NCBI GenBank assembly: GCA_009838765.1
Contig: VXQX01000004.1
Location: 1-42,536, forward strand
Reading direction: 5' to 3'
Source of the DNA: Gemmatimonadales bacterium
GTDB taxonomy: Bacteria > Gemmatimonadota > Gemmatimonadetes > Palauibacterales > Palauibacteraceae
DNA: 42,536 bases
Shown here: positions 1 through 42,536 of the stretch, piece after piece
Layout of the letters: every line of letters starts with the position of its first letter
Numbering within the stretch: position 1 is the first letter of the stretch
The notes under the pieces: generated by a model
What the model was told of the DNA's origin: nothing
Database searches by the model: none
What the model saw: the letters and a program-made list of their open reading frames with translations, nothing else
Translations under genes and position numbers: made by a program

Positions 1-28
1 GACGATGGGGGGACCGGGGGGGCGGGGC

Positions 29-1636
29 GTGAGCTCTCGGGCGTACGACGCCGTCGTCATTGGGGCCGGACACAACGGTCTCGTCGCCGCCGCCTATCTG
101 GCGCGGGCCGGGCTCCGCGTGGTCGTGGTCGAGCGGGGCGAGACGGCGGGCGGGTGCGCCGCCACGGAGGAGCCGTGGCCCGGGTATCGCGTGGACACCG
201 GCGCGCACAGCCTGACCGGGATCGATCCGCGCGTCATGAAGGATCTCGGCCTTGAGACGGCGGGACCGGGGGGCGCGGGGCTCGACTTCATGTCTCCAGC
301 TTCCTGCGTCGTGTCGCCGCAACCGGCGGGGGACGCGCTCATCCTGGAGGAGGATCCGGACCGGACGGCGGATCTGATCCGGCCCTTCTCCGCGCGGGAC
401 GCCGCCCGCTGGCCGGAGTTCGTGGCCGCGATGTCGCGGGCGAGCCGAGTCCTCGCCGTGTTGTACCGCACGCTGCCGCCGCGGCTCGCGGGCGCGGACC
501 GTGGCGACCTGTGGGAGCTTCTTCGCCTCGGCGTGAAGCTCAACCGCCTCGGACGGCGGGATGCGCTCGAACTGATGCGGCTCCTCCCGATGACGGTGGA
601 GGAACTGCTCTACGAGTGGTTCGAGAGCGGGGCGCTCAAGGGCGCGCTCGCGGCGGACGGCGTGCGGGGGATCTGCCAGGGGCCGCTGGCCTCGGGTACC
701 GGCTACATGTTCCTGCACCACATGGTGGGCGCGGACGGGATCGTGCGGCGAAGACGCCAGGTGCGCGGCGGGATGGGCGCGCTCGGCGCCGCTCTTCAGC
801 GCGCCGCCGTCGCCGCGGGGGCGGAGATCCGCCTCGGCCACGAGGCGGCCTCGATCCGCGTCGAGGACGGGCGCGCGACAGGTATCGCCCTCGCCGCGGG
901 TGGCGAGATCGGGGCGTCCCGCATCGTCTCGTCCGCCGACCCCGGCCGCACGCTCCTCGACCTCGTCGACCCCGGCGAACTGGCGCCCGAGTTCGTCCGC
1001 GCGCTCGACAGCATCAAGTACCGGGGAGTCGTCGCGAAGGTGCACCTCGCGCTGGGCGAGCCTCCGCGCCTGCGATGCGGCGGCGACGCGGCCCAGTCCG
1101 CCGTGCTTGCCGGCGCCGCCATCACGGTCGCGCCGAGCATCCACTACATCGAGCGCGCGTACGACGACGCGAAGTACCGCCGCCCCTCGAAACGGCCGGT
1201 CCTCGATGCCGTCCTCACGACGGCGCTCGATCCGTCGCTCGCGCCGGAAGGGCGTCACCTCCTGTCCGTAGCGGCCCAGTACGCGCCCTTCCGACTGGCC
1301 GAGGGATCATGGAATGACGGGCGCCGGGAGGCGCTCGGGAACACGGTCGTCGAGACGCTGGCCGAGCACTTCCCCAATCTCGAGGCGGCGATCCTGCACC
1401 GGCACGTGCTCACGCCCGCCGGCCTCGCCGACCGGTTCGCGCTCCCGGAGGGGAACATCCACCACGGCGAGATGACGCTCGACCAGGTCTTCTTCGGGCG
1501 CCCGGTCGCCGGCTGGGCCCGGTACCGGACCCCGATCGACGGCCTCTACCTGTGCGGGGCCGGCACGCACCCCGGCGGCGGTCTCAACGGCCGTCCCGGC
1601 GCCGGCGCCGCCGCCCGCATCCTCCGCGACGGCTAA
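29..1636 (+). CDS. FAD-dependent oxidoreductase, phytoene desaturase/PYROXD2-like
   Basis: Predicted flavoprotein of about 535 residues in the amine oxidase/phytoene desaturase superfamily. The N-terminus has the dinucleotide-binding fold ([20 protein letters not shown], then the acidic end VVVVERG and the flavin-contacting AGG). The C-terminus has the second FAD motif ([17 protein letters not shown] followed by GAGAA). This pairing and the length match CrtI/PYROXD2-type enzymes, which oxidise or isomerise hydrophobic substrates; no carotenoid genes lie nearby, so the substrate is unknown. The GTG at 29 is chosen because the fold begins about five residues later; an ATG at 5 in the same frame would add a glycine-rich stretch. 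The stop overlaps the malate dehydrogenase stop tail to tail. Family assignment is firm, role is not. Confidence 0.85.
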
Positions 1637-2613
1637 CCGAGGAGGTCGGCGACGGCCTCGCGTTCGGCGCGAAGCTCCGCGTCGGTGATCTCCATGCGTT
1701 CGCGGCTGAAATCGCTTACGCCCAGGCCCTCGACGACGGCGTAGTCGCCGTCCGTGCACGTCACCGGCTGCGAGTAGACGACGCCCTCGGCCACGCCGTA
1801 GCGCCCGTCCGCGTGCACGGCCATGCTCGTCCAGTCCCCTTCCGGCGTGCCGTGGACCCACGTCCGCACGTGGTCGATGGCCGCCGACGCCGCCGACGCC
1901 GCGGACGAGGCGCCGCGCGCCTGGATGATCTCCGCACCCCGCTTCTGGACCTTCGGGATGAAGGTGTCGCGATACCAGGTTTCGTCGACGAGATCGGCGG
2001 CCGCGGCGCCCGCCACCGTGCACTGGCTGATGTCGGGGTACTGCGTCGCGGAGTGGTTGCCCCAGATCGTCATGCGCCGGATCCCCGTCGCGTGCGACCC
2101 CGTCTTCTCGGCGAGCTGGCTGATCGCGCGGTTGTGGTCGAGGCGGGTCATGGCCGCGAACTGCCGGCGGTCGAGCTTCGGCGCGCTCGCGGCGGCGATG
2201 AGGCAGTTCGTGTTCGCCGGATTCCCGACCACGAGGACGCGCACGTCAGGCGACGCGAGGTCGCTCAGCGCGCGCCCCTGCGGACCGAAGATCCTCCCGT
2301 TGTCGGCCAGCAGGTCGCCCCGCTCCATCCCCGGCCCGCGCGGCTTGGCGCCCACGAGCAGCGCGTAGTCGACGCCATCGAATCCCTCGTTCACATCCGC
2401 GGTCCCGAGAACTCCGTGGAGGAGCGGAAAGGCGCAGTCGTTGAGTTCCATCTCGACGCCGCGCAGGGCGTCGAGCGCGGGCGGAATCTCCAGCAGTTGA
2501 AGCGTGACGGGCCGGTCCGGCCCGAGCATGTCCCCTGCCGCGATCCTGAAGGCGAGGGCGTATCCGATATTTCCTGCGGCCCCCGTGATGGCGACCCGCG
2601 CTGGTGCAGTCAT
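1633..2613 (-). CDS. mdh: Malate dehydrogenase
   Basis: Cytosolic NAD-dependent malate dehydrogenase of 326 residues, which interconverts malate and oxaloacetate in the TCA cycle. The nucleotide-binding motif TGAAGNIG is at residues 10-17. Further on are the substrate-loop arginines ([15 protein letters not shown]), GNPANTN, the catalytic Asp segment TRLDHNR and the catalytic His segment [11 protein letters not shown]. Length and motifs fit the class with homology to cytosolic and chloroplast enzymes. The ATG at 2613 is preceded by GGAG with 6-nt spacing; a longer open frame continues upstream but runs through low-complexity repeat sequence and lacks family similarity. It is monocistronic and convergent with the FAD oxidoreductase. 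Confidence 0.95.
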
Positions 2614-2626
2614 GTCATCTCCGCGC

Positions 2627-2662
2627 GTTGCGTGTGGCGTTGTGTGTGGCGTTGCGTGTGAA
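2627..2662 (-). repeat. 12-bp tandem repeat in the mdh 5' leader
   Basis: Three consecutive near-identical 12-mers read GTTGCGTGTGGC, GTTGTGTGTGGC and GTTGCGTGTGAA on the plus strand, and a degenerate fourth (GTCGTGTGCGAAC) follows. The array begins 14 nt upstream of the mdh start codon, so it would lie in the mRNA leader or promoter. Function is unknown; it could be replication slippage or a phase-variable spacer. Confidence 0.7.
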
Positions 2663-2895
2663 CGTCGTGTGCGAACGTTGGTGAATGAGCGTCGGCAGGT
2701 GTCCATGGCATCTCGTCCCCGGCGCCGATACGCCCGGGGAGCGCCAAACTCACAGGAGCGACTCTCCAAGTCCAGCGCGGACCGGGCGGGCGCGGCGGAA
2801 GCGGTGCGGCGCGGCCTCGCGCACGGGCTCACGGCGTGGCAAACTTCGGCCCTTCCTGAACCCGAGGGGAGATTCCCATCCGCGACGACGCGCAC

Positions 2896-3465
2896 ATGAC
2901 CCGCCTGATGGCGGTGCTGCTCGCCCTTTGCGCCATCCTGCTCGGCCTGCTCGTCGCGGCGGTCGCCGCGGGGGCGGGCCGCGCCACGCCACTCCCCCAC
3001 CCCGAGTACGCTCCGATGCTCGTGGGGATCGATGCCGGGGAGCTCGGGGCGCCGGCGTTGGCCGCGTACGTCGCCGGCATCGCCATGCTCGGGACCATGT
3101 GGGTCGCGATGCTGATCGGGTTCCGCCACGGGCACTGGATCCGGCGGGCGGTCAACGCCTGGATGGTGGGCTACGTCCTCCTCTTCGTCGTCCTCATGTG
3201 GTCCTTCGACGCCTATGCCGCCGGCGACACGACGATTGTCCTCGGCTTCACGGCCCCGACTTCCCTGCTGGTGTTCGGGCTCACGCTCGCTCCGTGGGTC
3301 CCGCTGATCGCCATCACGTGGGCCTTCGAGGACGCCTACTTCGGCCTCGCGGAACAGACCCGCTTCGATGAGATCGTCGCGCAATCGAGAGAGAGGCGGG
3401 GGGCCTCCCGCGACGCCCGCGGCGCTCTCGGCGACTCCGGCCGCACCGGCGGCGGCGAGCGATAG
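2896..3465 (+). CDS. Small membrane protein upstream of the SSS symporter
   Basis: A 189-residue protein with four predicted membrane helices: near residues 4-26 ([20 protein letters not shown]), 55-77, 90-108 and 116-140. A hydrophilic, charged C-terminal tail ([20 protein letters not shown]) follows. Six bases separate it from the symporter start, so the two are almost certainly cotranscribed. Some SSS carriers are encoded with small membrane partners (for example the DUF485 and DUF997 families), but this protein is longer and I do not recognise it as either. Its function is not known; a role as an accessory subunit is inferred from position only. The ATG at 2896 immediately precedes the first helix. 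Confidence 0.7.
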
Positions 3466-3471
3466 CGATCC

Positions 3472-4968
3472 GTGGAGGCGAATCGCGCCCTGATCACGCT
3501 GCTCGCCGTGATCGCCTATCTCGCGCTCTGCGTCGGCGTGGGACTCTGGTCGCTCCGGCGTACCAGGTCGGCAAGCGATTTCTTCGTGGCCGGCCGGAGG
3601 CTGGGGTTGTTCGTGACCGCGTTCGCGATCTTCTCGAGCACGATGAGCGGGTTCGGGTTCGTGGGCGGTCCCGGCCTCATGTACTCGATGGGGACGAGTT
3701 CGATCTGGATTCTCGGGACGATCGTCATCTCCAACATCATCGTCCTCAACCTGGTGGCGAAACGCATCCGCCTCGTGGCCGAGCTTCGAGAATGCGTGTC
3801 GCTGCCGGACATCGCCGCGGCGCGGTACGGCTCGGAGTCGGTGCGGGCCTCCGTAGCCATCGTGATCCTGCTCGGCGTGCTGGGCTACCTCGCGACGCAG
3901 ATCCTTGCGATGTCGATCGTGCTGCAGGGCGTGCTCGCGGACGCGGGGGTGCTCGAGAACCCGAGCCTGGCGCTCTGCGTCGCCATTTCCTGCTCCGTCC
4001 TGATCTTCTACTCAGTGACCGGCGGGATCGTGGCCTCCGTCTACACCGACGTGATCCAGGGCGCCATCATGGTGGTCGCTTCCGTCTTCGTCTTCGTCAC
4101 CGTGCTCGGGACGTTCGACGGCGGGCTGGCCGAGATCAGCCGGATCGTGGCGGTCGACGACCGCGCGGCAAGCGGGCCGTGGGGAACGATCGGCCTCATG
4201 GGCGGGCTCGCGTGGTTCTTCGTGTTCGGCATCGGCGTGGCCGGGCAGCCGCACATCATCACCAAGTTCATGATGCTGCGGAGCATGAAGGAACTGCGCT
4301 TCGTGATCCCGGTCGGCGTCATCGCATACAGCTTCGCGGCGCTGCTCTGGATCGGGATCGGCTTCGCCATGCGGGCGCTGGTCATTACCGGCGGGCACCC
4401 CGCGCTCGCGACGCCGGACGCGGCTTCGCCGGAGTTCCTCCGGACGTTCACGCACCCGCTGCTCGCGGGCGTCGTCTTCGCCGCTCTGCTCGCCGCGATC
4501 ATGTCCACCGCGGACGCATTCCTGAACATCGGGACCGCCGCCATCATGCACGACCTGCCCAACGCAATCCGCGGCCGGTCGCTCGGCAACGAACTCGCGT
4601 GGGCACGGGTCATCACGGTCCTGCTGGCGATCTCGGCTGCGCTGGTAGCGCTGTATTCCGGCGACCTTGTGGCGCTGCTCGGCGTGTTCGGCTGGGGGAC
4701 GTTCGCGGCGGGCCTCGTCCCCGTCATCGCGATCGGACTCAACTGGAAGCGGGCCAACGTCCTCGCGGCCAACGTCGCCGTCGCCAGCAGCCTCCTCGTC
4801 AACTTCGGACTCCGGTCCGGCTTCGGCTTCGGCACCGTGCGTCTCCCCTACGGCGTCGACCACGGCGCCGCGGCGCTCCTCGTCTCCCTCCTCCTCTTCC
4901 TCTCCATCTCCTTCCTCACGAAACCCGACCCCATCGACCGCGACATCCAACGCGTGATGGAACTCTGA
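3472..4968 (+). CDS. Sodium:solute symporter (SSS family)
   Basis: Integral membrane carrier of 498 residues with about 13 hydrophobic helices, a size and hydropathy pattern typical of the SSS (PutP/PanF/sialate) family. The early segment [18 protein letters not shown] is the characteristic loop after helix 1. It is followed by [19 protein letters not shown] and by the helix-5 and helix-6 segments [21 protein letters not shown], which includes the SSS signature region. A late motif [19 protein letters not shown] matches the conserved helix-8/9 sodium-site region. It would couple sodium influx to uptake of an organic solute. The substrate cannot be told from sequence. The start is GTG at 3472, just after the small membrane protein. 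Confidence 0.9.
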
Positions 4969-5073
4969 CCCCGAAACCTGAACTGGAAACCTCCGGCGGC
5001 GGGGTGCGTACGCTCCGCTGAGAGTCCGGCCCGTTGCGCCGTCCCTAACCCCCCTGCGCCATCTCCAACGAGG

Positions 5074-5982
5074 ATGCCTGAAGAAGCCGTCGCCCGACTG
5101 TCGGGCGTGACTCATCGATACGGAGCTGTCGTCGCGCTGGAGGAGGTGGATCTGGAGGTCCGGCGCGGCGAGGTACTGGCGGTGCTGGGGCCCAACGGGG
5201 CAGGCAAGACCACCGCGATCAGCCTGCTGCTCGGGAGCGTGGCCGTGCAGACCGGAGAAGCGACCGTCTTCGCACAGCGACCGGGGGCCCCCGAGGTCCG
5301 CGCGCGCCGAGGCGCGATGCTCCAGATCTCCGGCGTACCCGAAACGCTGACGGTCGGTGAACACATCGACCTTTTCCGCGCCTACTACCCCGCTCCGGTA
5401 TCGGCTTCCCGGCTGCTCGCCATGGCGGGGCTGGAGGGACTGGAGCGACGCAGGTTCGGCAAGCTCTCCGGGGGACAGAAGCAGCGGGTGATGTTCGCAC
5501 TCGCTCTGTGTGGCGACCCGCAGCTTGTGTTCCTCGATGAACCTACGGCGGGCCTGGACGTGGAAGCGCGGCGCGGGTTGTGGGATGAGATTCGCGCACT
5601 CAGCGAATCGGGGCGGACCACGGTGCTGACGACCCACTATCTCGAGGAGGCGGACGCACTCGCGGATCGCATCGTCGTCCTACATCGCGGGCGGGTCATC
5701 GCGGAGGGCTCGCCGGCGACCATCAAGTCGCATACGGCCGCCCGCCGGGTCCGTTGCGTCACCGGGGTTCACCGCGACCGCGTGGCCTCCCTTCCGGGCG
5801 TCGTGAGGTCCGAGACCCGGGGCCGGTACCTGGAAATCCTGACCGCACGACCGGAGGATCTCGTACGCGCCCTCCTCGATCTGGACCCGGACCTGCACGA
5901 CCTGACCGTCGTCGGCGCCGGACTCGAAGAGGCCTTCCTCGCCCTGACGCGAGCACCCGACGCCTCGGAGCCTGTCTCATGA
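5074..5982 (+). CDS. ABC-2 type exporter ATP-binding protein
   Basis: ATPase subunit of an ABC exporter, 302 residues. Walker A GPNGAGKTT lies at residues 39-47, the ABC signature LSGGQKQR begins at residue 131, and Walker B with the D-loop (LVFLDEPTAGLD) begins at residue 151. The switch His is in TTHYLEEAD. The region after residue 215 is the C-terminal extension common in drug, antibiotic or polysaccharide exporters of the CcmA/DrrA type. The stop overlaps the permease start (ATGA), which indicates translational coupling. No substrate is indicated by sequence; the third gene of the operon is an exported or envelope amidohydrolase. Confidence 0.93.
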   Translation: MPEEAVARLSGVTHRYGAVVALEEVDLEVRRGEVLAVLGPNGAGKTTAISLLLGSVAVQTGEATVFAQRPGAPEVRARRGAMLQISGVPETLTVGEHIDLFRAYYPAPVSASRLLAMAGLEGLERRRFGKLSGGQKQRVMFALALCGDPQLVFLDEPTAGLDVEARRGLWDEIRALSESGRTTVLTTHYLEEADALADRIVVLHRGRVIAEGSPATIKSHTAARRVRCVTGVHRDRVASLPGVVRSETRGRYLEILTARPEDLVRALLDLDPDLHDLTVVGAGLEEAFLALTRAPDASEPVS

Positions 5983-6776
5983 CGACGGCAACACTCGCCA
6001 GACGCGGGCGCATCTACGTGCTGGAGGCCCGGTACCAGTTCCTGATGGTGCTGCGAGAGCCCGCCTTCGCGATCCCGACCCTGCTCTTCCCGCTGATCTT
6101 CTACCTGTTTTTCGGCGTGGTCATGGGCGGGAGAGGCTTTTCGGTCGCGGCACCCACGTACATGCTGGCGACGTACAGCGTCTTCGGCGTCCTGGGACCC
6201 TCGCTGTTCGGCTTCGGGGCCGGACTGGCGACGGAACGCGACTCCGGCGCTCTGCTGCTCAAGCGTACCACGCCGATGCCCGCGGCAGCCTACCTGCTCG
6301 CCAAGGTGGGGATGGCGTTGACCTTCGGGGCGGCCGTCGTCCTGGGGATCTTCTTTATCGGCGCCTACGGGGCCGGCGTGATGCTGTACCGCTGGCAGTG
6401 GTTCGCTCTGGCCGGGGTCGTACTCGCCGGGGTGATCCCTTTCTGCGCGCTCGGGTTGGCCGTTGGAGCGTGGTCGAAGAGTCGCGCCGCGGTGGCCATC
6501 ACGAATCTGGTCTTCCTGCCCATGGCCATGCTGTCGGGACTCTGGATCCCGATCACGATGTTTCCGGCGGCCCTGCAGGACTTCGCCAACGTGTTGCCCG
6601 CCTATCACCACGCGCAGCTCGCACTTAAGGTCATCGCGATGGACGGTGGACAGGGGACGGCCCTGCACGTCGCCGTGCTTGCCGTGCAATCGATCGCCTT
6701 TCTCGTCGTCGCCGCGGTCGGGTTCCGGCGGACGGAGAGCGGCGCCGTCTCGATCCGTGGGGGAGGGATGTCATGA
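5979..6776 (+). CDS. ABC-2 type permease
   Basis: Membrane subunit of the exporter, 265 residues with six hydrophobic segments, beginning near FAIPTLLFPLIFYLFFGVVMG. The conserved ABC-2 segment near SRAAVAITNLVFLPMAMLSG, followed by GLWIPITMFPAALQDFANVLPAYH, is the typical motif between helices 5 and 6. ATG at 5979 overlaps the ATPase stop by four bases, and the gene's own stop overlaps the next start in the same way. The protein pairs with the preceding ATPase as a homodimeric or heterodimeric channel. Confidence 0.9.
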   Translation: MTTATLARRGRIYVLEARYQFLMVLREPAFAIPTLLFPLIFYLFFGVVMGGRGFSVAAPTYMLATYSVFGVLGPSLFGFGAGLATERDSGALLLKRTTPMPAAAYLLAKVGMALTFGAAVVLGIFFIGAYGAGVMLYRWQWFALAGVVLAGVIPFCALGLAVGAWSKSRAAVAITNLVFLPMAMLSGLWIPITMFPAALQDFANVLPAYHHAQLALKVIAMDGGQGTALHVAVLAVQSIAFLVVAAVGFRRTESGAVSIRGGGMS

Positions 6777-8593
6777 ACACGGAGAACCGCACCGCCCTGC
6801 GAAGCGTTTGGATTCTCCTTGTCGCGGTGGCGGGATTCATCGGCGCGCTGGCGACGCTCCCAGTCCCGGGTGGCGTGGCCGCCCCGGAGCAGAAGGCGCC
6901 GGACGAGAGCTTCGCGATCGTGGACGTGACGTTGTTCGACGGCGAGGCCTTCAGGCGGAACCAGGATGTGTGGGTGGAGGAAGGACGGGTGCGGCGGGTC
7001 GGCGCGAAGCTCCGGCTGCCGGAGGACCTGCCCCGCGTCGATGGCCGGGGACATACGCTGCTCCCCGGCCTCATCGACGGCCACGTCCACACGTTCGGCG
7101 GGACGCTGGGCGATGCGCTTCGCTTCGGCGTGACAGCCGTGCTCGACCAATTCACGGACCCCGGCCTCGCGGCCGCCGCGCGGACGGCCCGAGACGAAAT
7201 CGCGCGGACGGCCGAAGCCGATCTCTTCTCCGCCGGCATGCTGGCGACGGCGCCCGGCGGTCACGGCACGCAGTTCGGGCTGGCGGTGGAGCCGCTCACG
7301 GGCCCGGAAGGCGCCGACGCCTGGGTGCGGGCGCGGAAGGCGGAGGGTTCCGACTGGATCAAGATCGTCTCCGAGGATGGAGCCGCGTACCGCGGGGATA
7401 TCCCCTCTCTGGAGCGCGAGACGATTGCGGCGCTCATCGGGGCCGCCCACGCCGAGGGGCTGCTGGCCGTCGTCCACGTCAGCGACCTTGAGGCGGCGCT
7501 TGAGGCGGTCTCGCTGGGGGCCGACGGCCTGGTCCACACCTGGTTCGACGCCGCGATTTCCGAGGAGGGCGCTCGCAGCTTCGCGGAGGGGGGCATCTTC
7601 GTCGTCCCCACCCTTTCGGTCATCATGGGGCTCTTCGGCGACTCCACCGGTCTGCGCATCCTCGACGAGACGGAGGAAGCGCTGGTCTCGCCGATGCAGC
7701 GGCAGACGTTGAGCAACCGGTTCGAGATGCCCGAAGGGCCGGACTCCGAGGTCGCGCTGGAGAACGTGCGGCGGCTCCATGCGGCGGGCGTGCAGATCGT
7801 CGCGGGCACGGATGCGCCGAATCCCGGGACGGCGACCGGCCTCTCGATGCACGGGGAGCTTCGGCTCCTCGCGCGGGCCGGCCTGGAGAGCCACGAGGTG
7901 CTCGCCGCGGCGACCTCCGTTGCTGCGGACGCATTCGCCGTCCCCGAGCGCGGCCGCATTGCCGAGGGCACCATCGCCGATCTCCTGCTGGTGCGGGGCG
8001 ACGTGGAGGAGGACCTCGCGCGCACCGCCGACATCGTCACGATCTGGAAGGACGGCTATCCCGTCGTCCGTGAAACCGCCTCGACCGCCTCGTCGCCCGA
8101 GATCCCACCGGCACCCGAGGGGCCGGTCATCGTCGACTTCGAGGACGGGCTAGACTCGGGCTTCGGGTTCGGCTGGCAGGTGACGACGGACGCGATGAAC
8201 GGGGGCGCCTCGACCGCGGATCTGGCCGTGGAGGACGGGGCGCTCGTCGTGCGGGGAGAGACCCGGGCAGGGTTCGCCTTCCCCTGGGCGGGCGCGATCT
8301 GGTTCACCGGCGCCCAACCGATGCAGGCGGTCGATTTCTCCGGCCGCAGCGCCCTGCGCTTCCGCACCCGCGGAGACGGACGGAGCTACACCGCGATGCT
8401 CTTCGGCGCGGGGGCCGCGGCCACCGTGCCGCCCACGGTCCCCTTCATCGCCGGCCCGGAGTGGGCCGTGGTCGAGATCCCGCTCGAGAGCTTCGCCACC
8501 GCCGACCCGTCGATCATCGCTGGCCTCGCCTTCGTAGCCCAGGCCCCCCTCGGATCGTTCACCTTCGAACTCGACGACGTAGAGATCCGCTAG
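6773..8593 (+). CDS. Amidohydrolase with C-terminal CIA30-like domain
   Basis: Protein of 606 residues with an N-terminal hydrophobic anchor or signal (WILLVAVAGFIGALATLPVP). A metal-dependent amidohydrolase barrel spans residues about 40-430: the metal pair His104 and His106 in GLIDGHVHTFGG, the Lys in SDWIKIVSEDG, His in VVHVSD and GLVHTW, and Asp in IVAGTDAPNPG. Residues about 455-606 form a beta-sandwich similar to CIA30/NADH:ubiquinone oxidoreductase intermediate-associated 30 kDa domains (DAMNGGASTADL; FTFELDDVEIR at the end). The enzyme probably hydrolyses an amide or imide outside the cytoplasm. It is the third gene of a coupled operon with the ABC exporter, so its substrate may be what the exporter moves or what is made from it. 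Confidence 0.85.
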   Translation: MNTENRTALRSVWILLVAVAGFIGALATLPVPGGVAAPEQKAPDESFAIVDVTLFDGEAFRRNQDVWVEEGRVRRVGAKLRLPEDLPRVDGRGHTLLPGLIDGHVHTFGGTLGDALRFGVTAVLDQFTDPGLAAAARTARDEIARTAEADLFSAGMLATAPGGHGTQFGLAVEPLTGPEGADAWVRARKAEGSDWIKIVSEDGAAYRGDIPSLERETIAALIGAAHAEGLLAVVHVSDLEAALEAVSLGADGLVHTWFDAAISEEGARSFAEGGIFVVPTLSVIMGLFGDSTGLRILDETEEALVSPMQRQTLSNRFEMPEGPDSEVALENVRRLHAAGVQIVAGTDAPNPGTATGLSMHGELRLLARAGLESHEVLAAATSVAADAFAVPERGRIAEGTIADLLLVRGDVEEDLARTADIVTIWKDGYPVVRETASTASSPEIPPAPEGPVIVDFEDGLDSGFGFGWQVTTDAMNGGASTADLAVEDGALVVRGETRAGFAFPWAGAIWFTGAQPMQAVDFSGRSALRFRTRGDGRSYTAMLFGAGAAATVPPTVPFIAGPEWAVVEIPLESFATADPSIIAGLAFVAQAPLGSFTFELDDVEIR

Positions 8594-8636
8594 CGCCCCG
8601 AGCATAGGCGGCGTGCCTGAATTTCTTGAAGATCGG

Positions 8637-8665
8637 TTGTTGATGTGCGGATTTTCAAGTATTAT
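8637..8665 (+). promoter_or_regulatory. Sigma70-like promoter of the AAA/DUF4143 gene
   Basis: TTGTTG (8637-8642) and TATTAT (8660-8665) are separated by 17 nt in a short AT-rich stretch within high-GC DNA. Transcription would begin about 7 nt after the -10 box, within a base or two of the ATG at 8674, so the message is probably leaderless. No Shine-Dalgarno is visible. Prediction from sequence only. Confidence 0.6.
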
Positions 8666-8673
8666 TGTTCGGT

Positions 8674-9831
8674 ATGTTCATCGAGCGACCGATACCGGCA
8701 CACCGCATCCGGGAAGAATTCTCGGTGCACCCCTGCGTCGCGCTGACCGGTCCGCGCCAGTGCGGGAAATCCACCCTCGCCGGGCGGATCGCGGCGGAAG
8801 ACGCGGCGACCTCCTATTTCGATCTCGAAGCCGGGGTCGACCGCCGCCGTCTGGCCACCCCCGAGCAGACGCTCGGTCCGCTCGAAGGACTGGTCGTCAT
8901 CGACGAGATCCAACGCTTGCCACCCCTTTTCGAGACGATCCGGGTGCTCGTGGACCGGCCCGCGAACCCCGCCCGGTTCCTGCTCCTCGGCAGCGCCTCG
9001 CCGCGGCTGGTCCGAGGCGTCTCCGAATCGCTCGCGGGTCGCGTCGGCCTCGTCGACCTGGGGGGATTCCACCTTGGTGAAGTGGATGCCGGGAAGTGGC
9101 GGACACTCTGGACGCGCGGCGGCTTCCCGCGCAGCTACCTTGCGGCGGATGACCGTCGGTCATTGCTGTGGCGACGGAGCTTCATACGCACCTTCCTCGA
9201 ACGGGACATCCCGCAGTTCGGCATCACGATTCCGGCCGAACGGCTCAGGCGATTCTGGACCATGATTGCCCACTACCACGGACAGACGTGGAACGGAGCG
9301 GAGTTCGCCCGCGCCCTCGGAACCAGCGAAGCCACGGCGCGCAGGTATCTCGACATCCTCACCGGGGCCTTCATGGTGCGCGCGCTTCCGCCGTGGTTCG
9401 AGAACTTGAAGAAGAGACAGGTGAAGGCGCCGAAGGTGTATGTCCGCGATACCGGATTGCTGCACGAGTTGCTCGGATTGTCGGGGGAGAGGGAACTTGC
9501 GGGCCACCACAAGGTCGGCGCGTCCTTCGAAGGATTCGCGTTGGAACAACTGCTCGCCGGTCTCGACACGCGGGACGCCTATTTCTGGGCGACGCACGGA
9601 GGAGCCGAACTGGACCTGCTCGTATTCGGAGGCGGGAAGAGGTACGGCTTCGAGTGCAAGTTCGCCGACGCGCCCGGCACGACACGATCCATGCGCGTCG
9701 CGCTGGAAGACCTCGACCTCTCACACCTCTGGGTTGTCTATCCGGGCGAGGAAGCCTACCCGCTCGACGATCGGATCTCGGTCCTCCCCATTTCTCAGGC
9801 CGGGGCCCTGGCGGCCTCGCTCTCGCGCTGA
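8674..9831 (+). CDS. AAA ATPase with DUF4143 C-terminal nuclease-like domain
   Basis: ATPase of 385 residues in the AAA_14/DUF4143 family. It has Walker A GPRQCGKST starting at residue 26, Walker B LVVIDEIQRLP, and sensor segment FLLLGSASP. A winged-helix-like middle (RYLDILTGAFMVRALPPW) follows. The C-terminal DUF4143 region has KAPKVYVRDTGLLHELLGL and the PD-(D/E)xK-like triad in AELDLLVF...YGFECKF. Members are common, often solitary and mobile; their cellular role is not established, with DNA-related or defence roles proposed. ATG at 8674 is used, though a TTG at 8665 is in frame. The gene is alone, with its own promoter. Confidence 0.88.
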   Translation: MFIERPIPAHRIREEFSVHPCVALTGPRQCGKSTLAGRIAAEDAATSYFDLEAGVDRRRLATPEQTLGPLEGLVVIDEIQRLPPLFETIRVLVDRPANPARFLLLGSASPRLVRGVSESLAGRVGLVDLGGFHLGEVDAGKWRTLWTRGGFPRSYLAADDRRSLLWRRSFIRTFLERDIPQFGITIPAERLRRFWTMIAHYHGQTWNGAEFARALGTSEATARRYLDILTGAFMVRALPPWFENLKKRQVKAPKVYVRDTGLLHELLGLSGERELAGHHKVGASFEGFALEQLLAGLDTRDAYFWATHGGAELDLLVFGGGKRYGFECKFADAPGTTRSMRVALEDLDLSHLWVVYPGEEAYPLDDRISVLPISQAGALAASLSR

Positions 9832-9844
9832 CCTCCGGCGGGGG

Positions 9845-11311
9845 TCAGCGGACGCCGACCTGGCCGGCGACGGCGGCGGTCAGCGTGTCCGGGTCGTAGC
9901 CGAGGCCGTCCTTGAAGACGATGCGGACGTTGCGGATGTCCGACGGGCGGAGTTCGATGTCGCCCTCTATCACGATCAGGTCGGCGAGCTTTCCGGGGGC
10001 GACGGTCCCCAGTTCGCCGTCGAGGCCGAGAATGCGCGCTCCGTTCGCGCTCACGATTCGGACGGCGACCGCCGGGTCGAAGCCCGCTTCGACGAGAATC
10101 TCGAAGTTCCGCTGGTCGCCGTAGCCGGGTAGCGCGCCCCAGGCCGGGTCCACTCCCGCCGCCAGCACGCCTCCCGCTTCCACGAAGGCGAGTTCGAAGT
10201 CGAGCAGGTTCTCGAACAGGTCGATCATCCACGGCATCTCCGTCGTCCGGAAGATCGACCGCCGCTCCATCTCCGCCGCCACGACGTGATCCGGAAGCGC
10301 CTCCAGGTCGCGCTCCGTGAGGTCGGGCACGAGCGGCGTGGCCTGCTCGGCGACGGCCAGCGTGGAGGTCATGGCGACGCCCGCGGCGACCATCTCGGAG
10401 ATCGTCTCGTCCACGCGCGGGTCCTCCATGTCCAGTTCGGCGATGCTTCGCTGATAGTTGGGACTGCACCGGTCCGGTTCACGCGTGGTGTCGTACTCGG
10501 AGTTGGCCCACAGGCCGTGCTCGAGGTTGTCGATCCCCATCGCCGTGGCCTCGCGGAACCCCACCGAACAGAGGTGCGCCGTGACCTTCATCCCCTGCCG
10601 GTGCGCCTCATCGATGATCGTGCCGAGTGCCTCGCGCGTAATCTGCGTGTAGGCCTTGATCCACTCCGCCCCCTCCGCGGCCCAGTAGCGCACGTACCGG
10701 CGCGCCGCTTCCTCGTCGCGGATCGCGTACATCCCGAGATCCCGGAGCCGCTCATCGGGACCGGGGCTGATGACGTACGGGGCGGTGATGAGGAGTCGGG
10801 GGCCCGGCGTCTCGCCGCGCTCGATGGCGCCCTTGAGCGAGAGATCCTGGTACGGGGCGACGCTTCCCGTCGTCCGCACGGTGGTGACGCCGGCCCCGAG
10901 ATAGAGCCGGGGACCGGAGTACTGCATCTGAGAGGCTCGTGGCGTGGACTGGTAGTAGAACATGTGATTGTGGAGGCCGACCATCCCCGGCATGACCGAG
11001 TGGCCTTCCAGGTCCAACCGCTCCGCTCCCGATGGGATCTCGACCTCGCCCGCCGCGCCGACGCCCTCGATCCGGTTCCCGCGGATGACGATGGTCTGCC
11101 CCGAGCGCGCGGGTCCGCCGGTGCCGTCGAACAGGAGGACGTTCTCGAGCGCCACGACGGGCGCGGAGACCCTGAGATGGGACCGGACCTCATCGGAGAG
11201 GGTGTCGCGGTCCTGCGCCGCGGTCTGACCGAGGCCGAACAGGGGCGCCGCGAGCGCCGACAGGATTCCGCGACGAAGCCATGCACCGCGAAGAGACGCG
11301 CCTTCGGGCAT
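9845..11311 (-). CDS. Exported amidohydrolase (imidazolonepropionase-like)
   Basis: Secreted metal-dependent hydrolase of 488 residues. The signal peptide is basic then hydrophobic and ends near LFGLGQTAAQ. The amidohydrolase fold shows LLFDGTG at the N-terminal sandwich, the metal pair in GLHNHMF, the bridging Lys candidate in EWIKAYTQ, His in KVTAHLCS and DNLEHGLW, Asp in GVDPAWG, and the C-terminal sandwich GKLADLIVIEGD. ATG at 11311 is preceded by AAGGAG with 6-nt spacing. It diverges from a paralogous amidohydrolase that starts at 11421. The family (prolidase/imidazolonepropionase-like) acts on cyclic amides or peptides; the actual substrate is unknown. Confidence 0.88.
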   Translation of the reverse strand: MPEGASLRGAWLRRGILSALAAPLFGLGQTAAQDRDTLSDEVRSHLRVSAPVVALENVLLFDGTGGPARSGQTIVIRGNRIEGVGAAGEVEIPSGAERLDLEGHSVMPGMVGLHNHMFYYQSTPRASQMQYSGPRLYLGAGVTTVRTTGSVAPYQDLSLKGAIERGETPGPRLLITAPYVISPGPDERLRDLGMYAIRDEEAARRYVRYWAAEGAEWIKAYTQITREALGTIIDEAHRQGMKVTAHLCSVGFREATAMGIDNLEHGLWANSEYDTTREPDRCSPNYQRSIAELDMEDPRVDETISEMVAAGVAMTSTLAVAEQATPLVPDLTERDLEALPDHVVAAEMERRSIFRTTEMPWMIDLFENLLDFELAFVEAGGVLAAGVDPAWGALPGYGDQRNFEILVEAGFDPAVAVRIVSANGARILGLDGELGTVAPGKLADLIVIEGDIELRPSDIRNVRIVFKDGLGYDPDTLTAAVAGQVGVR

Positions 11312-11420
11312 GATGTTCTCCTTGTGCCGAGTCGTGATCTTCCTCAGCGTAGATGCGGTCGGGAGGGCCGGAAAGACCCGAGCCCCCCGAGATGCCGTCG
11401 CTGACGCGGGAGGCCACATC

Positions 11421-12743
11421 GTGTGCGCTGCCAGAGTCCTGTTCGTCCTCGGTTGGATCATGGCCGTCTTCGCTCCCCTCGCCGCGCAGGAACGGTGGCT
11501 GGCGATCGAGGGAGGTACGGTGTTCGACGGCACGGGCGCCGTTCACGAGAACGCGACCGTGCTCGTCCGGGGGGACCGGGTGGAGCGCATCGGGCCCGTG
11601 GGACAGGTCGAGATCCCGGCCGGGGCCCAGCGTATCGATGCGAACGGCAAGTTCCTCACGCCGGGGTTCATCGACCTCCACTTCCATTACTCCCCGGGCC
11701 CGCATGCCTCCATCGACGGGACGGGGACCGACGCGAATCCCGAGCTGCCGCTCCTCTTCCTGGCCAACGGCGTCACCACGCTGCGGGAGATGGGGCAGTG
11801 GATCGCGGACAACGAGGACTGGCTCGGCACCGTGGAGGCGAGGGAGCTCCCGGCGCCGCGGCTCCTCTATTCCGGGCCGATCCTCGACGGGTTCAACACG
11901 GCCTATCCCACGATCTCGCGCATCCTGCTCGACGAGATGGACGCCCGGATCGCAGCCAACGAACTGATGGATCGGGGCGCGACGTCGCTGAAGGTGTACT
12001 TCCGGCTCTCGCTCGCGCAGGTGGCGGCCGTCATCGAAGAGGCCGACCGCCGCAACGTGCCGGTCCACGGCCACCTCGAGATCGTCGATCCCGTCGCCGC
12101 GATACGGCTGGGGCTGGACGGGATCGAACACACGAGGTCCCTGGGCCGGGCCCTCGTCGCGCCGAAGCAGGCGGAAGAGTTCCGGCAGGCGGTGCTGCGC
12201 GAGAGCATCCACCGGGGCCAGGGGGGATTCGCGCTGTGGGCGGCGCTGGACCCGGCCGGGCCGCGCGCGGACGCGCTCATCGACCTCATGCTCGAACGGA
12301 ACGTCAACCTCGACGGCACGCTGGCCGTCTTCGAGCCGGAGTTCGGCGAGGAGGGCCGCGACGTGCAGTGGGCGGCGATGCGGAACATGGCCGCGCTAAC
12401 GGTGCGCTACGCGAAGGCCGGCGGTCCCGTCACCATGGGATCGCACGGCCTGGTCGCGAACGCGCCGCCGGGGCTCGCCTTCCAGCGCGAGATGGAATCC
12501 CACGTGGAGGCCGGCATGACGCCGGCGGAGACGCTGATCTCCGCGACCCGGACGGGCGCCGAAGCGCTCCGGCTGTCCGACAGGGGCACGCTGGCGCACG
12601 GCATGCTGGCCGATATCGTGCTGTTCGACGCCAGTCCGCTGGAGGACATCGCCAACGCGCGCCGCGTACACGCCGTGATCCTCGGCGGCCGAGTCCTCGA
12701 CCGCGACCGGCTGCTCGCCTCCGCGGGCGGTCTCGTCCCCTGA
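11421..12743 (+). CDS. Exported amidohydrolase
   Basis: Secreted amidohydrolase of about 440 residues. The signal peptide reads ARVLFVLGWIMAVFAPLAAQ. The barrel has EGGTVFDGTG, the HxH pair in GFIDLHFHYSPG, the Lys candidate in TSLKVYFRLS, His in VPVHGHLEI and GIEHTRS, a possible metal ligand in TMGSHGLVAN where Asp is more usual, and GMLADIVLFDASP. The GTG at 11421 is chosen because GGGAGG lies 7 nt upstream and the signal peptide follows directly; an earlier ATG at 11310 would overlap the divergent gene's start. The SHG in place of the usual xxD at the fourth metal site is unusual and may alter metal use. Confidence 0.83.
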   Translation: MCAARVLFVLGWIMAVFAPLAAQERWLAIEGGTVFDGTGAVHENATVLVRGDRVERIGPVGQVEIPAGAQRIDANGKFLTPGFIDLHFHYSPGPHASIDGTGTDANPELPLLFLANGVTTLREMGQWIADNEDWLGTVEARELPAPRLLYSGPILDGFNTAYPTISRILLDEMDARIAANELMDRGATSLKVYFRLSLAQVAAVIEEADRRNVPVHGHLEIVDPVAAIRLGLDGIEHTRSLGRALVAPKQAEEFRQAVLRESIHRGQGGFALWAALDPAGPRADALIDLMLERNVNLDGTLAVFEPEFGEEGRDVQWAAMRNMAALTVRYAKAGGPVTMGSHGLVANAPPGLAFQREMESHVEAGMTPAETLISATRTGAEALRLSDRGTLAHGMLADIVLFDASPLEDIANARRVHAVILGGRVLDRDRLLASAGGLVP

Positions 12744-12757
12744 CCTGGCAGCTACAG

Positions 12758-14515
12758 CTAGCCTGCGCCGCGCGCGGGGCCCTCGATGTGGACGGTCACG
12801 ATGTCCGCGTCGTGGTATTTCTGGTGCCTCACGGACGTGGCCAGGTGCTGCAGAATCCGGAGCGAGATTTCGTGCTCCTGCGGTTCCGCCGTGCCGTGGC
12901 TGGCCAGGACGGCGATCTGGTCCTCGATGTTCCCCGCGCCGCCGGCCGAGATGAATTCCAGTTCCGCCCCGGTCTCCCACTTGCGGGCCACGACGCGCAA
13001 ACGCCGGTCTTCTTCGCCTTCCTCCCCCTTCGCCTCCTCCAGCAGGAGCAGCAGCGTCTCCTCCGCCGCCTGCAGCAGCCGGTCGCTCATCTCCATGGGC
13101 CACCTGCGCCGGATCGAGAACTTGTCGAGGAAGTTCCGGATGGCGGGGAGCGCTTCCACGTTCAGCGTCGTCTCGACGCGCAGGGGCCGCGAGCCCGTGA
13201 ACTCGAGCAGCGCCGTAAGGAGGATCGCGACCAGGCCACCCGCCGTCATCCCGTTCTCGAGCAGCGGCGCCAGCCCGGGGCTCAGGTACTCGTTGAAGAG
13301 CGCGCCCTCCTGGAACGCGACGCCGGCCCAGAACGACACGCCGACGATCGCCGCCTTGCGATAGTCGATGCCGTCCTGGATGACGACCCGTGCCCCGATG
13401 ACGAACAGGATCGCGATCAACACGAACCCGTAGGCGGCGATGACCGGGTCCGGAATGGCGAGCACGATCGCCGCGATCTTGGGCAGGAACGCCAGCACGA
13501 CGAAGGTCAGGCCGATGCACACGCCCACACGGCGCGCGGCCACGCCGGTGATCTCGGCCAGTGAGATGCTGGACGAATAGGTCGTGTTGGGGACGGTGCT
13601 CAGAAGTCCCGAGAGCAGGTTGCCGAGCCCATCGGCGGCGACCGCCCCCTGCACCGCGCCGAAGTCCGTGGCTCGGCTGCGCCGCCAGGACACGCGCTGG
13701 ATGGCCACCGCGTCGCCCACGGTCTCGATCGCGCCGATCAGCGTCACGAACACGAACGTGGGCAGCAGCGCCCAGAAGGCGGGCCCGAGGCTGAAGCCGA
13801 AGCCCGGCCAGCCGGCCGCGGGGAGACCGACCCAATCCGCGGCCGCCACGCGCTCGAAGTCGTAGATGCCGAACGACACCGCCGCCACGCACCCGACGAA
13901 GATGCCGATCACGGGACCCCACAGCCGCATCACGCCGCTGGCCCGGAGCACGATGAGCAGCGTCGCGATCACGGTCGCGCCCGCCGTCACCGGCGCCGCC
14001 AGCGACGAGGCGCCCTCGGGGACCTGGCGCAGAAGGTCGAACAGGAGGGGCATGATCGTGACGGCGATCAGCATGATGACGGTGCCCGCCACCACCGGCG
14101 TGATGATCCGCCTCAGGAACGCGAGGTGTCGCGAGAGTACGAACTGGAAGAGGGAAGAGGCGATCACCAGCGAGGCGAGGAGGGCGGGACCGCCTTGGAC
14201 GAGCGCCGTCACGGAGGCCGCGATGAATGCGCCCGATGTCCCCATGAGGAGGACGTACCCCGCCCCGATGCGCCCGACGCGCGCGGCCTGCACGGCCGTC
14301 GTCACGCCGCTCACGATCAGGACCGCGAAGCTCCCCCACGACAGGTAGTCCTCGGAGCCGCCGGCCGCCCGCACCACGATCGCCACCGTGATGACGATGG
14401 CCGCGATGGTAAGCACGACATACTGGAGCGCGAGACCGATGGCGATCCGGTACGGCGGAGTCTCGTCGGGCTCGTACTGGATCGCGTGGTTGAAGTCGCG
14501 GGGTTCTGCAGCCAT
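12758..14515 (-). CDS. NCS2 (xanthine/uracil) permease fused to an HATPase-like domain
   Basis: Protein of 585 residues. Residues about 20-440 are a membrane domain of the NCS2/SLC23 nucleobase transporter family: the helix pair near IAIGLALQYVVLTIAA, FVTLIGAIETVGDAVAIQR matching the helix-8 substrate Glu region, and GLLSTVPNTTYSSSISLAEITG matching the helix-10 motif. Residues about 447-585 are soluble and resemble the GHKL/HATPase fold of anti-sigma kinases: RLLQAAEETLLLLLEEA at the N-box position, LEFISAGGAGN at the G-box position, then a terminal ILQHLATSVRH helix. The usual N-box Asn is not present, so ATP binding is doubtful. Ordinary NCS2 proteins end after the membrane domain. Transport substrate is probably a purine or pyrimidine base; the tail may be regulatory. 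Confidence 0.8.
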   Translation of the reverse strand: MAAEPRDFNHAIQYEPDETPPYRIAIGLALQYVVLTIAAIVITVAIVVRAAGGSEDYLSWGSFAVLIVSGVTTAVQAARVGRIGAGYVLLMGTSGAFIAASVTALVQGGPALLASLVIASSLFQFVLSRHLAFLRRIITPVVAGTVIMLIAVTIMPLLFDLLRQVPEGASSLAAPVTAGATVIATLLIVLRASGVMRLWGPVIGIFVGCVAAVSFGIYDFERVAAADWVGLPAAGWPGFGFSLGPAFWALLPTFVFVTLIGAIETVGDAVAIQRVSWRRSRATDFGAVQGAVAADGLGNLLSGLLSTVPNTTYSSSISLAEITGVAARRVGVCIGLTFVVLAFLPKIAAIVLAIPDPVIAAYGFVLIAILFVIGARVVIQDGIDYRKAAIVGVSFWAGVAFQEGALFNEYLSPGLAPLLENGMTAGGLVAILLTALLEFTGSRPLRVETTLNVEALPAIRNFLDKFSIRRRWPMEMSDRLLQAAEETLLLLLEEAKGEEGEEDRRLRVVARKWETGAELEFISAGGAGNIEDQIAVLASHGTAEPQEHEISLRILQHLATSVRHQKYHDADIVTVHIEGPARGAG

Positions 14516-14624
14516 CGGTCACATCCATCGTTGAGGAACGGAGATGCCGAACGCACCGGCCCGAAGCTCAGGCCAACGGCAGCGACCCGCAAGACGGTGA
14601 CGGGCGCCTTGATCCGCGGAAACG

Positions 14625-14654
14625 TTGATTCTGAACGGGAATATGGTCTATATT
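14625..14654 (+). promoter_or_regulatory. vapBC promoter and candidate operator
   Basis: TTGATT (14625-14630) and TATATT (14649-14654) are spaced 18 nt. An inverted repeat AATAT-N5-ATATT (14640-14654) covers the -10 box, a likely binding site for the antitoxin, since VapB-type proteins usually autorepress. Confidence 0.55.
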
Positions 14655-14709
14655 GGTCCAGTTTCCTCGTCAGGGACTGAGTCGGTCATCGGATGGAAGG
14701 AGCAGGTCG

Positions 14710-15000
14710 GTGAACACGTCGGAGTTCGCACGCACATGGAGGATCGCCGAGGCGAAGGCGCGCCTGTCCGAGATCCTGCGTCTCGCGGACGAACAGGGAC
14801 CACAGCGTATCGGCGTTCGGAGGTCCTTCGTCGTCGTGTCCGAACGACTTTGGCGGGAGAAGGCTCCGATCCGGCAGCCTCTCGGCCGGTGGCTGATCGA
14901 CCACATGCCTCGCGGGCTGGATCTCGATATTCCCCGCGAGCGCGGGTCCGCGCGTCCGATTCCCTTCGTTTCGGATGACGTCGAGGACGACACCGAGTGA
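14710..15000 (+). CDS. vapB: Antitoxin (Phd/YefM-like) of a VapBC module
   Basis: Small DNA-binding antitoxin of 96 residues. The N-terminal RTWRIAEAKARLSEILRLADEQG is the characteristic dimerisation/DNA-binding segment of Phd/YefM antitoxins, followed by a strand-rich stretch with PQRIGVRRSFVVVSERLW. The C-terminus is acidic (SDDVEDDTE) and would wrap the toxin. GTG at 14710 is favoured because AAGGAG lies 7 nt upstream; an ATG at 14653 lies within the -10 box and is improbable. Its stop overlaps the toxin start (GTGA), giving coupled synthesis. The complex is expected to repress its own promoter. Confidence 0.85.
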   Translation: MNTSEFARTWRIAEAKARLSEILRLADEQGPQRIGVRRSFVVVSERLWREKAPIRQPLGRWLIDHMPRGLDLDIPRERGSARPIPFVSDDVEDDTE

Positions 15001-15416
15001 GCGGCGTGCTGCTGGACACCAACGTGATCTCGGAGTTGACGGAAGCGGTTCCCGCCCCACCCGTGGTGGCGTTCCTGTCCGCCCGAGACGACCTGTGGCT
15101 GTCTGCGCTTGTCCTGCACGAACTGGGGTTCGGCCTGCGCCTCCTGCCTCGCGGAAGCCGGCGAGACGCACTCAACGGCGTGCTGTCGGAGTTCATCCGG
15201 CGCTACGAGGATCGTGTTCTGCCCGTGGACGAGAGGGCCGCCGTATGGGCCGCCCGCTTTCGGGCTGAGGCTCGCGGGTGGGGTCGCCCGCTCGACCTGG
15301 GAGATGCGCTCATCGCGGGAACGGCCAAGGCGAACGACCTGTCCGTGGCTACGAGAAACGTGACGGATTTCGAAGGATTCGACCTGGTCGTCACGAACCC
15401 GTGGGAGTTCCCCTGA
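14997..15416 (+). CDS. vapC: PIN-domain ribonuclease toxin VapC
   Basis: PIN-domain toxin of 139 residues that would cleave RNA (tRNA or rRNA in studied members) when freed from its antitoxin. Acidic active-site residues are visible: Asp7 in LLDTNVISEL, Glu42 in LHELGFG, Asp103 in LDLGDALIAGTA, and Asp124 in ATRNVTDFEG. All are intact. The GTG start overlaps the antitoxin stop. Its 3' end overlaps the 3' end of hipA on the other strand by 26 nt, so both toxin messages are complementary there. Confidence 0.92.
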   Translation: MSGVLLDTNVISELTEAVPAPPVVAFLSARDDLWLSALVLHELGFGLRLLPRGSRRDALNGVLSEFIRRYEDRVLPVDERAAVWAARFRAEARGWGRPLDLGDALIAGTAKANDLSVATRNVTDFEGFDLVVTNPWEFP

Positions 15417-16686
15417 CCCGCTCCACCACCGGTGCGGTCGACACCATGCATTGCTCGGCCCGGCCCACGACCGTGTCACCGAATCGCGAAAGCGCCTCGA
15501 CATCCAACCCCGGCACGGTTAGCCCCCGCGCCACGTCCGGTGCTTCCCGGATCACCGACGCCCCGAGTTCGGCGACCCTTCTCCGGATCAGAGGGCGTCC
15601 CAGCTTCGCTTCCGCGGCAAAGGCTTTCCAGCGGTGGGAGTCCATCTCGGCGAGTTTGGCGCACCCCCCGATGGGCATGGCAAGCGCGCGCGACAGTTCC
15701 GGGTACTCGGTCGTCATGACGAGGTCGTAGAGCGGTGCGAGACGAGGTCCGGCGGCGTCATACAGGAGTGAGAAGTTCTTACCGTGCGCGTCGGCGTTGC
15801 CGATGATCAGGTTGAAGATCACGGCGTCGAGGAGCTTGAGAACGTCGACGGCGGGGCGGAGGGCAACCCGCCGGAGGAGCCCGAAGCCATCCTTCAGGCC
15901 CGGACCGCCCTCACCCGCGTATTTGACTTCGGGCGGTATCCGGAGTGCCTGGCAGAAATCCTCCTGATGGACGCGGCGGACTCGACCGTCCGGACCCGTC
16001 GACCGATCGTACCGGGCGACCAGCAGAAACGTTCGGTCCCCCACCCTTCGCGGCTCCGCGGATGCGACATCCAGGCCCACCGCCCGCGCGAGCCGCATCG
16101 CGAAGGCTTCGTTCTCCGTCGTGTGGGGGAAGTCGGGGATCGCCGGTTTCAGGATGTGGGTCGTGGGCTGCCCCGGCGCCGGAGGAGCGACCTGACCGTC
16201 GACCGTGACGACGGGCAGTTTCGACTGAGCGCCAGCGAGCGACAGGCGAAGGCCTGCCTCGCCGGCGAGCAGGGGGCGCCACGGCAGCCTGTCGAGCACC
16301 TCGATCAGTGCCGCATCGTCAAGCGGTTGAGGCGAATCGTCCGAGTCGAGGTCTGTCGGCGATTCTCCGGGCGGCAGGAGTTGGAGCGCTCCCGCCACAT
16401 CGCCGCCGAGACGATCGAGAAGGGCGAAGTCGTTAAGGGGGGAGACGCCCAGCGATCGTGCCACGCGGTCCCGTTGGATCTCTTCCGGCAGGAGGCCGGC
16501 GAAGAAGGGGCGGCATTCGCGGCGGGAGTACAGCTCGGCACGCTTGGGCAGCGATGCGGACAGTGCCGGGGCCCGGTCGTCCCGCAGCCAACCCTCCGCG
16601 TACACGAACTCCAAGGCGGCGGGCCCGGGCTGCCTCAAACGGCCGACGAGCCGCCCATCCCACCAGATGTCGAGAACGCGGTTCAT
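15391..16686 (-). CDS. hipA: HipA-family Ser/Thr kinase toxin
   Basis: HipA-like kinase of 431 residues. HipA toxins phosphorylate aminoacyl-tRNA synthetases (GltX in E. coli) and so stall growth. Conserved parts are the N-terminal subdomain (WWDGRLVGRLRQPG), LAGAQSKLPVV, the ATP lysine in THILKPAIPDFPHTTENEAF, the catalytic loop GNADAHGKNFSLLYD and the metal-binding LAPLYDLV. The length is close to E. coli HipA (440). ATG at 16686 overlaps the hipB stop by four bases. All kinase residues recognised are present, so it should be active. Its target cannot be told. Confidence 0.93.
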   Translation of the reverse strand: MNRVLDIWWDGRLVGRLRQPGPAALEFVYAEGWLRDDRAPALSASLPKRAELYSRRECRPFFAGLLPEEIQRDRVARSLGVSPLNDFALLDRLGGDVAGALQLLPPGESPTDLDSDDSPQPLDDAALIEVLDRLPWRPLLAGEAGLRLSLAGAQSKLPVVTVDGQVAPPAPGQPTTHILKPAIPDFPHTTENEAFAMRLARAVGLDVASAEPRRVGDRTFLLVARYDRSTGPDGRVRRVHQEDFCQALRIPPEVKYAGEGGPGLKDGFGLLRRVALRPAVDVLKLLDAVIFNLIIGNADAHGKNFSLLYDAAGPRLAPLYDLVMTTEYPELSRALAMPIGGCAKLAEMDSHRWKAFAAEAKLGRPLIRRRVAELGASVIREAPDVARGLTVPGLDVEALSRFGDTVVGRAEQCMVSTAPVVERVRGTPTGS

Positions 16687-16940
16687 GTATCGCGAACGCT
16701 GGCGGGTGCGGTCGCGTCGACTCTGGGTGGGGGAACGATCTCGACGGAACAGCCGAGCGCCGCCAGCACCTGAAGGACTTTTCCGATCTGCGCGGTCGGT
16801 TTTCCCGCTTCAAGGTCTACGATGAAGCGCAGGCCCACCCCCGCGACACCCGCAAGCTCATGCTGGCGGAGCCCCGCGTGCTTGCGCGCGGTGCGGACGA
16901 TTTCGCCGATATCGGAAGGTGTGACGGTTCGTTTTCTCAT
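16683..16940 (-). CDS. hipB: HipB-like XRE-family antitoxin and repressor
   Basis: Helix-turn-helix protein of 85 residues. The XRE fold runs from IGEIVRTARKHAGLRQHELA through GVGLRFIVDLEAGKP to IGKVLQVLAALGCSVEIVPPP, the standard end of HipB-type antitoxins. It would neutralise HipA and repress the operon through the palindromes upstream. The start codon touches the first palindrome by one base. The C-terminal tail is short. Confidence 0.92.
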   Translation of the reverse strand: MRKRTVTPSDIGEIVRTARKHAGLRQHELAGVAGVGLRFIVDLEAGKPTAQIGKVLQVLAALGCSVEIVPPPRVDATAPASVRDT

Positions 16941-16963
16941 GATATTCCCGATCGGGAATATCA
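16940..16963. promoter_or_regulatory. hipBA operator O1, 24-bp perfect palindrome
   Basis: Core TTCCCGATCGGGAA extended to 24 bp of perfect dyad symmetry (arms TGATATTCCCGA and its complement). It covers the -10 region and the first base of hipB. Centre is between 16951 and 16952. Confidence 0.8.
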
Positions 16964-16986
16964 GGTGTCTCCAAGCCGCTTGTCAA
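16957..16986 (-). promoter_or_regulatory. hipBA promoter
   Basis: On the minus strand a consensus TTGACA (plus-strand 16986-16981) is followed after 18 nt by GATATT (16962-16957), a 4-of-6 match to TATAAT. The -10 lies inside the first palindrome, so repressor binding there would block RNA polymerase. The leader would be only about 10 nt. Confidence 0.6.
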
Positions 16987-16994
16987 CCGTATTT

Positions 16995-17008
16995 TTCCCG
17001 ATCGGGAA
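16995..17008. promoter_or_regulatory. hipBA operator O2
   Basis: The same 14-bp palindrome TTCCCGATCGGGAA, centred exactly 50 bp from O1 and 9 nt upstream of the -35 box. Confidence 0.78.
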
Positions 17009-17044
17009 TATTATCGGGCAGGCGGAACTAACGCGAAGCAGAAT

Positions 17045-17058
17045 TTCCCGATCGGGAA
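17045..17058. promoter_or_regulatory. hipBA operator O3
   Basis: Third copy of TTCCCGATCGGGAA, centred exactly 50 bp from O2. The flanks are not conserved, so only the 14-bp core is under constraint. Confidence 0.75.
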
Positions 17059-17103
17059 CACGGAGGAGGGAAAGCGTCGTATCGCAGATTTCGTAATGCT
17101 AAA

Positions 17104-17176
17104 AGCGGGCGACCGGGGTCGAACCGGCGACCTTCAGCTTGGAAGGCTGACGCTCTGCCAACTGAGCTACGCCCGC
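17104..17176 (-). tRNA. tRNA-Gly (anticodon TCC)
   Basis: 73 nt on the minus strand. The acceptor stem GCGGGCG pairs with CGCCCGC. D arm GTAGCTCAGTTGGCAGAGC, anticodon stem-loop TCAGC-CTTCCAA-GCTGA and T arm with GGTTCGACC are present. CCA is not encoded. Confidence 0.95.
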
Positions 17177-17301
17177 GAGGCCGTCGAATCTGGCGACCGC
17201 GCCCCGCGACGGGCAAGTTTGTCGCCCCCCGCGGCAGGCCGCTACCAGCACGCGCGGCTAACCGCGACGGAGTGTGACGAGGAATCCAGCGGGAGGATCC
17301 G

Positions 17302-17658
17302 GTGAGTGTCAGACATGTCTCGGAGTTCGGGCTCACACCGGTCGCCGCCGGCTCGGGCACCGAAACGCAGGTTCTCATCGGACCGGATCAGGGGCCGAAC
17401 TTCGCGCTGCGCCGCTTCGTCATGCAGCCCGGCGGCGGGATGCCGCGGCACACGAACGCGGTCGAGCACGAGCAGTACGTGCTTGGAGGACGGGCCCGGG
17501 TGTCGATCGGAGACGAAACGCACGACGTGAAGGCGGGAGACGTTGTCTACATTCCCGCGGGAACGCCGCACTCCTACGACGCCGTGGGGGATGAGCCTTT
17601 CGAGTTCCTGTGCGCGGTGCCCAACCAGCCCGACAGGATCGAGATCGTCGACTGCTGA
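17302..17658 (+). CDS. Single-domain cupin protein
   Basis: Cupin of 118 residues. Motif 1 is around HTNAVEHEQYVLGGRARV (two His and a Glu-type ligand position) and motif 2 is GDVVYIPAGTPHSYDAVGDE with the last His. This is a complete metal-binding double-stranded beta-helix. Such stand-alone cupins act as isomerases, dioxygenases or binding proteins; no partner indicates which. GTG at 17302 has GGGAGG 5 nt upstream. It lies between tRNA-Gly and a convergent alcohol dehydrogenase. Confidence 0.85.
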   Translation: MSVRHVSEFGLTPVAAGSGTETQVLIGPDQGPNFALRRFVMQPGGGMPRHTNAVEHEQYVLGGRARVSIGDETHDVKAGDVVYIPAGTPHSYDAVGDEPFEFLCAVPNQPDRIEIVDC

Positions 17659-17712
17659 TCTCGGGACAGGTCCCTCCGTTCTCGACGCTCACGCGGGGTT
17701 TGCCGCGGGCTG

Positions 17713-18759
17713 CTAGGCGGTAAGGACGACCCTCCCGACCACCCGGCCCGCCTCCAGGTCGCGCAGGCTCGCTTCGGCTTCATCCATGGGCCGCGTCGCG
17801 TAGGGGATCGGGTCGACGCGCCCGGCGCGGACGAGTTTCATCAGCTCCCCCATCTCGGCGAGGCTCCCGAGGTCGGACCCCTGGACGGCGAGGTCCTTGA
17901 GCACGAGCAGGGGGAGAGGAACGGAGAGCGAGCCCCCGAGCAGACCGACCACCACGAGGCCTCCGCTCTTGCCGGCCGTCCGGAAGCCGAGGGCGGCGGA
18001 CGCCGAAGAGCCGGCGAAGTCGACGACCGCGGCGCAGCCGCCGTTCGTGAGCTTCTTCAACTGCCGGGACGCGTCGTCCTCGCGGGCGTCCACGACGTGC
18101 GCGGCCCCCGCCCGCCGCGCCGCTTCGAGCTTCGCGTCGTCCACCTCGACCACGATGAGTTCGACGTCGAAGAGCGCCTTCGCGAGCTGGATGCCGGCGA
18201 ACCCGACGCCGCCGGCCCCGATGATGACGAGCTGGTCCTCGAGCCGGCGTTCCGCCTTGCGGAGCGCGCTGTAGGCGGTGAGGCCGGAGCAGGCGTACGT
18301 GCCGGCCAGTTCGGGCGCGACGTCTCCGAAGTCGAACAGATAGCGCGGGTGCGGGACGACGACGTGGTCCGCGAAGCCGCCGTCGAGGTGCGTGCCGAGG
18401 GCGCGCGGGCGGTGGCAGAGATGCTCCCGGTCGGCGTCGCAGAACTCACACGCGCTGCACCCGATCCACGGGAAGACGACGCGGCGCTCGCCGATGGAGA
18501 CTTCGTCGGCGTCGGGCCCGGCCGCAGCGACTTCACCGACGATCTCGTGGCCCAGCGTGAAGGGCAGTTCGCGCACGGCCCGGATGTCCAGCTTTCGGCC
18601 GTCGCCCATCTCGAAGTAGCCCTGCCACAGGTGCAGGTCGCTGTGGCAGAGGCCGCAGGCGTGAACGCGGACGAGCACCTCGGTGCCCATGGGTTCGGGG
18701 GTCGGCCGCTCCGCTGGTTCGAGTGGCCCGCCGTACTCGCGGAACTGGTAGCTCTTCAT
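17713..18759 (-). CDS. Zinc-dependent alcohol dehydrogenase
   Basis: Medium-chain dehydrogenase of 348 residues. The catalytic zinc ligands are in ACGLCHSDLH and GHEIVGEV, with the third in the PWIGCSAC region. The structural zinc loop has four Cys (GCSACEFCDADREHLC). The nucleotide fold is VIIGAGGVGFAGIQLAKA with an acidic residue at VVEVDD, suggesting NAD preference. It oxidises an alcohol or reduces an aldehyde. ATG at 18759 has GAGGAG 5 nt upstream. It lies 8 nt after the DegT aminotransferase and is probably cotranscribed with it. Confidence 0.92.
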   Translation of the reverse strand: MKSYQFREYGGPLEPAERPTPEPMGTEVLVRVHACGLCHSDLHLWQGYFEMGDGRKLDIRAVRELPFTLGHEIVGEVAAAGPDADEVSIGERRVVFPWIGCSACEFCDADREHLCHRPRALGTHLDGGFADHVVVPHPRYLFDFGDVAPELAGTYACSGLTAYSALRKAERRLEDQLVIIGAGGVGFAGIQLAKALFDVELIVVEVDDAKLEAARRAGAAHVVDAREDDASRQLKKLTNGGCAAVVDFAGSSASAALGFRTAGKSGGLVVVGLLGGSLSVPLPLLVLKDLAVQGSDLGSLAEMGELMKLVRAGRVDPIPYATRPMDEAEASLRDLEAGRVVGRVVLTA

Positions 18760-18767
18760 CGCTCTCC

Positions 18768-19922
18768 TCAGTGTCGCGTCAGAACCTTCGCGAACGCATC
18801 CACGACATCCTGCATCTGGGCAGCCCCCGCCAGCAGCACCTCGTGTTTGATCCAGATCGTCGTGCGGCACAGCTCCTCACATACGGGCAGCTCGCGGTGG
18901 AGCGGGGTGCCGTAGCCGGGCTGCGCGGGGATGCCCTCGGCCCGGAGCGCCTCGATCACCCGGTGTTTGTCGAGGCGTTTGTCGCGCGGGCCGGCCGCGA
19001 TCCGGGATTCATCGAGCCGGACCATGAAGATGTGGCAGCCGTGCGCGGTGATGCGCGGGTCCGGGTCCGGCGTTCGCAGGCCGTCGATCTCGGCGAGGCC
19101 CTTCGCGAGTGCGTCCATGGCCTGCCGGCGGATGGCCTGCTCGGCGGGGAGGCGTTCGAGTCCGGCGAGGAGCAGCGCCGCCTGGAACTCGATCATGCGG
19201 AGGTTGAGTCCGACCGCCGCGTGCTCGTGCGGCGAGCCGCCGGGCTCGCGGCCGCAATCGTGCCACGACCACGCCCGGCGGTACAGCCCCTCATCATCGG
19301 TGAGGACCATCCCGCCCTCTCCGGCGGTGAGGTTCTTGCTCGACTGGAAGCTGAACGCGCCCCCATCGCCCAGCGTGCCGACCGCGCGGCCCCGCCAACC
19401 GGCGAGCCACGCCTGCGCGGCATCCTCGACGACCCGGAGGCCGCGCCGCGCCGCGATCGCGTTCACGCGATCCATGTCCGCCGGGCGTCCGCCGATATGA
19501 ACGGGCAGGATCGCCGTCGTGCGCTCCGTGACCGCGTTGTCGATCCGCTCCGGATCCAGATTGTGCGTCCCGGGCTCCACGTCGGCAAACACGGGAACGG
19601 CGCCCAGCGACCGGATCGCGTGGGCCGTCGCCACGAAGCTGTACGGGCTCGTGACGACTTCGTCGCCGGGCTGCACCCCGGCGGCGACGAGGGCGGTCTG
19701 AAGCGCCATCGTGCCGTTGCAGCAGGCCACGGCGTACCGGGCACCGTGCAGCGCGGCGAAGCGGGCCTCGAGCTCCGGGACGGCCGCGCCGCCCAGCCCC
19801 CATCGGCCGGACTCCAGCACCTCGGTCAGGGCACGCCGCTCCGCCGCCCCGGAGCGTGGCCACGCGGGCCACGGCGCCGTGCGGACCGGAGTGCCGCCGT
19901 CGATCGCCAGCCGGCCCGTCAC
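18768..19922 (-). CDS. DegT/DnrJ/EryC1 family PLP aminotransferase
   Basis: PLP-dependent sugar-type aminotransferase of 384 residues. Family features are the substrate-side motif VACCNGTMALQTALVAAGVQ, the Asp-Ala-Ala-Gln cofactor motif in VVEDAAQAWLA, the Schiff-base Lys in SFQSSKNLTAGEGGM, and the C-terminal GYGTPLH. Members aminate nucleotide-linked ketosugars or related cyclitols. No other sugar biosynthesis genes are near, and the partner is an alcohol dehydrogenase, so a paired oxidation then transamination is possible but inferred. The start is GTG at 19922 with weak ribosome-binding sequence. Confidence 0.9.
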   Translation of the reverse strand: MTGRLAIDGGTPVRTAPWPAWPRSGAAERRALTEVLESGRWGLGGAAVPELEARFAALHGARYAVACCNGTMALQTALVAAGVQPGDEVVTSPYSFVATAHAIRSLGAVPVFADVEPGTHNLDPERIDNAVTERTTAILPVHIGGRPADMDRVNAIAARRGLRVVEDAAQAWLAGWRGRAVGTLGDGGAFSFQSSKNLTAGEGGMVLTDDEGLYRRAWSWHDCGREPGGSPHEHAAVGLNLRMIEFQAALLLAGLERLPAEQAIRRQAMDALAKGLAEIDGLRTPDPDPRITAHGCHIFMVRLDESRIAAGPRDKRLDKHRVIEALRAEGIPAQPGYGTPLHRELPVCEELCRTTIWIKHEVLLAGAAQMQDVVDAFAKVLTRH

Positions 19923-20006
19923 GCGCTGCTCGTTGCGTTTCGTGGCACCGCCGGTTGTGCGTCCGGGGGACGTTGGTGACCCGCGGATCCCAGTCCCTCT
20001 GAAGCG

Positions 20007-20043
20007 TTAAGCCAATTCAAAATTGAATTTTCAATTGGCTTAA
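20007..20043. repeat. 37-bp AT-rich near-perfect palindrome
   Basis: Outer arms TTAAGCCAATT (20007-20017) and AATTGGCTTAA (20033-20043) match over 11 bp. One mismatched pair follows, then inner arms AAAATT and AATTTT around a single central base. It stands in the 218-bp gap upstream of the aminotransferase and is far richer in A and T than anything nearby. There is no T-run, so it is not an obvious terminator; an operator, a recombination site or a mobile-element trace are possible. Confidence 0.75.
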
Positions 20044-20140
20044 GCCCATGCAGGGGCACCGACACGACCACCCTGCCCGTCGATCCGGTGAAGAACCATC
20101 GTGACATCTGCAGCTCGCGGCCCGGTCCGTGGCGCGCCGG

Positions 20141-23100
20141 CTAGGAGACGGCCCGCGGGCGGCTCCGGGTGATGACCGCCGGGACGCCCGAATCCCGCGC
20201 GAGCTGGTTGAACGCGTCGAGCATCTCGCCGAGCACCCGGACGAGCGCGGCCTCCTCCACCATCCACTCGGCCTCCAGATCGCCCCACCGCTCCAGCACG
20301 CCGGCCCGAGGGGGAAGATCCGAGCCGTCCACCTCGCCCATGAGCGCGGTCAACTGCATGTTCAGCAGCCCCTCGTAGGCGACCATGTCCTGCTGCGCCG
20401 CACGCCGCTTCTGGAACAGGCGGTCCTCCAGCACCGTGATCGAATCCGCGAGCGCGGCGCCCGCCGCCCCGAGCGCCTCCGCACCGGAGACGCCGGCGTC
20501 GGACGCCTGGCCAATGACCGCGTTCACCTGCGCGCGGACGTCGCGGATATCGTTCAGTCCGGCGTGGAGGTCGACGATCGCCCCGAACACGGACTCCAGG
20601 AAGCGTCCGTTGGCTGCGAAGTCGGTCGCCGAGGCGGGGATTCGCGGATCCCCGCGCACCTCGAACGATTGCGTCTGCGGCGGCGCGTCTCCTGCCGTCA
20701 GTCGGGCACCGTACGTCCCGGGCATCACGCGATACCCCGGCGCGTCCCCGAAGAAGGAGTAGGATTCCGCGACCCGCGGGCCGCTCTCCACGCGCAGGTC
20801 CCAGAACACCCGGTTGTGCCCGGGGGCGGCGGGCGCGCGGGAGTGGCGGACCCCCGAGGCCATCATCGCCGTGTCCGTCGTGAAGGTGCGGATCACCTCG
20901 CCCTCCGCGTCGAGGATCTCCAGCACGATGGAGACGCCCTCCGACGCCGCGGATTCCGCAGACGCCTCCGAACCGTCCTCCGGCGCCTCCGCTCCCGGTG
21001 CTGCGGCGATCACATAGTCGATCGCGACGCCCGGCGGCTTGTTCTGCCCCGTGGTCGTCGGACCGACCGGACCCCCGAGCCCCTGACTCACGCGGTACGC
21101 CGTGGCGGGCGCGTAGAGATGGTGGGCGCCCGCGGCCTCGGCGGACACGGCGTCGGCCCGCTGGCGCAGCGGCGAAAGATCGTCGAGCACCCAGAAGCCG
21201 CGCCCCTGCGTCGCCACGGCGAGATCCCCCGCCTGCACCTGCAGGTCCGTGATCTGCGTGAGGGGCATGTTCAGGTCCAGGCTCCGCCACGAGGCGCCGT
21301 CATCGAAACTCACGTACATCCCGAGTTCGGTCCCGGCGTAGAGCAGCCCCCGGCGCCCGGGATCCTCGCGCACGACCCGGGCCCACGCGTCGGGCCGATC
21401 GGCTCCGATCCCGGCGTCGATGCGCTCCCAGCTCTCGCCGTAATCCACGGTCTTGTAGATATACGGCGCGAAGTCGTCGAACTTGTAGCGGGCGAGCGTG
21501 ATGTAGGCGCCTCCCGGCTCGTGCGCCGACGGGTCGAGGGAATTCACCATCCCCTCGGGCATCCCGTCCGGCGTGACGTCCGTCCACGTCTCCCCGTTGT
21601 CGCGCGTGAGGTGGACGAGGCCGTCGTCCGCTCCCACCCAGATCGTCCCGGCCTCCAGCGGCGATTCGGCCATCGTCATGATCGTGTTGTAGACCTCGCC
21701 GCCCGCCGCCTCGTTTGTGAACGGTCCGCCCGCCGCGACGTGCTTCTCCGGCTCGTTCCGGGTGAGATCGGGCGAGATCTCCTCCCACGTCACCCCGCGG
21801 TCGCGCGACCTCAGCAGGTGCTGCGCTCCGTGGTAGATCACCTCGGGATCGTGCGGAGACACGACGACCGGCCCGTTCCAGTTCCAGCGGTAGCGCATGT
21901 CCTCCGCGTCCATACCGAGCTGGAACTGCGGGTACGCCTGCACGCTGCGCGCGGAGCCGAGTTCCGTGTCCAGCTCCGTGATGATCCCCTGGATCGACGT
22001 GGCGTACAGGTAGCGCGGGTTGTCGGGATCGAAGGCGACCCAGGCCGATTCCCCGCCCCCCGCGTCGATCCAGTCCTTCCAGCCGAGGCCGCCGGCGTGC
22101 GTCGCCCAGCCCAGCATGCCCACGCTCGTGTTGTCCTGCTGGCCGCCGTACATCCGGTACGGGAACTGGTTGTCCACCGCGAGCCGGTAGATCTGCGCCG
22201 TGGGTTGGTTCTCCTGCGTGGACCAGGTCTCGCCCCCGTTGAAGGTGACCGTCCCTCCGCCGTCGTTGGCCGAGAGCATGACCTCGCTGTCGAACGGGTT
22301 GATCCACAGGTCGTGGTGGTCGACGTGCGGCGTCTGGATTGTCTCCCAGGTCCGCCCGCCGTCGATCGACTTGAGGAAGGGCGAGTTCATCACGTAGACG
22401 GTCTCGCGGTCCAGCGGGTCCGCGTAGATCTCGATGTAGTACCAGGCGCGCCCGCGAAGCTGCCGCTCCGAACTCGTCAGCGTCCAGCTCTTCCCTCCGT
22501 CATCGGAGCGGTAGACGCCGTCCACGTCCTCGTCCGCCTCGATCAGCGCCCACACGCGGTCGGGGTCGGCCGGAGTCACGTCGATCGCCGTCTTCCCCAT
22601 GAGATCGGGCAGGCCCGCATTGATCTCCTCCCACGTGTCTCCGCCGTCCGTCGACTTCCAGAAGCCGGAACCGGGACCGCCGCTCCGGATGTACCACGGC
22701 TCGCGGTCGTGGTCCCACATGGAGGCGTAGAGGATGCGCGGGTTCGTGCGGTCCATCGCGAGGTCCGAGGCGCCCGTGTTCTCGTCCACGTAGAGGACGA
22801 GTTCCCAGCTCTCTCCTCCGTCCGCCGAGCGATAGATCCCCCGCTCCGGCGAGGGCGCGAAGGGCGACCCCTGGGCGGCCACGTAGACGAGATCCGGATC
22901 TTCGGGATGCACCCGGATGCGGGAGATGACGCGGGTGGGGGCGAGGCCCATGTGCGTCCAGGTGCGGCCCGCGTCCGTCGACCGGTAGACGCCGTCCCCG
23001 TGCGAGGTCGTGACGCCGCGGATCGAGTGCTCGCCCATCCCGGCGTACACGACGTTCGGATCCGACTCGGAGACGGCCACGGCACCGACGGAGGAAGTCG

Positions 23101-23527
23101 CGACGAACCCGTCCGTTACGGGATTCCAGCTGATCCCGGCATCGGACGTCTTCCACACGCCGCCGCCCGCCGTCCCCATGTAGTACGTGAGACGGTCGTC
23201 GGGCACCCCGGCGGCGGCCACGGCCCGCCCGCCGCGGAACGGCCCCACGTTGCGCCAACGCATCGACTGGTAGAGCGCGGTCTGGTCGTCGGCGCCGCTC
23301 TCCTGCGCGAGGAAGCCCGCCGCCTGTGCCTGAACGAGAACCGTCGAGTGCGGCGGAGTCGCCCCGGACCCGCCCGGGACGGCGGCGCGCACGCCATCCG
23401 GGAGGCTTGCCGCCGCGAGCGCGAGGATCAGCGCCGGGAGCGGGGCCGGTGAGGCCGGACACCGCGACGGCGTGCGGCGCGGGGACAAGGGCATTGCAAT
23501 CGATGGGATCCACTTGATTGACACCAT
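20141..23527 (-). CDS. Secreted sortilin/BNR-repeat (VPS10-like) protein
   Basis: Large exported beta-propeller protein of 1128 residues. The N-terminus has a signal-like stretch (LPALILALAAASLP). Many Asp-box/BNR repeats follow between residues about 120 and 780, of the form S-x-D-x-G-x-T-W: KTSDAGISW, RSTDAGRTW, RSADGGESW, KSTDGGDTW, RSDDGGKSW, KSIDGGRTW. A unique region and a C-terminal helical part (DRLFQKRRAAQQDMV; GEMLDAFNQLARD) follow. The fold is that of sortilin or sialidase propellers; the sialidase catalytic set is not evident. Such proteins are abundant in Gemmatimonadota and Acidobacteriota and are of unknown function, probably peptide or glycan binding. ATG at 23527 has AGGAGG 8 nt upstream. 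Confidence 0.9.
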   Translation of the reverse strand: MVSIKWIPSIAMPLSPRRTPSRCPASPAPLPALILALAAASLPDGVRAAVPGGSGATPPHSTVLVQAQAAGFLAQESGADDQTALYQSMRWRNVGPFRGGRAVAAAGVPDDRLTYYMGTAGGGVWKTSDAGISWNPVTDGFVATSSVGAVAVSESDPNVVYAGMGEHSIRGVTTSHGDGVYRSTDAGRTWTHMGLAPTRVISRIRVHPEDPDLVYVAAQGSPFAPSPERGIYRSADGGESWELVLYVDENTGASDLAMDRTNPRILYASMWDHDREPWYIRSGGPGSGFWKSTDGGDTWEEINAGLPDLMGKTAIDVTPADPDRVWALIEADEDVDGVYRSDDGGKSWTLTSSERQLRGRAWYYIEIYADPLDRETVYVMNSPFLKSIDGGRTWETIQTPHVDHHDLWINPFDSEVMLSANDGGGTVTFNGGETWSTQENQPTAQIYRLAVDNQFPYRMYGGQQDNTSVGMLGWATHAGGLGWKDWIDAGGGESAWVAFDPDNPRYLYATSIQGIITELDTELGSARSVQAYPQFQLGMDAEDMRYRWNWNGPVVVSPHDPEVIYHGAQHLLRSRDRGVTWEEISPDLTRNEPEKHVAAGGPFTNEAAGGEVYNTIMTMAESPLEAGTIWVGADDGLVHLTRDNGETWTDVTPDGMPEGMVNSLDPSAHEPGGAYITLARYKFDDFAPYIYKTVDYGESWERIDAGIGADRPDAWARVVREDPGRRGLLYAGTELGMYVSFDDGASWRSLDLNMPLTQITDLQVQAGDLAVATQGRGFWVLDDLSPLRQRADAVSAEAAGAHHLYAPATAYRVSQGLGGPVGPTTTGQNKPPGVAIDYVIAAAPGAEAPEDGSEASAESAASEGVSIVLEILDAEGEVIRTFTTDTAMMASGVRHSRAPAAPGHNRVFWDLRVESGPRVAESYSFFGDAPGYRVMPGTYGARLTAGDAPPQTQSFEVRGDPRIPASATDFAANGRFLESVFGAIVDLHAGLNDIRDVRAQVNAVIGQASDAGVSGAEALGAAGAALADSITVLEDRLFQKRRAAQQDMVAYEGLLNMQLTALMGEVDGSDLPPRAGVLERWGDLEAEWMVEEAALVRVLGEMLDAFNQLARDSGVPAVITRSRPRAVS

Positions 23528-23665
23528 GACGCGAACCTCCTCGGCGGCGACCGAACCCGGCGAACGGCCGAACCTCGCCGGCGCAGGAACGTTTGGATTG
23601 TTTCGGCGGTATGGAACCGATCGAGCCGGAGGTTTCGGCGCAACGATGGTCCACGCAACTTTTTT
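23528..23665. other. Intergenic region, no gene seen
   Basis: Divergent leader region between the sortilin-like gene and the small open frame at 23666. It holds the ribosome-binding site of the former (AGGAGG) and an A/T-rich run near 23655-23670. No clear promoter was recognised. Confidence 0.4.
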
Positions 23666-23812
23666 ATGCAGCCACAGTCAATTGATTGGCATCTGTGGGA
23701 CAACCCGGCCGTGACCGGGGACGAGGTGGATGGCTCCCCCAAGGTCGGCTACGCTACGCTGGTGACGGTCGCGGGCGAGAGCATCCTGATCGGATCGGGC
23801 TTCTACAGCTAG
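23666..23812 (+). pseudogene. C-terminal gene remnant or 48-residue peptide
   Basis: ATG at 23666 opens a 48-residue frame: MQPQSIDWHLWDNPAVTGDE, then a strand-like end (YATLVTVAGESILIGSGFYS). The composition looks like the end of a larger globular exported domain, with proper GC-rich third positions, but no ribosome-binding site precedes the ATG and the left part ends in an A/T-rich run. It may be the surviving C-terminus of a gene lost by deletion. I do not recognise the family. Confidence 0.35.
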
Positions 23813-23900
23813 CGGCCCGTGGCAAGACCCGCGTCAGCGCCCCCCGGCGGTCCCCGGGCTGCCGGGGGGGGCGCCGCCCGCCCCCTGATGCGGAGGTCCC

Positions 23901-24746
23901 ATGCGCGTGCTGCTGAAGCGTTTCGCCGGGCGTTTCGCCCTCACCATGTCGCTGGTCGTGCTGGAGGCGGTCGGCTGGATCCTGTTCCCGCTCTTCATCG
24001 GGCGGGCCATCGACAGTGTGCTCGCGGACTCGACGCGCGGCCTCTACGAATTCGGCGCGCTCGGCATCGCGACCATGCTCATCGCCATCGTCCGGCGCCT
24101 CGTCGACAGTCGCGCGTACGCGAGGATCTACGTGGGCCTGGGCGAGGAGATGGTCGGTGCCGATGAGGAGAGCGATACGTCGATCCGAACCGCGCGTCTC
24201 GGCATGCTCCGGGAGGTCGTCGAGTTCTTCGAGAACTCCCTGCCCGCGCTCGTCAACAGCCTGATCGGGCTCGGCGGCACCGTGCTGATCCTGTGGCTGC
24301 TCAACGTCCCCGTCTTTCTCGGGTGCCTCCTGGTCGCCGTCGCCACGGTGACGCTCTACGCCCTCACCGGACGGCTGACGACCCGCTACAACGAGGGGTT
24401 CAACGACCAGTACGAGCGGCAGGTCGACGCCGTGCACAGCGGCAATCCCCGGCGGCTGGGCGAGCACCTGCGCGCCATGATGCGCTGGAACATCCGGCTC
24501 TCCGACCTCGAGGCCGGCACCTTCGGCCTGAACTGGGTGTTCATGACCGGCCTCCTGGTCTTCGCGGTGGCCTCGGCGGCGGAACAGACGCTCGAGTATG
24601 GAGCGGTGTTCGCCATCGTCATGTACGTGTTCCAGTTCGTGGAGTCGATGCTGGGGATCCCGCTCTACTACCAGCAGTGGCTCCGCCTTCGTGAAATCTC
24701 GGGCCGGCTGGCCGGGGTCGGCGTCGAAGCGGGCGCCGCCGCCTAG
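23901..24746 (+). CDS. Stand-alone ABC transporter six-helix transmembrane protein
   Basis: Membrane protein of 281 residues with hydrophobic segments near residues 11-33, 48-64, 114-133, 136-157, 212-232 and 236-256. This is the order of an ABC exporter transmembrane domain (ABC_membrane_3-like family, normally about 240 residues). The intracellular loop YARIYVGLGEEMVGADEESDTSIRTARL is where coupling helices lie. No nucleotide-binding domain follows, and none is encoded beside it; the next gene is convergent. Either a separate ATPase serves it or it works without ATP. Function unknown. Confidence 0.75.
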   Translation: MRVLLKRFAGRFALTMSLVVLEAVGWILFPLFIGRAIDSVLADSTRGLYEFGALGIATMLIAIVRRLVDSRAYARIYVGLGEEMVGADEESDTSIRTARLGMLREVVEFFENSLPALVNSLIGLGGTVLILWLLNVPVFLGCLLVAVATVTLYALTGRLTTRYNEGFNDQYERQVDAVHSGNPRRLGEHLRAMMRWNIRLSDLEAGTFGLNWVFMTGLLVFAVASAAEQTLEYGAVFAIVMYVFQFVESMLGIPLYYQQWLRLREISGRLAGVGVEAGAAA

Positions 24747-24755
24747 ACGGGAAAC

Positions 24756-26192
24756 TCAGTCGCGGCGGATGGCCTGGCCGGGGAGGGCGTCTTCGATGAG
24801 TTCGGCGTCGCGGACGACGAACGTGCCGCTGACGATGACGTGCTCGATCCCGCCGGACGGCTGCGTGGGCGCCTCGAAGGTCGCGTTGTCGATGACCGTG
24901 GCGGGGTCGAAGACCGTGATGTCGGCGTCCGCCCCGACCCGGATCCGGCCCTTGTCCGCCATCTGCGGCACGTAACCCTCGAGCCTCTGCGCCGGCATCA
25001 GGGTCATCTTCCGGATCGCATCCATGAGCGTGAGGAGGCCTTCCTCGCGCACGTAGCGGCCGAGAACGCGAGCGAAGGTGCCGGCCCCGCGCGGGTGGCC
25101 GTTGCCATCCAGGAACGGGACGCCGTCGCTCGCCACCATCACGAGGGGGTGGGCGAGGGCGAGTTCGAACATCTCCTGCGGGATGATGTGCGCGATGATC
25201 CGGCCGCCCGTCTCGCGCCGCTCGTCGAACGTCTCCTCCGTGAGGCGCTCGCCGGTCGCATCCCATTCGATGTCGCTGTAATCGGACCCGAACCGCTCGC
25301 GCCAGCCGGGGTCGAAGATCGCGGCCCGGATGTCGGTGGAGGCGGCCGTGTAGGGATAGACCTCCGTCGTCACGTCCAATCCCCGCTCCTGCGCTCCCTC
25401 GATCATGCTCAGGAGCGTCGGCACCTGCGCGAGGCCGCTCGATCCGATGTGGACGATGTGCACGCCCGCGCCGGTCGACGCCGCGTTCGCGATCATCTCG
25501 TGTACGGCCTCGATCGAGCTTCCCGGTTCGACCATCCCGGCGTAGCGGATGTGGACAAAGTTCGTCACGCCTTCTTCCGCCGCGAGCTGGAACATCCGGT
25601 GGATCTCCTCGCGCCGGGCCCCGGGCGTGTACTGGATGCCGTAGCCGATCCCGAGCGCGCCGCGTCCCAGTTCTTCGCGCAGCCGGTTCTCCATCACCGC
25701 GACCTGCTCGAGACCGGCCGCCAGCCGGACCGCTTCCTCCTGCCCGCCGAGGGCGAGTCGGCGGGCCGCCCCATGCGAGGCCGTAGCGCCGTAGTGGATG
25801 ACTGCCTGTCCCTCGCGTCGCGCGTACCACTCCTCGACATCTCCGGTGCCGCTCTCCAGCTCGAGCGCGGTCGTGACCCCGTCCCGTGCCTGAAGCCGGC
25901 TCGAGTAGCGATTCTGGCCGTGGGCGTGGAGGTCGATGAACCCCGGCGCCACGACGAGACCGGACACGTCGACCATCGTGTCGCCGTCCAGCGGAGACTC
26001 GGAAATCGCGGCGATCGTCCCGTCGCGGATCCCGACGTGGCGCACCGCGTCGAGACCGGATTCCGGATCCATCACGCGACCGCCGGAGAGCACGAGGTCG
26101 TAGCTCTGGGCCGCCGCCCCGACGCCTGTCGAGACCAGCGCGGCGGCAACGGCGATCAGCGTTCCGAATCTGATGGCGAGGATCTGTTTCAT
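24756..26192 (-). CDS. Exported N-acyl-D-amino-acid deacylase-like amidohydrolase
   Basis: Exported metal-dependent hydrolase of 478 residues with a signal peptide (TLIAVAAALVSTGVGAAAQ). The fold shows LVLSGGRVMDPESGLD, the metal pair in APGFIDLHAHGQN, a Glu-rich LELESGTGDVEEW, His in NFVHIRYAG and VHIVHIGSSG, Asp in VMVASDGVPF, and the closing segment GADADITVFDP. This order matches D-aminoacylase/dihydroorotase-like proteins that release acyl groups from D-amino acids. The ATG at 26192 overlaps the upstream stop (ATGA). With a DUF819 permease and proC in one operon, a role in scavenging acylated D-amino acids or peptides is plausible. Confidence 0.85.
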   Translation of the reverse strand: MKQILAIRFGTLIAVAAALVSTGVGAAAQSYDLVLSGGRVMDPESGLDAVRHVGIRDGTIAAISESPLDGDTMVDVSGLVVAPGFIDLHAHGQNRYSSRLQARDGVTTALELESGTGDVEEWYARREGQAVIHYGATASHGAARRLALGGQEEAVRLAAGLEQVAVMENRLREELGRGALGIGYGIQYTPGARREEIHRMFQLAAEEGVTNFVHIRYAGMVEPGSSIEAVHEMIANAASTGAGVHIVHIGSSGLAQVPTLLSMIEGAQERGLDVTTEVYPYTAASTDIRAAIFDPGWRERFGSDYSDIEWDATGERLTEETFDERRETGGRIIAHIIPQEMFELALAHPLVMVASDGVPFLDGNGHPRGAGTFARVLGRYVREEGLLTLMDAIRKMTLMPAQRLEGYVPQMADKGRIRVGADADITVFDPATVIDNATFEAPTQPSGGIEHVIVSGTFVVRDAELIEDALPGQAIRRD

Positions 26193-27391
26193 CCGAGCAG
26201 CCCCGGAAGCATGCGCGCGACCCACAGTCCGAGGAAGGTGCCCACGGCGTTGCCCAGCGACCCGATCAGAACGGCCGGGAGCACGAGATCGCCGCGGCCG
26301 AGGCTGCGCGCCAGCGCGAGCGCGGAGGTGCCGCCGCCCACGTTGGCCTGGGACGCCACGGCCGCGATGTCCACGTCGAGGCGGAGGAGTCGGGCCGCGC
26401 CGAAGGTGATGAGCCCGTGCACGACGATGATCGTGAAGGCGAAGACGAGGAGCGCGAGAGCGATCGGGCCGATGTCGGCGAGCGCCCGCACATCGCAGTG
26501 GGCCCCGATCACGCACAGGAAGAGGTAGACGGAGAACAGGCCCAGCATCCGGCTTCCGGCGAGGTCCGTGATGGTGCGGAACTGGGCGAGGATGAGGGCG
26601 ATCACCGTGAGGATGAGGATGTCGGGGATCGGGAACCCCATGGCCGAGGTCCAGGCCTCCACTTGCTGCGAGGCCCACAGCGTTCCGAAACCGATCGCGA
26701 GGACGAGGGCGAGATCGACGGGGTGTACACGCTCGGTGTCTTCGTCGATGCCGAGGTCCGGGGCCCGGTCGGCGGCACCCGGGACCGCATCGGCCGACCC
26801 GCCCCAACTCCAGCCCGACTTCGGCCAGTGCGGCCGCAGCCAGCGGGGAATCGCGATCGTCGCGGCCATCCACACCGTCGTCATGATCGAGTCCACGGCC
26901 GACGCGCCGCCGAACAGCACGCCCTCGCGCATGACGTCGTACTCGAGCGCGACCGCGTTGAAGTTCACGCTGCCGCCCGTGTAGGTGCCCGTGAACATGC
27001 CACCCAGCGGCCCGAACAGGGGGCCGATCCGCTCCGGCCCGTCCACGAGGGCCATGCCCGCGATCACGCCGGCCACGGTCCCCAGCGACCCGATCAGGAA
27101 GAGCGTGATGATCGGCAACCCGGCGCGGAGGATGTCGCGCAGGTTGACCTTCAGCAGGAGCCACACGATCGCGAGCGGGGCGACCGTGCGGAAGATCGCG
27201 TCGTACGCCGGGACCGGGTCCGCCTCGGTCGAGGAGGTCGGAAGCAGGCCGAAGTTCGCGATGATCGCGGTGAAGATGATGACCATCAGCGCGGTGCCGC
27301 CGTGCCGTAGGAAGGTCCGGCGCACGAGCCACTCCGTCCCCGCGATGACAAGGCACAGGACGGCGACGATGTAGAGCGTCTGCGCGGTCAC
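26189..27391 (-). CDS. DUF819 family membrane protein
   Basis: Integral membrane protein of 400 residues with about 10-12 helices. The family signatures GGMFTGTYTGGSVNFNAVA (first half) and ASQANVGGGTSALALARS (second half) are clear, each in a broken helix typical of a two-repeat carrier. DUF819 (YjcL-like) proteins are suspected transporters and are often encoded with peptide or D-amino-acid enzymes. The GTG at 27391 has only a weak ribosome-binding site. It is coupled to the deacylase by a four-base overlap and lies 42 bp after proC. Confidence 0.87.
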   Translation of the reverse strand: MTAQTLYIVAVLCLVIAGTEWLVRRTFLRHGGTALMVIIFTAIIANFGLLPTSSTEADPVPAYDAIFRTVAPLAIVWLLLKVNLRDILRAGLPIITLFLIGSLGTVAGVIAGMALVDGPERIGPLFGPLGGMFTGTYTGGSVNFNAVALEYDVMREGVLFGGASAVDSIMTTVWMAATIAIPRWLRPHWPKSGWSWGGSADAVPGAADRAPDLGIDEDTERVHPVDLALVLAIGFGTLWASQQVEAWTSAMGFPIPDILILTVIALILAQFRTITDLAGSRMLGLFSVYLFLCVIGAHCDVRALADIGPIALALLVFAFTIIVVHGLITFGAARLLRLDVDIAAVASQANVGGGTSALALARSLGRGDLVLPAVLIGSLGNAVGTFLGLWVARMLPGLLG

Positions 27392-27433
27392 GGCGGGCCC
27401 CGATCGGTCACCGGCGGTTCAGTCGCCGGCACT

Positions 27434-28258
27434 TCAGTCGTCGGCATAGAGCGACTCCGCTTTCACGGCGGAGGTCGTGATTCCCTTGATGAAGGCGGAG
27501 GAGAAGCCGCGGTGCTCCATCTCGTTCAGGCCGGCGATCGTGCAGCCCCGCGGCGTCGTCACGCTGTCGATCTCGCGCTCGGGGTGACGGCCCTGGTCTC
27601 GCACGAGAGCCGCGGCGCCGAGCGCGGTCTGGGCCGCCATGCGGAGCGCCTCGTCGGGGTGGAAGCCGATCTCGATCCCGCCCTGGCAGGCGGCGCGCAC
27701 CGCCCGCAGGAAGAACGCCACGCCGCAGGCGCAGAGGGCCGTGGCGGGGACCATGTGCTCCTCCTCCACGACGAGCGTGGCGCCGACGGCACGGAACAAC
27801 GCCGCCACCCGGTCGAGGGCGCCGGCGTGGGCGGGTTCCGCCGCGAGACACGTCATCGACTCGCGCAACGCGACCGCGGTGTTGGGCATGGCGCGCACGA
27901 TCGCCACATCGGGGCCCACGTGCCGCCGGATCGCCGCGATCGCCGCCCCGGATACGACGGACACGAGGAGATGGCGCCCGGCGTCCACATGCGGGGCGAT
28001 CTCCATCAGCACCGCGTCGAGGGCCTGCGGCTGGACCGCGACGATCACCGTGTCGCAGGCGGCCACGGCGCCCGGGTTGTCGGACGACACGCCGAACCCC
28101 CGTTCCGCGAGATCCGCCACCCGCTGCGTGTGGCGGCGCGTGACGTGGACCTCCGCCGGAGCGTGCGAGCCCGCGGCCACGAGCCCCTCGGCGATGGCGC
28201 GCCCGATATTCCCCGCGCCCAGGATCGCGACGCTGGCGGACGATGTCGGGTGGCGCAT
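27434..28258 (-). CDS. proC: Pyrroline-5-carboxylate reductase
   Basis: Reductase of 274 residues, for the last step of proline synthesis (pyrroline-5-carboxylate plus NAD(P)H to proline). The N-terminal Rossmann motif is VAILGAGNIGRAIAEGL, with the NADP-type Arg in VTRRHTQR. VRAMPNTAVAL is the substrate-loop motif. The C-terminal dimerisation domain ends in TPRGCTIAGLNEMEHRGFSSAFIKG, the ProC signature with the conserved TPGG-like turn changed to TPRG. The ATG at 28258 is preferred over a TTG six bases upstream. It heads the operon with DUF819 and the amidohydrolase. Confidence 0.9.
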   Translation of the reverse strand: MRHPTSSASVAILGAGNIGRAIAEGLVAAGSHAPAEVHVTRRHTQRVADLAERGFGVSSDNPGAVAACDTVIVAVQPQALDAVLMEIAPHVDAGRHLLVSVVSGAAIAAIRRHVGPDVAIVRAMPNTAVALRESMTCLAAEPAHAGALDRVAALFRAVGATLVVEEEHMVPATALCACGVAFFLRAVRAACQGGIEIGFHPDEALRMAAQTALGAAALVRDQGRHPEREIDSVTTPRGCTIAGLNEMEHRGFSSAFIKGITTSAVKAESLYADD

Positions 28259-28480
28259 ATCCAAGCCTCTTCACGTGTTTCGCAAGTGTGGTCCGCGCGG
28301 CCGGTGGCGGCCGGACCCGGCGACCCGTGGCAAAACCGCGCTGCCGGCGCGGGGCGCATTGTCGCCCAAGGGCCGCGCGACCCGCAAGACGTTGCCGCGC
28401 GAGCGGCGCGCCGGTGTCGCCCGACCCGGCCGGCGCTGCGACATTGGCGGTATCCGAACGGAAAAAACGGAGGACGGAAG

Positions 28481-28858
28481 ATGGATCGTCGGACGGTCGA
28501 ATACGAAGCGAAGAAGCAGACGCCGCTCGTGGCGTACATCCTCCTCGTGGTGTTCGGCGTGGTGGGCGCCCACAACTTCTATCTCGGACGCCGCGGACAG
28601 GCGTTGGCCCAGCTCCTGTTCTCCGTCGTCATGGCCGGCGCCATGCTCTGGCTGTTCGTGGGTTTCGCGTCAGCCGAAATGGCCGATGTGTCGGGCGGCT
28701 TCGACGCCTTCGTGCGGCGCGCGTGGACCTTCTACGCCATCGGCACCGTGTGGGGCGTCGGCACCTTCGCCTGGCTCGTGGCGAACGCCATCGAGGTCCC
28801 GAAGCTCATCGCGGAACACAACGTCCAACTCCACGCCCGCATCTTCGGCTCCGGGTAG
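28481..28858 (+). CDS. TM2 domain protein
   Basis: Small membrane protein of 125 residues. The TM2 motif VVFGVVGAHNFYLGRRGQALAQLLFSVV spans residues about 20-48, with an early helix (LVAYILLVVFG), a second helix (MAGAMLWLFVGFA) and a third near FYAIGTVWGVGTFAWLVANA. The ATG is preceded by GGAGG at 7 nt. TM2 proteins are of uncertain function. It stands alone, divergent from proC. Confidence 0.85.
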   Translation: MDRRTVEYEAKKQTPLVAYILLVVFGVVGAHNFYLGRRGQALAQLLFSVVMAGAMLWLFVGFASAEMADVSGGFDAFVRRAWTFYAIGTVWGVGTFAWLVANAIEVPKLIAEHNVQLHARIFGSG

Positions 28859-28888
28859 CCGCTCGCGCCGTTCCGGTGCAGGCCCCGA

Positions 28889-29125
28889 CTACGCACCATC
28901 CAGGACATCGTAAAGCGCCTTCCGGTCGGAGATGTCGGCGTTGGGCGGCGCGTGTCCCGTGACGGTCTTCAGGTCGAGCTTGAAGGCCGGGCGCTTCCGG
29001 CTGTCGTCCCTGAGCTTCGTGCGCAACGCATCCTCTACGAACCGCGCAAGCGAAATGCCCTCGTGGGCGGCCCGGGTCCTGGCTCTCCTCAGGATCTGAT
29101 CGTTCAGGTCAAGCGTGGTCTTCAT
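28889..29125 (-). CDS. Ribbon-helix-helix antitoxin-like protein, orphan
   Basis: Protein of 78 residues. The N-terminus MKTTLDLNDQILRRARTRAA followed by HEGISLARFVEDALRTKL is the VapB-type (DUF2191/RHH) DNA-binding segment with an Arc-like strand then two helices. The tail is DDSRKRPAFKLDLKT and ends KALYDVLDGA, which resembles a toxin-binding peptide. No PIN toxin is encoded on either side, so it looks like an orphan or a lone regulator. ATG at 29125 has GGAGA 6 nt upstream. It follows fabF by 11 nt and may be cotranscribed. Confidence 0.75.
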   Translation of the reverse strand: MKTTLDLNDQILRRARTRAAHEGISLARFVEDALRTKLRDDSRKRPAFKLDLKTVTGHAPPNADISDRKALYDVLDGA

Positions 29126-29136
29126 CGGACTCTCCG

Positions 29137-30402
29137 TCAGTTGTCGTCCCAGCGGCGGATGGCGAGGCAGGCGTTATGCCCTCCGAAGGCGAAGGAGTTC
29201 GACAGGGCCGCCGAGACGGGGCGCTCGATCGGGCCGGCGTGCGCGTAGTCGAGATCGCACTCGGGATCCGCCTCCTCGAAGTTGATCGTGGGAGGGATGA
29301 CGCCGTGCCGGCAGACCAGCATGGAGATCACGGCTTCGATCCCCCCGGCGGCTCCGAGCGGGTGGCCCGTCATCGACTTCGTCGCGCCCACCACGATCGA
29401 CCGCGCGTGATCGCCCAGCACCTCCTTGATGGCCTGCGTCTCGGCCGCGTCGCCGACTGGGGTCGCCGTCCCGTTGGCGTTGATGTAGCCGATGTCCCCC
29501 GCCGTGAGCCCGGCGTCTTCGAGCGCCTGCTGCATGGCCAGCCGGGCGCCGACTCCGTCCGGAGCGGGAGCCGTCATGTGATAGGCGTCGGCGCTCTGCC
29601 CGAAGCCGGCGAGCTCCCCCAGGATCTCCGCGCCGCGCGCCCTCGCGTGCTCCAGTTCCTCGAGGATCAGCATGCCCGAGCCCTCCCCGAGCACGAATCC
29701 GTCTCGCCGGGCGTCGAAGGGGCGGCAGGCTCTCTCGGGATCGTCGTTGCGCGTCGACATCGACCCCATCGACGCGAAGCCGGCGACGGCGAGCGGAGTG
29801 ATGGCGGACTCCGTGCCCCCGGCGATCATCACATCCGTCTCTCCCCTCCGGATCGAGCGGAAGGCGAGCCCGAGCGAGTGGCCGCCGGAAGCGCAGGCTG
29901 ACACGGCCGCATAGTTGGGGCCGCGCGCCCCGTACAGGATCGACAGCAGCCCGACGGTCATGTCGGGGATGAACATGGGTATGAGGAGCGGCGAAACGGC
30001 TCGCGGCCCCCTGGCCAGGAGCTTCCTGTGCTGCGCCTCCAAGAGCGGGAGGCCGCCGACCGCGACGCCGACCACGACCCCCGTCCGGTCCGGAGGCAGG
30101 TGGGCGAGCCCGTCGCCGAACCCGGCCTGTTCCATGGCCTGCGTCGCCGCGGCGATGGCCAGTTGGAGGAAGCGGTCGGCGCGGCGCGCCCCCTTCCGGT
30201 CCAGGTACTCAAGGGGATCGAAGCCCTTCACTTCGCAGGCGAAGCGGACGGGCTGGCCGGACGGATCGAACTGCGTGATCGGCCCCGCGCCGCTCTCGCC
30301 CCGCAGGAGCGCAGCCCAGGTGTCATCCGCATCGAGGCCGACGGACGTGACCATCCCGACGCCCGTGATCGCGACACGCCTTTTCGCTTCCGTGTGGATC
30401 AA
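29137..30402 (-). CDS. fabF: 3-oxoacyl-[ACP] synthase II-like protein with His to Asn active-site change
   Basis: Ketosynthase-like protein of 421 residues. KAS-II residues align to E. coli FabF with a constant offset of 7: Cys170 (SACASGG), Lys342 and His347 (KSMTGHPLGAAGG). At the His303 position, however, the codon is AAC (Asn310, in NANGTATP, where NAHGTST is normal). The C-terminal SNSFAFGGHN is intact. The TTG at 30402 is selected because the frame upstream is unrelated sequence and GGAG lies 9 nt before it. FabF extends acyl chains by decarboxylative condensation with malonyl-ACP. No acyl carrier protein or other fatty-acid gene is near. Activity with Asn is uncertain. Confidence 0.9.
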   Translation of the reverse strand: MIHTEAKRRVAITGVGMVTSVGLDADDTWAALLRGESGAGPITQFDPSGQPVRFACEVKGFDPLEYLDRKGARRADRFLQLAIAAATQAMEQAGFGDGLAHLPPDRTGVVVGVAVGGLPLLEAQHRKLLARGPRAVSPLLIPMFIPDMTVGLLSILYGARGPNYAAVSACASGGHSLGLAFRSIRRGETDVMIAGGTESAITPLAVAGFASMGSMSTRNDDPERACRPFDARRDGFVLGEGSGMLILEELEHARARGAEILGELAGFGQSADAYHMTAPAPDGVGARLAMQQALEDAGLTAGDIGYINANGTATPVGDAAETQAIKEVLGDHARSIVVGATKSMTGHPLGAAGGIEAVISMLVCRHGVIPPTINFEEADPECDLDYAHAGPIERPVSAALSNSFAFGGHNACLAIRRWDDN

Positions 30403-30508
30403 GCTGATCGTCTCCAGCCGCCTTCCCGTTCCGCACCTCACCGCGATGGGGGGAGATAATACAGTGAGGCGGAAGGCCTGACATGACCCGGCGGGAAGGC
30501 CGGGTTCA

Positions 30509-30552
30509 GGAGGGGGCGGGATAGGCTTTCCCCCGCTGCGCGGGAGTGGCCG
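30509..30552. repeat. Left island repeat (DR1), diverged copy of DR2
   Basis: 44 bp beginning GGAGGGGGCGGGATAGGCTT; 38 of 44 positions match 38276-38319. The first 15 bp are 13 of 15 identical to the 3' end of the tRNA-Ser gene, as read on the plus strand. Confidence 0.75.
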
Positions 30553-30654
30553 TTGACCAAGCTCGCCTTCGAACTCCTGGTCCTGGCGGCAGCGCGGTAA
30601 GCGGCGGCACCAGTGGCTCCCGTGGATCCCGCCCCGAGGCAAACTTTCAGCTTG

Positions 30655-30675
30655 GAAGTACCTCATTTGGGCAAT
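30655..30675 (-). repeat. 21-bp island repeat R1
   Basis: Plus strand reads GAAGTACCTCATTTGGGCAA then T. It is one of four copies; orientation is opposite to R2-R4. It lies 364 bp upstream of the anchored protein gene at 31039, which it precedes in the same relative orientation as the other copies precede theirs. Confidence 0.7.
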
Positions 30676-30788
30676 TGCGAACCGCCCAGCGATTCGTCAA
30701 TTACCAAACCATGACTCATCGAGTCCGTGCACGGGTCCGGTCGACACAGTTGCGCCTTGGAGGCGCTCGGCGGCCATCCGACGTCCTT

Positions 30789-30890
30789 TCATAAGGTCGC
30801 GGGCGACCACTTTGATGTGCGGTCCGCCCGCGCAAGCTCGACGAGCCGCTCCCGATACTTCCGCGGATACCGTCGCGCTCTTGCTGCCAC
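30789..30890 (-). pseudogene. IS3-type transposase orfA N-terminal stub
   Basis: A 33-residue frame starts at GTG with GGAGG 6 nt upstream and reads ARRYPRKYRERLVELARADR, very like the start of IS3-family OrfA helix-turn-helix proteins. The frame then ends; no orfB, no terminal repeats and no rest of the element are seen. A remnant of an insertion sequence. Confidence 0.45.
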
Positions 30891-31038
30891 GACACACCTC
30901 CGTGGCTGGCCGAAAATGGGAGGTGGACGTGAAACCCGGGGCAACTCCAAGTGCACCCGTGAAGGATCAGTCGGGGGGACCGGGCTCCCCAAGTACGACA
31001 CCGTCTGCCGCACTCAACCTACGGGAAGGAGAAAACTG

Positions 31039-31476
31039 ATGCCGATGAGAGCGCCCTCGGATCGAACCATGATCTACGTTGCCCTAATCTCGGGGATTTG
31101 TGGCCTACTGGCCGCCGTGGTTCCGGTCGTGATCGAGCTAATCTCCACGACAACTCCCGTCTACTCCGGGGCCGGGTTCGGCGAATGGTCCCGGCGCGAC
31201 ACGGATACGGTTTACGAAGCGGGTTCGGACGGATTCGTTGTGGCGATCGGTTTCGGTAGCGATCCCACCGATACAGGTCGCGGCCTTGTGAAGGAAGGCC
31301 CGGACAACGCCAGCAGCAGCATGGCCACCCGAGCTCGATTCGGTCCCGGGTATCAGAGCGCCACGCTACCCGTCGCCAAGGGTAGGTATTGGACAGTAGA
31401 CCGTAACCGTGGGAACGTTGAAGTCTACTGGATGCCGGTCATCCCGGCGACGGACTCCGCATCGGCAGTCCCATAG
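31039..31476 (+). CDS. Membrane-anchored protein with small beta domain, unknown
   Basis: 145 residues. An N-terminal anchor (IYVALISGICGLLAAVVPVV, residues about 12-31) is followed by a Pro/Thr linker and an extracytoplasmic domain with GAGFGEWSRRDTDTVYEAGSDGFVVAIGFG and repeated Gly, Asp, Trp and Tyr, ending NRGNVEVYWMPV. The pattern W-x-x-R-x-x-x-x-Y-x-A-x-x-D-G-F-V resembles small beta-sandwich or tail-fibre-like binding domains, but I do not recognise the family. ATG at 31039 has AAGGAG 7 nt upstream. It appears to be a full gene with lower GC than the surrounding DNA. Confidence 0.7.
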   Translation: MPMRAPSDRTMIYVALISGICGLLAAVVPVVIELISTTTPVYSGAGFGEWSRRDTDTVYEAGSDGFVVAIGFGSDPTDTGRGLVKEGPDNASSSMATRARFGPGYQSATLPVAKGRYWTVDRNRGNVEVYWMPVIPATDSASAVP

Positions 31477-31588
31477 GCGTGCGGTGTCAACGATCGGCTC
31501 GTGAGAGAGACTAAACGGCGGACGAGGATATGCCACCCAGATCGTGGACACCCCACCTTTGTGACGTTTGACCTCCGGGCGGTGCTGC

Positions 31589-31840
31589 TCAGGGCGAAAC
31601 CCGGCAGGCCGGAGGGAGGGTCGACATGGCGCGGTGAGGGTATACATCCAAGCTGAGGGCACAAGTGGTGCTAGCGTCAGAACAGCTCTCGAAGCCGTCC
31701 GTCGCCGATCCCCGATCCTGCAGCCGCGGCATGGTCTTCCCTCTGTCTTTTTTTGCGAGGAGACGCTGTGCACGCGCTGGCGCCGCCAGAACCAAGAACA
31801 GAGCCACCGGCGTGAGCCCTACGCGGTTCAGTCGGATCAT
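31589..31840 (-). CDS. Small exported protein, unknown
   Basis: 83 residues. The signal peptide MIRLNRVGLTPVALFLVLAA ends in PARAQ. The mature part RLLAKKDRGKTMPRLQDRG and a C-terminal portion with three Cys are unlike any family known to me; low-complexity composition suggests a truncated or frameshifted gene. ATG at 31840 has AGGAG 4 nt upstream. It lies 95 bp downstream of repeat R2, and its own 3' end is not followed by a recognisable domain. Confidence 0.5.
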   Translation of the reverse strand: MIRLNRVGLTPVALFLVLAAPARAQRLLAKKDRGKTMPRLQDRGSATDGFESCSDASTTCALSLDVYPHRAMSTLPPACRVSP

Positions 31841-31934
31841 GGCGCTCCTGGGCACTCTGGTCTGGTCACGCTCGGCGCGAACCCATCGTATCGACCATGG
31901 TTCTGACTCTTAAGCGAATGGCAGCAGGCGCGCT

Positions 31935-31955
31935 ATTACTCAAATGGGGTAATTC
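31935..31955 (+). repeat. 21-bp island repeat R2
   Basis: ATTACTCAAATGGGGTAATT then C. On the minus strand it precedes the small exported protein gene by about 95 bp. Confidence 0.75.
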
Positions 31956-32069
31956 AGACGTATGGATGGGAAGTTGGCGGCAGCCCCCCGCCGCGGCCCG
32001 TGACGCGGAAGGCCTGACATGGCCCTTCGGCGATGCTGCGTCCGGTAGGCGAGCGGAGGGGGGCTCCGC

Positions 32070-32311
32070 TCGTCGGAGGCGGGGATGGACGGCTATCAGG
32101 GCTGCCAGCCGCCTGGCTCCGACGCGCCCGGCTGCGGCCGGGCCGCGAACAGGTCGGTGTGGCTCTTCACAGTCATCGAAGAGAAGCACCCGTTCTTCGA
32201 AGGCGTCCTCGAGCATGGCCCCGATGTCGAACAATAGCCTATCGCGGCGGCGGGCTCGGGCGACCTGCGGATCAGTTCGGAGACGACGTTCGTGTCGAGC
32301 AGCGTGCGCAT
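32070..32311 (-). pseudogene. Degenerate vapC (PIN toxin) with deletion and frameshifts
   Basis: ATG at 32311 starts a PIN-like N-terminus MRTLLDTNVVSELIRRSPEP (Asp and Glu of the active site visible). A deletion of about 50 codons and a frame change then join it to the middle part, DRLLFDIGAMLEDAFEERVL. A third piece, HTDLFAAR, lies in yet another frame, and the last acidic motif is lost. It cannot be an active nuclease. It follows the vapB pseudogene by 11 bp, the usual arrangement. Confidence 0.8.
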
Positions 32312-32322
32312 TGCCCGCGAAC

Positions 32323-32565
32323 TCACTCGATAGAAGGCTTCTCGCGCCCTGACTCCCGCGGCGGCAACTCCAGGTCCACGCCGTTCTCTGGCCCGAAGTG
32401 GGAGCGGATGATGCTTGTGAGGTCTCGGGATCTCCCCGCCCGCCCGACGGCATCGAGCAGAATCTGATTCACTTCCTCCTACAGCGAGCGGCCGTTGTTC
32501 GCCGCCCGCACTCGCAGGCGGGTCCGTATGTCGTCATCGAGGTTGCGGATCGTGAGGTTCGCCAT
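32323..32565 (-). pseudogene. Degenerate vapB/fitA antitoxin with in-frame TAG
   Basis: ATG at 32565 (GGAGG 8 nt upstream) reads MANLTIRNLDDDIRTRLRVR then AANNGRSL, followed by TAG at codon 29 (32481-32479), then EEVNQILLDAVGRAGRSRDL and on to codon 80 without other defects. The family normally has GRSxEEE here, so a single GAG to TAG change explains it. The rest is a good FitA-like ribbon-helix-helix antitoxin. Confidence 0.85.
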
Positions 32566-32679
32566 GCGTCATCCCTCCCTGGTTGGAGCGAAGCCGTTCC
32601 GCATATGCGTTGCAGCGGGCAGGCACAGACTTGTTGAGGCAAGGGTGCGATTCACCGAGAAGTTGGTCGACGTAGATGA

Positions 32680-32778
32680 ATGTCCCGATACGGAACCGGC
32701 CCGCTGCGGAGCGAGTATGAAGTCACGCATTACTTCGAGGAGCAGGTCCGCCGCAAGCGGCTTCGGAAGAGGAAGACG
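32680..32778 (+). pseudogene. DUF4258-like N-terminal stub
   Basis: The in-frame segment YEVTHYFEEQVRRKR (within 32711-32760) matches the start of DUF4258 proteins (YEVTRYFVEQVLRKRPY). The remainder of that domain is missing and the frame runs straight into the DUF2283 gene. DUF4258 and DUF2283 are usually adjacent genes. Confidence 0.6.
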
Positions 32779-32994
32779 ATGAGACTGCACTATTACCCCG
32801 AGACCGACAGCCTCTATCTCGAGTTCCGGGAAGGCCCGGGTACGGAGACGCGCGAGGTGGCGGAGGGAGCGCAAGTTGATCTCGACGCCAAGGGTCACGT
32901 CGTCGGTTTCGACATCGACCACGCCTCGACCCGTCTGGATCTCTCCACTCTCGAGACCAACGCCCTGCCTCTGCGCTCCTGTCGCATCGCCTGA
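32779..32994 (+). CDS. DUF2283 domain protein
   Basis: Compact protein of 71 residues: MRLHYYPETDSLYLEFREGP is the start of the DUF2283 fold, then VDLDAKGHVVGFDIDHASTR. The family is thought to pair with DUF4258 proteins in a toxin-antitoxin-like arrangement; the partner here has been lost. ATG at 32779 has GAGGAAG upstream and would be the normal DUF2283 start, while a longer frame from 32680 would give a fusion to the DUF4258 stub. Which start is used cannot be told. Confidence 0.75.
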   Translation: MRLHYYPETDSLYLEFREGPGTETREVAEGAQVDLDAKGHVVGFDIDHASTRLDLSTLETNALPLRSCRIA

Positions 32995-33112
32995 AATCCG
33001 GCCGGTCGCGGGCCGTCGGAGAGGAGGACGCAGCCGAGGAACGTAGCGGGGACGTTCGTCTCCGCCATGTGCGCTTGCGCGGGTGGAGCCGCAGCCTCGC
33101 GCTCAAGTGGAC

Positions 33113-35584
33113 TCAGCGGCCCCCTCTCGCCCAGCGGCCGTACGCGTCCCGGACCACGGCCTCCGCCAGCTTTCCGCGGAAGGAATAGGTCCGCTTGTCA
33201 CCCAGGATCTCGACCCACATCGCGTCCGTGGCGATCCAGTTGTCCCAGAAGAAGGCTCCGTTCACGAGGCCTGGATGGGCATCGCTGACCTCGAAAAAGG
33301 CCTTGAAGATATTGGCTTGGGTCTCTTCGCCGTCATCCAGCCCGTTCCGATTCTCATCGACCAGCGTCGCGAGTTCCCTCTGCCTTCTGGGGTCCCCCGG
33401 ATTCGCCGGAGCTTCGACCACATCGATGGCCCCGTATTCCAGAAAGACAATGGCCCGCCCCGGATTTCGATCAGCAAGCGGAAGCAGGTGATCCCTGAAA
33501 ATGGCCTCGTAGCTCCCTCGCAGTTCCAGGACACTCGAGACGGTAGCAGGGGGGGCCGGCGTGAGCGGGAACCATGCGCTGATCCCCACGATGTCGAGGT
33601 CGAGATCCTCCCAGAGATGGCCTGCGCCCGATCCCTGTCCGAAGTGGCCCGAGAACCGGAGCGTTGTGGAGCTCATGTCGTACGTTAGTCGACCGGAGTA
33701 GACCGCACGCACGCGGTCTACCATGGTCCGCAGTTCGTCCCCGAAGTCGTTCGTGTAGTACCCGGAATTCGGGCGACTTGGGTCATGGTGGTCGGGCCGC
33801 GAGCGAAACAGCCGATCCGTCTCGGTCCCGAGAGAGAACAGAGCGACGTCCTCATCCTCCGCAATGGCGGCGAAGTGCTCCGCCTGCTGTGTGTAGGTCT
33901 CCCAGAATTCGGCGGTGAACCGCTCGTGATCCGGATGATCCGGCCGCCACGGCCAGTCTTCGGGTGCGATCAACCCCTTCGTCACATCCGGCGGCACGCC
34001 GCCCGTATGCGGAGGTGCCGGATCCCCAAGCTGCCAGCGGTAGACCGGTCGGGACGACCTTTCAGCCTCATGAGCCTGGAACGCCAAGGTCATGTACACG
34101 TTGAACCCGTGTTCGCGGAACTCGCGGATGGTTTGTCGGAGCGTCTCGTCACGCCAGGTCGGGATTTGACGGTTTCGATCGGTTTCCCGGGAGACTGTGC
34201 TGTCCATGCTGTCTTCGTAGTGCAGCGCCACCGAGATCAGCACCCAGTTGACATGCAAGCTGCGAAGCCAGTCGATGAACTCAAGAGGGATGAGAGACCC
34301 CTGCTGGCCCTGGTCCTCCCAACGCTGGGCCACGCGCCGGTTCGTACCGTAAAACCCCGAAATGGAGACCGCGCGCATGGGAAAATCGAAGATGTTGACG
34401 CCGGGGCCCGGTTTGGGAGGGGGATTGGCCACGGTCACGTCTGCGGTGCCGCGTACGCTCCCCGTGGCGGCCGCGATCGTCGCCGTACCTTCGGCGATGC
34501 CGAGCAGGAGCCCCGTTCCGTCCACCCTGGCCACGGACGGATCGCTCGTCGACCAGCTGAACTCCGTGCCTTCGACTGGGTGCGCGTTCGCGTCGAACGT
34601 CTCGGCAACCAACCTCAGGGTGTCTCCGACCGCTGTCGTGACCGCGGGCGGCGTCACCACCACTGATCGCGCGGACTGCACCACGGTCACCAGCGCCTGG
34701 CCGCTAACCTCGTCCGCCGCTGCCGTGACCCTCGCCGCGCCATTGCCGACGGCGGTCACCAACCCCGCCGAGTCGACCGCCGCGACGACCGTGTCCGCGC
34801 TCGCCCAGGATACCGGGGCGCCGACCATTACGCGCCCGATCTGATCGCGCACTTCGGCCGCCAGCCGGACGGTGTCCCCGAGGGCCGAGAACAGAATGCT
34901 GTCGGGCTCGACCGTCACGGTCGCCGATACGCGGGCCAGGACGGTGAGTGCGGCCCGGCCCACGACTCCGGACGATGTGGCGGTGAGCGCCACGTCCCCG
35001 GCCCCAACCCCCGTCACCAGACCCGCCGCGTCTACGGTTGCCAGCAGCGTGTCGCTCGATGTCCACGCGAACTCGGCCCCCGTCACGAGGTGGCCGTTCG
35101 CGTCGGTCGCCTCGGCCGCCAAACGCAGCGTATCGCCCACGACCAGCGTGTCGGCCGATGGCGTGACCGCGATTGCGCTCGCTTCCTGCGCCACGGTCAC
35201 GGCCGCCGTGCCCGACGCTGTGCCCGCCGTCGCGACAATCGTGGCGGTCCCGTTGCCCACGGCCGTCACCAGCCCGGCCGCGTCCACCGTCGCCACCGCG
35301 ACTGCTCCGCTGGCCCAGGTCACGGTGGATCCCGCCATCGGCTGGCCGTTCTGGTCGCGCACCTCGGCGGCGAGCTGCACGGTGGCGCCCAGGGCCGCTA
35401 GCCGAGCGGTCGAGGGGGTGACCGTAACCGTGGTCGGCCGCGGCGCGGCGGGTGTCGGTGCAGCAGGCTCGGCTGTCTCTCCCCCGCAGCTGGAGGCCCA
35501 CGCCGTGGCGGCCAGCATGACCGCCGTCGGGACGCAAGCCTTCGGGCCCCTCACGGCCGAGCCGGCCTTCCCGTGTTGTCGCAT
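33113..35584 (-). CDS. Secreted lipoprotein: four Big2 domains and a GH113-like glycoside hydrolase
   Basis: Exported protein of about 823 residues. A lipoprotein signal ends at Cys33 (AATAWASSCGG). Four Big2-type Ig-like domains follow (residues about 50-395), each with V-T-P, a V-x-W-x-S/T segment and a GxGxATI/V strand. From about residue 400 comes a TIM-barrel domain like GH113 beta-mannanase: NWVLISVALHY; LFSLGTETDRLF with Glu588 as acid/base candidate; VRAVYSGRLTYDM; LDIVGISAWFPL; and FLEYGAIDV with Glu716 as nucleophile candidate. It would act on mannan or a related beta-glycan outside the cell. ATG 35584 is used; a GTG lies 24 nt upstream. Repeat R3 is about 120 bp upstream. Confidence 0.82.
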   Translation of the reverse strand: MRQHGKAGSAVRGPKACVPTAVMLAATAWASSCGGETAEPAAPTPAAPRPTTVTVTPSTARLAALGATVQLAAEVRDQNGQPMAGSTVTWASGAVAVATVDAAGLVTAVGNGTATIVATAGTASGTAAVTVAQEASAIAVTPSADTLVVGDTLRLAAEATDANGHLVTGAEFAWTSSDTLLATVDAAGLVTGVGAGDVALTATSSGVVGRAALTVLARVSATVTVEPDSILFSALGDTVRLAAEVRDQIGRVMVGAPVSWASADTVVAAVDSAGLVTAVGNGAARVTAAADEVSGQALVTVVQSARSVVVTPPAVTTAVGDTLRLVAETFDANAHPVEGTEFSWSTSDPSVARVDGTGLLLGIAEGTATIAAATGSVRGTADVTVANPPPKPGPGVNIFDFPMRAVSISGFYGTNRRVAQRWEDQGQQGSLIPLEFIDWLRSLHVNWVLISVALHYEDSMDSTVSRETDRNRQIPTWRDETLRQTIREFREHGFNVYMTLAFQAHEAERSSRPVYRWQLGDPAPPHTGGVPPDVTKGLIAPEDWPWRPDHPDHERFTAEFWETYTQQAEHFAAIAEDEDVALFSLGTETDRLFRSRPDHHDPSRPNSGYYTNDFGDELRTMVDRVRAVYSGRLTYDMSSTTLRFSGHFGQGSGAGHLWEDLDLDIVGISAWFPLTPAPPATVSSVLELRGSYEAIFRDHLLPLADRNPGRAIVFLEYGAIDVVEAPANPGDPRRQRELATLVDENRNGLDDGEETQANIFKAFFEVSDAHPGLVNGAFFWDNWIATDAMWVEILGDKRTYSFRGKLAEAVVRDAYGRWARGGR

Positions 35585-35705
35585 CGGATCATTGCGTCTC
35601 CAAGGCACCGTTCCGGTCTGGGCACGCGGCGCAGAAGGCCACGCACCGTACGAGCAGGATCAATCGACCACGGTCTTTAGTTCGGCGAAGGGCTGAAGGC
35701 TCACC

Positions 35706-35726
35706 ATTACTCAAATGAGGTAATTC
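35706..35726 (+). repeat. 21-bp island repeat R3
   Basis: ATTACTCAAATGAGGTAATT then C, the copy closest to dyad symmetry (ATTAC near the left end, GTAAT near the right). It lies about 120 bp upstream of the GH113-like gene. Confidence 0.78.
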
Positions 35727-35812
35727 CGACGAATTGGAGCGGTGTAGACGGCAGCGCGGCCTTGGGCAGCCGGCTCCCGCCGGAGGCGTTCGAGCACCTC
35801 GTGGCGCTTGGA

Positions 35813-37333
35813 TCAGCGTTGGTGGACCTCGAACTTCTTCAGCCAGAGTTCCCCAGTGCCACTCCTCGCCTCATTACCCAGCTCTATGGCGGTAAGGTAG
35901 TGGTGAGCCGGCACATAGCCTTTGTCCACCAGATACTGGAAGAAGGTCAGCAGGTCGACGGAACCGACGTACTGATCTTCGTGCCTCAGGAAAGCTATGA
36001 AATCGGCGACGTACCGCGTCTTTCCTTCGGAGTCGCGCCAAACTCGATCCGGCCAAACGTAGAGATCCCACAGGGCGCCATCGAGCCTTACCGGTCCTAC
36101 ATAGTATTGCGGCGGGGCGGGCCCGGAGTCGTGATCCAACCAGATCATCACCTCGTGCGAGACGCCGGATTCGCTGGGTGGGTTATCTCGAGTGATCCAG
36201 AAGTCGAACGACAGGTTGTATCGTCCCTCGGCCGTAAGATACGCCTCGTAGTCAACTTCAAGGCGCTCAACGGCGCCAATCTGCTTCGGTAGCTCCGAGG
36301 TCGTAGACCTGCGACTCCAGGGCTTTCGGCCGTACACGACCTCCGGGTAGGCTTTCACGCGACCTTCTCTTTCCGGCCAGCGCCATCGCCAACCGTACTC
36401 TACCTCTCCGCCGGGAAGAGTCCTACGCATGATGCACTGCTCGTAGTCCGTCGTATCCTGTCGATTCCAGACATTGTTCGAGTAGCGGTATTCGCCCACA
36501 AACCAGTCTTCCCAGCCATCGCAGGCCTCGGCGTCCGGCGACACTGGCGTCGGATCCGAAGGCGGGGGCGTCGGATCGAACGGCGCGGGTCCAGGAATCG
36601 TCACGTGGGCCGTGCCCGACACGGAGTCCGCGGCCGCCGTGATCGTGGTGCTCCCAACGCCGGCGGCTCGCACCACACCGGTGGAGTCGACGCTCACGAT
36701 CGTTGTGTCACTCGATTCCCACGTGAAAGTGACGCCCGGTACCCGATGCTGGTTTAGATCGACCGCGGTGGCCGACAGCCGTAGCGTGTCCTCAAGGGCG
36801 AGGAGCGTATCCGCCGCCGGCGAGAGCTGCACCTGCGCCACCTGCTGGGCCACCGTGATCGCGGCGTTGGCGGTGAGACTTGCGGCGGCCGCCGTTACGC
36901 TTGCACTGCCGTTGGCTATCGCCGTGACCAAGCCCCCGTCGGTCACGGCCGCCACTGAGTCGTTGCTGGACGACCACGAAACCGTCGCGCCGGCCATGGC
37001 CTGGCCGTTCTGGTCGAGTACCTGCGCCCGGAGCTGCGCGGCTTCTCCCAAGGCGTTCAAAGTCGCCGACCCCGGTGAGATCGTGATCGAGGTCGCCACT
37101 GGGCTGGGGACTGCCGGTGTCGGCGGCGGCTCCACCGGAGCAGAGTCGCCGCCACATGCCAGAACCAGAGAGAGCAGCAGCAAGCGGAACGGGGTCGCGC
37201 GGGCCGTGCGTGACCTCAGGGCCCGACGCGCGGCCGTTTTCGACGCTGTCACGGATCGCGACGCTTCAGGTCGCTCGGCGTCTGGCCCTCGCGCACGGCT
37301 GAGACTCGGTCTCCGAGATCGCTCGGTGGACAT
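35813..37333 (-). CDS. Secreted lipoprotein: two Big2 domains and a GH12 glycoside hydrolase
   Basis: Exported protein of 506 residues. The signal segment (FRLLLLSLVLACGG) ends in the lipobox Cys. Two Big2 domains follow (residues about 83-250), with a proline-rich linker (PDPTPPPSDPTP-like). The C-terminal domain from about residue 270 is GH12: AYPEVVYGRKPW, GRYNLSFDFWIT, the nucleophile Glu394 in SHEVMIWLD, and the acid/base Glu488 in IELGNEARSGTGELW. GH12 enzymes cleave beta-1,4-glucan or xyloglucan. Its architecture parallels the neighbouring GH113-like protein, as if the two act together on plant-like or algal polysaccharide. ATG at 37333 has GAGAGG about 8 nt upstream; repeat R4 is about 180 bp upstream. 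Confidence 0.88.
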   Translation of the reverse strand: MSTERSRRPSLSRARGPDAERPEASRSVTASKTAARRALRSRTARATPFRLLLLSLVLACGGDSAPVEPPPTPAVPSPVATSITISPGSATLNALGEAAQLRAQVLDQNGQAMAGATVSWSSSNDSVAAVTDGGLVTAIANGSASVTAAAASLTANAAITVAQQVAQVQLSPAADTLLALEDTLRLSATAVDLNQHRVPGVTFTWESSDTTIVSVDSTGVVRAAGVGSTTITAAADSVSGTAHVTIPGPAPFDPTPPPSDPTPVSPDAEACDGWEDWFVGEYRYSNNVWNRQDTTDYEQCIMRRTLPGGEVEYGWRWRWPEREGRVKAYPEVVYGRKPWSRRSTTSELPKQIGAVERLEVDYEAYLTAEGRYNLSFDFWITRDNPPSESGVSHEVMIWLDHDSGPAPPQYYVGPVRLDGALWDLYVWPDRVWRDSEGKTRYVADFIAFLRHEDQYVGSVDLLTFFQYLVDKGYVPAHHYLTAIELGNEARSGTGELWLKKFEVHQR

Positions 37334-37676
37334 CTTGCAGCCTCTCGGTTTCGACGTTCAGCGCGTCCCGGTAGCAGTCACGACGGAGCACCGCCAGCCG
37401 CCTTGCATCGGCCGGCGCAGCTCCCGACGGCATCCACCAACCGCGCCGTGTGGGCCAGGATCATCGCGACCCATCGCAGTCCTCAGCGTCGGCACATCGC
37501 GGGAGCCTCGCAATTGCTCAAATGAGGTAGTTCCTCGCTGGCTGCTGCAGGGAGACGATCAGGCGACCGCGTGGGAGTCCGGCCGCCCAAGTGGAGCTTG
37601 CCGCAGGGATCCACGCGGGCGTTTCCTCTGCGGCTGGGCTGGGTCCACGACAGCAACGGCGGCCGCTTCGCCACCT
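37334..37676. other. Non-coding gap between GH12 gene and hicBA
   Basis: About 340 bp with no convincing gene; it holds repeat R4 (37513-37533) and the GH12 ribosome-binding region. No promoter was recognised. Confidence 0.5.
37513..37533 (+). repeat. 21-bp island repeat R4
   Basis: ATTGCTCAAATGAGGTAGTT then C. It is the fourth copy, upstream of the GH12 gene. Confidence 0.72.
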
Positions 37677-37871
37677 TTACCTGTCGGGAGGCCGGGGTAC
37701 CTGGAGGTCCTTGCAGATCTTTCTGGCGAGGTCCGGGTTGATCTCGTTGTGCCGGGGAATCGTCGAGACCTTCTTGGCCGTCCGGTTGATGTAGAGGGTG
37801 TGGTTCCCGCCCTCACGCAGGAAGGCGCACCCGTGCTGTGCCAAGTGTCGCAGCAAGTCACGGCGCTTCAC
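37677..37871 (-). CDS. hicA: HicA-like mRNA interferase toxin
   Basis: Toxin of 64 residues with the HicA double-stranded RNA-binding-like fold: KRRDLLRHLAQHGCAFLREG, then GGNHTLYINRTAKKV with the catalytic His, then STIPRHNEINPDLARKICKD. HicA cleaves mRNA independent of the ribosome. The GTG at 37871 overlaps the hicB stop. The module is complete; antitoxin precedes toxin, as in the reversed hicBA order. Confidence 0.9.
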   Translation of the reverse strand: MKRRDLLRHLAQHGCAFLREGGNHTLYINRTAKKVSTIPRHNEINPDLARKICKDLQVPRPPDR

Positions 37872-38089
37872 GCCGTGACGGTGATGGGCTCTCTGATGAC
37901 CTTGCTACCGCCGGCGTCCTCGCGGGCCATTTCCCGGTTGGCTTCGATCACCAGGGCGACGGCTTCGCGAAGGTTCGACCGAGCTTCCTTGAGGGTAGCG
38001 CCCTGGGTGTTGGCACCGGGAAACTCTTCGATGAAGGCAATGTAGCCTTCAGGAACCCTGCGGAACACCGCCGTGCATTGCAGGTCCAC
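37868..38089 (-). CDS. hicB: HicB-like antitoxin
   Basis: Antitoxin of 73 residues with the HicB partial RNase-H fold: TAVFRRVPEGYIAFIEEFPG, then TQGATLKEARSNLREAVALVIEANR, with no DNA-binding tail visible (some HicB proteins have a C-terminal HTH or RHH). It would bind HicA; without a DNA-binding domain, autoregulation is less certain. GTG at 38089 has AGGAGG 6 nt upstream. Confidence 0.88.
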   Translation of the reverse strand: MDLQCTAVFRRVPEGYIAFIEEFPGANTQGATLKEARSNLREAVALVIEANREMAREDAGGSKVIREPITVTA

Positions 38090-38275
38090 AACAGGCCTCC
38101 TGGCGACTTGAGTTGCCGACTAAGCGTTTCGGATCGCGGGGCGATTCGTGTTCCGTTGACTCTACCGAGTCGCCGGTTTCGGGGCTACTTGCGCGTCGGA
38201 TCGCAAGGGGGGCTCGGCACTGGGAAGCGGCAGGCCAAGTCGCTACGCCACCGCGGCACCGCTAGCTCTTCTAGC

Positions 38276-38319
38276 GGAGGGGGTGGGATTGGCTTCCCCC
38301 CGCTCCGCGGGACTCGCCG
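38276..38319. repeat. Right island repeat (DR2)
   Basis: 44 bp beginning GGAGGGGGTGGGATTGGCTT, 38 of 44 identical to 30509-30552. The first 15 bp equal the 3' end of tRNA-Ser as read on the plus strand (38379-38393). Confidence 0.78.
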
Positions 38320-38368
38320 AGCTCGCTCACTTCGTTCGCTCGGTTCGAACCCACGTGGGCTTACGCCC
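38276..38368 (-). pseudogene. Split tRNA-Ser 3'-half copy with 53-bp hairpin insert
   Basis: The acceptor/T-stem part (38276-38290) and the T-loop/variable-arm part (38344-38368, of which 17 bp, TTCGAACCCACGTGGGC, are identical to 38392-38408) of tRNA-Ser are separated at the T loop by 38291-38343. The insert can fold as CCCGC-TCC-GCGGG and CCGAGC...GCTCGG hairpins. Confidence 0.65.
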
Positions 38369-38377
38369 TACTTCCAG

Positions 38378-38461
38378 CGGAGGGGGTGGGATTCGAACCC
38401 ACGTGGGCGTAAGCCCGCCGGTTTTCAAGACCGGTGCATTCAGCCGCTCTGCCACCCCTCC
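38378..38461 (-). tRNA. tRNA-Ser (anticodon TGA)
   Basis: 84 nt on the minus strand: acceptor GGAGGGG with CCCCTCC, anticodon stem-loop CCGGT-CTTGAAA-ACCGG (anticodon TGA), long variable arm CGGGCTTACGCCC and T arm GTGGGTTCGAATCCCAC. It is a full-length class II tRNA. No CCA is encoded. Confidence 0.93.
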
Positions 38462-38570
38462 GGACGGCGCTGTTGCCTGCGGATTGAGGCTCCGCGCGGA
38501 ACCGGCGTACCGCCGTAGAAGCAAGATAATGCGGCCGGAGTGGCGAATCCATTAAGGATGCCAGGGCGCG

Positions 38571-39821
38571 TCAGGTGTCGGGGGTGAGGGTGATTCGGTA
38601 GCGGACGACGCGCTGGATGCCGAGGTCGTCGCGGCTGACGGCCCACACGTCGTCGCCGTCGAACACGGGGAAGGGGTTGGAGGAGAAGTCTTCGGGCGGA
38701 TTCACGGCTCCCAGGTAGGTTCCGTCGGCTTCGAACACGTCGAAGCGGAGCGGAGAGCGCCACACGATGGGCGTGGAGAACGGGCTGTCCGGGTCGTGGT
38801 TCTCGTTTTCGACCTCCCGCGCCTCGGTCGAGACTCGCACCCATATCCGCCCGTCCCGCCCCGGGTAGAGCCCCGTGAACGGCGGCTTCCTGTCCGGAAT
38901 CGGCGGTCCGTCCCACGTCCATCCGGGGATGCTCCTGCCGATGCCGCGCTCGGTCTGGCTGCGGGCATGATCCGCCTCGCCGGGGAACACGCGGGCCGGC
39001 TGGTACGCACGCTCGATTCGGAGGACACCCCGCGGAAGGCCCAGATCGATCGCATAATCCGACGAGATGCCGCCGACGAAGTGGCCGCTGGGGTGGACCG
39101 CCCAGATCGCTCCGGGCGTGAAGGGGACTCCGTAGGTCACCCGAGCTCCCTCTATTTCTCCGGTGACCGTTTCAGCCTCGAACGCCGCATGGGGTGGTGC
39201 AACGGTGTCGCGGGGGATCCCGTCCGCATCGAAGACGGCGAGACTTCGCCCGAGGTCGGCCGGCCGCGACATGTTGCGGGCCGCCACGTACGTCCTGCCT
39301 CGACGGTCCGCCCACAGCGGACGGCTCGAATAGAAACCCGAGAGGTAGGGCCATTCCTCCACCGACTCTCCATCGGCGCCATAGACCTGCAGGCGCGCAT
39401 TGCCCGGATCGCGCACGACGACCCGCCGGTCGGGGAGCAGGGCCATCGCCTCCGGCCGCTCCAACTCGCCCGGGCCCTGTCCGGGCCCTCCCAGCGTCCG
39501 CACGTAGCCGCCCTCCGGGCCGAAGACGCGGACTTCCCGGGCCTGCTGGTCGAACACGTAGACGTTGCGGTCGTCATCCACCGCGATGGACCCGATGCGG
39601 CCGAAGAGATACTCGTCGCGGCCTTCCACCTCGCCGATCGACAGCTCCGGAACGAGCGTCGCGTCTCCGCCCCACACGCTCCCCGACAGGGTGCGAACGA
39701 CGACCGTGTCGCCGATCGTGTCGGTCACCACCTGCGGACCGCGGGCGACCTCGGTGCCGGTGCCGCACGCGGCGAACGCCACCGAGAGTAACGCGAACCA
39801 CGAATCTCTCATCGATCGCAT
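38571..39821 (-). CDS. Six-bladed beta-propeller (NHL-like) lipoprotein
   Basis: Exported protein of 416 residues. A short signal (WFALLSVAFAACGTG) ends in a lipobox-like Cys. NHL/six-bladed propeller repeats follow: FGRIGSIAVDDDRNVYVFDQ, the GxGxGPGELERPEAMALLPD motif, then RVVVRDPGNARLQVYGADG and later PGRDGRIWVRVS. Such proteins are common in Gemmatimonadota and Bacteroidota; they probably bind ligands or act in the envelope, but no function is shown. ATG at 39821 is preceded by GGAGG at 6 nt; a 13-bp stretch including this site is directly repeated 23 bp upstream (39826-39838 and 39849-39861). Confidence 0.85.
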   Translation of the reverse strand: MRSMRDSWFALLSVAFAACGTGTEVARGPQVVTDTIGDTVVVRTLSGSVWGGDATLVPELSIGEVEGRDEYLFGRIGSIAVDDDRNVYVFDQQAREVRVFGPEGGYVRTLGGPGQGPGELERPEAMALLPDRRVVVRDPGNARLQVYGADGESVEEWPYLSGFYSSRPLWADRRGRTYVAARNMSRPADLGRSLAVFDADGIPRDTVAPPHAAFEAETVTGEIEGARVTYGVPFTPGAIWAVHPSGHFVGGISSDYAIDLGLPRGVLRIERAYQPARVFPGEADHARSQTERGIGRSIPGWTWDGPPIPDRKPPFTGLYPGRDGRIWVRVSTEAREVENENHDPDSPFSTPIVWRSPLRFDVFEADGTYLGAVNPPEDFSSNPFPVFDGDDVWAVSRDDLGIQRVVRYRITLTPDT

Positions 39822-40009
39822 CACTTGCCTCCTGGACCCGGCGCGCGCTGCCTCCTGGACCGGACACCCGGGCGCGCCTCCCCTGGAAACCAGGGATCGT
39901 AGAAAGGTTGTCCGACGCTACGGCGACCGGCACCTTCGAGCCTCAGGTTGAAGAGTAGCCTCAGATGGGCCGCGGCTCCATCGGCAACCGCGTGAAGGGA
40001 GAGAGAGTG

Positions 40010-40557
<548 letters not shown>

Positions 40558-40611
40558 ACACTGCCGCATGTTGCGGCTGCCGTACGTCGTTGCGGCGGCC
40601 GCGTGCCGCAA

Positions 40612-40685
40612 TGGGGCGGGAGGGACTTGAACCCCCGACTTCTGCGATGTGAACGCAGCGCTCTGGCCAGCTGAGCTACCGCCCC
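40612..40685 (-). tRNA. tRNA-Val (anticodon CAC)
   Basis: 74 nt on the minus strand, acceptor GGGGCGG/CCGCCCC, anticodon stem-loop CTGCG-TTCACAT-CGCAG (anticodon CAC) and T arm GGGGGTTCAAGTCCC. It lies 54 bp upstream of tRNA-Gly(CCC) in transcription order; the two probably share a transcript. Confidence 0.95.
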
Positions 40686-40798
40686 TGTCAGTCCCCTCAC
40701 GGGGCCAGCGATGTTACGCGGAGGTCCCGTCCCGTGTCAAAGCTGTGGGCGGTGCTGCTGGGGATCGGTGCGGGCCCCTCGGCGGATCTTGCGGCGGG

Positions 40799-41803
40799 TC
40801 AGCTCCGCCAGGGCGTGAGCAGCTTGAAGAAGGCGTCCGTGTTGTCCTGCACGAACTCCGTGAAGCGCTTCTCGGTGTTCGCCCGGGTGGAGATGTAGCA
40901 CTGCCGGCACGTGTTCTGTTTCGTGAACTTCTCCAGCATGTCCTCCTGCCGGTCGAAATAGGCCATCACCATCGCGCACGGCGTGAGCCGTCCGTCCGGG
41001 TTGATGACGAGGAAGCGGCGTCCCGCCTGGCACCCGGGGATCCCCCCCTCAGTCAGAAACCGGTGGAATTTCCACAGCACGCGCGGCGTCGTGTAGACCG
41101 GATATCCGGCGGCCCGCAGGTCGATGACTTCCTGCAGGCTGTCCGCCAGTCCCTCCAGCCCGTCCCCCTCGATGAGTCCGTCCCGGTCCTGCACCCGCAG
41201 GTGCGTGTAGACGGAGAAGTTGATCGGCACGCCCCAGTCCTTCGCGACGCGCACCATGTCTCCGATGTCCCGGTAGTTCCACGCGGTGATGCACACGTTG
41301 AGCAGAATGTCGTCCGTGTCCGTGCTCTGGCGGCGGATCTCGGGAACCACGCGGGCCATGCGGTCGAACAGTCCGGGAATGCGACGGAACTCGTCGTGTC
41401 TTTCGTCGGGGAAGTCGAGCGAGGTGGACAACTGGTGCATCCCGCTGTCCTTGAGACGGAAGAAGCGTTCCGGCGTGAGGTTCGACGCGTTCGTGACCAC
41501 GATCATCCAGGGCAGCCCGCCCTTGTTCGTCATCGCGTCGACAATGTCGTACACGTCTCCGCGCGCGAGCGGTTCCCCTCCGGAAGCGTGCGACACGACG
41601 GGCCGAAGCTCCCGGCAGATCGCCGCGTACTCCGCCGCCCCGAGGCGCTCTTCCTTGATCGGTCCGCCCCAGTTGCAGTGCCAGCAGTTCGCCGTGCAGG
41701 CGTGCGTGATCTCGAACGAGACGGAGAGCGGCTTGTTCTGAATCCGGTTCCGGATGCCCCGCGCGAGCATGCGTGCGGCCATGGCTCCGGAGATGTTCGG
41801 CAT
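40799..41803 (-). CDS. Radical SAM protein
   Basis: 334-residue enzyme with CX3CX2C at Cys36, Cys40 and Cys43 (ITHACTANCWHCNWGG), the SAM-binding GGEP-type motif (SHASGGEPLARGD) and a C-terminal cysteine cluster (IPGCQAGRR; LTPCAMV; NTCRQCYIS) that may bind an auxiliary cluster in SPASM-like fashion. Reaction unknown. Radical SAM proteins of this layout act in cofactor or peptide maturation, lipid or small-molecule modification. ATG at 41803 has only a weak ribosome site. The next gene upstream ends 25 bp away and both are likely in one operon. Confidence 0.87.
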   Translation of the reverse strand: MPNISGAMAARMLARGIRNRIQNKPLSVSFEITHACTANCWHCNWGGPIKEERLGAAEYAAICRELRPVVSHASGGEPLARGDVYDIVDAMTNKGGLPWMIVVTNASNLTPERFFRLKDSGMHQLSTSLDFPDERHDEFRRIPGLFDRMARVVPEIRRQSTDTDDILLNVCITAWNYRDIGDMVRVAKDWGVPINFSVYTHLRVQDRDGLIEGDGLEGLADSLQEVIDLRAAGYPVYTTPRVLWKFHRFLTEGGIPGCQAGRRFLVINPDGRLTPCAMVMAYFDRQEDMLEKFTKQNTCRQCYISTRANTEKRFTEFVQDNTDAFFKLLTPWRS

Positions 41804-41828
41804 CCGCTCAACCCTGCCTGGTGCCAGA

Positions 41829-42515
41829 CTAGAGGCGCCTCGCCTTCCAACGCTTGACCCCCTCGGGGATGGCCTTCACGAGGTACATCGCGAAGACCAC
41901 GGCCACGCACGCGATCAGCACCCCATTCGGGATCGGAATCGTGGCTCCGAGGAGAGCGAGAAGGTAATAACGGGGGAAACGGGCGACCACCAGCGCCGCG
42001 ACCCACTTCCACATGGGGTACTGGATCGAGAACGCGAGGAACTTGAAGGGGAAGAAGGGGATGGGCGCGAAGCCGGTCGCCACGATGGTGGCGAAGGGCC
42101 ACCTCATGAACCAGGAGATCGCCTTCCGGTAGAACCTCTTGCGCTTGTAGGCCCGGATGTTCTGAAGGTTGAGGAGGGGGACGAAGACCCGGTGATCCAT
42201 GACCCCCGCGATGGCCGTGCCGAGCGTGGCCCACGCCGCGGCGAGCCACAGATCCGCGACCTTCCCGAAGTAGATGAGGACGGGCTCGTGGGGGAAGACG
42301 GAGATCGCCGTGTTGGCCGGGATGGAGTAGAAGGCGAGATACAGGTAACTGTCGGATTGGAAATCGCGCAGGAGGAGGATCGACGTCGCGAGACCGGTCG
42401 CAATCATCAGCCCGCCGCAGATCCAGACCGCGGGACCGAGGTGCGGCCGCCCGTGAGCCCCGGGGCCGCGGGCCGGCCGCCCCCCCCCCCCGGGCGGACG
42501 GGGCGGGGACCGCAA
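41829..42515 (-). CDS. DedA/VTT (SNARE-associated) family membrane protein, 5' end uncertain
   Basis: About 228 residues at the window edge. The VTT domain is recognised by helix-rich organisation and by the re-entrant motif near FATIVATGFAPIPFFPFKFLA, with AVWICGGLMIATGLATSILL as an N-terminal helix and FPRYYLLALLGATIPIPNGV in the second half. Family members are membrane carriers or scramblases for lipid or peptide metabolites. The start is unsure: the frame continues to the window end and a later ATG (in GGLMIATGL) is also possible. It is upstream of the radical SAM gene. Confidence 0.75.
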   Translation of the reverse strand: MRSPPRPPGGGGRPARGPGAHGRPHLGPAVWICGGLMIATGLATSILLLRDFQSDSYLYLAFYSIPANTAISVFPHEPVLIYFGKVADLWLAAAWATLGTAIAGVMDHRVFVPLLNLQNIRAYKRKRFYRKAISWFMRWPFATIVATGFAPIPFFPFKFLAFSIQYPMWKWVAALVVARFPRYYLLALLGATIPIPNGVLIACVAVVFAMYLVKAIPEGVKRWKARRL

Positions 42516-42536
42516 ACCGGCGACCCACGACGCTGT

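Follow-up and report, generated by a model that had tools for sequence, protein, structure and literature searches.

The three identical palindromes upstream of the hipBA genes in the stretch of 42,536 nucleotides analyzed here (the window) belong to a triple-site array whose internal spacing recurs in several bacterial phyla with near-random sequence between the sites, and it seems to be this distance that evolution preserves. We consider it very probable that the locus is a chromosomal HipBA toxin-antitoxin operon with its autoregulatory promoter-operator region in a gemmatimonadote of the Candidatus Palauibacter type, an explanation that includes binding of HipB to the palindromes, a block of transcription at the promoter-proximal site and contacts between HipA molecules. 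The host itself belongs to Candidatus Palauibacter or is very close to it, as genomes of its genus have contigs in common with the named assemblies P. denitrificans and P. rhopaloidicola. The first gene, hipB (16683..16940, minus strand), encodes an 85-aa XRE-type antitoxin and repressor, assigned by the family model TIGR03070 (Y4mF family) with 81.3 bits, above the curated cut-off of 71.65. Its end is overlapped by 4 nt by the start of hipA (15391..16686, minus strand), which encodes a 431-aa putative toxin of the HipA kinase family with Couple_hipA and HipA_C domain matches and a match to E. coli HipA at 3.8e-38. The gene order is that of HipBA systems, in which a gene for an HTH antitoxin immediately precedes, on the same strand, one for a HipA-family kinase. 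Aligned to E. coli HipA, the protein keeps the kinase motifs RLSLAGAQSK, NADAHGKNFS and LYDLV, which we take to be the Ser150-type loop, the catalytic DxxxxN and the DFG-like D.

The core TTCCCGATCGGGAA occurs three times upstream of hipBA, at 16945-16958 (O1), 16995-17008 (O2) and 17045-17058 (O3), in steps of exactly 50 bp. A motif search of the window thus returned the three identical 14-bp cores where a sequence-only reading of this DNA had placed them, centered on 16951.5, 17001.5 and 17051.5. The same holds for the two other elements described in that reading, a 24-bp perfect palindrome over the −10 region and the hipB start (TGATATTCCCGATCGGGAATATCA, 16940-16963) and a TTGACA between the first and second palindromes (minus strand, 16981-16986). 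The palindrome around O1 covers the first base (A) of the hipB ATG and is perfect at 24 bp and imperfect at 26 bp, and the right arm of the O1 core stops 4 bp short of the start codon. TTGACA is conserved in relatives as TnGAca and forms the −35 box, with O2 immediately upstream of it; a candidate −10 box, GATATT (minus strand, 16957-16962), matches TATAAT at 4/6 positions, stands at 18-bp spacing from the −35 box and overlaps O1. Judged by sequence, the two boxes plausibly form a promoter whose −10 element is covered by O1. The distal site O3 lies well outside the core promoter. A looser search of the window, with 3 mismatches allowed, gave four further matches, each with 3 mismatches, at a chance mean of 3.96. 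Across the host genome (3.60 Mb, 96 contigs), the exact core occurs only in the three copies upstream of hipB, and a reversed control pattern gave no match in the same 3.60 Mb; a HipB regulon sought in these 3.6 Mb likewise yielded no exact sites beyond the three.

These copies are almost certainly HipB autoregulatory operators, as the earlier reading had supposed, since predicted operators are present, conserved and specific to hipB and the sites accompany the gene across genomes. It could be argued that they instead act in termination or processing of the transcript of the upstream tRNA-Gly gene, bind a regulator other than HipB or belong to a dispersed repeat, given that the end of a tRNA-Gly(TCC) on the same strand is only 46 nt from O3 and that motif copies are dispersed away from hipB in some distant gemmatimonadote genomes. 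We regard this as highly improbable: the array accompanies hipB where no tRNA is nearby (L040, L041, L042, L065 and L072), which rules out the tRNA terminator, the motif is absent from the rest of the host genome, and other HipB families carry different palindromes at the same position. The equal spacing of three identical 14-bp cores in the host genome would also be expected had a 50-bp unit recently been duplicated in tandem, in which case the exact spacing would be a historical accident. This origin has practically no likelihood left, being refuted by the two 36-bp spacers, which agree at only 10/36 positions (near chance), and by a spacing that is kept over several phyla despite divergent spacers. 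As a separate observation, the distant gemmatimonadote genomes G136 (L130-L134), G073, G065 and G318 carry TTCCCGATCGGGAA-like palindromes in pairs or triplets, 41 bp apart on several contigs and with unrelated spacers. In G136, hipBA lies downstream of only one of the five pairs, and several of the pairs seem to sit at the 3′ ends of genes. The dispersed copies may be target sites of a HipB-like regulator or members of a repeat family.

Within the genus, hipB adjoins the tRNA-Gly(TCC) in nine congeners with a close hipB, and all six congeners compared over longer stretches share the same hipB neighborhood. Among five distinct upstream sequences, the operators contain no variable columns (0/42), as opposed to 32/72 in the spacers; one congener (L009) has spacings of 49 and 50 bp in place of 50 and 50. 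For a wider sample, we took the best 80 hipB homologues in the genome collection, from metagenome-assembled genomes and isolates of Gemmatimonadota, many Alphaproteobacteria, Gamma- and Betaproteobacteria, Deltaproteobacteria (Myxococcota), Chloroflexota and Planctomycetota. In nearly all of these, TTCCCGNNCGGGAA-like sites recur three times, at positions near −12, −61 and −111 relative to hipB, where the start codons of homologues are often mechanical choices and the spacings are independent of them. Clustering at 80% identity left 51 loci. When a partner site was sought at 40 to 60 bp, these gave 98 spacings with a mean of 49.22 and an SD of 0.65; with the distance unrestricted, 95 of 96 adjacent spacings were 47-50 bp. 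Random spacing or site number in relatives, which would have spoken against selection on the spacing as proposed in the sequence-only reading, was looked for in these loci and not seen. What that reading had expected of relatives, the same 50-bp spacing, stands as a near-constant distance with an optimum in the clade of 49 ± 1 rather than exactly 50 bp. Compared between loci, the spacers have a median pairwise identity of 34% (O2-O3) or 43% (O1-O2, which contains the promoter), and the O2-O3 step is nevertheless kept at 48-50 bp. Since distance is conserved across phyla where the spacer sequence is near random, the spacing appears to be under selection. Exceptions occur in one gemmatimonadote genus, with spacings of 30/51, 41 or 64/51/50. 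Another observation was that 19 loci in one cluster (L047-L083), labeled as different proteobacterial genera, are nearly identical upstream of hipB, which suggests that one hipBA module has recently spread horizontally.

The locus falls into a clade that we define by three TTCCCG(N2)CGGGAA sites spaced at 47-51 bp and by a HipB placed among the long-spacing members of the HipB tree. It is not a new kind of system, because hipBA promoters with three operators are known in Caulobacter: three operator sites have been described for C. crescentus hipBA1 and hipBA2 (PMC8545095), at intervals judged to agree with the higher-order HipA/HipB/promoter complexes of E. coli (PMC7029023). The likeness to the host lies in the three palindromic sites, the difference in the phylum. 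Caulobacteraceae loci in our sample (L051, L060, L071, L081 and L105) have the host’s motif at 48-50 bp spacing; extrapolating from these relatives, the published C. crescentus array would be the same as the host’s, and the TTCCCG(N2)CGGGAA clade with 49-50 bp spacing and triple operators probably also takes in Caulobacter hipBA1 and hipBA2. The namesake of the HipB family, y4mF-hipA of Sinorhizobium fredii NGR234, has TTCCCG(N2)CGGGAA sites at 49/49 bp as well, but is plasmid-borne (pNGR234a) and has a degenerate distal site (2 mismatches). Cooperative binding of HipB to four operators has been described in E. coli, where the protein bends its operator by 70 degrees and HipA serves as a corepressor (PMC3920265). 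The E. coli K-12 promoter resembles that of the host in having several palindromes of one type upstream of hipB and differs in site number, core and spacing: its four TATCCN8GGATA operators are centered at −125, −97, −58 and −30 from hipB, with spacings of 28/39/28 compared with 50/50 in the host, which bears out the earlier statement that they are of another sequence and unevenly spaced. Legionella pneumophila HipBST has three evenly spaced operators that are conserved over 28 species and bound by HipB in EMSA; they are 18 nt long with 53-bp gaps, or ~71 bp from center to center if the gaps run edge to edge (PMC10653801). This system is tripartite, its motif is unrelated to the host’s, and its O2 and O3 lose symmetry (PMC10653801).

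We then extended the comparison to further HipB families, using further TIGR03070 hits from Gemmatimonadota, E. coli K-12 and, as a second set, plasmids of other phyla; their upstream regions were searched for recurring palindromes without a preset motif and compared with shuffles. In this de novo search, in which a considerable share of HipB loci remained at p > 0.05 and the GC-rich repeats at L215 and L224 are probable false positives, the motifs differ between HipB families and the spacings recur. A 27-28 bp class is found, for example, at L183, L194, L202 and L204 and on plasmids of Pantoea, Rahnella, Citrobacter, Vibrio and Cronobacter; mixed arrays occur at L198 (27/49/27) and L206 (49/27/27/27). 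At L031, TTCCCTNNAGGGAA is spaced at 50/50, and at L027 and L032, GCACGATCGTGC is spaced at 60/61. A discordant class of 41-42 bp comprises Runella, Phocaeicola and G136. Two scans of a viral collection, in which more HipB families were sought, yielded no more than 2 and 10 loci. On the HipB tree, loci of the same spacing class group together, with 5 changes for the “long” class versus 22.7 after shuffling; spacing class follows the protein tree and is therefore inherited along with the HipB lineage.

The measured spacings have consequences for the rotational arrangement of the sites. The sequence-only reading took 50 bp as about five helical turns, placing all three dimers on one DNA face. 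This model is rejected by the data: the clade optimum is 49 bp rather than 52.5 bp, and other HipB families (27-28, 39 and 60-61 bp) share a nonzero phase. At 10.5 bp per turn, 50 bp corresponds to 4.76 turns and the O1-O3 distance to 9.52 turns; because 49 bp is 4.7 turns, neighboring dimers would occupy clearly different faces of simple B-DNA. The values of 27-28, 39 (E. coli), 49-50, 60-61 and ~71 bp (Legionella) form a series with steps of about one turn and a constant fractional turn of 0.5-0.7, which suggests, in place of the one-face argument, a fixed, nonzero rotational offset between neighboring dimers. The class values 27.3, 39, 49.3, 60.5 and 71, the last of which was entered after the series had already been seen, are fitted by 10.89n + 5.86. 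In a Monte Carlo comparison with five random classes, the concentration of this fit was reached in ~0.1% of draws (733 usable draws, with the classes picked post hoc), and with the 41-42 bp class added p was about 0.02; over 20 HipB families the phase concentration is high but dominated by the 27-bp class. It is tempting to speculate that HipB operator arrays, whatever their operator sequence, are spaced at ~10.9 × (n + 0.54) bp, with dimers on roughly opposite faces and with n heritable in the HipB (perhaps HipA) clade and setting the architecture of the HipA-holding complex, a tentative rule to which we would assign slightly less than an even chance. The series across families is a new, post hoc generalization with exceptions, and we offer the phase rule as a hypothesis; in the literature searched, the exact motif was not found in any paper and the cross-family series was found stated nowhere. 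The spacing classes of 27-28, 49-50 and 60-61 bp provide a ready panel for bridging models.

For the locus itself, we propose that a HipB dimer would bind each TTCCCGATCGGGAA, and that binding at O1, which covers the −10 region and the hipB start, would block RNA polymerase directly. O2, just upstream of the −35 box, and O3, 50 bp further, would together with O1 hold HipB2 or HipB2-HipA2 units next to one another, separated by a constant distance (49 ± 1 bp in the clade) and rotated relative to each other by a fixed ~0.5-0.7 turn. HipA units on adjacent operators may then touch, giving a higher-order repression complex in which HipA is also held inactive; a looped or stacked HipB-HipA complex, as envisaged in the earlier reading, is plausible in this setting. 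Alternatively, the operators could act singly, without contact between dimers, and the spacing could reflect promoter layout only, with O1 on the −10 box, O2 upstream of the −35 box and O3 behind. The conserved −35 and −10 elements flanked by O1 and O2 fit such a layout, but O3 is outside the core promoter and still keeps its 48-50 bp distance from O2 across a near-random spacer, the same few spacings appear in other HipB families at other places relative to hipB, and O3 tends to disappear together with hipA. We therefore consider independent action of the sites unlikely. With spacing kept to ~1 bp over several phyla and the spacer free to vary, the arrays offer evolutionary evidence that inter-complex distance and rotational phase matter. 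HipBA being a classic persistence module, contacts among operator-bound HipB2-HipA2 units would bear on the silencing of HipA.

Regarding hipA, 74 of the 75 relatives in which this gene is intact have O3, compared with three of the six that lack it (Fisher p = 0.0009 over all loci, or about 0.02 once relatedness among loci is roughly taken into account). Two congeners (L037/L012 and L038/L013) show a clean loss of hipA, corresponding to window positions ~15423 to 16716-16729; their orphan hipB genes (hipB match at 3001) retain O1 and O2 and lack O3. These two Palauibacter orphans probably represent one loss event, so that few independent losses lie behind the association. Conversely, Tistrella has hipA and lacks O3, and three orphans without hipA still have O3. 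The tendency of hipA and the distal operator to be lost together hints at bridging by HipA, and the pattern of O3 loss points weakly to an involvement of HipA at this locus. Elsewhere in the host genome, a second HipA-family gene (L115, G000:C94:138158-139683) has an HTH gene upstream and no TTCCCG sites. Next to hipBA, the 3′ end of hipA is overlapped by 26 bp by a convergent gene for a PIN-domain, VapC-like toxin (14997-15416, plus strand), which is preceded by a likely antitoxin gene (pair spanning 14653-15416), so that two toxin-antitoxin modules lie tail to tail.
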